A DNA stretch of 52,674 nt, from the NCBI GenBank assembly GCA_027076905.1, contig JALTGP010000250.1, positions 1 through 52,674 of the forward strand, in the 5' to 3' direction. The stretch comes from Campylobacteraceae bacterium (GTDB lineage Bacteria; Campylobacterota; Campylobacteria; Campylobacterales; Sulfurovaceae). The notes under the pieces were generated by a model, which saw only the letters and a list, made by a program, of their open reading frames with translations, ran no database searches and had not been told where the DNA came from. Positions 1-52,674 of the stretch are shown in pieces (the stretch's first letter is position 1; the number at the start of each line of letters is the position of its first letter). Position numbers and translations under genes: made by a program.

Positions 1-629
1 GTATGGAGTGCTTCGATATTTTCTACTTTTATAATATGATTGTTTACTGTAATGATTTGAGATTTTTTTAGTCGGCTTAAGATACGGGAGAGGGTCTCAG
101 GGGTGATATTCAATATAGAGGCAATCTCATTATTTTTTACAGTATTAAACATTTTTGTCTCATTTAATATAAGGTCAGCAACCTTGGCTTCAGAGGATAA
201 AATTGTCTCTTTATGCACCAAAGAGGAGAGCATCATTACTTTGTTTGTCATAGATTTGAGCAGTGCGAGTGAGAAGTGTTGATTTTTTAGATACTCCATC
301 ACCTTTTTAAAATGTAACAAACCTATGGTTCCCCCATTTTTTGAGATAAATTCGCAGGTAGCAGGAAAGGCAACTTGCTCCAAACAGGCATACTCTCCAA
401 TGGTGGCAGGGGCATTGAGTCTGTGAAGTTGTATCATGGTATCTTTGGGTGAAGTTTTATAGAGTCGTACCTGTCCATTAAGTAGGATATGGAGATAATC
501 ACTAGAATCACCTTCATAAAAGACGATGCTTCCTTTGGTAAAATGTCGGATATATATATTTTGATACAGCTCTTTATGAAATCTTTTATCTAAATGGGAA
601 AACAGTGGTATCTCTTCAATTTTTAGCAT
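1..629 (-). CDS. Crp/Fnr-family transcriptional regulator (C-terminus cut by window edge)
   Basis: About 209 codons are visible, starting at ATG 629 after an AAGGGG ribosome site; the 3' end lies outside the window. Residues about 5-120 form a cyclic-nucleotide-binding-type beta roll (GSIVFYEGDSSDYLHILLNG), followed by a long dimerisation helix. The helix-turn-helix spans about 163-185, with recognition helix TPETLSRILSRL. E178, S181 and R182 match the E-xx-SR signature of regulators that read TTGAT half-sites. Only Cys82 and Cys92 are present and there is no N-terminal cysteine cluster, so an oxygen-sensing Fe-S FNR is unlikely; a Dnr/NnrR-like regulator of nitrogen-oxide respiration is my inference. 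It is divergent from fmt. Confidence 0.9.
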   Translation of the reverse strand, partial: MLKIEEIPLFSHLDKRFHKELYQNIYIRHFTKGSIVFYEGDSSDYLHILLNGQVRLYKTSPKDTMIQLHRLNAPATIGEYACLEQVAFPATCEFISKNGGTIGLLHFKKVMEYLKNQHFSLALLKSMTNKVMMLSSLVHKETILSSEAKVADLILNETKMFNTVKNNEIASILNITPETLSRILSRLKKSQIITVNNHIIKVENIEALH

Positions 630-684
630 ATGATGCCCCTTTTTATTCTGGATGATTATAACAAAAATGATTAAAATATTATTT

Positions 685-730
685 AAAATATTAAGGATAG
701 ATGCTATAGTTTTGAAAATATTAAGGATAG
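685..730. repeat. 16-bp direct repeat in the crp/fmt intergenic region
   Basis: AAAATATTAAGGATAG occurs at 685-700 and again at 715-730, exactly 30 bases apart, about three helical turns. A shorter related copy, TAAAATATTA, lies at 672-681. The copies sit between the divergent Crp/Fnr gene and fmt. They could be operator sites for a regulator, but no known motif is recognised. Confidence 0.6.
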
Positions 731-782
731 TAAGCAGTTGCCTCTGTATTTATCTATAATATTATAAATGAGATTAATCTGC

Positions 783-788
783 TATACT
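783..788 (+). promoter_or_regulatory. -10 element of the fmt promoter
   Basis: TATACT lies 25 bases before the fmt GTG start, with the perfect palindrome AGATTAATCT at 771-780 just upstream. There is no clear -35, which is usual for Campylobacterota sigma-70 promoters. Confidence 0.5.
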
Positions 789-813
789 TCGCTTAAAATT
801 TTAGGAGGGTCTA

Positions 814-1737
814 GTGAATAGAGTATTAAAAAAAGTTGTGTATATGGGGACACCCCACTATGCAAAAGAGATTTTAGAGACGCTCATTGCAGATGATAAG
901 ATAGAGATTCCTTTGGTTTTGACTCAGCCTGATCGAAAAGCAGGTCGTAAAGGGGAGCTAAAAGCCCCTGATGTCAAACTGTTGGCACAGGTGCATAGTT
1001 TAGAAATTTTACAACCTCAAAAGCTTTCAGATGAGGGAGTCTATGAGGCGATTGTGGAGGCAAACCCTGACTATATTGTGGTCGCAGCCTTTGGACAGCT
1101 GTTGCCCAAAACTATTTTGGATATCGCTCCTTGTATCAATCTTCATGCCTCACTGCTTCCTTATTATAGAGGGGCGAGTCCTGTGCAACAATCACTTCTT
1201 AATTTGGACAGATTTACAGGTATTACGGCGATGTTAATGGAGGAGGGACTGGACTCTGGTCCTATTTTGGGGTATCGCTATTTTGAAATTCCAGAGAGCA
1301 TGGTTTTACCTGAATTGATGGCGCATTTAAGCCGTGATGCGTGTGCATTGACGACTGAAATTCTTCATAATTTTGAGAAGCTTGAACCTCTAACACAGAT
1401 ACGTGCGGAAGCGACCCATTGTAAAAAGATTAAAAAATCAGATGGTCTTGTTGACCTTTGCGATGTGGTGACGCTTTATACTAAATATAGAGCCTACGCA
1501 GGATGGCCAGGAATATTTCTCTTGGATGGTACAAAAATATTAGATGTAGTTCTATGTGATAATGAAAAAGAGAATATAAATGGAAAACTCTTGGCGATAT
1601 ATGATCAAGCGATACTGGTATCTGGTGGCAATGGCTCTATTGAAATAGGGAGAATCCAAGCACCATCAAAAAAGGTAGTAGATGCCAAAACATATTGTAT
1701 AGGAAGGGGGATAAAGGTTGGAGATAGTATATTTTAA
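814..1737 (+). CDS. fmt: methionyl-tRNA formyltransferase
   Basis: Transfers a formyl group from 10-formyl-THF to Met-tRNAfMet in the cytoplasm for translation initiation. The protein has 307 residues, normal for the family. The formyltransferase core holds INLHASLLPYYRGASPVQ at about 108-125 (catalytic Asn109 and His111) and EEGLDSGP with the conserved Asp near residue 146. A C-terminal tRNA-binding OB-like domain follows from about 200. The GTG start is supported by TAGGAGGG at 802-809. It is the first gene of fmt-birA-parA-parB and overlaps birA by 20 bases, suggesting translational coupling. Confidence 0.96.
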   Translation: MNRVLKKVVYMGTPHYAKEILETLIADDKIEIPLVLTQPDRKAGRKGELKAPDVKLLAQVHSLEILQPQKLSDEGVYEAIVEANPDYIVVAAFGQLLPKTILDIAPCINLHASLLPYYRGASPVQQSLLNLDRFTGITAMLMEEGLDSGPILGYRYFEIPESMVLPELMAHLSRDACALTTEILHNFEKLEPLTQIRAEATHCKKIKKSDGLVDLCDVVTLYTKYRAYAGWPGIFLLDGTKILDVVLCDNEKENINGKLLAIYDQAILVSGGNGSIEIGRIQAPSKKVVDAKTYCIGRGIKVGDSIF

Positions 1738-2353
1738 TGAGTTGCCATCAACACAAACTTATCTACTAGAACAGATAAAAAATAGAGCGTTATATGCTCC
1801 TATTGCAGTAGTTACAAAAAAACAGACTCAGGGGATAGGGAGTCGTGATAACCACTGGGAGGGGGGAGAGGGAAATCTTTTTTTCTCTTTTGCTCTAAAT
1901 ATAGAACATTTACCTAATGATTTGCCATTAAGTTCAGCATCCATATATTTTTCATATATTATGAAGGAGATACTGGGAGGAATGACAGATAATATTTGGT
2001 TAAAGTGGCCCAATGACCTATACCAAAATAAACACAAAATAGGAGGAACTATAACAAAAAAAATAGATAATATTTTAGTTTGTGGAATGGGTATAAATTT
2101 GAAAAAAAATTCAAATAGCTTTGAAGCGTTAAATATAGACATCGAGCTTGATATTTTGCTCGAAACCTACCTATGTGCCGTAGAAAAACTTCCAACTTGG
2201 AAGCATATATTTAGTAAGTATGAGATAGAATTCGAGAGAAATAAGTCGGTATCTGCTCATGTCATGGGGGAGCATCAAAGCCTTCAACAAGCCATTTTAC
2301 GGGAAGATGGTTCATTGACAATTAATGAAAAGAGAGTATATAGTTTAAGATGA
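1718..2353 (+). CDS. birA: biotin--[acetyl-CoA-carboxylase] ligase
   Basis: Activates biotin to biotinyl-AMP and attaches it to the carboxyl-carrier lysine. The 211-residue protein shows the biotinyl-AMP loop as GIGSRDNHW (about 39-47), a variant of GRGRRGR, and the conserved KWPND at 96-100. There is no N-terminal DNA-binding domain, so this is a monofunctional ligase rather than an E. coli-type repressor. The TTG start lies inside fmt, after AGGAAGGGGG at 1701-1710. The stop overlaps the parA ATG as ATGA. Confidence 0.93.
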   Translation: MEIVYFNELPSTQTYLLEQIKNRALYAPIAVVTKKQTQGIGSRDNHWEGGEGNLFFSFALNIEHLPNDLPLSSASIYFSYIMKEILGGMTDNIWLKWPNDLYQNKHKIGGTITKKIDNILVCGMGINLKKNSNSFEALNIDIELDILLETYLCAVEKLPTWKHIFSKYEIEFERNKSVSAHVMGEHQSLQQAILREDGSLTINEKRVYSLR

Positions 2354-3132
2354 GTGAAATAATTGCAATAGCCAACCAAAAGGGTGGCGTAGGAAAAACA
2401 ACAACAGCTGTGAATCTAGCAGCATCATTGGCAGATAGTGGTAAAAAAGTACTGCTAATTGATGCTGACCCTCAAACAAATGCAACGACGAGTTTGGGGT
2501 TTAATCGTAATGATTATGAGTATAATATATATCATGTTTTAATTGGTATTAAAAAAATTTCAGATGTTATATTAAAATCAAAACTTGAAAATCTAGATTT
2601 ATTACCTGCCAATATCGGTTTGGTGGGCATTGAGAAAGAGTTTTATGACCCAAGCAAAAAAAATCGTGAATTACTCTTAAAAAAAGCACTTAACTCGGTA
2701 AAAAGCAACTATGATTATATTTTGATTGACTCTCCTCCTGCACTAGGACCCATAACGATTAATGCATTGGGGGCTGCTGATTCAGTCATTATCCCAATTC
2801 AGTGTGAATTCTTTGCATTAGAGGGGTTGGCACAACTCCTGAATACGATTAATCTTTTAAAAAAGTCTATTAATCCCAAGTTGAAGATTAAAGGTTTTTT
2901 ACCCACCATGTATTCGGTACAGAATAATCTCTCCAAGCAGGTGTTACAAGATTTAGAGCATCACTTTAAGGATAAACTTTTTTTAGGTAAGGAGAATGAG
3001 TTTATTATTGTTCCAAGAAATATAAAAATTGCAGAGAGTCCAAGTTTTGGACAGCCTGTAACGACCTATGCACAGAAGTCTAAAGGTGCAAAAGCCTATA
3101 ATAATTTAGCAAAAAGTATTCTCAAAGGATAA
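2350..3132 (+). CDS. parA: chromosome partitioning ATPase ParA (Soj)
   Basis: Deviant Walker-A P-loop ATPase that works with ParB in chromosome segregation on the nucleoid. The 260 residues carry KGGVGKTTT (about 11-19) with the signature lysine, the DADPQ switch motif near 39-43, and the Walker-B-like ILIDSPPALG near 125. There is no N-terminal helix-turn-helix, so it is the small chromosomal type. It overlaps birA by four bases and is three bases from parB. Confidence 0.97.
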   Translation: MSEIIAIANQKGGVGKTTTAVNLAASLADSGKKVLLIDADPQTNATTSLGFNRNDYEYNIYHVLIGIKKISDVILKSKLENLDLLPANIGLVGIEKEFYDPSKKNRELLLKKALNSVKSNYDYILIDSPPALGPITINALGAADSVIIPIQCEFFALEGLAQLLNTINLLKKSINPKLKIKGFLPTMYSVQNNLSKQVLQDLEHHFKDKLFLGKENEFIIVPRNIKIAESPSFGQPVTTYAQKSKGAKAYNNLAKSILKG

Positions 3133-3135
3133 ATA

Positions 3136-3990
3136 ATGGCATTAGGTAGAGGTTTGGGGGCAATATTAGATGAAGTTGGACAGGCGTATGATAATGAAGC
3201 AGAAGGATTTAGCTCTAACTCCTCTGGACAGATACGAGAGATTGATATAGAGGATATATCACCCAATCCTTATCAACCACGAAAGTATTTTGATGAGGAG
3301 GCACTTGTTGAACTCTCTGAGTCTATTAAACGGCATGGGTTACTTCAACCCATTGTTGTTATAGACAAAGGGGATGATGAGTATCTTTTAGTAGCAGGTG
3401 AGAGACGACTTCGAGCACATGAATTGGCAAAAATTCAGACGATTAAAGCGATTATTGCAGATGTTGATATTGATGATTCTCGTCTAAGAGAGTTAGCACT
3501 TATTGAGAATATTCAACGAGAAAATCTTAACTCTATTGAGTTAGCACACTCCTATGATGAGTTGATAAAAGTTTATAGTATCACTCATGAAGAACTCTCC
3601 TCTTTTGTGCATAAAAGTCGTTCTCAAATTACTAATACTTTAAGACTTTTGATGCTATCTGCGTATGTTCAAAAGAAGTTGATAGGTGCGTATATCTCAC
3701 AAGGTCATGCCAAGATTTTAGTGGGTTTTGATGAAAAAGAGCAGAAACAGTTGGTGGATACGATTATTGGAAAGAAATTAAGTGTTCGCGAGGCAGAGTT
3801 GTTGGCAAAAAACTTTAAAAATCTTCGAGATAAACCATTACATATTAAAAAAAATCAGAGTTTAATGAACGGACATCAAGAGAAATTTTTTAAAAAAATA
3901 CCATTTCAATTTAAATTAAAAAATGATGCTATTGAGATAAAGTTTAAAAATAAAGAGGAAGTTGAAAAATTTCTTTCTATGTTGAAATAA
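3136..3990 (+). CDS. parB: chromosome partitioning protein ParB (Spo0J)
   Basis: Binds parS DNA, hydrolyses CTP and spreads as a clamp; partner of ParA. The 284 residues contain box I (NPYQPRKYFD near 44-53), the CTP-binding GERRLRAHE motif (88-96), and a helix-turn-helix near 150-175. The short C-terminal part is probably the dimerisation domain. The ATG follows AAAGGATAAATA. No canonical parS site was seen nearby. Confidence 0.96.
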   Translation: MALGRGLGAILDEVGQAYDNEAEGFSSNSSGQIREIDIEDISPNPYQPRKYFDEEALVELSESIKRHGLLQPIVVIDKGDDEYLLVAGERRLRAHELAKIQTIKAIIADVDIDDSRLRELALIENIQRENLNSIELAHSYDELIKVYSITHEELSSFVHKSRSQITNTLRLLMLSAYVQKKLIGAYISQGHAKILVGFDEKEQKQLVDTIIGKKLSVREAELLAKNFKNLRDKPLHIKKNQSLMNGHQEKFFKKIPFQFKLKNDAIEIKFKNKEEVEKFLSMLK

Positions 3991-4168
3991 TAGTGTTGAA
4001 TAATAGTTGTATTTAATGGCTATTTTTATTTTCAATTTTACTCATTTTTACCTCGTTTTCTCTTCTCTTATGACACCAATTGTAACAAGAGCCTCTTAAT
4101 CAATAGTTATCTTTCTTATAAGAGCTTAAAACGACTAAAATTTAATAAAAATATTACATCAAAAAAGT

Positions 4169-4174
4169 TATACT
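4169..4174 (+). promoter_or_regulatory. -10 element of the ATP synthase operon promoter
   Basis: TATACT lies 25 bases upstream of the atpF' ATG in the 209-base parB-atpF' gap. The rest of that gap is AT-rich, with only a weak hairpin (AATAG...CTATT) after parB and the palindrome CTTATAAG. Confidence 0.5.
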
Positions 4175-4199
4175 ACGCCAAATTTTTTGAGGAGTTTGA

Positions 4200-4622
4200 A
4201 TGCTTGACCTAAACCCTGGTTTGATGTTATTTGTTCTGGTTATCTTTTTTACTCTCATGGTTTTGCTGAATCAAATGCTCTATAAGCCGTTAATAAAGTT
4301 TATGGACGATAGAGACAATTCTATCGCAGATGATTTAAAAAGTGCCAATGAGATGTCAGGAAGCAACGATGAACTAAATGCTAAAGCAGATGCTATTTTA
4401 GCAGATGCCAAAGCAGAAGCGAATGCAGTTAGAGAAAAAGCTACTAATGAAGCCAAAGCTTTAGCTGAAAGTAAAATAAAGAGTAAAACAGAAGAGCTTG
4501 ATGGAAAATATCAATCTTTTTTGAGCGAACTTTCCAAAGAGAAAGAAGAGTTAGAGAAATCTCTTTTAGAGCAGATGCCTCTCTTCAAAGAGAGTCTAAA
4601 TAATAAAATGAACAGTTTATAA
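4200..4622 (+). CDS. atpF': F0F1 ATP synthase subunit b' (atypical b)
   Basis: Peripheral-stalk subunit linking membrane F0 to F1. It has 140 residues: one N-terminal transmembrane helix at about 8-27, then a charged alanine-rich coiled coil. A separate b' ahead of b is normal in Campylobacterota. The start follows GAGGAGTTTGA. It is the first gene of the atp operon; subunits a and c are not in the window. Confidence 0.92.
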   Translation: MLDLNPGLMLFVLVIFFTLMVLLNQMLYKPLIKFMDDRDNSIADDLKSANEMSGSNDELNAKADAILADAKAEANAVREKATNEAKALAESKIKSKTEELDGKYQSFLSELSKEKEELEKSLLEQMPLFKESLNNKMNSL

Positions 4623-4636
4623 AAGGAGAATGGAGA

Positions 4637-5173
4637 ATGAAATTAAATAAAATTACATTGGCTATCGCTTTTGTATTGCCTGTAATTGCCATGGCATCGG
4701 GAGCAGAGCATCATGAAGTCTCTATGTCAAATTCAGACTTTTGGTCTAGAGTAATTAACTTTTCAATTTTTGTAGCTCTTTTATATTATCTTGCGGCGAA
4801 CCCTATCAAAGCTTTTTTCAGAGGAAGAAGTGCAGGAATAGCAAATAAGATAAAAGAGATTGAGGATAAACTAAATGCTTCTAAAGAGGCAGTAAAAGTT
4901 GCTGAGGCAAACTTGGTTTTAAGTCAAGAAAAATCGGAATCGATAAAAAAAGACTCACTTACCGAGGGAGCTATTTTAGCAGAAAATATTGCTAATAAAA
5001 ATAGTGAAACTTTGGCTTCGCTTGATAAACAGAGTAGCGAAAAAATGGAACATGAGAGTAAAAAGATGGCAAAAGATACCATCCATTCTATTCTTAATGA
5101 CGCTATCAGTACGAATGATATCACTGTTGATGAGTCAAAAGTAGTTTCCTTAGTATCTAAGAAGGTGGCATAA
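4637..5173 (+). CDS. atpF: F0F1 ATP synthase subunit b
   Basis: Second stalk subunit, 178 residues. Residues 5-23 look like a cleavable signal peptide (LAIAFVLPVIAMASG), followed by a second hydrophobic helix at about 40-56 and a long coiled coil. The extra N-terminal hydrophobic segment is typical of this phylum. The ribosome site is AAGGAGAATGG, and the TAA stop shares its last base with the atpH ATG. Confidence 0.92.
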   Translation: MKLNKITLAIAFVLPVIAMASGAEHHEVSMSNSDFWSRVINFSIFVALLYYLAANPIKAFFRGRSAGIANKIKEIEDKLNASKEAVKVAEANLVLSQEKSESIKKDSLTEGAILAENIANKNSETLASLDKQSSEKMEHESKKMAKDTIHSILNDAISTNDITVDESKVVSLVSKKVA

Positions 5174-5703
5174 TGGAAGAGTTAATTGCAAAACGATATG
5201 TAAATGCTCTCTCAGAGGTAGCAACTTCTGAGCAAAAGGCAGAGTACAGCGAAGTTTTAAATGCTATTTCTGAACTTTTAAAGGATGAGAGTGTGATAGA
5301 GAGATTAACCTCTCCGCTAATTTCATCTGCCGATAAAACAGCATTTATACTAGATGGAATTAAAGGGTCTGATTCTAACTTAGAGAATTTTATCAAGATT
5401 TTAGGTGAAAATTCACGTCTTGAGCTTATACCAAATATCGCAAAAAGTCTTAATCAAGAGTTACAAAAAGAGAGTAATGAGTATGAGGGAGTTGTTACTT
5501 CTAGTAACGCTCTGTCTGATGCAGACCTTGAAGATTTACAAAACTCTCTTAAAACCCATACAGGTTCTAGCATCAAATTGACGCAAACACAATCTGATGT
5601 AGAGGGTATACGTGTATCGGTTGAGGATTTAGGCATTGAGGTAAACTTCTCTAAGCAGAGAGTTAAAGAACAATTAATTGATTTCATCACGAAATCACTA
5701 TAA
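5173..5703 (+). CDS. atpH: F0F1 ATP synthase subunit delta
   Basis: Caps F1 and joins it to the b/b' stalk. The 176 residues match the family length and begin with the typical MEELIAKRYVNAL helix. The C-terminal GIRVSVEDLGIEVNFSKQRV corresponds to the conserved delta C-terminal region. Position between atpF and atpA confirms the call. Confidence 0.94.
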   Translation: MEELIAKRYVNALSEVATSEQKAEYSEVLNAISELLKDESVIERLTSPLISSADKTAFILDGIKGSDSNLENFIKILGENSRLELIPNIAKSLNQELQKESNEYEGVVTSSNALSDADLEDLQNSLKTHTGSSIKLTQTQSDVEGIRVSVEDLGIEVNFSKQRVKEQLIDFITKSL

Positions 5704-5724
5704 CTAAAAACGGAAGGAGTTGCA

Positions 5725-7239
5725 GTGGCAAACAAGTTACAAGCAGACGAAATTAGCTCGATAATCAAAGAGAGAATTGAGAATTTTGAGATAGGCGTAG
5801 ATATCAACGAAGTTGGTAAGGTAGTAGGTGTTGCGGATGGAATTACATCTGTATATGGTCTTAACAACGTTATGGCAGGAGAGGTTGTAGAGTTCGAAAC
5901 TGGTGTAAACGGTATGGTTCTTAACCTTGAAGAGGCAAACGTAGGTATTGTTGTTCTTGGCTCAATGACAGGAATTAGAGAAGGAATGAGCGTTAAGCGA
6001 ACAGGGAAACTTCTTAGAATGCCTGTAGGTGACGCGATGGTTGGACGAGTGGTTAACGCACTTGGTGAGCCAATTGATGGTAAAGGTCCAATCGAGACTA
6101 CAGAGACAAGACTTCTTGAAGAGAAAGCACCAGGGATTATGGCTAGAAAGTCAGTTCATGAGCCACTTCAAACTGGTATCAAAGCGATTGATGCACTTGT
6201 ACCTGTTGGGCGAGGACAGAGAGAGCTTATCATTGGTGATAGACAAACAGGTAAGACAACTTTGGCGATTGATACTATCATTAACCAAAAAGGTCAAGAT
6301 GTTACTTGTGTATATGTTGCAATTGGTCAAAAGCAGTCAAATATCGCTGCAATGGTTAAGAAACTAGAAGAGCATGGAGCGATGGAGTACACAATTGTTG
6401 TAGCATCTACTGCTGCTGATTCTGCTGCGTTACAGTACCTTTCACCTTACGCAGGTGTTACTTTGGCTGAATATTACATGAACTCTAGCAGACATGCCGT
6501 TATCTTCTATGATGACCTCTCTAAACACGCCGTTGCTTACAGAGAGATGTCTTTGATTTTAAGAAGACCTCCAGGTAGAGAAGCGTACCCAGGAGATGTT
6601 TTTTATCTTCATTCAAGACTACTTGAAAGAGCGGCTAAACTTTCTGATGCAAATGGTGCAGGTTCTATTACTGCCTTCCCAATTATTGAAACTCAAGCAG
6701 GTGATGTTGCAGCATATATCCCAACCAACGTAATTTCAATTACTGATGGACAGATTTTCTTAGAAACTGACCTTTTTAATTCAGGTGTAAGACCTGCGAT
6801 TAATGTCGGGCTTTCAGTATCTAGAGTTGGTGGTGCAGCACAGATTAAAGCTACTAAACAAGTTGCAGGAACACTTAGACTAGACCTTGCAGCGTTTAGA
6901 GAGCTTCAAGCGTTTGCACAGTTTGCATCAGACCTTGATGAATATAGTCAACAACAACTTGCACGTGGAGCTAGAATGGTTGAGGTTCTTAAACAAGGAC
7001 CATTTGTTCCCGTTGCCATTGAGAAACAAGTTGTAATGATTTTTGCAGGAAATGGAGGTTATCTTGATAATATCCCAGCAGAGGCGGTTACTAAGTTTGA
7101 ATCAGAGTTAATGCCATTTATGGATGCTAAACATACAGCTATCCTAGATAGCATTAGAGATGAGAAAAAAATCACTGGTGATACAGAGACAGCATTAAAT
7201 AAAGCACTTGAAGAGTTCAGCGAAACTTTTTCGGCATAG
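5725..7239 (+). CDS. atpA: F0F1 ATP synthase subunit alpha
   Basis: Non-catalytic nucleotide-binding subunit of the F1 hexamer, 504 residues. The Walker A is [10 protein letters not shown] (171-180), the DDLSKHA motif is intact, and the arginine-finger segment reads [10 protein letters not shown]. The start is GTG after GGAAGGAGTTGCA. Codon use is more regular than in neighbouring accessory genes, consistent with high expression. Confidence 0.98.
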
Positions 7240-7250
7240 GAGGCTAAATC

Positions 7251-8135
7251 ATGGCTAACTTAAAAGATATTAAACGGAAGATTTCGAGTGTCAAAGGTAC
7301 TCAGAAGACGACCCGTGCAATGAAACTGGTTTCATCGTCAAAGCTTAAAAAGGCAGAAGAGGTTGCAAAACGCTCTAAAATCTATGCTACTAAATTGACT
7401 GAACTTTTGAGCGAAATCGCTCAAAAGATGAACCAAAGTGATGGAGATATAGATAATATTTTCTTTAAAGAGAATAAAAATCCATCCAAAGTTGATATTG
7501 TATTTGTCTCTGCTGATAAAGGTCTTTGTGGAGGGTTTAACTATCAAACCATCAAGAGAACCAACAAACTTCTAAAAGAGTTTGATGAGGCTGGTGTTGA
7601 GGTTAGACTAAGTGGTATCGGTAAAAAAGGTATTGCATTTTACAAATATAATAAACGAGATATGATAAATGAGATAAATGATTTGAGCTCTTCTCCTAGT
7701 TATGAGAGAGCTTCTGAATTTATCTCTGTATTGGTTGAGGATTATCTTCAAGGAAAAACTGACAAAATTGTATTGGTCTATAATGGCTATGTAAATATGA
7801 TTACTCAGGAAATTGTAGAACAACAACTTCTTCCAGTGGATATGTCAAAAATCGAGTTAAACTCTGTCTCGATGTCTGAATTAGAGATTGAACCAGATGA
7901 TGATGATACTCTTATGAATGCGTTGGTTAAAAAATATATTGAGTATTCAATGTATTATGGACTCCTTACATCTTTGGCAGGTGAACACAGTGCCAGAATG
8001 CAAGCGATGGACGCAGCGACTAAGAACGCGGGTGAGATGGTGCAGAAGTTAACAGTTAAGTATAACAAAGCAAGACAAGAAGCGATTACGACTGAACTCA
8101 TTGAGATTATCAGTGGTATGGAATCGTTGAAATAG
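7251..8135 (+). CDS. atpG: F0F1 ATP synthase subunit gamma
   Basis: Rotary shaft inside the alpha3-beta3 ring. The 294 residues begin with the conserved MANLKDIKRKISSVKGTQKT helix. The central Rossmann-like part includes SADKGLCGGFN, and the C-terminal helix ends AITTELIEIISG. The gene follows atpA after 11 bases with its own AGGAGG site. Confidence 0.97.
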   Translation: MANLKDIKRKISSVKGTQKTTRAMKLVSSSKLKKAEEVAKRSKIYATKLTELLSEIAQKMNQSDGDIDNIFFKENKNPSKVDIVFVSADKGLCGGFNYQTIKRTNKLLKEFDEAGVEVRLSGIGKKGIAFYKYNKRDMINEINDLSSSPSYERASEFISVLVEDYLQGKTDKIVLVYNGYVNMITQEIVEQQLLPVDMSKIELNSVSMSELEIEPDDDDTLMNALVKKYIEYSMYYGLLTSLAGEHSARMQAMDAATKNAGEMVQKLTVKYNKARQEAITTELIEIISGMESLK

Positions 8136-8148
8136 AAAAGGAGAATAG

Positions 8149-9558
<1,410 letters not shown>

Positions 9559-9575
9559 GCATAAGGAGTTTAATT

Positions 9576-9953
9576 ATGGAACTCATGAAACTTGAAATTG
9601 TGACACCTTTGGGTGTCATTTTCAATGATGAAATAAAACAAGTAACCATTCCTGGTTCAGAGGGTGAGTTTGGAGTACTAGCAGGTCACGCTTCTTTAGT
9701 CTCTCTCCTCGATGCAGGTGTGATAGTAATAGAGACAAAAGAGTCAAAAGAGCTTTCTGTTGCTATTAACGGTGGTTATGTCAAAGTTGAAGAGGATAAG
9801 ACCCTTTGTGTAGTTGATGGTGCAGTTGCCATTGATGCTGAAGGTTCTGACCTTGCAACGGCTCTTGCTAACGCGAAGGAGTTACTTCGCAAAGCAGGTG
9901 AATCTAATGTAGGAATTGCTTCGGCTATGAGTAAAATAGATAGATTGGCTTAA
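9576..9953 (+). CDS. atpC: F0F1 ATP synthase subunit epsilon
   Basis: Central-stalk subunit that couples rotation and can inhibit ATP hydrolysis. The 125 residues show the N-terminal beta sandwich (IVTPLGVIFNDE, then VTIPGSEGEFGVLAGHASL) and a short C-terminal helical part. It is the last gene of the operon and is followed directly by a strong terminator. Confidence 0.95.
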   Translation: MELMKLEIVTPLGVIFNDEIKQVTIPGSEGEFGVLAGHASLVSLLDAGVIVIETKESKELSVAINGGYVKVEEDKTLCVVDGAVAIDAEGSDLATALANAKELLRKAGESNVGIASAMSKIDRLA

Positions 9954-9964
9954 TCTGACTATTA

Positions 9965-9994
9965 GAACAGGACTTTTGGTTCTGTTCGTTTTTT
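9965..9994 (+). terminator. Rho-independent terminator of the atp operon
   Basis: GAACAGGAC pairs with GTTCTGTTC (nine pairs, one G-T) across a TTTTG loop. A G and a run of six T follow. It lies 11 bases after the atpC stop. Confidence 0.92.
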
Positions 9995-10092
9995 AATAAA
10001 TCTTTTATATCTTTTTCTTTTTCTTCTAATTATCTTTTTCAAATTGATTAAATTTTATCCATAAAATTGTCTAATTAATATAATTTTTCTAT

Positions 10093-10098
10093 TATAAT
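10093..10098 (+). promoter_or_regulatory. -10 element of the narK promoter
   Basis: A perfect TATAAT lies 29 bases before the narK ATG. A single TTGAT half-site at 10044-10048 lacks its partner, so Fnr-type control is not supported by a full box here. Confidence 0.55.
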
Positions 10099-10127
10099 TT
10101 CCATAACTTAAACGGATAGGAGTTTTT

Positions 10128-11408
10128 ATGGCAGGATTTAAAGCATTAAAAGGACAAGGACACTGGCCCACATTGATGGCAGCTTTCTTATATTTTGATT
10201 TTTCATTTATGGTATGGACAATGATAGGACCGCTCTCAACAGAAATTGCTGAGTCTTTGGCACTTGGTGGATTTATAATGAGTGCTTCTCAAAAAGCAAC
10301 CCTACTATCTATACCTGTACTTTCAGGGGCATTACTTAGAATCCTACTTGGATTTGGTGTAGATAAATTTGGAGCAAAAAAGACAGCCATAATGGCACAG
10401 CTTATCGTTATTTCTGTTCTCTTTTACGCATTCTTTAGAGGGGCAAGTATCTCTTATAATGAACTTCTTGTTGTGGCACTGGGTCTTGGTTTTGCAGGTG
10501 CTTCATTTGCCGTAGCACTTCCACAAGCGGGTCAATGGTATCCACCAAAACTCCAAGGGGTTGTTTTGGGTATTGCAGGTGCGGGTAATATAGGGGTTGT
10601 TGTTGACTTTATTTTTGCTCCCAAAATTGCTGAAATTTGGGGTTGGGAAGCAGTATTTTTAGTTGGTGGTTCTCTCTCCTTTATTGTACTTATTGCTTAT
10701 ATTATAATGGCAAAAGATGCTCCAAAAGAGATTTATACCTCACGTCCTAAAAAGCTTAAGGATTATGGTAAGCTAATGAAAGACAAAGATACATGGTGGT
10801 TTGCACTCTTTTATGCTATCTCATTTGGTGGATTTATTGGTTTTGCTTCGTATATGAAAGTTTATCTAATGAATACCTATCAAGTAGACATGGCAGCCAT
10901 TGGTATGGATTGGTTTGACGAAGGCAATGTAAAAGTAATAGCAGGATACTTTGGGGCATTAACCATCTTTGCAGGAGCAATTCTACGTCCATTTGGTGGT
11001 GCATTAGCCGATAAACTAGGTGGTGTAAAATCTCTTTATATCTTCTTTGGACTGGTTGCAATTTTTGCAGGAATCAATGCGATGGTAGTTTTACCATTTT
11101 GGGTAGCAATTGGACTTCTTTTCCTCATCATGGCAAACCTTGGTATGGCAAATGGTGCAGTATTTCAACTTGTCCCTCAACGTTTTGGTAAGGACATGGG
11201 AATCATGACAGGACTTATTGGTGCTGCGGGAGGTATTGGAGGATCAGTACTGATTCAGACACTGGGTTGGTCAAAAGGTGCATTTGATGGTTACGGTGCA
11301 GGGTTTATGATATTTACAGGAATTGTTGCTGTTGCATTGGTAGGAATCTCAATGGTTAAGACCCGTTGGAGAACCACATGGGGTGTTCAAGCTGGTGGAA
11401 GAATCTAG
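10128..11408 (+). CDS. narK: NarK-type nitrate/nitrite transporter (major facilitator superfamily)
   Basis: Inner-membrane transporter of 426 residues and about 12 helices. The conserved substrate-binding arginines are R71 (LLRILLGFGVDKFG) and R287 (LRPFGGALADKLGG). Both glycine-rich nitrate-signature stretches are present: AGAGNIGVVVDFIFAP near 150-165 and MTGLIGAAGGIGGSV in the second half. The start follows ATAGGAG. It has its own promoter after the atp terminator and lies upstream of a PP2C-kinase fusion. Direction of transport (nitrate uptake or nitrate/nitrite exchange) cannot be told from sequence. Confidence 0.93.
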   Translation: MAGFKALKGQGHWPTLMAAFLYFDFSFMVWTMIGPLSTEIAESLALGGFIMSASQKATLLSIPVLSGALLRILLGFGVDKFGAKKTAIMAQLIVISVLFYAFFRGASISYNELLVVALGLGFAGASFAVALPQAGQWYPPKLQGVVLGIAGAGNIGVVVDFIFAPKIAEIWGWEAVFLVGGSLSFIVLIAYIIMAKDAPKEIYTSRPKKLKDYGKLMKDKDTWWFALFYAISFGGFIGFASYMKVYLMNTYQVDMAAIGMDWFDEGNVKVIAGYFGALTIFAGAILRPFGGALADKLGGVKSLYIFFGLVAIFAGINAMVVLPFWVAIGLLFLIMANLGMANGAVFQLVPQRFGKDMGIMTGLIGAAGGIGGSVLIQTLGWSKGAFDGYGAGFMIFTGIVAVALVGISMVKTRWRTTWGVQAGGRI

Positions 11409-11497
11409 CACAAAAATGTGGTAAACTTCTTGCAGAATTTATGGGAATCGGAGACTTCAGTCCCGAACAAGAGGAGGCTAAAGCCATTGGTTCCTAG
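11405..11497 (+). pseudogene. 30-codon coding remnant between narK and the PP2C-kinase gene
   Basis: An open frame offset from narK runs across the narK stop to TAG 11495-11497. It reads ...KCGKLLAEFMGIGDFSP, then EQEEAKAIGS, a plausible acidic C-terminus. The only ATG in it (11441) lacks a ribosome site. This looks like the tail of a lost gene, but I cannot assign a family; a chance open frame is possible. Confidence 0.4.
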
Positions 11498-11525
11498 TTT
11501 TTATACTTCATAAAAAGGAAAAATT

Positions 11526-13160
11526 ATGAGTAAACAGACCATAAAAACCTCAGGCTTCACTCTTGCCAAAGGAAAAGAACTAACAGGTGATGACTATTTT
11601 GATGTCAAAACTATTGATAATCTCACTATCGCAATCGTTTGTGATGGTGTAGGTTCTGCTGATGAGGGAGCAGAGGCGGCAAAAAGAGTTACAAAATATC
11701 TTATGACCAACTTTAAAAACCGTCCTATGGCATGGAGCATCGAAAAATCTATTAAGAAATTTATCCACTCCATCAACGATATCTTATACAAAGAGTCGAT
11801 GATAAACTATGAACGCCCCGAACTTGTCACCACCCTAACCATTGCCATTATCGAAGGAAACCGTCTCTATGCAGCGAATGTCGGAGACAGTCGAATCTAT
11901 CTTCAACGTAATGGAATTATGAGTCAACTCTCACACGACCAAGTGATGGAGGAAGAGGGATATGATGGTGTACTCACCCAAGCGATAGGAATAGACCAGA
12001 GCGTCTCACCCTACTATTTTGAAAATATTATTAATGCAAAAGATAAGATTTTGCTCTGTTCTGATGGACTTTACACCGTTATGGATGATGATCTACTCTC
12101 CCAAAAAATAGATTTTGGTGCACATAATATCATTAAACGTGCTAGTAAAATGATGAACGATGACTTACCTGACGATACCACTGCCATAGTTATTGATATT
12201 TTGGGTGTTGACAAAGTTGCTCAAATGAAAGAGCAAGATATTATTATCCCTGAAAAGCTTGACGTGGGAATGGTAATAGATGGATATAAACTAACAAAGT
12301 CACTTATCCAAAACAACCGTACATGGCTCTGTGTCAACAAAGGAAAAAACTATGTCTTAAAGTTTGCTCCTCTTGAAGCAATAGATGACCCTATTGTCCT
12401 AGACCTATATGTCAAAGAGGCGTGGAACTCTAACCGTCTAAAAGCAGGATTTTTTCCCAAAGCTGTTGTCCCAAAAAATCGAACCCATCGCTACTACGTA
12501 ATGAAGGCATTAGATGGAGTTGACCTAAAAACCCATCTAAAAAAGAGAAATCTTTCCGTAGATGATACGGTAAATCTTGCCAAAATGCTTCTGAAGATGA
12601 GCCAATATCTCCTAAAGTTTGACCTCGTACATGGCGACATCAAACCAGAAAATATCATGATAAGCGAACGTGATGGAAAACACATTTTCAAGGTTATAGA
12701 TTTTGGCTCTATGACAGAACTATATAGCATCTCTTCTAGTGCAGGAACTCCCTCCTACCTAGCTCCAGAACGTTTCACGGGAGCTAGTATCAATGAAGGA
12801 AGTGAAATATTTTCCATCGGCGTTACCCTCTATGAGGCACTGAGCGAAAAGTTCCCCTACGGAGAGATAGAGCCTTTTCAACAACCTACCTTTAAAAGCC
12901 CAAAATCACCTCAAAAAGAGAATGGAAACATCCCACCGTGGTTAAACAGTATTATCCTACGAGCTATCGAAAAAGACACAACCTTACGTTACCAAAACTA
13001 TAGTGAGATGCTATTTGAGATTTCAAATCCCAATAAAGTAAAACCCTATTTTGATAAAAAGACCACACTTATTGAGCGTAAACCTATTGCTGTCTATAGA
13101 GCTCTATTTACGATCTCTTTTTTGGTGAATTTGATTTTGGTGGTTTTGTTATTGAGGTAG
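11526..13160 (+). CDS. bifunctional PP2C-type phosphatase / Ser-Thr protein kinase, membrane anchored
   Basis: The protein has 544 residues in three parts. The PP2C domain (1-230) has metal-binding motifs VCDGVGSADEG (D40), ANVGDSRIYL (118-126), LLCSDGLYTV (177-184) and DDTTAIVI (216-223). The kinase domain (about 250-510) has a Lys in YVLKF (K279), catalytic HGDIKPENIM (369-378, HGD in place of HRD), DFG (392-394) and APE (413-415); its glycine-rich loop is poor. One transmembrane helix ends the protein (524-543), so both enzymes face the cytoplasm. Similar fusions sit beside nitrate transporters and nitrite reductases in other bacteria, so control of NarK or nitrate use is likely but inferred. 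The ribosome site is AAAAGGAAAAATT. Confidence 0.9.
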   Translation: MSKQTIKTSGFTLAKGKELTGDDYFDVKTIDNLTIAIVCDGVGSADEGAEAAKRVTKYLMTNFKNRPMAWSIEKSIKKFIHSINDILYKESMINYERPELVTTLTIAIIEGNRLYAANVGDSRIYLQRNGIMSQLSHDQVMEEEGYDGVLTQAIGIDQSVSPYYFENIINAKDKILLCSDGLYTVMDDDLLSQKIDFGAHNIIKRASKMMNDDLPDDTTAIVIDILGVDKVAQMKEQDIIIPEKLDVGMVIDGYKLTKSLIQNNRTWLCVNKGKNYVLKFAPLEAIDDPIVLDLYVKEAWNSNRLKAGFFPKAVVPKNRTHRYYVMKALDGVDLKTHLKKRNLSVDDTVNLAKMLLKMSQYLLKFDLVHGDIKPENIMISERDGKHIFKVIDFGSMTELYSISSSAGTPSYLAPERFTGASINEGSEIFSIGVTLYEALSEKFPYGEIEPFQQPTFKSPKSPQKENGNIPPWLNSIILRAIEKDTTLRYQNYSEMLFEISNPNKVKPYFDKKTTLIERKPIAVYRALFTISFLVNLILVVLLLR

Positions 13161-13162
13161 AA

Positions 13163-14452
13163 TCAATAACAGACCTTCTTATCCGAAATCACCCCAATAT
13201 TATTCACCCCAAAGTGGTCTTGTAGTTCATAGATTTCACTTCTTTTCATACGTCCCAGTGAGTTAAAAGGTCGTCCTCCTAAAAACATACTTTTTTTGGC
13301 TCTCTCTTTTAGAGTTTTTCCTTTGAGGATGGCGTATTGATATGGTTCGTAGTGCTTTAGGTTATGTTTGTTTCTTGCTCGTTTTAATGCTTTTATTTCA
13401 GGAAAAAAGTAGGATTTCCCTGTCAGGTAGCGTGATATCTCATTTTTTTGGCTAAAGCTACTCATTTCAGACATATAGCGTTTGTAGTCATTATAGTAGC
13501 GACAATCCACATCAGAGTTATTTTTTCCATTTTGACACTTGAGTAGGCTTCCTGATTTGTAGGCGATAACTGAGCTGTTTAGGCTTTTTCCGATGCGATT
13601 GTAGTGGATAAATTTATTGGCTAGTTTTGTTAAACTTGCTTTGGGTGAGAATGGATTGCTTGGCTCTCCGTACATCATGTAATAGTGCAAAGTCAACTGA
13701 GTAGGTCCAAATGCCCCTGTGGTAGAGACGGCAAAAATATTTCCTCTGGACTCTAGGTAAGTAATTACCACTAACAGTTTATACGCTTCTATTTGGGGAA
13801 TACTCAACTTTGAAGCCAACGCGGTGGCTACCTCATCATACTCCTCTCCAAAAAGGGCAATGAACCGTGCAAACTGCTCCTTGTCTCCTACTTTTCCTTT
13901 TTTGATGCCAAAGGCTTTTTCTGCTTTCTCTACACGCTCTCTGCTAAGTGTCATATCTACCCCATTATGTACATATGCCCAACGAATAAGAGGATAGAGG
14001 TAGCCTACATCATTAAGCATATCTCTTTTTTGTAGCTCTCCATAAAATTTATCACTTGGAACAGGTTTAATAAACCCTTTTTGGGTTTGAAAACAGCGTA
14101 ACTCTTCGGCTTTTATCTTATCTCGGTGGGTGGTAAAATAGTTATTAAAAAATGAGAATTTTCTAAAAAAATCACTGTCATTAGTGGTAAATAGCATGGC
14201 ATACCATCTATTTAAATAGGCCTCTTTGGTTAAATTTTTAGGATACAGTACTGTATCAAAATATATTTTTTGAGGGGTCTCTAGTTTTTGATAAAAGCTC
14301 TTTTGACACGCATAGTTATCTAAAAAAAATTGCTCTATTGAGGAGCTTTTGGCTACTTTTTTTTGCCAAAACTCTTTGGAGTTGGAACACCCTGCACTTA
14401 AATACGGTGTGAATATCAGCAGTAGAACGATAAGTTGTAACTGTTTTTTCAT
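13163..14452 (-). CDS. lytic transglycosylase-like (SLT fold) lipoprotein
   Basis: The 429 residues start with a signal peptide that ends in a lipobox-like LSAGC (19-22), so an outer-membrane or periplasmic lipoprotein is likely. The SLT signature is near 232-254: TYLESRGN with catalytic Glu234, then TTGAFGPTQLT. The long N-terminal half is probably helical and unassigned. Predicted role is cleavage of peptidoglycan glycan strands, perhaps for insertion of an envelope machine. The ATG follows AAGGATTTAAAGAT. It converges on the PP2C-kinase gene with only two bases between the stops. Confidence 0.78.
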   Translation of the reverse strand: MKKQLQLIVLLLIFTPYLSAGCSNSKEFWQKKVAKSSSIEQFFLDNYACQKSFYQKLETPQKIYFDTVLYPKNLTKEAYLNRWYAMLFTTNDSDFFRKFSFFNNYFTTHRDKIKAEELRCFQTQKGFIKPVPSDKFYGELQKRDMLNDVGYLYPLIRWAYVHNGVDMTLSRERVEKAEKAFGIKKGKVGDKEQFARFIALFGEEYDEVATALASKLSIPQIEAYKLLVVITYLESRGNIFAVSTTGAFGPTQLTLHYYMMYGEPSNPFSPKASLTKLANKFIHYNRIGKSLNSSVIAYKSGSLLKCQNGKNNSDVDCRYYNDYKRYMSEMSSFSQKNEISRYLTGKSYFFPEIKALKRARNKHNLKHYEPYQYAILKGKTLKERAKKSMFLGGRPFNSLGRMKRSEIYELQDHFGVNNIGVISDKKVCY

Positions 14453-14525
14453 ATCTTTAAATCCTTGTTTATACTCTTAATTTAATTTTAGAGAGATTAT
14501 AACCTATCTTATGGTAAAAATCCAC

Positions 14526-14793
14526 ATGGAAAAATTACTATTTATACTATTATCTGTTCTCTTATGGACACCTGCCTTTTCAAAACTAAATATTATCGTC
14601 TCTATCCAACCCCAAAGGGGAATATATTAATCTTACTCTGATGGTACTTTCAGGGTTATTCTCTTCTATTTTTACCCTATTTGGTCTCTACATCTCCTAC
14701 AGTTACAATATCGCCTCAGGAGCTGCTATTATTCTAATTTCAGCTTTTTCTCTCTTTTCATTTTTAATAATTAATAAATTAAGATTATTTTAA
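14526..14793 (+). pseudogene. deletion scar of a zinc ABC transporter operon (5' end of znuA joined to 3' end of znuB)
   Basis: From ATG 14526 the frame reads a signal peptide (LLFILLSVLLWTPAFS), then KLNIIVSIQPQ, the typical start of mature ZnuA-type metal-binding proteins, and hits TAA at 14628-14630. Around 14617 the reading shifts frame into NLTLMVLSGLFSSIFTLFG, then YISYSYNIASGAAIILIS, and a hydrophobic end at TAA 14791. That is the characteristic C-terminus of an ABC-3 family permease (ZnuB). Most of znuA, any znuC, and most of znuB are missing. It fills most of the 404-base gap 14453-14856. Confidence 0.75.
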
Positions 14794-14856
14794 TATTAAG
14801 TATATAAATGATATAATTTCAACATAATTTACCATAAAGAAGGTTAACAAAAAATA

Positions 14857-15390
14857 ATGAAAAAGAAATTTAATAAGATAATATTATTCCTATTGATATT
14901 TAGCTCTTTAGGGTACTCAAGCAATGATGGTATCACAGAAATGTATGAATTTATGGGGATTCAAACAGGAGTCTCTTCAGTAAATATTAAAGCAGAATCT
15001 GGCTCGGACATACTTGCTCCGAGCATTGGGTTTAAATATGGTCAACAGACATCTCAATGGAGAACAGCTATCTACTATAATTTTGCACAAAACTCCGATG
15101 ACAAATTTCATAGTGTAGTAGCACAGATTGACTATGGTGTACTCACAGAAGCGTTTGCTAATGCTCCATTTAAACCCTATATCGGTTTCTCTATTGGGAT
15201 AATGCAACACAGTTCGGATGATGGTAGTAATAGTGACTTCATCTATGGAGTTGATACGGGAGTCAATTATGTACTAAATAATAATATTGATATAGACTTA
15301 GGTTTTCAACATATGTTAACAAGCAGTAAACTCAAAAGTCTTGATGGTATGAACAACTTAAGTGTATCACTTCACTACTATTTCGACTAA
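14857..15390 (+). CDS. outer-membrane beta-barrel protein (small porin-like)
   Basis: The 177 residues begin with a signal peptide (IILFLLIFSSLGYS). The mature part has alternating strands ending in aromatic residues (IGFKYGQQTSQWRTAIYYNF, PFKPYIGFSIGI). The end LSVSLHYYFD resembles a C-terminal beta signal apart from the final Asp. It looks like an eight-stranded opacity/OmpA-type barrel. The ligand is unknown. No strong ribosome site is seen (GAAGG lies about 15 bases upstream). Confidence 0.7.
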   Translation: MKKKFNKIILFLLIFSSLGYSSNDGITEMYEFMGIQTGVSSVNIKAESGSDILAPSIGFKYGQQTSQWRTAIYYNFAQNSDDKFHSVVAQIDYGVLTEAFANAPFKPYIGFSIGIMQHSSDDGSNSDFIYGVDTGVNYVLNNNIDIDLGFQHMLTSSKLKSLDGMNNLSVSLHYYFD

Positions 15391-15407
15391 AAAATCAGGA
15401 GAAGACA

Positions 15408-16475
15408 TTGTCATTTTTTTCATACCAAACCATTAAAAGTATTCTATTTAAACTTGACCCCGAGACAGCCCATTCTATTGGAGGGTTAGCCCTCAAAGCT
15501 TCGGCATATGCCCCTACCATTCTAAAACTGGCAAAAAACCACTACTTCGTACAAGAGCCTATTTTAAAACAAGAGCTATTTGGACGAAAGTTTCTAAACC
15601 CTGTGGGATTGGCAGCTGGATTTGATAAAAATGGTGAGTACATTACCGCCATGCCTACCCTTGGATTTGGTTATACCGAAATAGGAACCATTACTCCTAA
15701 ACCACAAGATGGAAACCCTCGCCCACGACTTTTTAGGCTGAAAGAGGAGCGTTCTATTCAAAATGCGATGGGATTCAATAATCGTGGAGCATCGTTTATG
15801 AAAAAACGTCTTGATAAGCTCTATTTTTTTGACTATCCTATCGGGATTAATATCGGTAAAAACAAACTTACCAGTGAAGATAATGCATTAAAAGATTATG
15901 AAATTTTACTTCATGCTTTTAAAGATTATGGTGATTACATCGTTATTAATATCTCCTCCCCAAATACCCCAGGTCTTCGAGACTTACAAAATGAGAAGTT
16001 TATCACCGATTTATTTACCATGGCAAAAGGGATTACAGACCAACCCATACTCTTGAAAATTGCTCCTGATATGAGTGAGAAAGATGCGATTGATTTGTGT
16101 ACGACGGCAGTTAATGCAGGTGCGAGTGGTATTATTGCAACCAATACTACTATTGATTACTCTGTCACTCCAAATGCCAAAGATTTTGGGGGTATTTCAG
16201 GAGAATTGGTGCGTGAAAAGTCTTTTAAACTCTTCCAAGCTGTTGCAAAGGAGCTTTATGGAAAAACCACTCTTATCTCGGTGGGAGGAATAGAGAGTGC
16301 AGAGGATGCCTATCGGAGAATCAAAGCAGGAGCTACCCTTGTACAGGTCTACTCTATGCTTATCTATAATGGACCAAAGATGATAAAAGATATTAATCAA
16401 GGGCTAATAACATTACTTAAAGCAGATGGTTACAGCAATATCTCTGAAGCCATTGGGGCAGATTATCAAAAATGA
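15408..16475 (+). CDS. pyrD: dihydroorotate dehydrogenase (quinone), class 2
   Basis: Oxidises dihydroorotate to orotate with quinone at the inner membrane, in pyrimidine synthesis. The 355 residues include the class-2 N-terminal membrane-associating helices (first 40), GLAAGFDKNGE, MGFNNRG and INISSPNTPGLRDLQ with the catalytic serine of class 2. FMN-phosphate binding is by SVGGIES. The TTG start follows AGGAGAAGACA. A bidirectional terminator follows the stop. Confidence 0.96.
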   Translation: MSFFSYQTIKSILFKLDPETAHSIGGLALKASAYAPTILKLAKNHYFVQEPILKQELFGRKFLNPVGLAAGFDKNGEYITAMPTLGFGYTEIGTITPKPQDGNPRPRLFRLKEERSIQNAMGFNNRGASFMKKRLDKLYFFDYPIGINIGKNKLTSEDNALKDYEILLHAFKDYGDYIVINISSPNTPGLRDLQNEKFITDLFTMAKGITDQPILLKIAPDMSEKDAIDLCTTAVNAGASGIIATNTTIDYSVTPNAKDFGGISGELVREKSFKLFQAVAKELYGKTTLISVGGIESAEDAYRRIKAGATLVQVYSMLIYNGPKMIKDINQGLITLLKADGYSNISEAIGADYQK

Positions 16476-16476
16476 G

Positions 16477-16496
16477 GAATCGGCAACTGCCGATTC
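16477..16496. terminator. bidirectional terminator between pyrD and galU
   Basis: GAATCGGC and GCCGATTC form a perfect eight-pair stem with an AACT loop. It lies between the convergent pyrD and galU stops. A T-run (CATTTTTG) follows in the galU direction; the pyrD side is weaker. Confidence 0.75.
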
Positions 16497-16505
16497 TAAT
16501 TTCTA

Positions 16506-17330
16506 CTACTTTAACTTATCATAAAACCAGTTAGTAGCCTCTACAAAACCATCAACTGAACCACAATCAAAGCGTTTACCTTTGAATTTATAAGCGATAA
16601 CTCTCCCCTCTTTGGCTTGGGTCATTAGTGCATCAGTAATCTGTATCTCTCCCCCTTTTCCAGCTTTAGTTTCTCGTAGGATGTCAAAGATGTCAGGAGT
16701 CAAAATATAACGTCCAATAATCGCAAGATTTGAGGGGGCATCTTTGGGGTCTGGTTTCTCTACCATATCGGTGATACGATAGGTATCATCAGTTCCATCA
16801 ACTAATTTTCCTGCAATCACCCCATATTTATGAGTCTGCTCCATTGGTATCTCTTCTATGGCAACAACAGAGCATTGATACCTCTCATACACCTCTATCA
16901 TCTGCTCTAGTACCCCTTTATTTTCATTGTGGCAGAGGTCATCAGCTAAAATAATGGCAAATGACTCTTTTCCAATCAGTGTTTCACCTGTTAAAATAGC
17001 ATGACCCAAGCCTCTTATCTCTAGTTGTCGTGTATAGGAAAAAGTACAATTACTAATCAACCCTCGTATCTCATCTAAAAGTGTCTCTTTGCTACCCCCT
17101 TTAATCTGATGCTCTAGCTCATAGGAGATATCAAAATGGTCTTCGATGGCTCTTTTTCCTCGTCCACTAACAATTGCCATGGTATTAATACCTGCTCTAA
17201 CTGCCTCCTCTACACCATACTGAATAAGTGGTTTTGTCAAAATAGGAAGCATCTCCTTAGGGGTTGCTTTGGTAGCAGGAAGAAAGCGTGTTCCGTATCC
17301 TGCTGCGGGGAATAGACATTTATTTATCAT
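16506..17330 (-). CDS. galU: UTP--glucose-1-phosphate uridylyltransferase
   Basis: Makes UDP-glucose for surface polysaccharides. The 274 residues carry the nucleotidyltransferase signature PAAGYGTRFLPATKATPKEM at about 8-27, then IILADDLC for UTP/metal binding and VEKPDP. Length is normal. The ATG follows AAAGGTTAAACAGTA. It seems to be a single-gene unit; the 134-base upstream gap holds one copy of a 27-bp repeat. Confidence 0.95.
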   Translation of the reverse strand: MINKCLFPAAGYGTRFLPATKATPKEMLPILTKPLIQYGVEEAVRAGINTMAIVSGRGKRAIEDHFDISYELEHQIKGGSKETLLDEIRGLISNCTFSYTRQLEIRGLGHAILTGETLIGKESFAIILADDLCHNENKGVLEQMIEVYERYQCSVVAIEEIPMEQTHKYGVIAGKLVDGTDDTYRITDMVEKPDPKDAPSNLAIIGRYILTPDIFDILRETKAGKGGEIQITDALMTQAKEGRVIAYKFKGKRFDCGSVDGFVEATNWFYDKLK

Positions 17331-17374
17331 TACTGTTTAACCTTTATTATTTATTTTTGGTTCATAATTTTTAA

Positions 17375-17401
17375 TCAATTTTTACCTGATTATCTACTTT
17401 T
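17375..17401 (-). repeat. 27-bp dispersed intergenic repeat, copy 1
   Basis: Read on the minus strand it begins AAAAGTAGATAATCAGG and continues T, AAAAATTGA. A copy differing at one base lies at 24509-24535 on the plus strand. This copy is in the leader region upstream of galU. Confidence 0.7.
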
Positions 17402-17464
17402 AATATCTCTAATATAACAGACCTTAAGGGGTTTTATCAGAGTAATAATGCTTTTCTAAAAATG

Positions 17465-18217
17465 CTACTTCAGTTTAAAATATTTTTTAGTATATTTAAA
17501 TACAGCACCATTATCATCTGCTAAAAGCAGGGTTCCATTGTCATCAAAGGCGATACCCTCTTGGGCGAATTTTGGTAGATTGTAGCTCTTTTTCTTCATC
17601 TTGCCTTTTTTTAAATTATAGATGTAGAGTTTATCATTTTTATCACTAATAATATAGAGATTTTCATTATAATAATCCATCCCTGAAGTGTCTAAAATAT
17701 CATGTTTGATACTATCAATGATATTGGCATAGTTTTGAGTAATTTTGACAATAAGTATCTTGGCATCTTTTTTCTTTTTTGCTTGGATAGCGAGATAGTA
17801 CAACTCTCCTACCTTGGCGATTCCTTCGATTCCTGATTTTTTATTTGGCGTAAAATCTTTGCCTTTTATTTTGAGGTATTTAGTCTGTAGGGTCTCTCTA
17901 TCTACAAGCAATAATGCTCCATCTTCAATGGCAAAAATAATCTCTTTCTCTTGGCATACGACACCCTCTAGGTCATAGTCTCCTAGTTTATGCCGTGCAA
18001 TTGTTTTTCCCTCTTTTGTGATTTCATAGAAACTCCCTTCATCATTGGCAACCATATAGGTGTCGGTATTCTTACAATAGGAGAGACCTGAAGCCTCTGC
18101 TATTTTTGAAATTTTATGCTTATGGTTATCGTTGTATGTGTTGTTATCCATTTTGCTCCAACAAAATGAGCTTAAAAGTAGCAAAAGTGAAATGCTAGAT
18201 AGTGCTATTGGTCTCAT
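17465..18217 (-). CDS. secreted SdiA-regulated/YjiK-like beta-propeller protein
   Basis: The 250 residues have a signal peptide (SSISLLLLLSSFCWS) and repeated blades such as ASGLSYCKNTDTYMVANDEG, GDYDLEGVVC and SGIEGIAKVGELYYLA. These resemble the YjiK/SdiA-regulated family, related to phytase-like propellers. The biochemical role is unknown. The ATG follows AAAGGATAACA. Its first 23 bases overlap the end of the upstream thioredoxin-like lipoprotein gene, so the two are probably cotranscribed. Confidence 0.65.
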   Translation of the reverse strand: MRPIALSSISLLLLLSSFCWSKMDNNTYNDNHKHKISKIAEASGLSYCKNTDTYMVANDEGSFYEITKEGKTIARHKLGDYDLEGVVCQEKEIIFAIEDGALLLVDRETLQTKYLKIKGKDFTPNKKSGIEGIAKVGELYYLAIQAKKKKDAKILIVKITQNYANIIDSIKHDILDTSGMDYYNENLYIISDKNDKLYIYNLKKGKMKKKSYNLPKFAQEGIAFDDNGTLLLADDNGAVFKYTKKYFKLK

Positions 18218-18653
18218 TGTTATCCTTTTTAGTTAAAGTTAAATCTATATTATAAATGGTTTTATACTCCAAGAGAGCATCTTCTAAAAACATTATAAGT
18301 GAAGCTTCATCTTTTTCACCTATCATTGGTTCTATAAGAAGTTCATCTTTGTACCCTAAAAAATATACCGTAGGTGTTCCATTGGGAGGTGTAAGATTTT
18401 CTGGAATCTTCTCACCCAAATAGATGATTTTTTTATGAAAATATTTACTAATAAGCTGGGCAGGTTTTTGAAGCTTCATGGTTGTTTTTAACTGTTGACA
18501 AGAGGGGCAGTGTGGTTGAGTGATAAAAAGCATTGTAATTTCTGTAGGAATCTGTTCTTTTGGAATATCTGCTCTTTTCTCCTCTTCTTGTGGATTACAC
18601 GCGATAAATAGGAGAGATATTATTATAAAATAGATAATTTTTTTTAAACTCAT
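18195..18653 (-). CDS. thioredoxin-fold lipoprotein with CPSC motif
   Basis: The 152 residues start with a signal peptide and clear lipobox (LLFIAC), so the protein is probably anchored on the periplasmic side. The thioredoxin-like core has LFITQPHCPSCQQLKTTM with redox motif CPSC and the cis-proline loop GTPTVYF. Function is likely periplasmic thiol-disulfide chemistry; the substrate is unknown. The ATG follows AAGGAAAACACTCT. Confidence 0.75.
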   Translation of the reverse strand: MSLKKIIYFIIISLLFIACNPQEEEKRADIPKEQIPTEITMLFITQPHCPSCQQLKTTMKLQKPAQLISKYFHKKIIYLGEKIPENLTPPNGTPTVYFLGYKDELLIEPMIGEKDEASLIMFLEDALLEYKTIYNIDLTLTKKDNNETNSTI

Positions 18654-18709
18654 AGAGTGTTTTCCTTGCTATCTTTTTTTCATTTGTAACTTTTAATGTC
18701 ACATTATAC

Positions 18710-18910
18710 CTAAAACTCAAATCCTCCACCAGCCCCTTTGTTCATACTGGAGTATACCGCATGAACATAGGAGTCTCTAATCTCGCAATTGTGAAGTTTT
18801 GAGCAGAGAAGACAGCTTTTAACTCCCTGTTGAACTTGACACGATTGAAGCTCTTTTAGTTTTGCTTTAAGGGCTATCTCCCACTCATCTAGTGAAATAT
18901 CATCCATCAT
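18710..18910 (-). CDS. small cysteine-containing conserved protein
   Basis: The 66 residues have an acidic helical N-terminus and four cysteines in SCQVQQGVKSCLLCSKLHNC, a possible metal-binding knuckle. The ATG follows the fbp stop directly (TAAATG), so translation is probably coupled. A short gene downstream of fbp-mobB is seen in other Campylobacterota. The function is not known. Confidence 0.7.
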   Translation of the reverse strand: MMDDISLDEWEIALKAKLKELQSCQVQQGVKSCLLCSKLHNCEIRDSYVHAVYSSMNKGAGGGFEF

Positions 18911-19756
18911 TTAGATACCGTATGCCAATTTGAGTGCTGATATCTCATATTTTGAGCCAAAAAAACAGGGAGATGTATCGTGGGGGTGTGCAGGAACAAG
19001 TTCTAGCAGTCGCATACCATTATCATCAATTGCTTCACCACCTGCTTGTTCATACATCAATGCAAAAGGGATAACTTCAAAGAGTTGACGGAGTTTTCCA
19101 TTGGGGATATCGGTTGTACTAGGGTAGGAGAATAGTCCTCCTCCTTTTAGCATGATTTGGTGTAGGTCTGGTACCATTCCTCCCGAGTATCGTAGACGGT
19201 AGCCTTCCAAAAAGAGTGAGTCGATAAAGTTTTTGTGTTGTTTTGCCCAGTGCTGTTGAGTTCCACCAGAGGCGTTGAGTTTTCCTTTCTCTTTCATCTC
19301 TATCTCACCGATAAGTTTAAACTCACTATCCATAACACGGTATAGCATTGGTTTGCTGTCACACGTGGCAATGACTAATTCTATCCTAGGTCCATAGACC
19401 ACATAGGCAGATGCGACAAGATTCTCTCCTCTTAATTCCCCCTCATAGATACCAAAAATAGAACCAACAGAGAGGTTAACATCCACCAAGCTAGAGCCAT
19501 CTAATGGGTCATAACAGATGGTATACTTACCACTATCTGATATCTCTAGTATTCCCTCTTTTTCTTCACTTACGAGTGCTTTTACAGAGCTAATATGGGC
19601 AAAGGCCTTCTCAATAATAATATCAGATTGAACATCCAGTTTTAGTTGCTCTTCTCCTGAGGAGTTTTCACTATCACTGTAACCTAAATCAGCTGTTTTA
19701 ATGGCATGGTCTATCTTAAAAGCAATTTTTTTTATTGTCTCAAATATCTGGTTCAT
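18911..19756 (-). CDS. fbp: fructose-1,6-bisphosphatase class 1
   Basis: Hydrolyses fructose-1,6-bisphosphate to fructose-6-phosphate in gluconeogenesis. The 281 residues show metal-site motifs VSEEKEG and YDPLDGSS, and the substrate loop [20 protein letters not shown]. This is slightly shorter than E. coli Fbp (332), as usual in this phylum. It lies six bases after mobB and is probably cotranscribed with it. Together with pgi nearby it fits hexose synthesis rather than sugar use. Confidence 0.95.
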
Positions 19757-19762
19757 TTTAAT

Positions 19763-20257
19763 TTATACCTCTTTCGCATTTTTTTCTATCCAGTTTATAA
19801 TCTCACTGGTGTTATTTAAATTCAATATATCTATGGTTTGGGGTATTGTATAGTTATTGATATCAATAGACCCATCAATGGCAATCGCTTCGGAGCAGGA
19901 GAGATAGCTCTCCTCTATTTTGTTTCTAAAGATAGCGATACGAGGTAGAGGAAGCGTCTTTAGCCCCTCCACAAGCAAGATATCGAAATGTACAAACATT
20001 TCGATAATCTCATCAAGATCCTTCTGACGTTTTGAAAAATAGGTGGTACGGGTAGAAGAGGTGACTACCACCTCTGCACCTGTTTGAGAAAATTTATGGC
20101 TATCTTTTCCCTCTACATCAAATATTGCTTTGTCTTTTGGGTCATGTTTGATAATAGCAATCTCTTTTTGCTTTATCATAACCTTAGCAACTTTTTCAAC
20201 TAGTGTGGTTTTTCCACTTCCTGAGGGACCTGTAAATGCAACTGCAAAGCGTTTCAT
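19763..20257 (-). CDS. mobB: molybdopterin-guanine dinucleotide biosynthesis protein B
   Basis: GTP-binding helper in formation of the guanine dinucleotide form of molybdenum cofactor, needed by enzymes such as periplasmic nitrate reductase. The 164 residues have a P-loop, GPSGSGKTTL (about 10-19), and ILLVEGLKTLPLPRIAIFR, typical of MobB. The ATG follows AGGAAACAT. It leads the mobB-fbp-small-protein group. Confidence 0.9.
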   Translation of the reverse strand: MKRFAVAFTGPSGSGKTTLVEKVAKVMIKQKEIAIIKHDPKDKAIFDVEGKDSHKFSQTGAEVVVTSSTRTTYFSKRQKDLDEIIEMFVHFDILLVEGLKTLPLPRIAIFRNKIEESYLSCSEAIAIDGSIDINNYTIPQTIDILNLNNTSEIINWIEKNAKEV

Positions 20258-20351
20258 ATGTTTCCTAAAAAATTTAATATGAGATTATACATTAATGTTT
20301 ATTGAAAATATGTTAAAATATTTTTATCTTTTATTAATTTTAAGGTCTATA

Positions 20352-20882
20352 ATGTATAAAAAAACAGTACTAATCTTTTTATTTTTGCTTCTTAACTCCT
20401 GTTCTGATAAAAATAAATCAAATATGCACCAACTTTTTAATCAAGATGATATCTACCATATCTCCCTGCTTAATACCGAAAAAGCACAGCTTATTGCCTC
20501 CTTAGAGACCAAAGCACTTTTGACAGCAACCTACCTTAATCCCGTTTATAGTAGAGAAAAATGTAAAGATTTTAAAGATGACTCCTCTCATTTATGTGAA
20601 GATATCTCTGATGGAGATTATTTCTTTGTTGGGGTCTTTATTCCCAACAGCAAAACACACCATTTTAACAATAAAGGCTACTCATTGACACTTAATGGTG
20701 CAAAACCAAAGGAGATAAAAAAGCTAGAAAAAGATGACCCTCTTAAGTATGAGATGCCAATGGTTGATAACTGGAGTACCTACTATCGTGTCAAATTTCC
20801 AATGGCTAATTCAAAGAAATTTAATCTTCTTTTCTCTAGTGACCGATTTGGGGTAGATAAATTGGAATTTTTAAAAGAGTAG
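20352..20882 (+). CDS. hypothetical lipoprotein
   Basis: The frame is open from 20295, but the better start is ATG 20352, which follows TAAGG. It gives a 176-residue protein beginning MYKKTVLIFLFLLLNSCSDK, an ideal lipoprotein signal with lipobox LNSC. The mature part has a paired-cysteine stretch (CKDFKDDSSHLC) and ends in beta-type sequence. No family is recognised. It is divergent from mobB. Confidence 0.75.
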   Translation: MYKKTVLIFLFLLLNSCSDKNKSNMHQLFNQDDIYHISLLNTEKAQLIASLETKALLTATYLNPVYSREKCKDFKDDSSHLCEDISDGDYFFVGVFIPNSKTHHFNNKGYSLTLNGAKPKEIKKLEKDDPLKYEMPMVDNWSTYYRVKFPMANSKKFNLLFSSDRFGVDKLEFLKE

Positions 20883-20897
20883 AAGAGTTTAAAATGC

Positions 20898-20903
20898 TAT
20901 AAT
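20898..20903 (+). promoter_or_regulatory. -10 element before the zinc-finger-like gene
   Basis: TATAAT in the context AATGCTATAATAAACC lies 35 bases before the ATG at 20939. Confidence 0.5.
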
Positions 20904-20938
20904 AAACCACAACATTTAAAAATAAAAAGGAATCTAAT

Positions 20939-21313
20939 ATGAAAAACTTAGAAAATGGAGAGAATTTATTTACAAGTGATGATATAATGGTAAAATGTCC
21001 CAAAAATATGAGATGGGAAAATATGCAAGAGGTAAAAGATGGACGTTTCTGTGAAGGGTGTCATGAGAAGCTCTATTATGTAGGTGGTTACACCAAGGGT
21101 GAAGTAAAAACACTACAGCGAAAATATGGTTCGAATATCTGTGTAGGGGTACGAACCATTGTGACGGCAAGTTTGGCATTTGGCTTGTCCGCGTGTTCAG
21201 GTAAAGAGGTTAAGAGTAAGAAGATAGAGAGTCGCATAGAGAAGAGTTTTCATGAGCGACCTATGGTAGAACGACCTGTAGTTGTGGGTGTACCTCTCTT
21301 AGAATCAGAATAG
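20939..21313 (+). CDS. small protein with FCxxC zinc-knuckle-like motif and one hydrophobic segment
   Basis: The 124 residues begin with a soluble part holding VKCPKNMRWENM and RFCEGCHEKLYYVGG. This pattern (CPK-W, then FCxxCxxxLYYV) is seen in small bacterial proteins that may bind zinc. A hydrophobic stretch, TIVTASLAFGLSAC, follows near residues 74-88, with a lipobox-like end in mid-protein, then a charged tail. The ATG follows AAAAAGGAATCTAAT. An 8-bp hairpin (CCTCTCTT with AAGAGAGG) straddles the stop codon. Confidence 0.65.
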   Translation: MKNLENGENLFTSDDIMVKCPKNMRWENMQEVKDGRFCEGCHEKLYYVGGYTKGEVKTLQRKYGSNICVGVRTIVTASLAFGLSACSGKEVKSKKIESRIEKSFHERPMVERPVVVGVPLLESE

Positions 21314-21336
21314 AAGAGAGGATATCCTTGATAAAA

Positions 21337-21394
21337 CTCAACCTTTAAACAATATAACTTAGGATACAATAGTAGCTATTAAGTAAAGGTTGAG
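21337..21394 (+). repeat. 11-bp perfect inverted repeat flanking a promoter-like sequence
   Basis: CTCAACCTTTA at 21337-21347 is matched by TAAAGGTTGAG at 21384-21394. Between them lies GGATACAAT, a possible -10. The right arm runs into the ribosome site of the gene at 21404. It may be a paired operator or an RNA hairpin. Confidence 0.5.
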
Positions 21395-21403
21395 GGAGTT
21401 ATT

Positions 21404-21853
21404 TTGGGTTGGGAGATACATCTGCATCTTGTTGCAGCATTGTCATGGATTGGTGGCTCTGTGTTTATGTTTGTTTTGGGAATTTCACTAAAAAATAAAG
21501 AGGATCAAGATGCTGTTTATCCGAGAATTGGTCCTATTTTTGGTTATTTTGAGATTACTGCGTTGGTGACTCTGTTAATCACAGGTACATTGATGATTAT
21601 TAATAATGGACTTATCTATATGCTTTTTGATAGTACGATAGATAATGTTGTTACCACGGCACTTCGTGGGAAGTTAATTTTGGTCGCTATTATGACGTTT
21701 ATCACGCTGGTTCATACGGTTATTGCCTTTAGAACCAATGGTAAAAAGCGAAGTAAAATTGAGACTATTTTATCCAGAGGAGCATCTATGGGTATTTTTA
21801 TTCTAAATTTTTTAGTACTTCACTATGCGATTGTGATACGAGATATTTTATGA
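21404..21853 (+). CDS. four-helix integral membrane protein (CopD-like)
   Basis: The 149 residues form about four transmembrane helices: IHLHLVAALSWIGGSVFMFVLG, an ITALVTLLITGTLMI segment, LILVAIMTFITLVHTVIA, and a last helix near the C-terminus. His residues in helix 1 and the LSWIGG motif resemble CopD/HemJ-like small membrane proteins, some of which bind heme or copper. The TTG start follows GAGGGAG. The exact family is uncertain. Confidence 0.65.
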   Translation: MGWEIHLHLVAALSWIGGSVFMFVLGISLKNKEDQDAVYPRIGPIFGYFEITALVTLLITGTLMIINNGLIYMLFDSTIDNVVTTALRGKLILVAIMTFITLVHTVIAFRTNGKKRSKIETILSRGASMGIFILNFLVLHYAIVIRDIL

Positions 21854-21877
21854 ATAGATAAAGTTATAGAGATATAA

Positions 21878-22459
21878 ATGAAAATGAGATGTTTGAGTTG
21901 TCATAAGTTAAGTATTTTAAGCTTTTGTAATAGATGTCAAACTAAACTACTTCAACCCACTGTCTCCAAACGTCAAGTTGGCTCTTTGGATGTTTATAGT
22001 TTTTTTAAGTATCAAAATATAGAAAATTTACTGCTTACAAAACATACAGCACAAGGCTTTATTGTCTACAAAGCATTGGCTCAAATAACCTTTAGACCTT
22101 TTATCAAAAGATTTTTGAAAGAGGATAGACGATTGGTCTATGTGATAGGGGTGGATGAAACCGTTAAATATGGGTACAGCCATGTGGCTCTTTTAACTCA
22201 TGCACTTCGAGCTAAACAATCTAAAATACTTCATGCAAAACTATTGGCAGAGAATCAGATTAGCTATGCAGGAAAGAGTTTGGAGTATCGGAAACAAAAC
22301 CCAAGAGCATTTAAGTATACGGGGTTAAAAGATATTGAGGCAATATTAGTAGATGATATTATCACCACAGGAACCACGCTCCAAGAGGCAAAAAATGTTT
22401 TAGAATCTAATGGACTTAAAGTACTTTTTTCACTCACTTTGGCAGATGCAAATAGATAG
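21878..22459 (+). CDS. ComF-like phosphoribosyltransferase-fold protein
   Basis: The 193 residues start with a CxxC-x8-CxxC zinc ribbon (Cys5, 8, 17, 20). A phosphoribosyltransferase fold follows, with the PRPP loop ILVDDIITTGTT near 150-161 and RKQNPRAFKYTG upstream. ComF relatives act in DNA uptake in competent bacteria; enzymatic activity is not established. The gene lies 24 bases after the membrane protein. No other competence genes are in the window. Confidence 0.85.
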   Translation: MKMRCLSCHKLSILSFCNRCQTKLLQPTVSKRQVGSLDVYSFFKYQNIENLLLTKHTAQGFIVYKALAQITFRPFIKRFLKEDRRLVYVIGVDETVKYGYSHVALLTHALRAKQSKILHAKLLAENQISYAGKSLEYRKQNPRAFKYTGLKDIEAILVDDIITTGTTLQEAKNVLESNGLKVLFSLTLADANR

Positions 22460-22464
22460 TTTGT

Positions 22465-22470
22465 TATAAT
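22465..22470 (+). promoter_or_regulatory. -10 element before lipoprotein gene
   Basis: TATAAT in TTGTTATAATAGTC lies five bases after the ComF-like stop and 23 before the ATG at 22494. Confidence 0.5.
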
Positions 22471-22493
22471 AGTCATACAAAGGAGAGGTGATA

Positions 22494-23279
22494 ATGAAGC
22501 GTGTTAAAAAATATATGGTGGTGTTGGCATTGGTTGGATTGACAGGTTGTGTCTCTGGTGTCAATGTTGGTAACAGTTTGGTTTCTGGAGAGTCCGAGCA
22601 TGAGAATAGGTTTAATACTAATCAGTATGCATTTTTAACATCAAATTTGGATGCAATAACTACTCAACAGGATAGAAACAGTTTTTTAGAGGAGTTTATC
22701 TCTCAATCAAATATGCAGTGTCGGCACTATCTTGGAAATCCTCAACATCAAGTACAAAATATAACAAGCAGTGCAGAGCAGACTTTATATATGAGTATCT
22801 TTGACACAGTGAGTATGCTTTTTGGTGTCAAATATATAACGGATGTGGCAAAAGGGGTTTTTCTGAGTAATACCACGACCAATACACCTGAAAATCAATC
22901 TATGTATCAAAATGCTTTAGGTCCAGAGATTATTAGAGGAGTTGAGATAGCAAGATTGCGTTATGCTAATGTTATGAGGGCTAAAAAAAAGGAGAGTTTG
23001 GAGCATTATTCTATAGAGCATCTTCAGGGTGATATGGCAAAATATGATAAACAGTGTAGCAATGAGTTTGGATTGATGGAGATTAACAATGCTCTGAGAC
23101 AAGCCCAAACACAGATGATGCGTTCAGGGGTACTTAAACCAAAAATAGACCCCATAGAGATTAAGAAAAAAGTAGAAGTGGCAACCAAAAAAGTGGAAGA
23201 AGAGACGCATAAGAAAGAGATAGAAAAAGAGATGAAAAAAAATATAAAAAAAGAGACTAAAAAACAAGATGCAAAATAA
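22494..23279 (+). CDS. hypothetical lipoprotein with lysine/glutamate-rich tail
   Basis: ATG 22494 is preferred over an in-frame GTG at 22488, because AGGAGAGG (22481-22488) is then correctly spaced. The 261 residues start with a lipoprotein signal (lipobox LTGC). The middle is mostly helical. The last 45 residues are almost only K, E and V (KKVEVATKKVEEETHKKE), a charged coiled-coil tail. No family is recognised. Its last 11 bases overlap pgi. Confidence 0.7.
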   Translation: MKRVKKYMVVLALVGLTGCVSGVNVGNSLVSGESEHENRFNTNQYAFLTSNLDAITTQQDRNSFLEEFISQSNMQCRHYLGNPQHQVQNITSSAEQTLYMSIFDTVSMLFGVKYITDVAKGVFLSNTTTNTPENQSMYQNALGPEIIRGVEIARLRYANVMRAKKKESLEHYSIEHLQGDMAKYDKQCSNEFGLMEINNALRQAQTQMMRSGVLKPKIDPIEIKKKVEVATKKVEEETHKKEIEKEMKKNIKKETKKQDAK

Positions 23280-24516
23280 GATTCATTTTAATATTTTTGA
23301 GAAGCAAAAAGCGTTAAAAGAGGAGCTTCTTTTAAAAATAAAAAAAGAGCGTTTAGAGATAGGATATTATGGTCTGCCTGAACAGAGTATAGATGAGGTT
23401 TTGGCATTTGTCGAGACATTTGATTTAAAAATTGATACCATTGTGGTCTTGGGTATAGGGGGAAGCTCTTTAGGGTCAAAAGCTATATATGAGTTCTTGA
23501 AACCTGTTAAAAATCTCAAACGTAAACTTCTCTTTTTTGAGAGTACTGACCCATTGAATATTAAAGAGATACTTTCTCAAATAGAGATAGAAAAATCACA
23601 CTTTTTGGTTATTAGTAAATCAGGAACAACCGTTGAGACCATATCTATATTTAAGTACCTTTATGCACAACAACAAGATGTCTCCTCCTATACGTTTATT
23701 ACCGATAGAGAGTCTGCTTTGGATAATTTTGCAAAAAAAATAGATGCAAAAGTCTTCTATCTTCCCAAAGATGTAGGAGGACGTTTCTCGGTTCTATCTG
23801 TTGTGGGTCTTCTGCCTTTAGCTCTGTGTGGCGTAGATATTACAGCCCTTCTACAAGGTTCAAGTAGGGTACAAGAGAGCTTTTTTAATGATGGTTATAT
23901 TAAAGAGACCCTGCTTAATAAAGCGATATTTTATGCCAAATATCATACTACTTATAGTATCAATTGTCTCTTTGCCTATACGGAGACACTGCGTTACTTT
24001 AGCGAGTGGTATGTACAGATTTGGGGAGAGAGTTTGGGAAAAAAACAAAATGATTCCGCCTTTCATGTGGGGCTTACCCCCATTGGCTTAATTGGACCAA
24101 AAGACCAACACTCTTTTTTACAACTGATTGTAGAGGGGACACGTGATAAGTCTGTTACTTTTATCAAGATAAATGATTTTGAAAATGAGCTAGAGGTTCC
24201 CGATGTGACACTTCCCTTTTTGGAGAAGCTTGATATTCTTAATGGCTTGACCTTTCATGACCTGATTACCATGCAGAGTGATTCCGTGATAGAGGCTCTG
24301 TTAGAGCAAAGAGACATCCCCCTAGATGAGATTATCATAGAACGTGTGGATGAGGAGAGTATGGGACAGTTAATCTATTACTATGAGTTGTTGACCTCTT
24401 TGGTGGGTCAGCTTATCAATGTTAATACTTATAATCAACCAGGTGTCGAATCAGGCAAGATTATTTTAAAAGAGAAGTTGAAAAATAATAGAAAAAAATT
24501 AAATCATAAAAAGTAG
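23269..24516 (+). CDS. pgi: glucose-6-phosphate isomerase
   Basis: Interconverts glucose-6-phosphate and fructose-6-phosphate. The 415 residues match the short Pgi of Campylobacterota, well below E. coli's 549. Key motifs are LGIGGSSLGSKA, VISKSGTTVETI, and a C-terminal NTYNQPGVESGK with the catalytic region. The ATG lies inside the preceding lipoprotein gene. With fbp and galU it serves gluconeogenesis and sugar-nucleotide supply. Confidence 0.95.
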   Translation: MQNKIHFNIFEKQKALKEELLLKIKKERLEIGYYGLPEQSIDEVLAFVETFDLKIDTIVVLGIGGSSLGSKAIYEFLKPVKNLKRKLLFFESTDPLNIKEILSQIEIEKSHFLVISKSGTTVETISIFKYLYAQQQDVSSYTFITDRESALDNFAKKIDAKVFYLPKDVGGRFSVLSVVGLLPLALCGVDITALLQGSSRVQESFFNDGYIKETLLNKAIFYAKYHTTYSINCLFAYTETLRYFSEWYVQIWGESLGKKQNDSAFHVGLTPIGLIGPKDQHSFLQLIVEGTRDKSVTFIKINDFENELEVPDVTLPFLEKLDILNGLTFHDLITMQSDSVIEALLEQRDIPLDEIIIERVDEESMGQLIYYYELLTSLVGQLINVNTYNQPGVESGKIILKEKLKNNRKKLNHKK

Positions 24517-24535
24517 ATAATCAGGCAAAAATTGA
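24509..24535 (+). repeat. 27-bp dispersed intergenic repeat, copy 2
   Basis: Begins AAAAGTAGATAATCAGG and continues C, AAAAATTGA. It matches 26 of 27 bases of the copy at 17375-17401 (opposite orientation) and overlaps the pgi stop codon. Confidence 0.7.
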
Positions 24536-24562
24536 CCTCTAATTTCGAGTCTATACCTCTTT

Positions 24563-24802
24563 TTATGTAGGTCTGTACGCCTTTTGTCTTTTATAGATAT
24601 GATGTGTTTTATACCCACTGTAGGCAAAAATAGCCAAAAAAACTATATGGCTTACTCCTTTCCATATTTGTATGTCAAAGGATAGATTTACAATAGAAAT
24701 TACTATCCAACCAAGGGTTAACTCAGCTATAAAATAGATAGCAGGAGTAAAGGTTCTTTTTCGTCTTCTCTCTTGTCTATTATTACCATTATTAATTTTC
24801 AT
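24563..24802 (-). CDS. small two-helix membrane protein
   Basis: The 79 residues have a basic N-terminus (RQERRRKRTF), hydrophobic helices at about 20-41 (PAIYFIAELTLGWIVISIV) and 50-65 (GVSHIVFLAIFAYSGY), and a basic tail. Both ends should face the cytoplasm. The ATG follows AAGGAGGGTTAG. Function is unknown. It converges on pgi. Confidence 0.6.
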   Translation of the reverse strand: MKINNGNNRQERRRKRTFTPAIYFIAELTLGWIVISIVNLSFDIQIWKGVSHIVFLAIFAYSGYKTHHIYKRQKAYRPT

Positions 24803-24959
24803 CTAACCCTCCTTGTTATATAGTGTTAGTTTATATTAATATTATAGCACAAAAATCTAAGATTAAACTAATAGTATATTTTTTTTTGTTAAAAATATAT
24901 GGAAAATTTATTATCTTGCCCTAAAAAGACACCTTTGTATATCTTTTTTTCTTTTTTTC

Positions 24960-25022
24960 TCAATTTCTTAGAGTATCAGTAGACACTCCTATCATTTTAG
25001 TAAATTGTCCTATTGAATACAT
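24960..25022 (-). pseudogene. fragment of an IS607-type recombinase or MerR-like helix-turn-helix protein
   Basis: On the minus strand, ATG 25022-25020 opens a frame reading MYSIGQFTKMIGVSTDTLRN and then TGA where the family has TGG (Trp), followed by codons for EKKK. This is the typical N-terminus of IS607-family serine recombinases (TnpA) and close to MerR regulators. Only the DNA-recognition helices survive; no catalytic domain or TnpB is nearby. It is a relic of a mobile element or lost regulator. Confidence 0.6.
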
Positions 25023-25140
25023 ATGAACTTTTTATGAGTTTACACATATTATAGAGGAGTAATTTTTGATTTAAGATAAGTTTATCTTTAATTGAAAAAT
25101 GTTATTAATTATTTTTACTTGATTCTATATTTTCTAATGT

Positions 25141-25146
25141 TATAAT
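25141..25146 (+). promoter_or_regulatory. -10 element for the gene at 25192
   Basis: TATAAT in the context ATGTTATAATTC lies 45 bases before the ATG. Confidence 0.5.
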
Positions 25147-25191
25147 TCACTATCAAATTTAGATTTGAATATATTTTAAAGGGATTTCTAT

Positions 25192-25623
25192 ATGAAAAAA
25201 ATAATTTTACCGTTTATGATACTCTTAAGTCATTCAGCTTTTGCAGATACTAATGACATGATTTCTGATATTGTTGAGCAGTATCAGATGCTTGGAGGAC
25301 ATAAAGTACTTGTCGTTGCTATGGATGATGATAAATATGCTGCTGGTTGGGGTTTTAAATTTTCAAATACCAAAAGGGCGATTGCCAAAGCGATGAAAGG
25401 GTGTAATAAGTCTCGATTAAACTATCAGGTGAGTGCGGAGTGTATGGTTTATATGATAGATAATAAACTTCAAGCTACTACCACCACCATGAGTAGTAAT
25501 GATACTATTAATACTGTTGAGGATAGTGTGGTTGAGACTACCATCGAAAAATCTCCTATTGACTCCTCTATTGTTAGTCAAATCAATGAGGTTGAAGAGA
25601 TAATAGAAGTGATAGCAAATTAA
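25192..25623 (+). CDS. exported small protein, DUF4189-like
   Basis: The 143 residues start with a signal peptide (MKKIILPFMILLSHSAFA). The core AGWGFKFSNTKRAIAKAMKG, with two later cysteines (GCNKSR and AECMVYMI), resembles the DUF4189 pattern of small secreted proteins; this is a weak match. The C-terminal 60 residues are Thr/Ser/acid rich and probably disordered. The ribosome site is AAAGGGATTTCT. Its TAA overlaps the stop of the converging DHH gene at TTAA. Confidence 0.6.
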   Translation: MKKIILPFMILLSHSAFADTNDMISDIVEQYQMLGGHKVLVVAMDDDKYAAGWGFKFSNTKRAIAKAMKGCNKSRLNYQVSAECMVYMIDNKLQATTTTMSSNDTINTVEDSVVETTIEKSPIDSSIVSQINEVEEIIEVIAN

Positions 25624-26657
25624 GCTGTTTTCTGCTCAATATACCCTTGAACAAAAGATTTAATATCAGAGTAAATAAAGGAGTCTTTGTACTCTTTTAT
25701 CTTACCACCACTTGCATTTGGGTGTCCTCCTCCATTTCCTATCTCTTCTGCCATTTTTGAGACATCGAGTCTGTTATTGGAACGTAAAGAGAAGTTTCCT
25801 CTCCAGTTTATATCCATATAGAAGTCATAATCAGGATTCTCTACTAAAAAGGTGTTACCCAAAATAGAGGTATTGCCTAAGTTATAGCCCAGTAGCCCCT
25901 TGTAGCCTCTATACTCTATGGTGAGACGCTGTTTATCAGAGCTTAGTAGTTGTGTCATGTAGATGGCTGCTAGATTGTCTTTAGTGTTGTCTTGTGCTTG
26001 TTTAAAGAACTCTTTTTTAAACTGATGAAGATTGTCATCAAGTGCGATATGTGCATTCTCTTTTTCAACATAGTTTTTCATGGCGTTTATAAGATGAAGT
26101 TTTAAATCTCTATCTTGTGCAGGAAATAGGGTTCGGTTAATCTCTCTGGCTCCTGAAATCATTCCCAGTCCTACTTTTCCAAACTCAAACAGTTCATCAT
26201 CTGAAACCCAAATATCTATGGCATTTATCGCTTTTACGATTTGAGCGTAGTGGTTCTCTTTGTCAAAATTATGATGTTTTTGAAGCCAATGGTAGGTGAT
26301 AAGTGTAGCACATTTGCTGGTATCAAGAGTATACCATGCATACTGCTCTGCTGTTTTTTCGCCTGAACCATGATGGTCAAGGAGTTGAATTTTTGCTCCA
26401 ACCTCCATCGCTTCTGATTCTAGCCACTTTGCCTCTTTTGTTGTAAGATTCAAGTCGGTTACTAAGATAATATGCTCTTCTTTGTCTTTTCCTAAAAATT
26501 TTTCACGTTTAATCGTGGTGATAATCTCTTCTAGTCGGGCTTTTACCTCTGGACCATAGTTGGCATTGTATGAGTTTATATTTTTAAAACAGTTCTGAGT
26601 TAGGTATTGACAGCCATAGCCATCAAGGTCAATGTGTGATAGGTGATAGATGTACAT
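25620..26657 (-). CDS. DHH-family phosphoesterase
   Basis: The 345 residues have the metal-binding N-terminal DHH domain, with HIDLDGYG (8-15), LVTDLNL and LLDHHGSGE (near 93-101). The C-terminal DHHA1 domain has GGGHPNASGGKI. Members degrade short RNA or cyclic dinucleotides (NrnA/NrnB types); which applies here cannot be told. It lies three bases after the Rrf2 regulator and is probably cotranscribed. Confidence 0.87.
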   Translation of the reverse strand: MYIYHLSHIDLDGYGCQYLTQNCFKNINSYNANYGPEVKARLEEIITTIKREKFLGKDKEEHIILVTDLNLTTKEAKWLESEAMEVGAKIQLLDHHGSGEKTAEQYAWYTLDTSKCATLITYHWLQKHHNFDKENHYAQIVKAINAIDIWVSDDELFEFGKVGLGMISGAREINRTLFPAQDRDLKLHLINAMKNYVEKENAHIALDDNLHQFKKEFFKQAQDNTKDNLAAIYMTQLLSSDKQRLTIEYRGYKGLLGYNLGNTSILGNTFLVENPDYDFYMDINWRGNFSLRSNNRLDVSKMAEEIGNGGGHPNASGGKIKEYKDSFIYSDIKSFVQGYIEQKTA

Positions 26658-26660
26658 GAA

Positions 26661-27056
26661 TTATATATCCTCTAAAGTAAGTTCTTTTAGAAATGTATCT
26701 ATTTTCCGTTGAAAGTTAGTTAAAAATGGTGAGATACTGCACATTCCAATGGCTCCATTTGGACAAGCATCGGCATATTGAGTACAATCAAAAATAGCAG
26801 GGGGCTTTCCCTCTGCTGCTATAATTACCTCTGCCAAGGTAATATTAGAAGCTTCTCTTGCCATAATGAACCCACCATGTGCCCCTTTTTTGGATTCCAA
26901 GATTCCTGCCTTGGCAAGTGACTGTAAGATTTTTGCCAAAAAACTTTTTGGAAAATTTAACTCTTTGGCTAACTGTTCTGCACCTATTGGTTTATCTGTA
27001 TTACGGATAGTATCTAATGAGAGTAGAGCGTATTCACTTGCGCGTGTTAATAACAT
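26661..27056 (-). CDS. Rrf2-family transcriptional regulator with Fe-S cysteines
   Basis: An upstream ATG at 27074 is in frame, but ATG 27056 is preferred: AAGGA precedes it and MLLTRASEYALLSL is the standard Rrf2 start. The 131 residues have a winged helix (about 25-65) and three cysteines, C91, C98 and C106, in CTQYADACPNGAIGMC, the usual Fe-S ligands of IscR/NsrR/RsrR-type sensors. The signal (iron-sulfur status, NO or redox) is unknown. A large palindrome at 27079-27106 covers its promoter. Confidence 0.88.
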   Translation of the reverse strand: MLLTRASEYALLSLDTIRNTDKPIGAEQLAKELNFPKSFLAKILQSLAKAGILESKKGAHGGFIMAREASNITLAEVIIAAEGKPPAIFDCTQYADACPNGAIGMCSISPFLTNFQRKIDTFLKELTLEDI

Positions 27057-27078
27057 ATATTTATATTCCTTCATTATT

Positions 27079-27106
27079 CTAATTAGGAGTATTTTACTCT
27101 AATTAG
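27079..27106. promoter_or_regulatory. palindromic operator upstream of the Rrf2 gene
   Basis: CTAATTAG occurs at 27079-27086 and 27099-27106, and the inner arms GAGTA and TACTC extend the symmetry around TTT. The full 28-bp near-palindrome (one extra base) lies 22 bases before the preferred ATG. Autoregulation by the Rrf2 protein is inferred. Confidence 0.65.
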
Positions 27107-27215
27107 TATTAATTGTTGGTTGTAATCTCTATTTAACTATATCTTGCTAAAATACGGCTCATTTTATTTAAAACTATTTTAGATAAAAAATAAAAATACC
27201 AATCAGGAGGTCATT

Positions 27216-27485
27216 ATGGCTTTAGATACGGCAAACAAGCAAGAGATAATTGCTAAATATTCAAGAGGTGAGAACGATACAGGTTCTACAGAAGTTCAAG
27301 TTGCATTAATTACAGCGAGAATTAAATACTTAACAGAGCATCTTAAAATAAACAAAAAAGATCACTCTTCAAGACTGGGACTACTTAAATTGGTTGGTCA
27401 AAGAAGAAGACTTATGAGATATTTAAGAAAAACTGACTTGACAAGATGGAGTACTATCAAAGCTGACCTTGGGATTAGAAATTAA
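27216..27485 (+). CDS. rpsO: 30S ribosomal protein S15
   Basis: Primary 16S rRNA-binding protein of the small subunit, 89 residues, full length. It includes [22 protein letters not shown] and the conserved [21 protein letters not shown]. The strong AGGAGGTC site precedes ATG. A -10 TAAAAT at 27148-27153 is the likely promoter. The gene stands alone with its own terminator. Confidence 0.98.
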
Positions 27486-27511
27486 GTTTTTACCTCTATT
27501 TCTTCCTTACA

Positions 27512-27543
27512 TAACACAAGAATTTACTCTTGTGTTACTTTTT
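27512..27543 (+). terminator. Rho-independent terminator of rpsO
   Basis: TAACACAAGA and TCTTGTGTTA form a perfect ten-pair stem with an ATTTAC loop, followed by C and five T. Confidence 0.9.
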
Positions 27544-27639
27544 AACTTCAAAACTACTCACTTTATATTTTATTTTAAATAGGTTAAAAGTACTATATTT
27601 AGGGCTTTACGTGTATATAATTTAAACTGCTTAATAAAC

Positions 27640-27717
27640 TTTAGTCGTATTGACTAAACTATTATTAAAATTTTGACTAAATATAACCTTGACAAAATTG
27701 ACTCAATGTTGTATAAT
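27640..27717 (+). promoter_or_regulatory. grpE-dnaK promoter with repeated TTGACT motifs
   Basis: TTGACA (27689-27694) and TATAAT (27712-27717) are separated by 17 bases, a full sigma-70 consensus. Upstream is a hairpin or operator, TTTAGTC-GTATT-GACTAAA (27640-27658). TGACTAAA recurs at about 27673 and TTGACTCAA lies in the spacer. CTTGA-N10-TCAAT resembles an HspR (HAIR) site but is one base short. No CIRCE element is present. Confidence 0.75.
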
Positions 27718-27787
27718 CCGATTAATCTTTGAAAGATATTTGATATTTTGAAGATATAAATTATATTAAAATAGGAGTTATATCTAT

Positions 27788-28351
27788 ATGAGTAATGAAA
27801 AAGAGAACTCATCCATAGACGCTGAAATAGAAACTTTAGATACATCCTACGAAGAGAAAAATCCTGAAGTTACAGAGGATAAACCCTCTTCGGAACTAGA
27901 AGAGCTTAGGGCTTCTGTTGCTTCTTGGGAAGATAAGTTTCTAAGAACTCATGCCAGTTTTGAGAACAGTAAAAAACTGTTGCACAAAGACAAAGTAGCT
28001 GCTGTTGCTTATGCAAATGAGAGTTTTGCCAATGATATTTTGTCAGTTATGGACTCATTTGAGAGTGCATTGGCAACCATTGACTCAACGAATAGTCAAA
28101 ACAGCTCAGAGGTTTTAGAGAAAATCAAAGAGGGATTATCATTAACCTATGGTCAGCTCACTAAAGTGTTAGAGAAAAATAGTATAAAAGCAGTTGAGTG
28201 TGAGGGTCAATTTAACCCTGAGGTTCACCAAGCGATTATGCAAGTAGAGAGTGAAGAGCATGAGGTTGGAGATATAGTACAAGTGTTACAAAAAGGCTAT
28301 ACCATAAGAGATAGAATTTTAAGACCTGCTATGGTCTCAACAGCTAAATAA
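27788..28351 (+). CDS. grpE: nucleotide exchange factor GrpE
   Basis: Releases ADP from DnaK. The 187 residues have an acidic disordered start, a long dimerising helix (about 35-95) and a C-terminal beta domain with [20 protein letters not shown] and [14 protein letters not shown]. The ATG follows AGGAGTTATATCT. It comes directly before dnaK without hrcA, unlike the common hrcA-grpE-dnaK order. Confidence 0.96.
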
Positions 28352-28374
28352 TTAAAAATAAAGGAACAAAATAT

Positions 28375-30252
28375 ATGAGTAAAGTATTAGGAATAGATTT
28401 AGGAACAACAAACTCTGCAATGTCAGTGTTTGAGAATGGCGAAGCAAAAATTATTGCAAACAAAGAGGGTAAAAATACTACCCCTTCAATTGTAGCATTT
28501 ACCGATAAAGGTGAAGTGTTGGTTGGTGAGTCTGCTAAAAGACAAGCGATTACAAACCCAGAGAAGACCATCTACTCTATTAAAAGAATTATGGGAATGA
28601 TGTTTGATGAAGAACACGCCGTAGAAGCCAAAGCAAGACTTCCTTATCATATCATTGATAGAAATGGTGCTTGTGCTATTGAGATTGCAGAGAAAACATA
28701 TACACCTCAAGAGATTTCAGCAAAAATTCTTATGAAGTTAAAAGAGGATGCAGAGGCTTACCTTGGTGAGACCGTAACGGACGCTGTTATTACTGTACCT
28801 GCTTACTTTAATGATGCACAGAGAAAAGCAACCAAAGAGGCGGGAACCATTGCAGGTCTTAATGTACTAAGAATTATTAATGAGCCAACATCAGCGGCGT
28901 TAGCATATGGTCTTGACAAAAAAGAGGCAGAGCAGATTGTTGTTTATGACCTTGGTGGTGGTACATTTGATGCAACAGTACTAGAGACTGGTGACAATGT
29001 TGTAGAAGTTATGTCTACAGGTGGAGATGCATTCCTTGGTGGTGATGATTTTGATAATAAAATCATTGATTTTGTAGCATCTGAATTTAAGTCTGAAACA
29101 GGTGTGGATATAAAAGCTGATGTTATGGCGCTTCAAAGAGTTAAAGATGCAGCAGAAAATGCTAAAAAAGAGCTTTCGTCTTCAACAGAAACTGAAATAA
29201 ATTTACCGTTTATTACAGCTGATGCATCTGGACCAAAACACTTGATTCAAAAGATTACAAGAGCAAAATTTGAGTCATTAATTGAAGCAATGGTAGAGAG
29301 TACCATTACAACTATTAAATCTGTTCTTAAAGATGCAGATGTAGCATCTTCTGAAATTAATGAGATTGTTATGGTTGGTGGTTCTACAAGAATCCCATTG
29401 GTTCAAGATAAAGTTAAAGCGTTCTTTGGAAAAGAGCTTAATAAGTCTGTAAATCCTGATGAGGTTGTGGCTCTTGGTGCGGCTATTCAAGGAGGAGTTT
29501 TAAAAGGTGATGTTAAAGATGTACTGCTTCTAGATGTTACACCACTAAGTCTTGGAATTGAAACTTTGGGTGGAGTTACAACTAAAGTAATTGAAAAAGG
29601 AACAACCATTCCTGCGAAAAAATCACAAGTATTCTCAACAGCAGAAGATAATCAACCTGCTGTTAGTATCAACGTACTTCAAGGTGAGAGAGAGTTCAGT
29701 CGAGATAATAAGCAACTTGGTATGTTTGAGCTTAGAGATATCCCAGCAGCTCCAAGAGGTGTTCCACAGATTGAGGTGACTTTTGATATTGATGCGAATG
29801 GTATTTTGACAGTTTCAGGACAAGATAAAGGTACAGGTAAATCCCAAGAGATTAAGATTACTGGTTCGTCAGGGCTTAGTGATGCAGAGATTGAAAAAAT
29901 GGTTCAAGATGCAGAGGCAAATAAAGTTGATGATGAAAAAAGAAAAGCGATTGTAGATACCAGAAACCAAGCTGATGCACTGGTACATCAAACTAAAAAA
30001 TCATTAACTGATTTGGGTGATAATTTTGATGCTACTGAAAAAGCGGGAATAGAGAAGGCAATTGCAGATGTAGAAGCGGTACTCAAAGAGGACAGTGCCT
30101 CCAAAGAACAGATTGAAGAGAATGTTAAAGTATTAACTGAGAAGTCTCATAAACTTGCAGAAGCTGTTTATGCAAAAGAGCAGGGTGCGAATAAAGAGAC
30201 AGCAGCTAAAAAAGCAGAAGATGATGATATCATTGATGCAGAGGTATCGTAA
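28375..30252 (+). CDS. dnaK: molecular chaperone DnaK (Hsp70)
   Basis: ATP-dependent protein-folding chaperone. The 625 residues begin [20 protein letters not shown] and contain [15 protein letters not shown] in the ATPase domain, followed by the linker [19 protein letters not shown], the substrate-binding domain and an acidic helical lid ending [11 protein letters not shown]. Length is normal. It lies 23 bases after grpE with an AAAGGAAC site. Confidence 0.98.
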
Positions 30253-30260
30253 AACTCTGC

Positions 30261-30286
30261 TATAATATCTCCAAAAATATTTGGAG
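30261..30286 (+). promoter_or_regulatory. promoter and ribosome-site hairpin before the chorismate mutase gene
   Basis: TATAAT lies at 30261-30266, nine bases after the dnaK stop. CTCCAAA (30269-30275) and TTTGGAG (30280-30286) form a perfect seven-pair stem with an AATA loop. The right arm contains the GGAG ribosome site for ATG 30293. Confidence 0.55.
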
Positions 30287-30292
30287 ACTCTT

Positions 30293-30592
30293 ATGACCTT
30301 AAAAAAATGTAATACACTTGCTGATGCTAGATTAGAGATTGATAAAGTTGATGAAAAAATAGTTGAACTGGTTGCATTGCGTAATGATTATATTAAGCAA
30401 ATAGCACACTTTAAAAACTCTATAGAGGAGATTAAATCTGATGATAGGGTGGCTGATATTGTGAGTCGTGTTAGAACAAAAGCTATAGAGCTTAACCTCT
30501 CTCCTAATCTTATTAATGATATGTTTGTGCGTATGATTGATGAGATGATAGAGATAGAGGTAGCTGAGTTTCAAAATACTAAAGTTTTTTAG
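30293..30592 (+). CDS. chorismate mutase, AroQ/PchB type
   Basis: ATG 30293 is chosen over an in-frame TTG at 30281 because GGAG (30283-30286) fits it. The 99-residue all-helical domain keeps the active-site pattern: Arg in ADARLEIDKVDEKI, Arg and Lys in LVALRNDYIKQIAHFK, and VRTKAIELNLSP leading to the last helix. It converts chorismate to prephenate for Phe/Tyr synthesis; isochorismate-pyruvate lyase (PchB) is a less likely alternative. It is not fused to prephenate dehydratase. Confidence 0.82.
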   Translation: MTLKKCNTLADARLEIDKVDEKIVELVALRNDYIKQIAHFKNSIEEIKSDDRVADIVSRVRTKAIELNLSPNLINDMFVRMIDEMIEIEVAEFQNTKVF

Positions 30593-30603
30593 ACTTTACT
30601 ATT

Positions 30604-31479
30604 TTAGATTTGAGATAAGATACCTGCTGGTAATACAGTAGGGTAGTATCTTCGATATGTAGGGTTGTCCCCAATAAATTTCCACTCCTCATTTCTCTCT
30701 TTTATTGCAAGTAGCTTTTCCTCTTTTTTAATGTTGATGGTTCTTTGGGTTGAATTTATTTTTATGTTCTCCTGACCATATTTATTGACCAAGACATTGT
30801 TCAATACTCGTACACTTAGCTCATCATTGTACAACTCTGGATTTAAAAAATTAAGTGTAATATTACTCTGATAGATAATTTGAGCAAACTCACCACCCTC
30901 ATAAGGATAAACATCTCCTAAGTAGATAAGGTTGGTTTTAAATGACTCTACAGCAATTTGAGAGGAGTTTAAAATAGTATTGATATATTGTCTAAAAAGA
31001 TTTTCATTAATAGGTTTGAAAAATTTTGGGTAGGTCATTGAGACGATGCCATCTGTGTTGAGTGTTTGGAGTTGCTGAAAATAGGTATCAATATAATCTT
31101 TTAGTTCAGATTGTTCAATATTATTATTATGCACAGGTTCAACATCCTCTGCCACAAAATCCTCTTCGGTATAGATGGGGATATAGTTAGTTGTGGGTAC
31201 AGAGGATTGAATTTGAGTATAAGAGATATCATCAGAAGTATTATCTAACATATTATTATAAGAAGTCTTACATGTTGTTCTAGATACACTCTTTTGACGT
31301 CTCTTTAAAAGCTCTTCCCTTGTGTATGTTTTAACATTCTTATCCGATATTTTTTGGCTCAAGGTTTTGTTGGGGGTGCTATTGGTCTCTATTGGTTTGA
31401 CGATTTTCTCTTCTGTTGTTTTTGTATTAAAACATCCCGTTAAGATAACGAGAGGAATGGTTAAAAGAATAGATTTCAT
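30604..31479 (-). CDS. hypothetical lipoprotein
   Basis: The 291 residues start with a lipoprotein signal (LLTIPLVILTGC). Residues about 22-120 are Thr/Asn/Lys rich and look disordered. The C-terminal part (about 125-291) is a mixed alpha/beta domain with YIDTYFQQLQTLNTDGIVSM. No family is recognised. It converges on the chorismate mutase gene. Confidence 0.65.
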   Translation of the reverse strand: MKSILLTIPLVILTGCFNTKTTEEKIVKPIETNSTPNKTLSQKISDKNVKTYTREELLKRRQKSVSRTTCKTSYNNMLDNTSDDISYTQIQSSVPTTNYIPIYTEEDFVAEDVEPVHNNNIEQSELKDYIDTYFQQLQTLNTDGIVSMTYPKFFKPINENLFRQYINTILNSSQIAVESFKTNLIYLGDVYPYEGGEFAQIIYQSNITLNFLNPELYNDELSVRVLNNVLVNKYGQENIKINSTQRTINIKKEEKLLAIKERNEEWKFIGDNPTYRRYYPTVLPAGILSQI

Positions 31480-31524
31480 AATGTATGAGTTCCCATGTGA
31501 TGTAATTTAAAAAATTTTCTGAAA

Positions 31525-33045
31525 TTATATCATTTTTTTAAGATGTTTTAATAAAACTTTACTCATCTTAGGACTACTAAGAGGCTGTCTCATTAGAGCA
31601 TAAGAGTTAATCTCTAAACTTTTGAAGATAATTTGCGTGTAGTCATTGTCAATGATAAAAGATATTCGTTGTGCCAATAGCAAAATAGTTGCTATAGCAG
31701 AGGGGTAGAGGGGGTCATAGATATCATCATAAATAGGAATGTCACTTTTTGCAAACTTCCATCGCCCACGCTCATAGAACTTCTCAATGGCTTGGTTAAG
31801 TACTCCCTCGGCAAGGATAAGATATTTGCTGTTTTTAGTACTTTCATAAGCAGTAAGCAGAGTTACTCCTAGATAAGCATAATCTTCTAAAAAAGCATTA
31901 ATATTATTACAGTGTTTAAGTGTTTGATTTTTGTAGTTTAGTTCTAGTAAAGTATCAAGTGTATTAATAGCTAGAGTTTTATATTTTTTATCATATGCAC
32001 TATCTACTATAGAAGCAAGAAAAAGAGCATCTATGACCATAGCAGAAAAAGAGGTGGTTGTTTTTTTATCCACAAAATATGAGTTGTTAGAATGTTTGAT
32101 GGTATTGGTATAAAAAATGTTGTTTCCACTCATCTTATCTATTATGAAATCTAGCGTTTCAAATGCTATTTTTTTATAAAATTTATTATTGGTAATCTGA
32201 TAAACTCTAAGATAAAGAGATGCGATATTGGCATTGTCATAGCTTAGTTTCTCTCTTCGAGGGAGACTCCAATCTTGAGTGGAGGCATATCTAAAAAAAC
32301 CACCATCCTTCTGGTCGTAAATCTCAGCTTTAGCCATTAGTTCAAGCGTAGATGAGACCATGGTAAGAAGCTCTATATTTTCGGTTATTTCATAATTCTC
32401 CAAAAGTAGGTCGAGTGTGGATATATGTAAAAATTTAGGAGCATTACCAAATCCACCGTGGTTCTTGTCATTGAGGTTAAGAGCATGAGAGGTAATAGTT
32501 TTAGTAATGTCAATATGAAGCCTTGTTGCTTCTACTGTTTTGTTGTTTGGATTGATATACTCTAAAACCTCTTTTCCTTTGCTTTGCATAGTCTTTTTGT
32601 CATCTCTATATTTTGTATATACCGTCTGTAAGAGTGTTTCAAAATCTAAAACATTTCCTTGAGGTGTGGTTCCTATATACGAAGCACTATAGAAAGGTTC
32701 CAACTCCTCTGTTAAAAAAATAGAAACAGGAGAAGAGCAGTTTTGTCCATTCATAAGTTTATAGACTTGTTTATAGTATTTATCTATGTCGGTACGTTCA
32801 TCTTTATCAACTTTGATGGATATAAAATTTTCATTAAGAAGTTGAGCCACTTTTAGTGTGATAAATGACTCTTCTCTCATTATAGTGCATTTCTCTGACC
32901 CACTGTACCCAATAGAGAGGAAAATAGGTTTTTTTTCTGTTTTTGCTTTTTGTAATGCCTCTTGGCTCCATGGATACCAATTGATAAGAGTATTAAAATA
33001 CTCCGTTAAATAGAGAGAAGTTTCATGGTTTAAATAATTTGACAC
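31525..33045 (-). CDS. YyaL/DUF255-like protein with thioredoxin-like and (alpha/alpha)6 domains, CxxC lost
   Basis: GTG 33045 is chosen because AAAGGA precedes it and SNYLNHETSLYL aligns with the family start; an ATG at 33096 adds 17 unlikely residues. The 506 residues keep INWYPWSQEAL, PIFLSIGY and EESF of the N-terminal thioredoxin-like domain. The usual STCHWCHVM segment reads SGSEKCTIM, so the first redox cysteine is gone. A long helical-repeat domain follows. Relatives are commonly about 650-700 residues, so this one is short and divergent. Function is unknown. Confidence 0.78.
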   Translation of the reverse strand: MSNYLNHETSLYLTEYFNTLINWYPWSQEALQKAKTEKKPIFLSIGYSGSEKCTIMREESFITLKVAQLLNENFISIKVDKDERTDIDKYYKQVYKLMNGQNCSSPVSIFLTEELEPFYSASYIGTTPQGNVLDFETLLQTVYTKYRDDKKTMQSKGKEVLEYINPNNKTVEATRLHIDITKTITSHALNLNDKNHGGFGNAPKFLHISTLDLLLENYEITENIELLTMVSSTLELMAKAEIYDQKDGGFFRYASTQDWSLPRREKLSYDNANIASLYLRVYQITNNKFYKKIAFETLDFIIDKMSGNNIFYTNTIKHSNNSYFVDKKTTTSFSAMVIDALFLASIVDSAYDKKYKTLAINTLDTLLELNYKNQTLKHCNNINAFLEDYAYLGVTLLTAYESTKNSKYLILAEGVLNQAIEKFYERGRWKFAKSDIPIYDDIYDPLYPSAIATILLLAQRISFIIDNDYTQIIFKSLEINSYALMRQPLSSPKMSKVLLKHLKKMI

Positions 33046-33212
33046 AAGAATCCTTTTTATTGTTTTAAAAGTAGTATTTATAATAAAATAAAACATGTAT
33101 AAACACTTATTTGCTTTATAATCCTCACTAATATAAAATTTCTAGACTTATTAACGAAATTTTTACATATCATTTGATATAGTATTAGAGATAAAGAGTA
33201 TATTGCTCTTAA

Positions 33213-33218
33213 TATAAT
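33213..33218 (+). promoter_or_regulatory. -10 element of the dsbD promoter
   Basis: TATAAT lies 31 bases before the dsbD ATG. AAGAG and CTCTT (33194-33210) form a small inverted repeat just upstream. Confidence 0.5.
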
Positions 33219-33249
33219 CTATTCACTTGAAAAAGGGATTAAAACAAAT

Positions 33250-35058
33250 ATGAAAATTATAAAATTATTTCTATTGGTTACACTATTTTTAACGGCTGGA
33301 TTTGATTCTGCACTTAAAAATAAATCGAAATATCTAAAGCCTGAAGATGCATTTAAAGTTTATGCTGTTGATGACGGGAAGACTATCAATACTAAAATTG
33401 TTTTAGGAAAAGATATTCATATTACTTATGAAACTTTAAAATATAAGATAGTTAAACCAATAGCATTTGATTTAAATGTTGATAAACCCAAGCCTCATAA
33501 AGTTCAAAAAGAGTTATATTTAGAGCATGATGTACTGGTGGATATCCCAGTATCTTCTATTGCTTCTAAGATTCAAGGTGATGAGCAAAAATATACTTTG
33601 CTTATTGAGTTTCAAGGATGCTCCTCCAGAGGAATCTGTTACGACACTATAAAAAAAGAGTACAATTTTATTACTCCAAAGCCTAGCTTGTGGAGCAAAA
33701 TCATGAGTTTAACAGACAGTAAAAACTCTGCAACTATTATTGATGTATTAAAGAGTGAAAGTTCATTCTTTATCGTTTTGCTCTTTTTAGTTTTAGGGTT
33801 ACTTTTAGCATTAACTCCTTGTATTTTCCCTATGATACCGATACTCTCCTCTATTATTGTTTCTCAATCAGGAGATGGAAAACCAAGTGCAATGAAAGGG
33901 TTTATCACCTCTCTTATTTATGTATTGTCTATGGCAGTGACGTATACTACCGTAGGTGTTATCTCAGGGTTATTGGGTGCTGATATTCAGTCAGCCATGC
34001 AAAATCCATGGGTTTTAACCACATTTGCTCTTATGTTTTTGGCATTGGCATTTTCACTCTTTGGTTATTATGAGATGCAACTTCCATCTTCATGGCAATC
34101 AAAACTAAACTCTGCTAGTGACGGTGCACAGGGAAAAGGTATTTTAGGAACTGCAGTAATGGGCTTCTTATCTGCCTTTATTATTGGACCATGTGTTGCA
34201 CCACCATTAGCAGGAGCAGTTATTTTTATATCTCAAACAGGAGATGCTTTTCTTGGAGGATTGGCACTGTTTGTTATGAGTATAGGAATGGGGCTTCCTC
34301 TGCTTCTTGTGGGACTGGGTGCAGGTAAATTTATGCCAAGACCTGGGGGTTGGATGACAACAGTATCACAGGTCTTTGGTGTTGTGATGTTAGCACTCTC
34401 ACTTTTTATGTTCGCAAAAGTGCTTCCTGAAACAGTTACAATGTTTTTATGGGCTTTACTCTTTATTGGGGTCTCTTTATACATGGGTGTATTTAATAAC
34501 AGTTCACAGAGTAAGGGTGCGTTTAAGCTCTTTCAGCTTCTTGGGTTTGCCTCTTTAATTTATGGTGGTTCACTCTTTATTGCACTCTTAAGTGGTTCAA
34601 CTTCAATGATGCACCCTTTTGAGAAGTTTACAACCTCACAAGTTGTCTCAGTAAGAGGGGTTCAAAGTGTTGGAGCAGTTATATCTTCTCCTAAGGTAGA
34701 GGGGAGTAACAGCACTCACCGTGGTTACTCTCTTAAGAGATTGATGGAGGAGGTTAAAGCAAGTAAGCTTCCTGTAGTTGTAGATTTTGGTAAAAAATCA
34801 TGCCCATCATGTAGAGAGTTAGAGGCGACAACCTTTCCCAATCCTAAAGTGGTGGAGGAGCTAAAAAGATTTACGTTTATCTCAGTTGATATTACAGACC
34901 AAACTGATGATGAGAAGGCTATTCTTAACCATTATGGTCTTTTTGGTACACCAAATATTATCTTTTTTGATACCAATAATAAATTTTTACCAAAAAAATC
35001 ACTTAATGGATTTATAAATGCAAAAGTTTTTACTGAACATCTAAAGTCTATTAAGTGA
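33250..35058 (+). CDS. dsbD: thiol:disulfide interchange protein DsbD
   Basis: Moves electrons from cytoplasmic thioredoxin to the periplasm. The 602 residues hold all three domains. The periplasmic alpha domain has FQGCSSRGICYD (C124, C130). The eight-helix membrane domain has LTPCIFPMIPIL (C191) and GPCVAPPLAGA (C315). The C-terminal thioredoxin-like domain has KKSCPSCREL (C518, C521). A signal peptide is at 1-20. Likely substrates are cytochrome c maturation or other periplasmic thiol proteins. The stop overlaps the next GTG. Confidence 0.95.
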   Translation: MKIIKLFLLVTLFLTAGFDSALKNKSKYLKPEDAFKVYAVDDGKTINTKIVLGKDIHITYETLKYKIVKPIAFDLNVDKPKPHKVQKELYLEHDVLVDIPVSSIASKIQGDEQKYTLLIEFQGCSSRGICYDTIKKEYNFITPKPSLWSKIMSLTDSKNSATIIDVLKSESSFFIVLLFLVLGLLLALTPCIFPMIPILSSIIVSQSGDGKPSAMKGFITSLIYVLSMAVTYTTVGVISGLLGADIQSAMQNPWVLTTFALMFLALAFSLFGYYEMQLPSSWQSKLNSASDGAQGKGILGTAVMGFLSAFIIGPCVAPPLAGAVIFISQTGDAFLGGLALFVMSIGMGLPLLLVGLGAGKFMPRPGGWMTTVSQVFGVVMLALSLFMFAKVLPETVTMFLWALLFIGVSLYMGVFNNSSQSKGAFKLFQLLGFASLIYGGSLFIALLSGSTSMMHPFEKFTTSQVVSVRGVQSVGAVISSPKVEGSNSTHRGYSLKRLMEEVKASKLPVVVDFGKKSCPSCRELEATTFPNPKVVEELKRFTFISVDITDQTDDEKAILNHYGLFGTPNIIFFDTNNKFLPKKSLNGFINAKVFTEHLKSIK

Positions 35059-35900
35059 ATAAAACTATAGAGATAGGTAGAGTTAATTGCTTAAAGATAG
35101 AACGAGACACAGATTATGGTTATTATCTAATAGCCCAAAATTTTGAAGAGGTACTTCTTCCTAATATTTATATTATGGAAGATGAGATGCCAATGGGATC
35201 TCAGATAGATGTTTTTGTCTATACCGACTCAGAGGATAGACCCGTGGCTACGACCAAATATCCTTATGCAATGTTGGGTGAGTTTGGGTATTTTACAGTT
35301 GTAGATTATCAAAGGTTTGGTGCATTTGTTAATTGGGGATTACCAAAAGATTTGTTTGTTCCTCTCTCTCAACAAAAGTGTCACTTTCATATAGGTTCAA
35401 AATATATTTTGCGTATCTGTTTGGATGAAAAGACAGGACGACTCTATGGAACACACAAGATTGGAAAATGGCTCTCAAAAGATACTGATAAACTGCAAGA
35501 GCATCAAAAAGTAGATATTTTAGTACTATCAAAAACACCTCTAGGATATAAAGTTATTATTGAAAACCTTTATGAGGGGATGCTGTTTGAAAATGAGATT
35601 TTTGAAAGACTTAATGTGGGTGAAAGAAAAGTAGCCTATATTAAAAAAATACGAAAAGATGGTAAACTTGATTTATCACTCCAACCCATTGGAAAACAGA
35701 ACTCAGCAGATATCTATGAGACAAAAGTTTTGGAACTCATAGGAAAATCAGAAGGTTTTGTGGCACTTAACTCAAAAAGTGATGCTTCTGATATTATGAA
35801 AATATTTGCATTGAGTAAAAAAAGTTTTAAGCGTACTGTTACCTCTCTGTTAGAAAAGAAAAAAATTGTTTTGGAGGAAAACGGAATCAAACTTTTATAA
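35055..35900 (+). CDS. CvfB-like S1-domain RNA-binding protein
   Basis: The 281 residues hold tandem S1-like OB folds, with TVVDYQRFGAFVNWGLPKDLFVP clearest (split near 80-102), and VGERKVAYIKKIRKDGKLDLSL in the third. A C-terminal winged helix covers about 225-281 (SKKSFKRTVTSLLEKKKIVL). CvfB/YitL proteins bind RNA and affect gene expression in Gram-positives; the role here is inferred. The GTG start overlaps the dsbD stop by four bases. Confidence 0.82.
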   Translation: MNKTIEIGRVNCLKIERDTDYGYYLIAQNFEEVLLPNIYIMEDEMPMGSQIDVFVYTDSEDRPVATTKYPYAMLGEFGYFTVVDYQRFGAFVNWGLPKDLFVPLSQQKCHFHIGSKYILRICLDEKTGRLYGTHKIGKWLSKDTDKLQEHQKVDILVLSKTPLGYKVIIENLYEGMLFENEIFERLNVGERKVAYIKKIRKDGKLDLSLQPIGKQNSADIYETKVLELIGKSEGFVALNSKSDASDIMKIFALSKKSFKRTVTSLLEKKKIVLEENGIKLL

Positions 35901-35997
35901 TTTTTTTTTTATAGAAGAATTCCCAAAATTTCATAATTGAATCTAACTCTTTGGTTACACTACTTCTAACTTAATAGAAGAAAGAAAAGAGGATATT

Positions 35998-36612
35998 ATG
36001 AGATATTTTAGACCCTTGCCCATTAATAAAGCTACACCTTTAGATAGTAAAAAAATTCTTGTCAGTAAAACTGATAGATATGGAAAAATACAGTATGTAA
36101 ATGAGTATTTTTGTGAAGTTTCGGGGTATGAAGAGGGAGAGGTGATGGGGGCTCCACATAATATTGTGAGACACCCTGATATGCCACAGGCAGTTTTTTA
36201 TCTTATGTGGCAAACGATTAAACGGGGAGATAATATTACTGCCATTGTTAAAAATTTATCAAAATCAGGGGAATACTACTGGGTGACAACAGATTTTGAG
36301 ATTATTCAAGATAATAGTGGAGAGATTATAGGTTACATAGCGTATCGGCGACCTGCTTCTAAAATGGCAATATCAGGTGTTGAAGAGTTGTATGAGAAGT
36401 TATTAAAAATAGAGAAAAAGAATGGGATGGAACAATCACTACTTTACCTTCAAGGCTTTTTAGAAGTTAGACATCTGACCTATTATGAGTTAATGGAGGA
36501 GTTGATAAAGCCAAAAAGTATTATGGAGAAACTGTTTTTAGTAATGAAAAGAACTTTTAAGTATACCAACAACTTGCATAGTAGTTCAGATAATGGTGAA
36601 AAAGCATCATAA
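35998..36612 (+). CDS. PAS-domain sensor protein (Aer/CetB-like)
   Basis: The 204 residues consist of one PAS domain (about 20-130) and a short helical tail. It has VNEYFCEVSGYEEGEVMGAP, then HNIVRHPDMPQAVFYLMW, the signature of Aer-type FAD-binding redox PAS domains. There is no kinase or chemoreceptor domain, as in the separate PAS proteins (CetB) that pair with membrane receptors for energy taxis in Campylobacter. The partner is not in the window. The ATG follows AAGAGGATATT. Confidence 0.85.
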   Translation: MRYFRPLPINKATPLDSKKILVSKTDRYGKIQYVNEYFCEVSGYEEGEVMGAPHNIVRHPDMPQAVFYLMWQTIKRGDNITAIVKNLSKSGEYYWVTTDFEIIQDNSGEIIGYIAYRRPASKMAISGVEELYEKLLKIEKKNGMEQSLLYLQGFLEVRHLTYYELMEELIKPKSIMEKLFLVMKRTFKYTNNLHSSSDNGEKAS

Positions 36613-36639
36613 ACTCTGTTTTTATTACCAGTTTTTTGG

Positions 36640-36645
36640 TATACT
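36640..36645 (+). promoter_or_regulatory. -10 element before the YidB-like gene
   Basis: TATACT lies 31 bases before ATG 36677. It overlaps the right arm of a small hairpin (TACCA...TGGTA, 36626-36641) that may end the PAS gene. Confidence 0.45.
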
Positions 36646-36676
36646 TTGTGATATTTAAAATAAAAGGATAGATGAT

Positions 36677-37123
36677 ATGGATTTAACAGATTTACTTAAA
36701 ATGGGTGCAAGTGCAATACAGGGTAATAGCGATGATGCAACAACAGGACTTGATAGTGATATTATCTCTAATGCTCTAGGAAATCTTCTTGGTGGTGAAA
36801 ATGGTGGAATTGATTTGGGTTCATTGGTTTCAGGGCTTTCTGAAAATGGATTGGGTTCAATTGTGGGTTCATGGTTGGGCTCAGGTGAAAATGAATCTAT
36901 CTCTTTGGACTCTATTACTGATCTATTGGGTGCGGATAAGGTTTCTGAATTTGCATCAAATCTTGGATTAACTGAAGAGTCTGCAAAAGGTGCTTTGGCA
37001 GATGTTTTGCCAAATATGGTAGACAAGGCTTCTGAAGGTGAAGGCTCGTTGATAGAGGATTTACTCTCTGGTATTGGTGGTGCTGAAGGTGCTATGGGTA
37101 TGCTGGGTAAAATGTTTAGGTAG
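36677..37123 (+). CDS. DUF937/YidB-like protein
   Basis: The 148 residues are rich in Gly, Ser and Leu. They resemble YidB/DUF937: GLDSDIISNALGNLLGGENG, then GLGSIVGSWLGSGEN, LLGADKVSEFASNLG and a DVLPNMVDKASEG segment. No signal peptide is seen. The function of the family is unknown. The ATG follows AAAAGGATAGATGAT. Confidence 0.75.
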   Translation: MDLTDLLKMGASAIQGNSDDATTGLDSDIISNALGNLLGGENGGIDLGSLVSGLSENGLGSIVGSWLGSGENESISLDSITDLLGADKVSEFASNLGLTEESAKGALADVLPNMVDKASEGEGSLIEDLLSGIGGAEGAMGMLGKMFR

Positions 37124-37144
37124 CACAGTATTGTGGGTAAAAGT

Positions 37145-38413
37145 ATGCCCACATTTTTTATAAAAAATATTTTTTCTTTCCTTATTTTTTTACTATTTAT
37201 TTTTCCAATTTTTTTATACTCAATTAAACTTAAAATAGCCTCTTATAATGTAGAGAATCTTTTTGATATGCATCATGATAAAACAGAGTATTTAGAGTAC
37301 ATTCCCAATAGACACAACTGGACAAAAAAAATACTTGAAAAAAAGTTAAGAAATATTTCAGAGGTAATTTGTGAACTGAATGCAGATATTATAGGACTTC
37401 AAGAGATAGAGAATAAAAATAGTTTAAGACTGCTACAGCAATCATTAAAAAAATATGGATGCCCTGACTATAGATACTCCGCCATAACAGATAAAAAGAG
37501 CATCGCCATTCATGTGGCACTTCTTTCTAAGATTCCCATTAAAAGTTCCAGTGATATTGTTGTAAAAAGAGTAGGGGGGATGCGAAATATTCTGGAGGTG
37601 AAGTTTATAATAGATGGAGAGCCTCTCTATATCTTTGTAAACCATTGGAACTCTAAACGCTCCCCCGAAAGCAAGAGGATTATTTCTGCTTTGGCACTTA
37701 AAAAGAGACTTTTAGGGCTGAAAAAAGAGAGTGAATATCTTCTGATAGGGGATTTTAATAGTAACTATAATGAGTATAAAAGGGTAGGGAAAACAGGTAT
37801 TAATCATATTTTAAACTGTATGCTCTTTAGAGAAGAGTCAATGGTGAAGAGGATAGATTTTAGACACTATAATTTATGGTTAGAGCTGTTACCTTATCAG
37901 AGGTGGAGTCATAACTTTTATGGAGACAAGCAGGGGTTGGATGCAATCTTATTACCTCCTACTATGTTTGATGGTAAAGGTCTAGATTATCTTGATAACT
38001 CCTTTGGTGTCTTTAAACGCAACTATCTTTTTACCAAAAAAGGGTATGTAAATCGTTGGCACTATAAGAAAAAGAGACATATGGGAAAAGGCTACTCTGA
38101 CCATTTTCCTGTTTTTGCAACCTTCTCAACCGCACCATATAAGTTTAAGAAAAAGAATCCTATGGTCAACTGCTCCATAGCAGATATTATCAATAAAAAC
38201 ACTTCGTTACCTTGTCATTTAAAGAGTGTTCGTGTTCTAAATAGACAAAAAAGAGCTGTGAGTGTCACAGATAAAAAGAGTAAAATTATTATCTATGGTG
38301 TAGATAATCGTATAAAAGAGAATCATCTCTATGAAGTAGATGTTTATGCGACGAAAATCTATAAAAGTAGGTTTGAGATTATTGATTTTACTATGAATTT
38401 ATTGGGTAATTAG
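37145..38413 (+). CDS. membrane-anchored or exported endonuclease/exonuclease/phosphatase (EEP) family protein
   Basis: The frame also has GTG at 37133; ATG 37145 is preferred weakly because GGGTAA precedes it and the signal anchor (FLIFLLFIFPIFLYS) then starts normally. The 422 residues carry EEP motifs in order: IASYNVENLFD, IGLQEIE (metal Glu), VNHWNSK, LIGDFNS, LDAILLP and YSDHFPVFATF (catalytic Asp-His). A small C-terminal OB-like domain follows. The substrate (nucleic acid, lipid or sugar phosphate) cannot be told. Confidence 0.82.
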   Translation: MPTFFIKNIFSFLIFLLFIFPIFLYSIKLKIASYNVENLFDMHHDKTEYLEYIPNRHNWTKKILEKKLRNISEVICELNADIIGLQEIENKNSLRLLQQSLKKYGCPDYRYSAITDKKSIAIHVALLSKIPIKSSSDIVVKRVGGMRNILEVKFIIDGEPLYIFVNHWNSKRSPESKRIISALALKKRLLGLKKESEYLLIGDFNSNYNEYKRVGKTGINHILNCMLFREESMVKRIDFRHYNLWLELLPYQRWSHNFYGDKQGLDAILLPPTMFDGKGLDYLDNSFGVFKRNYLFTKKGYVNRWHYKKKRHMGKGYSDHFPVFATFSTAPYKFKKKNPMVNCSIADIINKNTSLPCHLKSVRVLNRQKRAVSVTDKKSKIIIYGVDNRIKENHLYEVDVYATKIYKSRFEIIDFTMNLLGN

Positions 38414-38449
38414 GTTATGATGCCATATTAAAAAATAAGGAGTAATAGG

Positions 38450-38965
38450 ATGAGTTACTATTTAGAGATTTTGTCATTTCATATTATTGCAGTTTTATCA
38501 TGGATGAGTGTTCTTTTCTATATGCCAAGGCTGTTTGTTTACCATCAAGAGCATAAAGATAGTAAAGAGTTTACTGATGTTATTAAGATTCAAGAGAGTA
38601 AAATTTATGGAGTGATAGGTTTTCCTGCTAAAATTGCCACCATTCTTAGTGGTGCAACGCTTATCTATCTCAATCCTACTCTGTTAGAACAGGATTGGAT
38701 GTTGGCAAAACTTTTTATGCTTGTTCTTTTGGTTATCTACTCTTTTTCGATGGAGTATTTTAGAAAAGTATTAAAAAGAGATGCGTGTACCCAAACAGGA
38801 CAGTTTTTTAGAGCCTATAATGAAATACCTACACTACTGGCTATTTTAATTGTTGTTTTTGTGATTATGAAGAGTGTTCCACTCTATTTTTCTATTTTTA
38901 TTACGCTTTTTTTTGGCTTTATTATCTATAAAATTTTAACAAAAGAGGTCAAGAGTGAGGGTTGA
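38450..38965 (+). CDS. hemJ: HemJ-type protoporphyrinogen IX oxidase
   Basis: Membrane enzyme of the penultimate heme step. The 171 residues have about five helices. Family motifs are FHIIAVLSWMSVLFYMPRLF followed by VYH, LAKLFMLVLLVIYSFS, and GQFFRAYNEIPTLLAI, very close to UPF0093/HemJ. A conserved His and Lys are present. The ribosome site is AAGGAGTAATAGG. The last 11 bases overlap rnhA. Confidence 0.88.
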   Translation: MSYYLEILSFHIIAVLSWMSVLFYMPRLFVYHQEHKDSKEFTDVIKIQESKIYGVIGFPAKIATILSGATLIYLNPTLLEQDWMLAKLFMLVLLVIYSFSMEYFRKVLKRDACTQTGQFFRAYNEIPTLLAILIVVFVIMKSVPLYFSIFITLFFGFIIYKILTKEVKSEG

Positions 38966-39743
38966 CAATACATTTATAGAGTTAGGTATGCAGAGTAAGA
39001 CTCTAAACAAGGCACAGTTTGAGATTTTAGGTCAACCCTATCCACCAAATGATGGGTGGGAAAGTTTGGTATTAGAGAGAGAACTCTCGACTAAAGAGAC
39101 CAATCTTTTTTTACTCTTACGAGGAAAGTTGGCATTGAAAGACCAAGAACAGATAGTCAAAAACTATACACTGTTGGCTACATTTCATCGTGATAAAAAG
39201 ATGAACAAAGAGGAGAAGCAGTCATCAGTCTCATCTGATAATTTGAAGATATATTGTGATGGAGCATGTCAAGGAAATCCTGGTGCATCTGGTAGTGGAT
39301 TAGCTATCTATCAGGGCAGTGCAAATCCTATTTTACTATATGGAGAGTATGAAAAAAGAGGAACAAATAATACAGCAGAGCTAAATGCCTTATATAAAGC
39401 CCTTTTACTGTCAAAAGAATCCAAGACATCAAAAGTTACTATTCTATCTGACTCTATGTACAGTATTGACTCCATTACCAACTGGGCGTATGGGTGGAAA
39501 AGAAAGGGATGGAAGAGGAAAGGGGGAGAGATTAAAAACTTGGAGATTATAAAATTAGCACATGACCTTTATAATAAAGAAAAAGATAGGGTCACCGTCA
39601 AACATGTCAAAGCACACTCTGGTATTGAGGGAAATGAACTCGCCGACAGAATGGCTGCTTATGCAATTATCTCCAAGAGTAGCAACTATCAAGAGTATGA
39701 CTATAAGCGTATTGATAAGGTATTGAAGATGACTGAGGGGTAG
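38955..39743 (+). CDS. rnhA: ribonuclease HI with N-terminal extension
   Basis: Cuts the RNA strand of RNA-DNA hybrids. The RNase HI domain (about 97-250) keeps all acids: IYCDGACQGNPG (Asp), NNTAELNALYKAL (Glu), ILSDSMYSI (Asp), and VKAHSGIEGNELADRMA (His, Asp). The first 95 residues are an unrecognised alpha/beta domain, making 262 residues against the usual 145-155. The GTG start overlaps hemJ. The 3' end overlaps the converging zinc-ribbon gene by 43 bases. Confidence 0.9.
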   Translation: MRVDNTFIELGMQSKTLNKAQFEILGQPYPPNDGWESLVLERELSTKETNLFLLLRGKLALKDQEQIVKNYTLLATFHRDKKMNKEEKQSSVSSDNLKIYCDGACQGNPGASGSGLAIYQGSANPILLYGEYEKRGTNNTAELNALYKALLLSKESKTSKVTILSDSMYSIDSITNWAYGWKRKGWKRKGGEIKNLEIIKLAHDLYNKEKDRVTVKHVKAHSGIEGNELADRMAAYAIISKSSNYQEYDYKRIDKVLKMTEG

Positions 39744-40840
39744 CTGATATTACCTTGATTGTACCTCTCTTGAAGATAAAAAATACCTCCTAGACTAAGA
39801 AATATAAGGAGTACTAAAAGAGTAATTTTAAGTGTACTATAGGGACGCTCTCCCACTATTTTTCCTGTTTGGGCATTGATGGCGTAGTTGTACTCCTTCT
39901 CTTTCCATCTAAATTGAGCCGTCCAGATAGGGAAGAGGACATTTTTATAGGTGGTATGGCTATAAGTAGTCTCCATCTCATCAATTCTCTGCTTATCTCC
40001 ACCAATATCTCTATGGATATCTTGTTTAATAGTAGGAGTCATTTTCATCTTCGCATACTCAAATGCGTTATCAAGCCCAATGGTATACTCTTCTGCTTTA
40101 AACCCTGCTAGGTAGCGTTCATCAAAAGGGATAAGCCTTGTGGTATCCCATGGGGTTAAATGGTTTAAAATAGAGTGAGATATGCTCTTGGATGCCCCAA
40201 TGGTAATATCATCAAAGCTATTGTAAACTACTCCTCGAACAGGTGACCAATGTATACGGGCTTCTCTCTGTCGTACTCTGCGTTGTCGTCCCTCTATAGT
40301 AACCGTTTTTTCCACCATAACATAATAGATTACCCCTCTTTGACCTTTATAACGGGTCTGCGTTTCGCTGTCATATGTCCAGTGTGGAAGATAGTATCCT
40401 TGAAGCTTTTTCTCTCCCTCTATAAAATCTTTGAGTCTGCTGGGTGCAAACCATAGTGAGCCAATCCATTTTTTAAATTTCTCTTGTGCCTCATCATGGG
40501 TTAATTCAAAAGGTAGTAGGGATTTTGGGGTAATCTCTTTGACAAAATCGGTAATGGCAGGAGTGTTACAGTAGGGGCAGTTGGCACTAATGGAGTAGGG
40601 GGTGAGTTGAAAATTGGCAGCACATTTATTACAGGTAATATCTTTGTTTATCTCTTGTGAGCTATTTTTATCCAAAAAGTTGAGTGCCGATTTAAAATCA
40701 TACTCCTCTATAGGCTCATTAGAAGAGGAGATAACTTTGGTTGTTGAGCAGAACTCACATTGTAGTGACACGGTTGCAGGGCTATATCGCAATGGTGCAC
40801 CACAACTGTCACAGGTAAAGTTTATAGATTGAAATTTCAA
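39701..40840 (-). CDS. double zinc-ribbon membrane protein of the XpaC-TelA-SPFH module
   Basis: The 379 residues start with two zinc ribbons: CDSCGAPLRYSP with CEFCS, and CNKCAANFQL with CPYC. A central beta-rich region (LPHWTYDSETQTRYKGQRG, GVVYNSFDDI) is followed by one transmembrane helix at about 345-363. This resembles B. subtilis YdjG-type proteins, and similar proteins are sometimes mislabelled as PriA helicases; no helicase motifs are present. The TTG start overlaps the SPFH stop as TTGA. Role inferred: membrane-complex scaffold. Confidence 0.75.
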   Translation of the reverse strand: MKFQSINFTCDSCGAPLRYSPATVSLQCEFCSTTKVISSSNEPIEEYDFKSALNFLDKNSSQEINKDITCNKCAANFQLTPYSISANCPYCNTPAITDFVKEITPKSLLPFELTHDEAQEKFKKWIGSLWFAPSRLKDFIEGEKKLQGYYLPHWTYDSETQTRYKGQRGVIYYVMVEKTVTIEGRQRRVRQREARIHWSPVRGVVYNSFDDITIGASKSISHSILNHLTPWDTTRLIPFDERYLAGFKAEEYTIGLDNAFEYAKMKMTPTIKQDIHRDIGGDKQRIDEMETTYSHTTYKNVLFPIWTAQFRWKEKEYNYAINAQTGKIVGERPYSTLKITLLVLLIFLSLGGIFYLQERYNQGNISYPSVIFNTLSIRL

Positions 40841-41928
40841 GATGTTGGCAGTGGGGGTGGTGTGTTATTGTCAAAATATTGTTCAAAAATACTCTTGGCA
40901 CTTGTCCAATCTTTTAGTCGTTTTGTCCAGATAAGTGTCTCCCCTGTTAATTTACCTTTTTTGATTAAGGCTCTAATTTTACGAACATCATAGGGACCAT
41001 CACTTATGCCATCAATGGCAACATAGTAAAGGCTCTCATCTCTACTTGGAAGTGGAGGAGGGGTATTTTTATCTGCTTTGCCTATCTGACTTATCATATC
41101 TTGCCCCAGAGACACTCCTATACCTACGCCTAGTATCTCACCGATAGAGGAGTTCCCCTTGGAACTGTTTCCCAGTGCTTCTCCTGTTTGCTGTTTGATA
41201 TATTTGTCCAAATCTCCTGTAAGTTCTCGACTTGTTCGTCTATCTAACGCTTTTTCTACCTCTTCAGGCAGAGAGATGTTCTCTACCAAAATATCTGTCA
41301 ATTCCAAACCATACTCATCAAATGAGGGTGCAATCTTTTGGGTAATATACTCTCCGAACTCTCCATAGTTTGCTGCAAAATCTAAAATAGAGATGTCACT
41401 TTTACCCAAAACAGTAGGTAGTCTACTGAGTATATGGTTGGTTAGTTGATGCTCAATCTCATCAACGATAAATAGAGAGTCTGTTCCTACAATCTCTTTC
41501 ATAAATCTCTTAGGTTCTGCAATCTTTATCTCATAAGTTCCAAAAGCTCTAAGACGTACCATTCTAAATTCAGGGTCTCTAAGCATAATGGGGTTTTTTG
41601 TACCCCATTTTAGGTTGGTAAATCGCTTTGTATTTAAAAAGTATATTTCAGCTTTGAATGGTGAGTTAAACCCATGATTCCAATTTTCAAGAGAGGTGAT
41701 AATAGGTAAGTTATTGGTATCTAGTTCATAGATACCAGGGCTTAGTACATCGGCAATAACTCCTTCATTGACAAAAATAGCCATTTGTGATTCACGAACC
41801 GTGAGTTTTGCTCCATATTTTATCTCATTGTCTTTTCTTGGAAAGCGATATACCATGGTATTTTGTGAGTCATCTGTCCACTCAATAACATCAATGAATT
41901 GACCAAAAACCCAATCAAATAATCCCAT
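40837..41928 (-). CDS. SPFH-domain protein with C-terminal GYF_2 domain (YdjI-like)
   Basis: The 363 residues start with an SPFH/band-7-like domain (about 20-230, with IYELDTNNLP and LTDILVENISLPEEVEKALD). No transmembrane helix is seen, so association with the membrane is via partners. A glycine-rich linker leads to a GYF_2 domain at 301-352 (YYVAIDGISDGPYD, then TLIWTKRLKDW). Identical TPPPLP motifs flank the GYF domain at 289-294 and 356-361. The ATG follows AAAGGATAAAAA. It lies three bases after telA. Confidence 0.85.
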   Translation of the reverse strand: MGLFDWVFGQFIDVIEWTDDSQNTMVYRFPRKDNEIKYGAKLTVRESQMAIFVNEGVIADVLSPGIYELDTNNLPIITSLENWNHGFNSPFKAEIYFLNTKRFTNLKWGTKNPIMLRDPEFRMVRLRAFGTYEIKIAEPKRFMKEIVGTDSLFIVDEIEHQLTNHILSRLPTVLGKSDISILDFAANYGEFGEYITQKIAPSFDEYGLELTDILVENISLPEEVEKALDRRTSRELTGDLDKYIKQQTGEALGNSSKGNSSIGEILGVGIGVSLGQDMISQIGKADKNTPPPLPSRDESLYYVAIDGISDGPYDVRKIRALIKKGKLTGETLIWTKRLKDWTSAKSIFEQYFDNNTPPPLPTS

Positions 41929-41931
41929 TTT

Positions 41932-43089
41932 TTATCCTTTTTTAGCATCTGCTACATCTGCTACATCTTGAATGGTCTCTTCGGGCAATGAAGCAATTTT
42001 GGCTTTTGTTGCCAGAAGTGCCTCTTTTAACTCTCTCTCTGTTTTGTCCAGTTCTATGAGTGCTTTTGCTCGTGTTAGTCGCCCCTCTTCTGCAATCTTA
42101 AGAGAGTCTGTTAGGGTTTCGATTAGTGTTTTATTGGCTATTTTAATGCTCTTAATGTCAAATACTCCACGCTCCATTTGCGTTCTAATTTCTACATTTG
42201 CCTCTCTAAGCCCCTCTGCATTTTTTTCTAAAAGCTCATTGGTTAAATCTGTGGCATTTTTAAGTGCTTTAGCAGACTCATGACTTCTAAAGATAGTTAC
42301 GGTTTGAGCCAGTTGGTTTCTCCATAGTGGCACGGTATTGACCAGTGTAGAGGCAATTTTATTAATAAGTGACTTGTCATTTTCTTGAATGAGGCGAATA
42401 CTTGGAAGCGACTGCATAGCTACTTGTCGGGAAAGTCGGAGGTCATGAACTCTACGCTCTAAATCCTCTCCAAAGGCACGTATCTCTTTTAAGTTTTGGA
42501 TAGCCAACATATCTTCATCTTTAGTTTTCTCTTCGTATATAGGAAATATATCTCTCTCTAGCTCTTTTTTCTTTATCTCCCCTGCCTCAATATAGAGTTC
42601 AAGTTTTCTGAAATATGCAAGGTTGGCATCATAGAGTTTATCTAAAGAGACAACATCTCTCATAAGTGTTGATTTATGCTCTTCTAGGTTATTTGCAACC
42701 ATATCTATCTGGTCGCGAACCTCTTCATATCCTTGTAGAAATTTAGCTAAAGGTTTGGTGCCTCCAAAAAGTTTTTTATACCAAGGTAGCTCTCTATTGG
42801 GATTAATCTCATCAATATCAAACCCTTTAATTGCTGCGACCATCTCATTTAGTACAGCACCTACACGCCCTGTATCTTTGTTTTTTACCCCATCAATCAT
42901 ACGATTAGAAATTTCATCAAGCTCCTCTTGGGCAGCTGCTCCAAAGTAGATGATAGAGGTTCTGTTGTTAAAATCCAATTCATTCATTGCCTTTTCAAGT
43001 TGGCTTTGCTCTTCTGGCATAACTAGAGGTAGGTTTTCACTCTTTTCCTCTATCTCTGCCTCTATGGTTTCTCTATTTTTTGTATTCAT
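41932..43089 (-). CDS. telA: TelA/KlaA-like toxic-anion-resistance family protein
   Basis: The 385 residues are almost all helical and soluble, with the TelA pattern DEISNRMIDGVKNKDTG near 58-74, LPWYKKLFGG, LEHKSTLMRDVVSLDKLY and VHDLRLSRQVAMQSLPSIRL. Family members are tied to tellurite resistance, cell-wall stress or membrane stress; the activity is unknown. The ATG follows GAAGGAGTAATAAATT. XpaC-TelA gene pairs are common, which supports the call. Confidence 0.88.
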   Translation of the reverse strand: MNTKNRETIEAEIEEKSENLPLVMPEEQSQLEKAMNELDFNNRTSIIYFGAAAQEELDEISNRMIDGVKNKDTGRVGAVLNEMVAAIKGFDIDEINPNRELPWYKKLFGGTKPLAKFLQGYEEVRDQIDMVANNLEEHKSTLMRDVVSLDKLYDANLAYFRKLELYIEAGEIKKKELERDIFPIYEEKTKDEDMLAIQNLKEIRAFGEDLERRVHDLRLSRQVAMQSLPSIRLIQENDKSLINKIASTLVNTVPLWRNQLAQTVTIFRSHESAKALKNATDLTNELLEKNAEGLREANVEIRTQMERGVFDIKSIKIANKTLIETLTDSLKIAEEGRLTRAKALIELDKTERELKEALLATKAKIASLPEETIQDVADVADAKKG

Positions 43090-43104
43090 AATTTATTACT
43101 CCTT

Positions 43105-43941
43105 CTAATTTTTTATCTGCTTTTGTAGTACTTCTATATTGACATCCAAATCAAATTGATTATTTTTTTTGAGGCGTTTTATCTCTTTTTCAAAACGCTC
43201 CTCTATGTCAAGTAAAAGATTTGAAAGCTTCTCTTTTGTCTCATCTGTAATCTCCTCTTCATCGATACTTGTATATGATTGAGTTACTTTTTTAATTCCA
43301 TCAATATAGACAATAATAAACTTTCTTGCCACCCGTAAATCTTTTGGATCCTCCTCTATGGTATCTATAATCTCATATCCTTTATTAGTTGCTATTTTTA
43401 GTTCAGAGTAGAGTTTTTTGTCAGTAATGTAGCTAATATTAGTCTCTATGCTGGAGAGTTTAGCTCTAGCTTCTGAGAGGGTTTCAATAACAAATTGAGC
43501 CGATATATCACCAATATTGTCAATTTTATCCTCTCTTGGGTCTGTTCCATAATAGAGATAGTATCCAATAGTAGAGACGATTGCTAAAAAAGTACCCGTT
43601 AAAATAGACCCCTCTCCTGCTACGGTTGAGGTAAATAGAGTTGAGAGACCAAGCAGTATCGCAGCGATTGTTTTAAAGGGTGTTTTGGGTGCTTTAGTTA
43701 GTGTTTTTGTATGATATTCGTACTCATTTGATAGTCCAATAGTGTTTATTTTTGCGGTTGCAAAAAAAAGTCCAAAAGCGATAATATTAGAAATAAAAGA
43801 GACAATATCTCTTTGTAAAAGTGCTAAGATAATAGCTAAAAAGAGTGGGGCTAAAAATAGATAGAGAAAATTCCCTTGTCTATGTTTGAACCTATTTTTT
43901 TTCTTAGGGTGAAATGGTTGATAGCGTTTTGCTTTTGACAT
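43105..43941 (-). CDS. XpaC-like membrane protein
   Basis: The 278 residues start with a basic stretch, then four hydrophobic helices between about 24 and 135 (FLYLFLAPLFLAIILALL, FISNIIAFGLFFATA, TIAAILLGLSTLF, GTFLAIVSTIGYYLYYG). The cytoplasmic C-terminal half is helical (FVIETLSEARAKLSSIETNI). XpaC was named for an effect on 5-bromo-4-chloroindolyl phosphate hydrolysis, but its molecular role is unclear. The ATG follows AGGGTAGGAT, which overlaps the end of a 27-codon peptide gene. Confidence 0.8.
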   Translation of the reverse strand: MSKAKRYQPFHPKKKNRFKHRQGNFLYLFLAPLFLAIILALLQRDIVSFISNIIAFGLFFATAKINTIGLSNEYEYHTKTLTKAPKTPFKTIAAILLGLSTLFTSTVAGEGSILTGTFLAIVSTIGYYLYYGTDPREDKIDNIGDISAQFVIETLSEARAKLSSIETNISYITDKKLYSELKIATNKGYEIIDTIEEDPKDLRVARKFIIVYIDGIKKVTQSYTSIDEEEITDETKEKLSNLLLDIEERFEKEIKRLKKNNQFDLDVNIEVLQKQIKN

Positions 43942-43944
43942 ATC

Positions 43945-44028
43945 CTACCCTAATAACTTTCCAAGTGGGTACCAAACGGTTAATCCAGCAGAGAATAGAA
44001 TAAATAAAAAACCGAATATTTTTTGCAA
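43945..44028 (-). CDS. 27-residue small membrane peptide upstream of xpaC-like gene
   Basis: A TTG start at 44028 follows AAGGAAGAAG, a good ribosome site. The peptide begins MQKIFGFLFILFSAGL, a single hydrophobic helix, and ends TVWYPLGKLLG. The TAG stop is three bases from the XpaC-like ATG, and the peptide's last codons form that gene's ribosome site, so translation is likely coupled. It appears to be the first gene of the membrane module. Evidence is coding logic only; no family is known to me. Confidence 0.6.
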   Translation of the reverse strand: MQKIFGFLFILFSAGLTVWYPLGKLLG

Positions 44029-44152
44029 CTTCTTCCTTAATAGTATTGATTTTTTCTGTTTTATTTTAGCATAATTTTCTAAAAATGAGTAACTTTTTAG
44101 TGATATTTGTGGAACTATGGTAAAATACTTTAAAAATTAAATAAGGTAAGAT

Positions 44153-44470
44153 ATGAACTTAGAAGTGTTACAAAAGAGTGTGAGTGAAGAGGTGGGTCTG
44201 TTGGTGTATTTTTCAGGTGAGAATTGTAATGTTTGTCATGCGTTAAGACCAAAATTTAAAGATCTTTTTGATTCAGATTTTCCTTTAGTCAAACAGATTT
44301 ATTTGGATGCGGAGGAGAACGCTGAAATTGCAGGATATTATCAAGTTCTCTCTGTTCCTGCTATGTTGGTGTTTTTAGATGGTCGAGAGTTTATTCGAGA
44401 GGGGCGAAGTGTAAGTCTATATCAGTTAAAAGAGAAGCTAGAGAGACCTTATACTATGATGATTTCTTGA
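44153..44470 (+). CDS. thioredoxin-family protein with CNVC active site
   Basis: The 105 residues form a single thioredoxin fold without a signal peptide. Active site is YFSGENCNVCHALRPKF (CNVC rather than CGPC), and the cis-proline loop is SVPAMLVF. Probably a cytoplasmic thiol reductase or redox sensor. The ATG follows AAGGTAAGAT. It is divergent from the membrane module. Confidence 0.87.
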   Translation: MNLEVLQKSVSEEVGLLVYFSGENCNVCHALRPKFKDLFDSDFPLVKQIYLDAEENAEIAGYYQVLSVPAMLVFLDGREFIREGRSVSLYQLKEKLERPYTMMIS

Positions 44471-44490
44471 GTGAAAGAAGATGAAAAATA

Positions 44491-44835
44491 ATGATTTTAA
44501 CGCATCACATTAAGCGAAAAATGTCTCAACGAGGCATCAATAAAAATATGATAGATATAGTCTCTCTTTATGGTAAACATCAACGTGATAAAATTTTTAT
44601 GAATCGACAGAGAATTAAACTGCTTTTGAGGAAAGTCGATTTATATAGAAGAATGCAAAGAGGGGCAAACAGGGACAAAAGTGTCTTGAAAAATCTAAAT
44701 GTTTTAAGAAAATATATATTGAAAATAGAGGACAAAGGGGGCATCACGTTGGTGATGGTTGATGGGGTCTCTATTACGACTTATAATACCGATAGCTTTA
44801 AAAAAAGTTTCAAAAAGAGAAGAATAAAAAAATAA
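44491..44835 (+). CDS. small basic protein, DUF4258-like
   Basis: The 114 residues start THHIKRKMSQRGINKNMIDIV, typical of DUF4258 (helix with an RGI motif), and end with beta strands ITLVMVDGVSITTYNTDSF. The fold is related to RelE-type toxins, but no antitoxin gene is beside it. A strongly basic insert of about 35 residues in the middle is unusual. The function is unknown. It follows the thioredoxin gene by 20 bases. Confidence 0.55.
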   Translation: MILTHHIKRKMSQRGINKNMIDIVSLYGKHQRDKIFMNRQRIKLLLRKVDLYRRMQRGANRDKSVLKNLNVLRKYILKIEDKGGITLVMVDGVSITTYNTDSFKKSFKKRRIKK

Positions 44836-44840
44836 AAATA

Positions 44841-47800
44841 TTAATTACTTTTATACAAAAACTCAATACTAGAGGTATTGGGAGGTTGTATAATAATATC
44901 TGTCTCAAAATTTAAGTTATGGTCTATTTTAACTTTTACACCATCTTTCCCATTTTTATGCTGTAAAATAAAGGTCATATTATCCGATATTTTTTTACCA
45001 ACTTCGAGTGATAGACTCTCATCAATTCCCTCTCCTAGCAGTAGATGGTCTACTGAAATTCCAAGATTTTTCATCAACTCTTTGGCAAATGTTCCTCCTA
45101 ACATGGCATAGACTGCCGTACCTGCACCACTATTAGAAGCAGTAGTATCAAAGAGAATAAGTGAGAGAATCTCTCGCTGTGTTAGATATGGACTAGAGGA
45201 GAAGTTTATAATGGGGTCAGAGCTTGAACCTGAGATAAAAATTTGTATATCATACTTATCTTTGAGGTAGTTGGCACGTATCTCTAAAATAGCGTCTTTT
45301 GGCTCTCCATAAAAATAGATATGACTCTCATCCAAGATAAATCTTTTATCCTCCTGTACATAGTATCCCTGTGCTATTTTTGTCTTTCCTAAGAGCCTAA
45401 TATCTTTGTTATACCCCTTTACAACAGTAATTTCATTGACAAGATTGAGATGAATATCTTTGGTTTCATATTGGATAGGGGTTTCATTCTCAATAGTTAC
45501 ATAGGCTTTGATATTGTTTAATAGACTCTCTTCTTTCTTCTGAAGTTCTTGAACTATAATAATGTCACTGTCTTCAGAGAGTCCAGAATCAAGTAGTTCA
45601 TAGTTTATCTTATTTCCTAACAGCTTTACATTTCCACTGATAAAAACCTTCTCTTTATCAAGTTGTAGCATAAGTTTAAAATTGCTTAAAATATCAAAAT
45701 TTTTATCTTTGTATGGGAAATAGTCTGATATTAGCTTCAATTTTCCTTTTTGAGTTGAAATATTATAATCTCCTGTAACCTCTATTTGGTCATTAATCCA
45801 TAGTGATTTGCTATAAATATTATCATCTCTATAGCTCAAATAAGAGATGCTATTTGAAAAAAAATGCCTAATATAGGGATTGTTTCGAAGATTAAAACTG
45901 TAGTTATTGAGATAAATTTCATTTCCATTATCATAAATAGAGAAATTTGTGGACAACTTATCAATCTTTTGTTTCACCTCGCCTTGTTCTAAAATTGAAA
46001 TTTGACGGCTATTTAAATCTACATGGATATTTTTCTCTTCATCTATATTGACTATTGCATTGAGGTCGGCTTTAAATTTTTCATCTGATAGTTCATTGCT
46101 GTGAAGGTTCATTTGGATATTTTTATGTGAATCTATTTTTACTTCAGCGTTAATGTCCCCTTTAATATCTTTATAGGATACTTGAGGGCTATTAAGAGTT
46201 ATTTGAATGTTTCTAAGGGCATCTATGGTGGCTTCTGCTCTTATCTTACTCATAAAATTACTACGGGAGGTTATATCTGAAATTTGAGAACTCTCTATGC
46301 TCATTTGAATATTTTGATAGGAATCCATCTCCATTTTTAGATTAATATCCCCTTCAAAATTATCATAAGATAGATAGGGGCTATTGAGGGTAAGACTTAT
46401 GCTTTTATCTGCCAATCTATAAATTGAAATATCGGCACTACCTCCAATAGGGGGCAGTGTAATATCATAGTAGTGTTTTATTACAAGGGATAGAGCATTA
46501 ATATCTTGAATATTTAGTTTTGCATCAATATCACCATCTAAACTACCATCAAAAAGAATGCTCTCACCATTAATAAAGAGTGTGCCACTGTTAAGTCTTT
46601 TTCCCTCTATATCATAATCAAAACTAAGCTGTAAATCTTGGTTATTTATATCAATATGATAGAAATTATCATCAAGGATAATTTCTCCTGAGAGAGTGTT
46701 TAGATTTTCAAATTTTATTTTTGAATCAAAGTTAGAGAGCAAGGAGTAGGTTGGTATGGTTGCATTATATCGTATCTGATAGGGTTCTATAATGGAAATA
46801 TCGGCAGATATATTGGCAATATCTGAGTCTAAGTCAATATGAAGTTGAGTGTTTTCAATGGCATTAAAATCTATGATTGAATGGAGTCTAAAAGCCCCCT
46901 GTGCCATTTCTAATTCAAAGGGAAGTTGAGGTATGAATTTTATCAGTTCTATATCCTGTTTGCTCTCTAGCTTTATATCGGCACGTTGATATTTTTGTAA
47001 TAGTGCTGAGGCTGATATTTGATTGGAATCTACATTGAGTAGAAGTTGCTCAATCCCACCACTATAAATAATTGATGGGTTTTGGAGCAGGGTATCAGTT
47101 AGAGATTGAGGGATATTGGTAATTGTATCGGCTGAAACATCTCCATGGTAGGTTACTTGGGTAGAGTCCCCTCTAAAATCAATATTCACAATATTGTTTA
47201 GCCTCATTCCCTGACTGTAGGTTGTGGAGCCATTTGCCTCGGAGGTGATGGTGATAAAGTTATCTATATATTCATACTCCAATCTATGTTTTGCATGGTC
47301 TAAGTCAACATTAAAATCATTCTCTAAAACCAGTAAATCTTTGACGGAGTGTTCGATATCTAACCATAATCCTGTTTGGTTTAGTTTTAATGAGACAGGT
47401 AAATCGTATAGTTCATTTTGGTTAAGAGGTAGAGAGTATTTACTAAAGAGGTACTCATTGGTTATTACATCCCCTGTGGTAAATAGCTCAGAATCTTTGA
47501 TAAAACCTGTTTGGGTACTACTTGCAAATGAGGTATCAGAGGAGACAGTAATATTTTTGGCATTGTAGTTAAAGTTATTATGTGGGTCAATATCTATATC
47601 TGTAATTACAGCATGAGTATTGTCTATGGTAATAGGACCATAGGTAGTCGTTTTCATGGTTGCAAATAACTTTTTGATGCTTATTTGTTCTATAGGGAAT
47701 TTCTTTGTAGGTGGTTTATTCGCAGAGTTATCATTAGTAGAATTTTTATGGGTTGAGTTTGTACTTTTTTTTATTGCTCTTATAAAAGAGGTGATAACTT

Positions 47801-48404
47801 TTGGGTCTATTTCCAACAGCTTTAAGCTATCTAAATAGAGTAATCCTTTGTCTATTTTACCTCTAATCTCAATATCTGTTAGTCCTGAATCTATAGAGAT
47901 ATTAAAGAGTTTGCTTTTGAGATTTAGATTTTTGTCTATCTCTACCCTATTGCTACCTAACTGAAAGTTTTTAAATATTATCCCTCCATATGTGAGGGGT
48001 TTGCTTGTGACTTTTATCTTATCTATTACAATATTAAAATCAAGTTTGGGTGATGAGGTCTCTTCTCCTTGCTCAAAAGTAGAGGTAATATCCATAATGG
48101 CATTGGGACGTAACCCACGAAGCTCCAGTTGTGTAATATGGATTTTTTTCTGTTTAATACTAAAAGGATTCCAATGAATAATGGCTTGGTCGAGAAGCAA
48201 TCTATTTTTATATTTTGGTTTATCAACCTTTATTCCTGTAAAGAGATTGCCCGAGATTTTTTGGTACTCAATGTTGTACTCTTTTAAAATATCTTTTGTG
48301 GCAAAACTAATAATACGTGAATCAGTAATAAGAAAAAGAAAAATGGCTAATAGGATGAGTGCCATCTCAATTAAGACCATCAACCAATAGATAAGACGAA
48401 TCAA
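44841..48404 (-). CDS. tamB: translocation and assembly module inner-membrane component TamB
   Basis: Periplasm-spanning protein that bridges the inner membrane to TamA and helps outer-membrane assembly or lipid transport. The 1187 residues start with an N-terminal anchor (WLMVLIEMALILLAIFLFLI). Beta-groove repeats fill the body, and the conserved C-terminal TamB domain has YVQEDKRFILDESHIYFYG and LSLILFDTTASNSGAG. Residues 669-803 hold a tandem repeat. The TTG start overlaps the tamA stop as TTGA without its own ribosome site, so it depends on tamA translation. Confidence 0.9.
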   Translation of the reverse strand: MIRLIYWLMVLIEMALILLAIFLFLITDSRIISFATKDILKEYNIEYQKISGNLFTGIKVDKPKYKNRLLLDQAIIHWNPFSIKQKKIHITQLELRGLRPNAIMDITSTFEQGEETSSPKLDFNIVIDKIKVTSKPLTYGGIIFKNFQLGSNRVEIDKNLNLKSKLFNISIDSGLTDIEIRGKIDKGLLYLDSLKLLEIDPKVITSFIRAIKKSTNSTHKNSTNDNSANKPPTKKFPIEQISIKKLFATMKTTTYGPITIDNTHAVITDIDIDPHNNFNYNAKNITVSSDTSFASSTQTGFIKDSELFTTGDVITNEYLFSKYSLPLNQNELYDLPVSLKLNQTGLWLDIEHSVKDLLVLENDFNVDLDHAKHRLEYEYIDNFITITSEANGSTTYSQGMRLNNIVNIDFRGDSTQVTYHGDVSADTITNIPQSLTDTLLQNPSIIYSGGIEQLLLNVDSNQISASALLQKYQRADIKLESKQDIELIKFIPQLPFELEMAQGAFRLHSIIDFNAIENTQLHIDLDSDIANISADISIIEPYQIRYNATIPTYSLLSNFDSKIKFENLNTLSGEIILDDNFYHIDINNQDLQLSFDYDIEGKRLNSGTLFINGESILFDGSLDGDIDAKLNIQDINALSLVIKHYYDITLPPIGGSADISIYRLADKSISLTLNSPYLSYDNFEGDINLKMEMDSYQNIQMSIESSQISDITSRSNFMSKIRAEATIDALRNIQITLNSPQVSYKDIKGDINAEVKIDSHKNIQMNLHSNELSDEKFKADLNAIVNIDEEKNIHVDLNSRQISILEQGEVKQKIDKLSTNFSIYDNGNEIYLNNYSFNLRNNPYIRHFFSNSISYLSYRDDNIYSKSLWINDQIEVTGDYNISTQKGKLKLISDYFPYKDKNFDILSNFKLMLQLDKEKVFISGNVKLLGNKINYELLDSGLSEDSDIIIVQELQKKEESLLNNIKAYVTIENETPIQYETKDIHLNLVNEITVVKGYNKDIRLLGKTKIAQGYYVQEDKRFILDESHIYFYGEPKDAILEIRANYLKDKYDIQIFISGSSSDPIINFSSSPYLTQREILSLILFDTTASNSGAGTAVYAMLGGTFAKELMKNLGISVDHLLLGEGIDESLSLEVGKKISDNMTFILQHKNGKDGVKVKIDHNLNFETDIIIQPPNTSSIEFLYKSN
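45996..46400 (-). repeat. four-unit tandem repeat inside tamB
   Basis: Residues 669-803 of TamB consist of units of 30, 34, 30 and 30 residues plus a part unit. Units 1 and 3 start ISLTLNSPYLSYDNFEGDIN and IQITLNSPQVSYKDIKGDIN; unit 4 starts IQMNLHSNELS. DNA of the units has diverged, so the duplication is not recent. Confidence 0.8.
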
Positions 48405-50134
48405 AAGGATTGCCCTATTTGAAAGTGCAGTCCATTTTGACTGTAGTTTTGGGTATTCATCCCAAAATCAATTTTAAAAGGACCAATAGGGGTCATGTAT
48501 CGTATCCCAAGACCAACCGAGTGAATGATATCTTCATCAAAATTCCAAAATGATTGTGTACGAGATATCATACTGCTATCTGTAAAAACGCCCATATAGA
48601 CATCTTTATAGATGGGAAAATTAACCTCTAGGGAGAGGTTGGCAAGACTTGACCCACCTAAATCAGAGTTTTCATCAGAAGAGGTGCTGATACCAATTTT
48701 ATCATACCCATAGGCTCGGTTTGAAAATGCCCCTCCTGCAAAGAATTTTTTTGATTCAGGGAGTCGGTTGTTATAGACATTAATCGCACCTACACGTCCC
48801 ACAGCAGAAAATGTTAAATTGGAGATAGAGTAGATAAGTCGTAGCTCTTCTAGGTATTTGAGATAGGTGGTACTATCAGGAGAGTAGGGTAATCCTAGCT
48901 CCATTTTATGTGCAAAATAGATGCCTTTCTTGGGGTTAATTTTAGAGTCTCGTAGGTCATAAATAAGGTGCATAAAGGGGTAGATAATAAAAAAATCTTT
49001 GTCATTACTAATCTCAATATTTTCAACTCCTACCCCCACACTGTGTAGCCACTTATCATCACGATGTTGAAGGTAAAGCTTATCATACGCAACCTTCTCA
49101 TCAAAGTTGTGAATCTCTTGTTCCTCTTTGTACCCCACACTATTTTGGAAATCAATATGATATCCCCAAAGGTCTAATACCGCAGGATTGAAAAAGTTAT
49201 TTTCAATATGTTTTTGTTTTTCTGAAAAGAGTAAATCAAAAAGAAGTTTACGCCCTTCACCATAAAAATTTCGGTACTCCCAGTGGTAACTTGCTTGAAA
49301 GTTTAAATCTGTAGCATATCCCAGCCCCACCCGTGAGGTTTTGTTTTTTTGTATCTCTTTAAAATGTATATCAATGGGGATGATGTTATTAAATTTGGTA
49401 TCATATACCATTCGAAGATGGTCAAAAGACTCCAAGGCATAGAGAGATTCATAGCTCTCTTTTATTTTATATAAATCAAAAACCTCTCCCTCCTCAAAAT
49501 GTAAACGAGAGAGGATAAGCTCTTTATCCATACTTGGAGAGCCATCAATGGTTACTCTTCCAAAGTGACACAGTTTACCTTTTTTGAGTTTAATAGTAAT
49601 TTTTACAAGCTTTTTCTCTAGGTCTACATAGGCTTTTGTATCTAATTTATTACGACAAAGTCCATTGTCTAAAAGAAGTTTATTGATGCTTGATTTTGTT
49701 CGTCCAAAATCTTTTGAGCGAAAACGTTGCCCCTCTTTAAGATAGATAACCTCTGTGATATGAAAATCACTCTCTACGGTGACTGAGTCTATCTTGATAA
49801 ACTCTCTCTCCTCTATTTTAAAGTGAATACCTTTGTTGTCAACGTAGTGGGTGATATTGGCATCATAAAACCCCTCTTGTCTGTAAAAAAAACTAAATAT
49901 CTCATCAAGTTTTTTAATATAAAGTTCATTAATAGTTGCCACATCCTCTTTCCAAAAGATATAGGTACTAGGTCGCTTTGCCCCAATAAGCTTCTCTAGT
50001 TCATCGGTAGAGATAATTTTGTTGCCCTCAAAGGTAATAACAATGGGTTGGTCTATATTTTTTGCATTTAAAGGCTTTATGGCTAATAGTAATATAAATA
50101 ATATTACCAGTTTATATAAAATTACTCTATTCAT
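48401..50134 (-). CDS. tamA: translocation and assembly module outer-membrane component TamA (BamA family)
   Basis: Outer-membrane 16-strand barrel with periplasmic POTRA domains. The 577 residues have a signal peptide (LVILFILLLAIKPLNA), POTRA-like units to about residue 265, and a surface-antigen barrel with the conserved FFAGGAFSNRAYGYD loop. The C-terminus ends in Phe (LHFQIGQSF), a normal beta signal for Bam. It is first in the tamA-tamB operon. Confidence 0.9.
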   Translation of the reverse strand: MNRVILYKLVILFILLLAIKPLNAKNIDQPIVITFEGNKIISTDELEKLIGAKRPSTYIFWKEDVATINELYIKKLDEIFSFFYRQEGFYDANITHYVDNKGIHFKIEEREFIKIDSVTVESDFHITEVIYLKEGQRFRSKDFGRTKSSINKLLLDNGLCRNKLDTKAYVDLEKKLVKITIKLKKGKLCHFGRVTIDGSPSMDKELILSRLHFEEGEVFDLYKIKESYESLYALESFDHLRMVYDTKFNNIIPIDIHFKEIQKNKTSRVGLGYATDLNFQASYHWEYRNFYGEGRKLLFDLLFSEKQKHIENNFFNPAVLDLWGYHIDFQNSVGYKEEQEIHNFDEKVAYDKLYLQHRDDKWLHSVGVGVENIEISNDKDFFIIYPFMHLIYDLRDSKINPKKGIYFAHKMELGLPYSPDSTTYLKYLEELRLIYSISNLTFSAVGRVGAINVYNNRLPESKKFFAGGAFSNRAYGYDKIGISTSSDENSDLGGSSLANLSLEVNFPIYKDVYMGVFTDSSMISRTQSFWNFDEDIIHSVGLGIRYMTPIGPFKIDFGMNTQNYSQNGLHFQIGQSF

Positions 50135-50214
50135 TTTCTGTCATTTTTAATCTAAATTATATTCGATTCTTTTATAGTTAAATTTTCTATATTTAAACAG
50201 AAAAGTATAAAATA

Positions 50215-51450
50215 TTATTTTCGTATTTGACCATTTCCATAAAGTTTGAACTTATACGTGGTCAACTCATTAATCCCCATTGGTCCTCTGGCATGAAGTT
50301 TATTGGTAGAGATTCCTACCTCTGCTCCAAATCCAAACGCCCCACCATCGGTAAATCGTGTACTGGCATTTACATAGACACAGGCAGCATCCACGACATT
50401 CATAAACATCTCTGCGGCTGAGTAGTTTTCTGTAATAATCGCCTCCGAGTGACCTGAACCATAGTTGGCAATGTGTGCAATGGCATCATTAATTCCCTCA
50501 ACTACTCTAATATTTAAAATATTAGCAAGATACTCCGTATGATAATCTTCATCGGTTGCTTTTTCCACAAAGATAAACTCTCTGGTGGTATCACACCCTT
50601 TTATCTTGGTTCCTGCATCAACAAATGCTTTATAGAGACCTGGAAGTATGATTTTTGCGATATGTTTGTCTATAATTAGTGTCTCCATTGCATTACAAAC
50701 CCCTGGTCGGTGGCACTTTGCATTAAGGGCAATATTCATTGCTTTTTGTTTACTCGCATCTCGGTGTATGTAGGTGTGACAAAGCCCTTTGTCATGTTTA
50801 ACCACAGGTACAGAGGAGTTTTTTGAGATAAATCGAATAAGAGCCTCTCCTCCTCGTGGTACAATAAGGTCAACATACTTATCTTCTAATATAAGTTTAG
50901 CAACCCCTTCTCTTGAGGAGTCAGGTAGCAAGGATATAAGCTCTTTTGGTAGATTGTTTTTTACTAAAACCTTTTGGAGAATTTTGGCAATGGCTTGGTT
51001 TGAGAACTCTGCCTCTTTTCCTCCCTTTAAAATGGCAACATTTCCACTCTTAAAACAGAGACCTGCTACATCGGAAGTAACATTTGGACGTGATTCGTAG
51101 ATGACTCCAATCACACCAATTGGTACTGATACTTTTTCAATTCGGATATTATCCTCTTGTACCCATCCCTCAAGAACACGACCAATTGGCTCTTTTAATC
51201 CCGCTATATCTCTTAACGACTGTGCAACTCCCTCAAGTCGCTTGGCATCAAGGAGCAGTCTGTCAAGAAGAGAAGCTTCTAGTTTATGTCTCTCTCCCTC
51301 TTGCATATCTTTTCTGTTCTCTTTGACAATGTAGACACTATTATCCAATAAAGCATCAGCCATTTCATTAAGTATTCTATTTTTTGTTTTACCATCAAGT
51401 GTGGCTATAATTGGCATAGATGCTTTGGCTTTGGCTAAAAAGTTTTGCAT
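50215..51450 (-). CDS. proA: gamma-glutamyl phosphate reductase
   Basis: Second step of proline synthesis: NADPH reduction of glutamyl-5-phosphate. The 411 residues have family motifs IGVIYESRPNVTSD, CFKSGNVAILKGGKEA, and the catalytic Cys in KCHRPGVCNAMETLI. The end RFTDGGAFGFGAEVGISTNK is also typical. The ATG follows AAGGGAAAAAT. proB is not adjacent. Confidence 0.96.
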   Translation of the reverse strand: MQNFLAKAKASMPIIATLDGKTKNRILNEMADALLDNSVYIVKENRKDMQEGERHKLEASLLDRLLLDAKRLEGVAQSLRDIAGLKEPIGRVLEGWVQEDNIRIEKVSVPIGVIGVIYESRPNVTSDVAGLCFKSGNVAILKGGKEAEFSNQAIAKILQKVLVKNNLPKELISLLPDSSREGVAKLILEDKYVDLIVPRGGEALIRFISKNSSVPVVKHDKGLCHTYIHRDASKQKAMNIALNAKCHRPGVCNAMETLIIDKHIAKIILPGLYKAFVDAGTKIKGCDTTREFIFVEKATDEDYHTEYLANILNIRVVEGINDAIAHIANYGSGHSEAIITENYSAAEMFMNVVDAACVYVNASTRFTDGGAFGFGAEVGISTNKLHARGPMGINELTTYKFKLYGNGQIRK

Positions 51451-51537
51451 ATTTTTCCCTTATCTTTTTTAATATTATATCTTTTTTGATATTTATTTAC
51501 AATTTAGAATAATAATATTTTTATCTTATCCATAAGA

Positions 51538-52539
51538 TTATGCTTCTATGTGACTACGTTCCCACTCCTCAAAGCTTGGAGAGAAGTACTCAATGCGAAT
51601 TTTTTTAAACTCTCGTGTGGAGTAGAGTGGTCTTCGTGCAAAGTGTTCAATCTCTGTTGCCATCTCTTTGATAATGGCATTTGTCTCTTTGGTTGTTTTT
51701 CCATGAACCATGGTAAAAAGGTTGTAGGGCCAATTTGCATATTTTGGACGTAGATAACAGTGACTAACTGCTGAAAATTCTGCAGCCTTTTTTCCTATCT
51801 CTTCCCCTTTATTTTCGTCCACATCCCATACCACCATGGCATTGGCATTAAATCCTGCTTTTCTATGGTTGAGAATTCCTGCAAAACGACGCATTACTCC
51901 TGCTTCTTTTAGCTCATTTAAAATAGAAAAAAACTCATCATAGCTGATGCCTAATTTATCTACAACCTCTTTGAATGGCTCTTTTATAATAGGAATATCA
52001 TGCTGTGCTAGAGCGATAACTTTATGGTGTAGAGGGGTCAGCTTCATAAAGGTGCGTTTGTGTTTTTTGACTGTCTCTTTTTTGGCATCATCTCCTGTGG
52101 TATTGAGCTTAACGGCTATCTTAAACAGCTTTAGTGTTGGGAGGAGGATATACTCTGTGACATTGGCATTTTGAGCCAAGATTTCAACAGTTTTTTCCAA
52201 CCCAATTTTTGAGTCTGGTGCAACAGCTAGGGTAAACCAAATATTAAAGGTATGCTCTCGCTCATAGTTATGAGAGACCCCAGGGTGGGAGTTTATAATC
52301 TCAACAGCACTATCAATTAATTCACGTTTGATTTTAAAAGAGACCAAAGAGGAGCTATATCCTAAACTTTTAGTATCAAAAATAGGTGATATTTGTCTTA
52401 TTATTTTTTTCTCTTTCTCTTCTCTTAAAAGTTTAATAATGGTCTCTTCATCAGAGTTTAGTTCATTTGCAATATCTGCAAATGGTCGAGAGGTTAAGGG
52501 GAATTTTTTTTGAATAATAGATAGGAGTTCTGATTTCAT
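51538..52539 (-). CDS. siroheme decarboxylase, fused NirD-NirL (AhbA-AhbB) type
   Basis: The 333 residues are two Lrp/AsnC-like halves in one chain. The first half has a winged helix (about 1-50) and HPGVSHNYEREHTFNIWFTL. The second has a winged helix near 165-215, then SHCYLRPKYANWPYNLFTMVHG. These His/Tyr-Arg motifs are the hallmark of siroheme decarboxylases, which make 12,18-didecarboxysiroheme for heme d1 (cytochrome cd1 nitrite reductase) or the alternative heme pathway. With a hemJ-type oxidase also present, heme d1 is more likely. A Fnr-type box precedes it. Confidence 0.88.
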   Translation of the reverse strand: MKSELLSIIQKKFPLTSRPFADIANELNSDEETIIKLLREEKEKKIIRQISPIFDTKSLGYSSSLVSFKIKRELIDSAVEIINSHPGVSHNYEREHTFNIWFTLAVAPDSKIGLEKTVEILAQNANVTEYILLPTLKLFKIAVKLNTTGDDAKKETVKKHKRTFMKLTPLHHKVIALAQHDIPIIKEPFKEVVDKLGISYDEFFSILNELKEAGVMRRFAGILNHRKAGFNANAMVVWDVDENKGEEIGKKAAEFSAVSHCYLRPKYANWPYNLFTMVHGKTTKETNAIIKEMATEIEHFARRPLYSTREFKKIRIEYFSPSFEEWERSHIEA

Positions 52540-52574
52540 TTTAGTACCTCAAAAAGTATATTTATAATACAATA

Positions 52575-52616
52575 ATTATACTAATTTTTAAAATATCTTT
52601 ATTTGATATTAATCAA
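52575..52616 (-). promoter_or_regulatory. Fnr/Dnr-type box and -10 element of the nirDL promoter
   Basis: TTGAT-ATTA-ATCAA at 52603-52616 is a perfect consensus Fnr-family box. On the minus strand TATAAT lies at 52580-52575, giving a start near 52568. The box centre is then about 41.5 bases upstream, the classic activating position. The gene starts at 52539 after TTGAGGTACTAAA. Confidence 0.75.
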
Positions 52617-52674
52617 TCAATTGATTGATTATCCTTACTCTTTTTTTCATCATAAAAAAGTCTCCTTTGGTAGC
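52609..52674 (-). CDS. short open frame at window edge (C-terminus of an upstream gene or 14-codon peptide)
   Basis: On the minus strand the frame is open from the window edge to TAA at 52611-52609, reading ...KGDFFMMKKRVRIINQLID. Either it is the end of a gene upstream of nirDL, or a 14-residue peptide starting at ATG ATG with AAAGGAGAC before it. The perfect palindrome AATCAATCAATTGATTGATT (52611-52630) lies in its last codons. Confidence 0.35.
   Translation of the reverse strand, partial: ATKGDFFMMKKRVRIINQLID

Follow-up and report, generated by a model that had tools for sequence, protein, structure and literature searches.

Described systems with related components

In Bacillus subtilis the pspA-ydjG-ydjH-ydjI operon encodes a Band_7_1 SPFH protein and a membrane protein with two zinc ribbons together with a membrane partner (PMC8581546, PMC11237479). 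YdjG and YdjH anchor YdjI, and YdjI is required for bringing PspA to the membrane (PMC8581546). The band-7, zinc-ribbon and TPM partners of PspA (TPM being a domain of YdjH in the PspA operon) have been reviewed, and tellurite or toxic-anion proteins are unmentioned in that review (PMC11237479). Other related loci are xpaC-yaaN of Bacillus and lmo1966-lmo1967 of Listeria, in which XpaC and TelA are encoded next to each other; Bacillus YaaN matches the TelA profile with an E-value of about 1e-93. TelA has been proposed to form sub-membrane structures as a component of Ter stress-response systems, also in jumbo phages (PMC7824862). Finally, other Campylobacterota encode TelA with an SPFH-family scaffold in a TelA-YqiJ-YqiK (flotillin) operon. 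With its flotillin of the YqiK type, this is a second and independent TelA-SPFH operon (locus L045, 10636-14522; locus L049, 4961-8616).

Here, we describe a locus on contig JALTGP010000250.1 of a Campylobacteraceae bacterium (Sulfurovaceae); the whole stretch analysed, 52,674 nt long, is called the window. As in the Bacillus psp operon, a Band_7_1 SPFH protein and a double zinc-ribbon (ZnR) membrane protein are encoded together, but PspA and the TPM protein YdjH are missing and XpaC, TelA and a transmembrane (TM) peptide are present instead. Moreover the SPFH protein carries a GYF_2 domain whereas the Bacillus band-7 protein has a C-terminal zinc ribbon (PMC11237479). XpaC and TelA follow each other in the same order as in Bacillus and Listeria, but the pairs of those genera have no SPFH or zinc-ribbon partner and their XpaC proteins are shorter (about 204-219 aa versus 278) and only weakly similar. 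TelA-YqiJ-YqiK differs by a divergent TelA class, by a true flotillin and YqiJ, by the lack of a zinc ribbon and by XpaC, which was not found there. The combination XpaC-TelA-SPFH-ZnR was not found in the literature searched; the likeliest place for an earlier description (Anantharaman et al. 2012) lies outside that search. It is thus a seemingly undescribed combination of known families with a new micro-protein family, for which a plausible mechanism can be proposed. With a probability of roughly 55% we suggest that this operon encodes a single scaffold beneath the cytoplasmic membrane, which it would maintain or protect during envelope stress.

Architecture of the locus

Five genes are transcribed from the minus strand in the order peptide, XpaC, TelA, SPFH-GYF_2 and ZnR:

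43945..44028, minus strand: 27-residue single-TM micro-protein with TTG start, MQKIFGFLFILFSAGLTVWYPLGKLLG; read from the sequence, stop 3 nt before XpaC
43105..43941, minus strand: XpaC-like protein with N-terminal membrane hairpins and a cytosolic PF10112 domain (Pfam, E 1.3e-21)
41932..43089, minus strand: TelA (toxic anion resistance), without TM segment (Pfam PF05816, E 4.5e-100)
40837..41928, minus strand: SPFH (Band_7_1) protein with C-terminal GYF_2 (Pfam, Band_7_1 1e-92, GYF_2 1e-11)
39701..40840, minus strand: double zinc-ribbon protein with a long beta-strand body and a tail-anchor TM segment (eight Cys, model, hydropathy)

The intergenic spacing is 3 nt between peptide and XpaC, 15 nt between XpaC and TelA and 3 nt between TelA and SPFH, while the SPFH stop and the ZnR start share a 4-nt TTGA overlap. 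These coordinates agree exactly with the original prediction of five genes with gaps of 3-15 nt and a four-base overlap. A single operon had also been predicted, and both the tight packing on one strand and the gene order, which recurs in 57 of the nearest 80 SPFH loci, bear this out. Judged by operon-like packing and kept order the five genes are one operon. Scanning for promoters and terminators gave no more sites than in shuffled sequences, and no minus-strand site immediately ahead of the peptide gene; Rfam matches and tRNAs were not found within the window.

A thioredoxin-like gene (44153-44470, plus strand) is divergent from the operon, and a similar gene also lies near a lone SPFH-ZnR pair (locus L132, 2897-3217). 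At the other end, the ZnR gene converges with an RNase H gene (38955-39743), and their 3' ends share 43 nt (39701-39743). Synteny of the flanking EEP-type nuclease and HemJ-like genes (window 37133-39743) is kept in Sulfurovum-labelled bins (L052, L054, L056), which assigns the window to this group.

SPFH and zinc-ribbon proteins

The C-terminal region of the SPFH protein contains three features:

41047..41061, minus strand: PPPLP motif, residues 290-294, directly before GYF_2, kept across phyla
40888..41028, minus strand: GYF_2 domain, residues 301-347 (Pfam)
40846..40860, minus strand: C-terminal PPPLP motif, the second one, residues 357-361, with its spacing to the first motif found in most relatives

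That the SPFH protein is tipped by a GYF domain had been predicted and is reflected in the Pfam match; the proline motifs on both sides of it were absent from that prediction. By sequence the GYF_2 domain matches PDB entry 7z3c (Adventurous gliding motility protein X, E 2.1e-7). In most of the best 80 of at least 522 SPFH relatives, and in all phyla, TPPPLP-like motifs occur on both sides of GYF_2 about 66-67 residues apart, the second of them at the C-terminus or close to it. Proline-rich peptides are known ligands of GYF domains. Cross-linking of neighbouring subunits by GYF-PPPLP contacts is therefore an economical reading, and the two flanking motifs suggest such self-cross-linking of the SPFH protein. 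Alternatively, the GYF domain may bind the variable N-terminus of TelA or other partners.

The ZnR protein contains four CxxC pairs. All eight of their cysteines were unchanged throughout an alignment of 9 sequences and then throughout one of 65. No Pfam model exceeded its cut-off; DZR gave a weak match (15.4 bits, cut-off 27.3). The confident AF2 model (pLDDT 93.5) comprises two ribbons, a C-terminal TM helix (residues 336-361) that is backed by a hydropathy peak, and very long beta strands (residues 147-182, 185-215 and 283-312). A search with this model in the PDB yielded no fold match, and the pore-toxin entries listed have TM-scores near 0.1, which are not meaningful. Given strands 30-36 residues long and the lack of a PDB counterpart, the protein possibly represents an undescribed fold. 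A Band_7_1 SPFH gene thus adjoins the gene of a double-zinc-ribbon TM protein, as in the YdjI-type SPFH/zinc-ribbon module, and by the published work on that system (PMC8581546, PMC11237479) the pair would be a parallel of YdjI and YdjG.

XpaC and TelA

The adjacent PF10112 and PF05816 genes form an XpaC-TelA pair in the order known from Bacillus and Listeria. Hydropathy maxima of XpaC are found at residues 24-63 and 91-109. For TelA the AF2 model is of moderate confidence (pLDDT 74.5) and shows a very long hairpin (residues 113-306) made of helices 113-191 and 194-306. Comparison of this model with PDB folds gave no match at E <= 0.001; the best were generic long-helix proteins, and PspA/ESCRT-III was not within the top 50. 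A sequence search of the PDB found no TelA structure. Model and fold search gave no confident match that would speak for a structural homology of TelA with PspA/ESCRT-III, and therefore TelA is likened to PspA by function only.

The family name of TelA would imply a dedicated operon for resistance to tellurite or metal oxyanions, which we consider very improbable. TelA mutants or lowered TelA levels in Lactococcus and Listeria go with nisin and/or tellurite sensitivity, and these loci do affect tellurite tolerance (PMC13109727, PMC12791056); yet the Listeria telA (lmo1967) mutant, as cited in PMC12791056, is sensitive to both compounds and more strongly to nisin. Besides, the operon has neither a redox enzyme nor a transporter, and partners such as SPFH and TPM suggest a link to membranes.

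The micro-protein

In most loci XpaC is preceded by the gene of a TM peptide, usually 22-34 residues long. Two types can be distinguished, xKIFGFLFILxSAGxxVWYPLxxL in Campylobacterota and KKIIGFLLLLxTVGLVSxQALF in Gammaproteobacteria. An HMM seeded with 13 campylobacterotal peptides (match threshold >8 bits) recognized 30 of 51 held-out XpaC upstream regions and none of 427 control gene starts; an earlier filter based on hydrophobicity and a Shine-Dalgarno motif had been weaker (33/61 versus 41/427 controls). Among seven close relatives 103, 6 and 201 differences fall on the three codon positions and pN/pS is 0.13, which indicates purifying selection. The held-out test and pN/pS rule out a chance open reading frame. 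By these coding signatures the small peptide is a real and easily missed protein family, which supports its original listing as a module member and goes beyond it in family conservation. It is also found upstream of XpaC-TelA at loci with the SPFH gene elsewhere (L034, L036), and therefore we assign it to the XpaC-TelA half. Upstream of Bacillus or Listeria xpaC no peptide of this family was seen.

Distribution and co-inheritance

An SPFH alignment scan of 84,980 species genomes revealed at least 522 relatives, the best 80 of which were read. XpaC, TelA, SPFH and ZnR occur in this order at 57 of these 80 loci (in 54 without irregularity; in the other 3 a gene is split or doubled), XpaC-TelA-SPFH at 6 (some ended by contig limits), TelA-SPFH-ZnR at 4, SPFH-ZnR only at 8 and SPFH only at 5. 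The module is over-represented among these loci since they were picked for being most closely related to the query, a bias of which the genome samples described below are free. Median gaps within the quartet are 22, 2 and 12 nt. Genes outside the operon vary from genus to genus, and therefore the four-gene set is regarded as the unit.

Carriers among Campylobacterota are Sulfurovum, Nitratifractor, Sulfurimonas and Sulfurospirillum bins. The module is also found in Gammaproteobacteria (Leucothrix, Thiothrix, Granulosicoccus, Sedimenticola and Competibacter bins and others) and in Alphaproteobacteria (Yoonia, Sagittula, Sulfitobacter, Geminicoccaceae). Hence it is kept well beyond Campylobacterota, as the original proposal had asked to be checked, and is not an adjacency of this strain. 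The proposed merger, in which XpaC-TelA is joined to an SPFH/zinc-ribbon pair, is seen here as well as in relatives. SPFH-ZnR without TelA occurs in Vibrio, Comamonas and in records of Bacteroidota, Planctomycetota and Aminicenantes. In Rhodobacterales and related genomes (L123, L129, L131, L149, L150, L153) an extra gene, DUF2927 in L131, lies between TelA and SPFH; in L149 and L150 there is another extra gene besides, and ZnR is located elsewhere.

Any TelA over the cut-off is present in 28 of 298 campylobacterotal genomes and strong TelA (E <= 2e-100) in 13, which are spread over eight genera in four families of the order; in most of these 13 TelA directly follows XpaC and is itself followed by SPFH-ZnR. 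Strong Band_7_1 (E < 1e-84) occurs in 12 of the 298 genomes, and 12 have both (Fisher 1.6e-20). Among 299 Pseudomonadota TelA with E < 1e-104 is found in 16, Band_7_1 with E <= 1e-98 in 15 and both in 14 (Fisher 4.7e-21). These p-values are descriptive because the cut-offs were set after viewing the lists and genome relatedness was ignored. In two of the three genomes with TelA only (G208, G505) a divergent SPFH gene adjoins TelA. The SPFH-ZnR pair lies on a different contig from XpaC-TelA in G003 and G131, and the ZnR gene is unlinked in G509 and G484. Retention of the unlinked parts in these four genomes indicates a functional link. The trees of the four genes (46 loci and the window) are largely congruent, with 0-3 conflicting strong splits per gene pair of 23-29 per gene. 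Recurring order, gene trees and the Pseudomonadota sample rule out a chance neighbourhood or a strain-specific mobile cassette.

The same data bear on the question whether the operon comprises two separate envelope modules (XpaC-TelA with the peptide, and SPFH-ZnR) that are co-expressed for the same stress without a joint complex. XpaC-TelA does occur without SPFH in Bacillus and Listeria and SPFH-ZnR without TelA, both pairs are found at different loci in G003 and G131, and the peptide goes with XpaC-TelA and not with SPFH. Such a division is nevertheless rather unlikely in our opinion, as these TelA and SPFH subclasses co-occur near-exclusively, even a divergent SPFH still adjoins TelA (G208, G505), and a linkage of TelA with flotillin arose separately.

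Less probable still is a Ter-type defence or anti-superinfection function in which TelA and SPFH would remodel the membrane against the entry of phages or xenobiotics. It would fit the proposed role of TelA in Ter systems and jumbo phages (PMC7824862), the patchy spread of TelA and a Vibrio coralliilyticus plasmid (L139, 1-7154), where SPFH-ZnR without TelA lies near TIR-domain and TRAFs-binding genes in a possible defence island. However, PADLOC gave no match for the four proteins of the module, so that a known defence system was dismissed, and TerB, TerC, TerD and TerF were absent among the four flanking proteins that were scanned. Housekeeping genes make up some of the flanks, with synteny kept in Sulfurovum, and the congruence of the four gene trees also speaks against this function.

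Relation to PspA and proposed mechanism

We return to the single scaffold. Its SPFH domains would line the inner membrane face as a ring or cage. This assembly would be cross-linked by its GYF domains, which would bind PPPLP in adjacent subunits or in partners. The double zinc-ribbon protein with its tail anchor would fix the assembly to the membrane, a role that YdjG/YdjH have for YdjI in Bacillus. XpaC and the 27-residue TM peptide would keep the long, helical and cytosolic TelA at the membrane, where it would act as functional counterpart of Bacillus PspA. The physical complex, the GYF-PPPLP binding and the stress role are all parts that we infer. TelA would take the position of PspA in Bacillus because partners are shared with the PspA system twice (SPFH-ZnR here and TPM in Clostridia) and TelA is separately linked to YqiJ-flotillin in other Campylobacterota.

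PspA (PF04012) was not found in the genome of the window (84.7% complete) or in 12 relatives with the same TelA class. The original description of the module as being without PspA holds for these genomes; as a rule for the module it fails, since some PspA is encoded elsewhere in 6 of the 14 Pseudomonadota genomes that carry the module (versus 96 of 299 overall). This also rules out strict replacement in the sense of mutual exclusion. The strongest PspA match in the 14 genomes has an E-value of only 4.8e-20, which lineage could explain. As module and PspA coexist elsewhere, the claim is that the module works like PspA and not that it replaces it.

A more far-reaching version, which we put forward tentatively and with less confidence than the scaffold itself, is a widespread PspA-independent machine for membrane repair or organisation, in which TelA would do the job of PspA on a GYF/PPPLP-cross-linked SPFH cage, with a micro-protein of about 30 residues gating or anchoring it. 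If true, such a machine would give TelA, XpaC and an overlooked peptide family one common function. Currently the names TelA and XpaC are misleading (tellurite resistance, indolyl phosphate hydrolysis) and come without a mechanism; the operon connects both with an SPFH scaffold, with a tail-anchored zinc-ribbon protein and with a micro-protein. The module would be a concrete, testable machine that carries the idea of a Psp-like envelope-stress response to bacteria without PspA, and it yields a new family of small membrane proteins and a specific hypothesis on the GYF ligand. In Clostridia, XpaC-TelA is followed by a TPM-domain gene (L144, 4134-6540; L146, 3982-7599).
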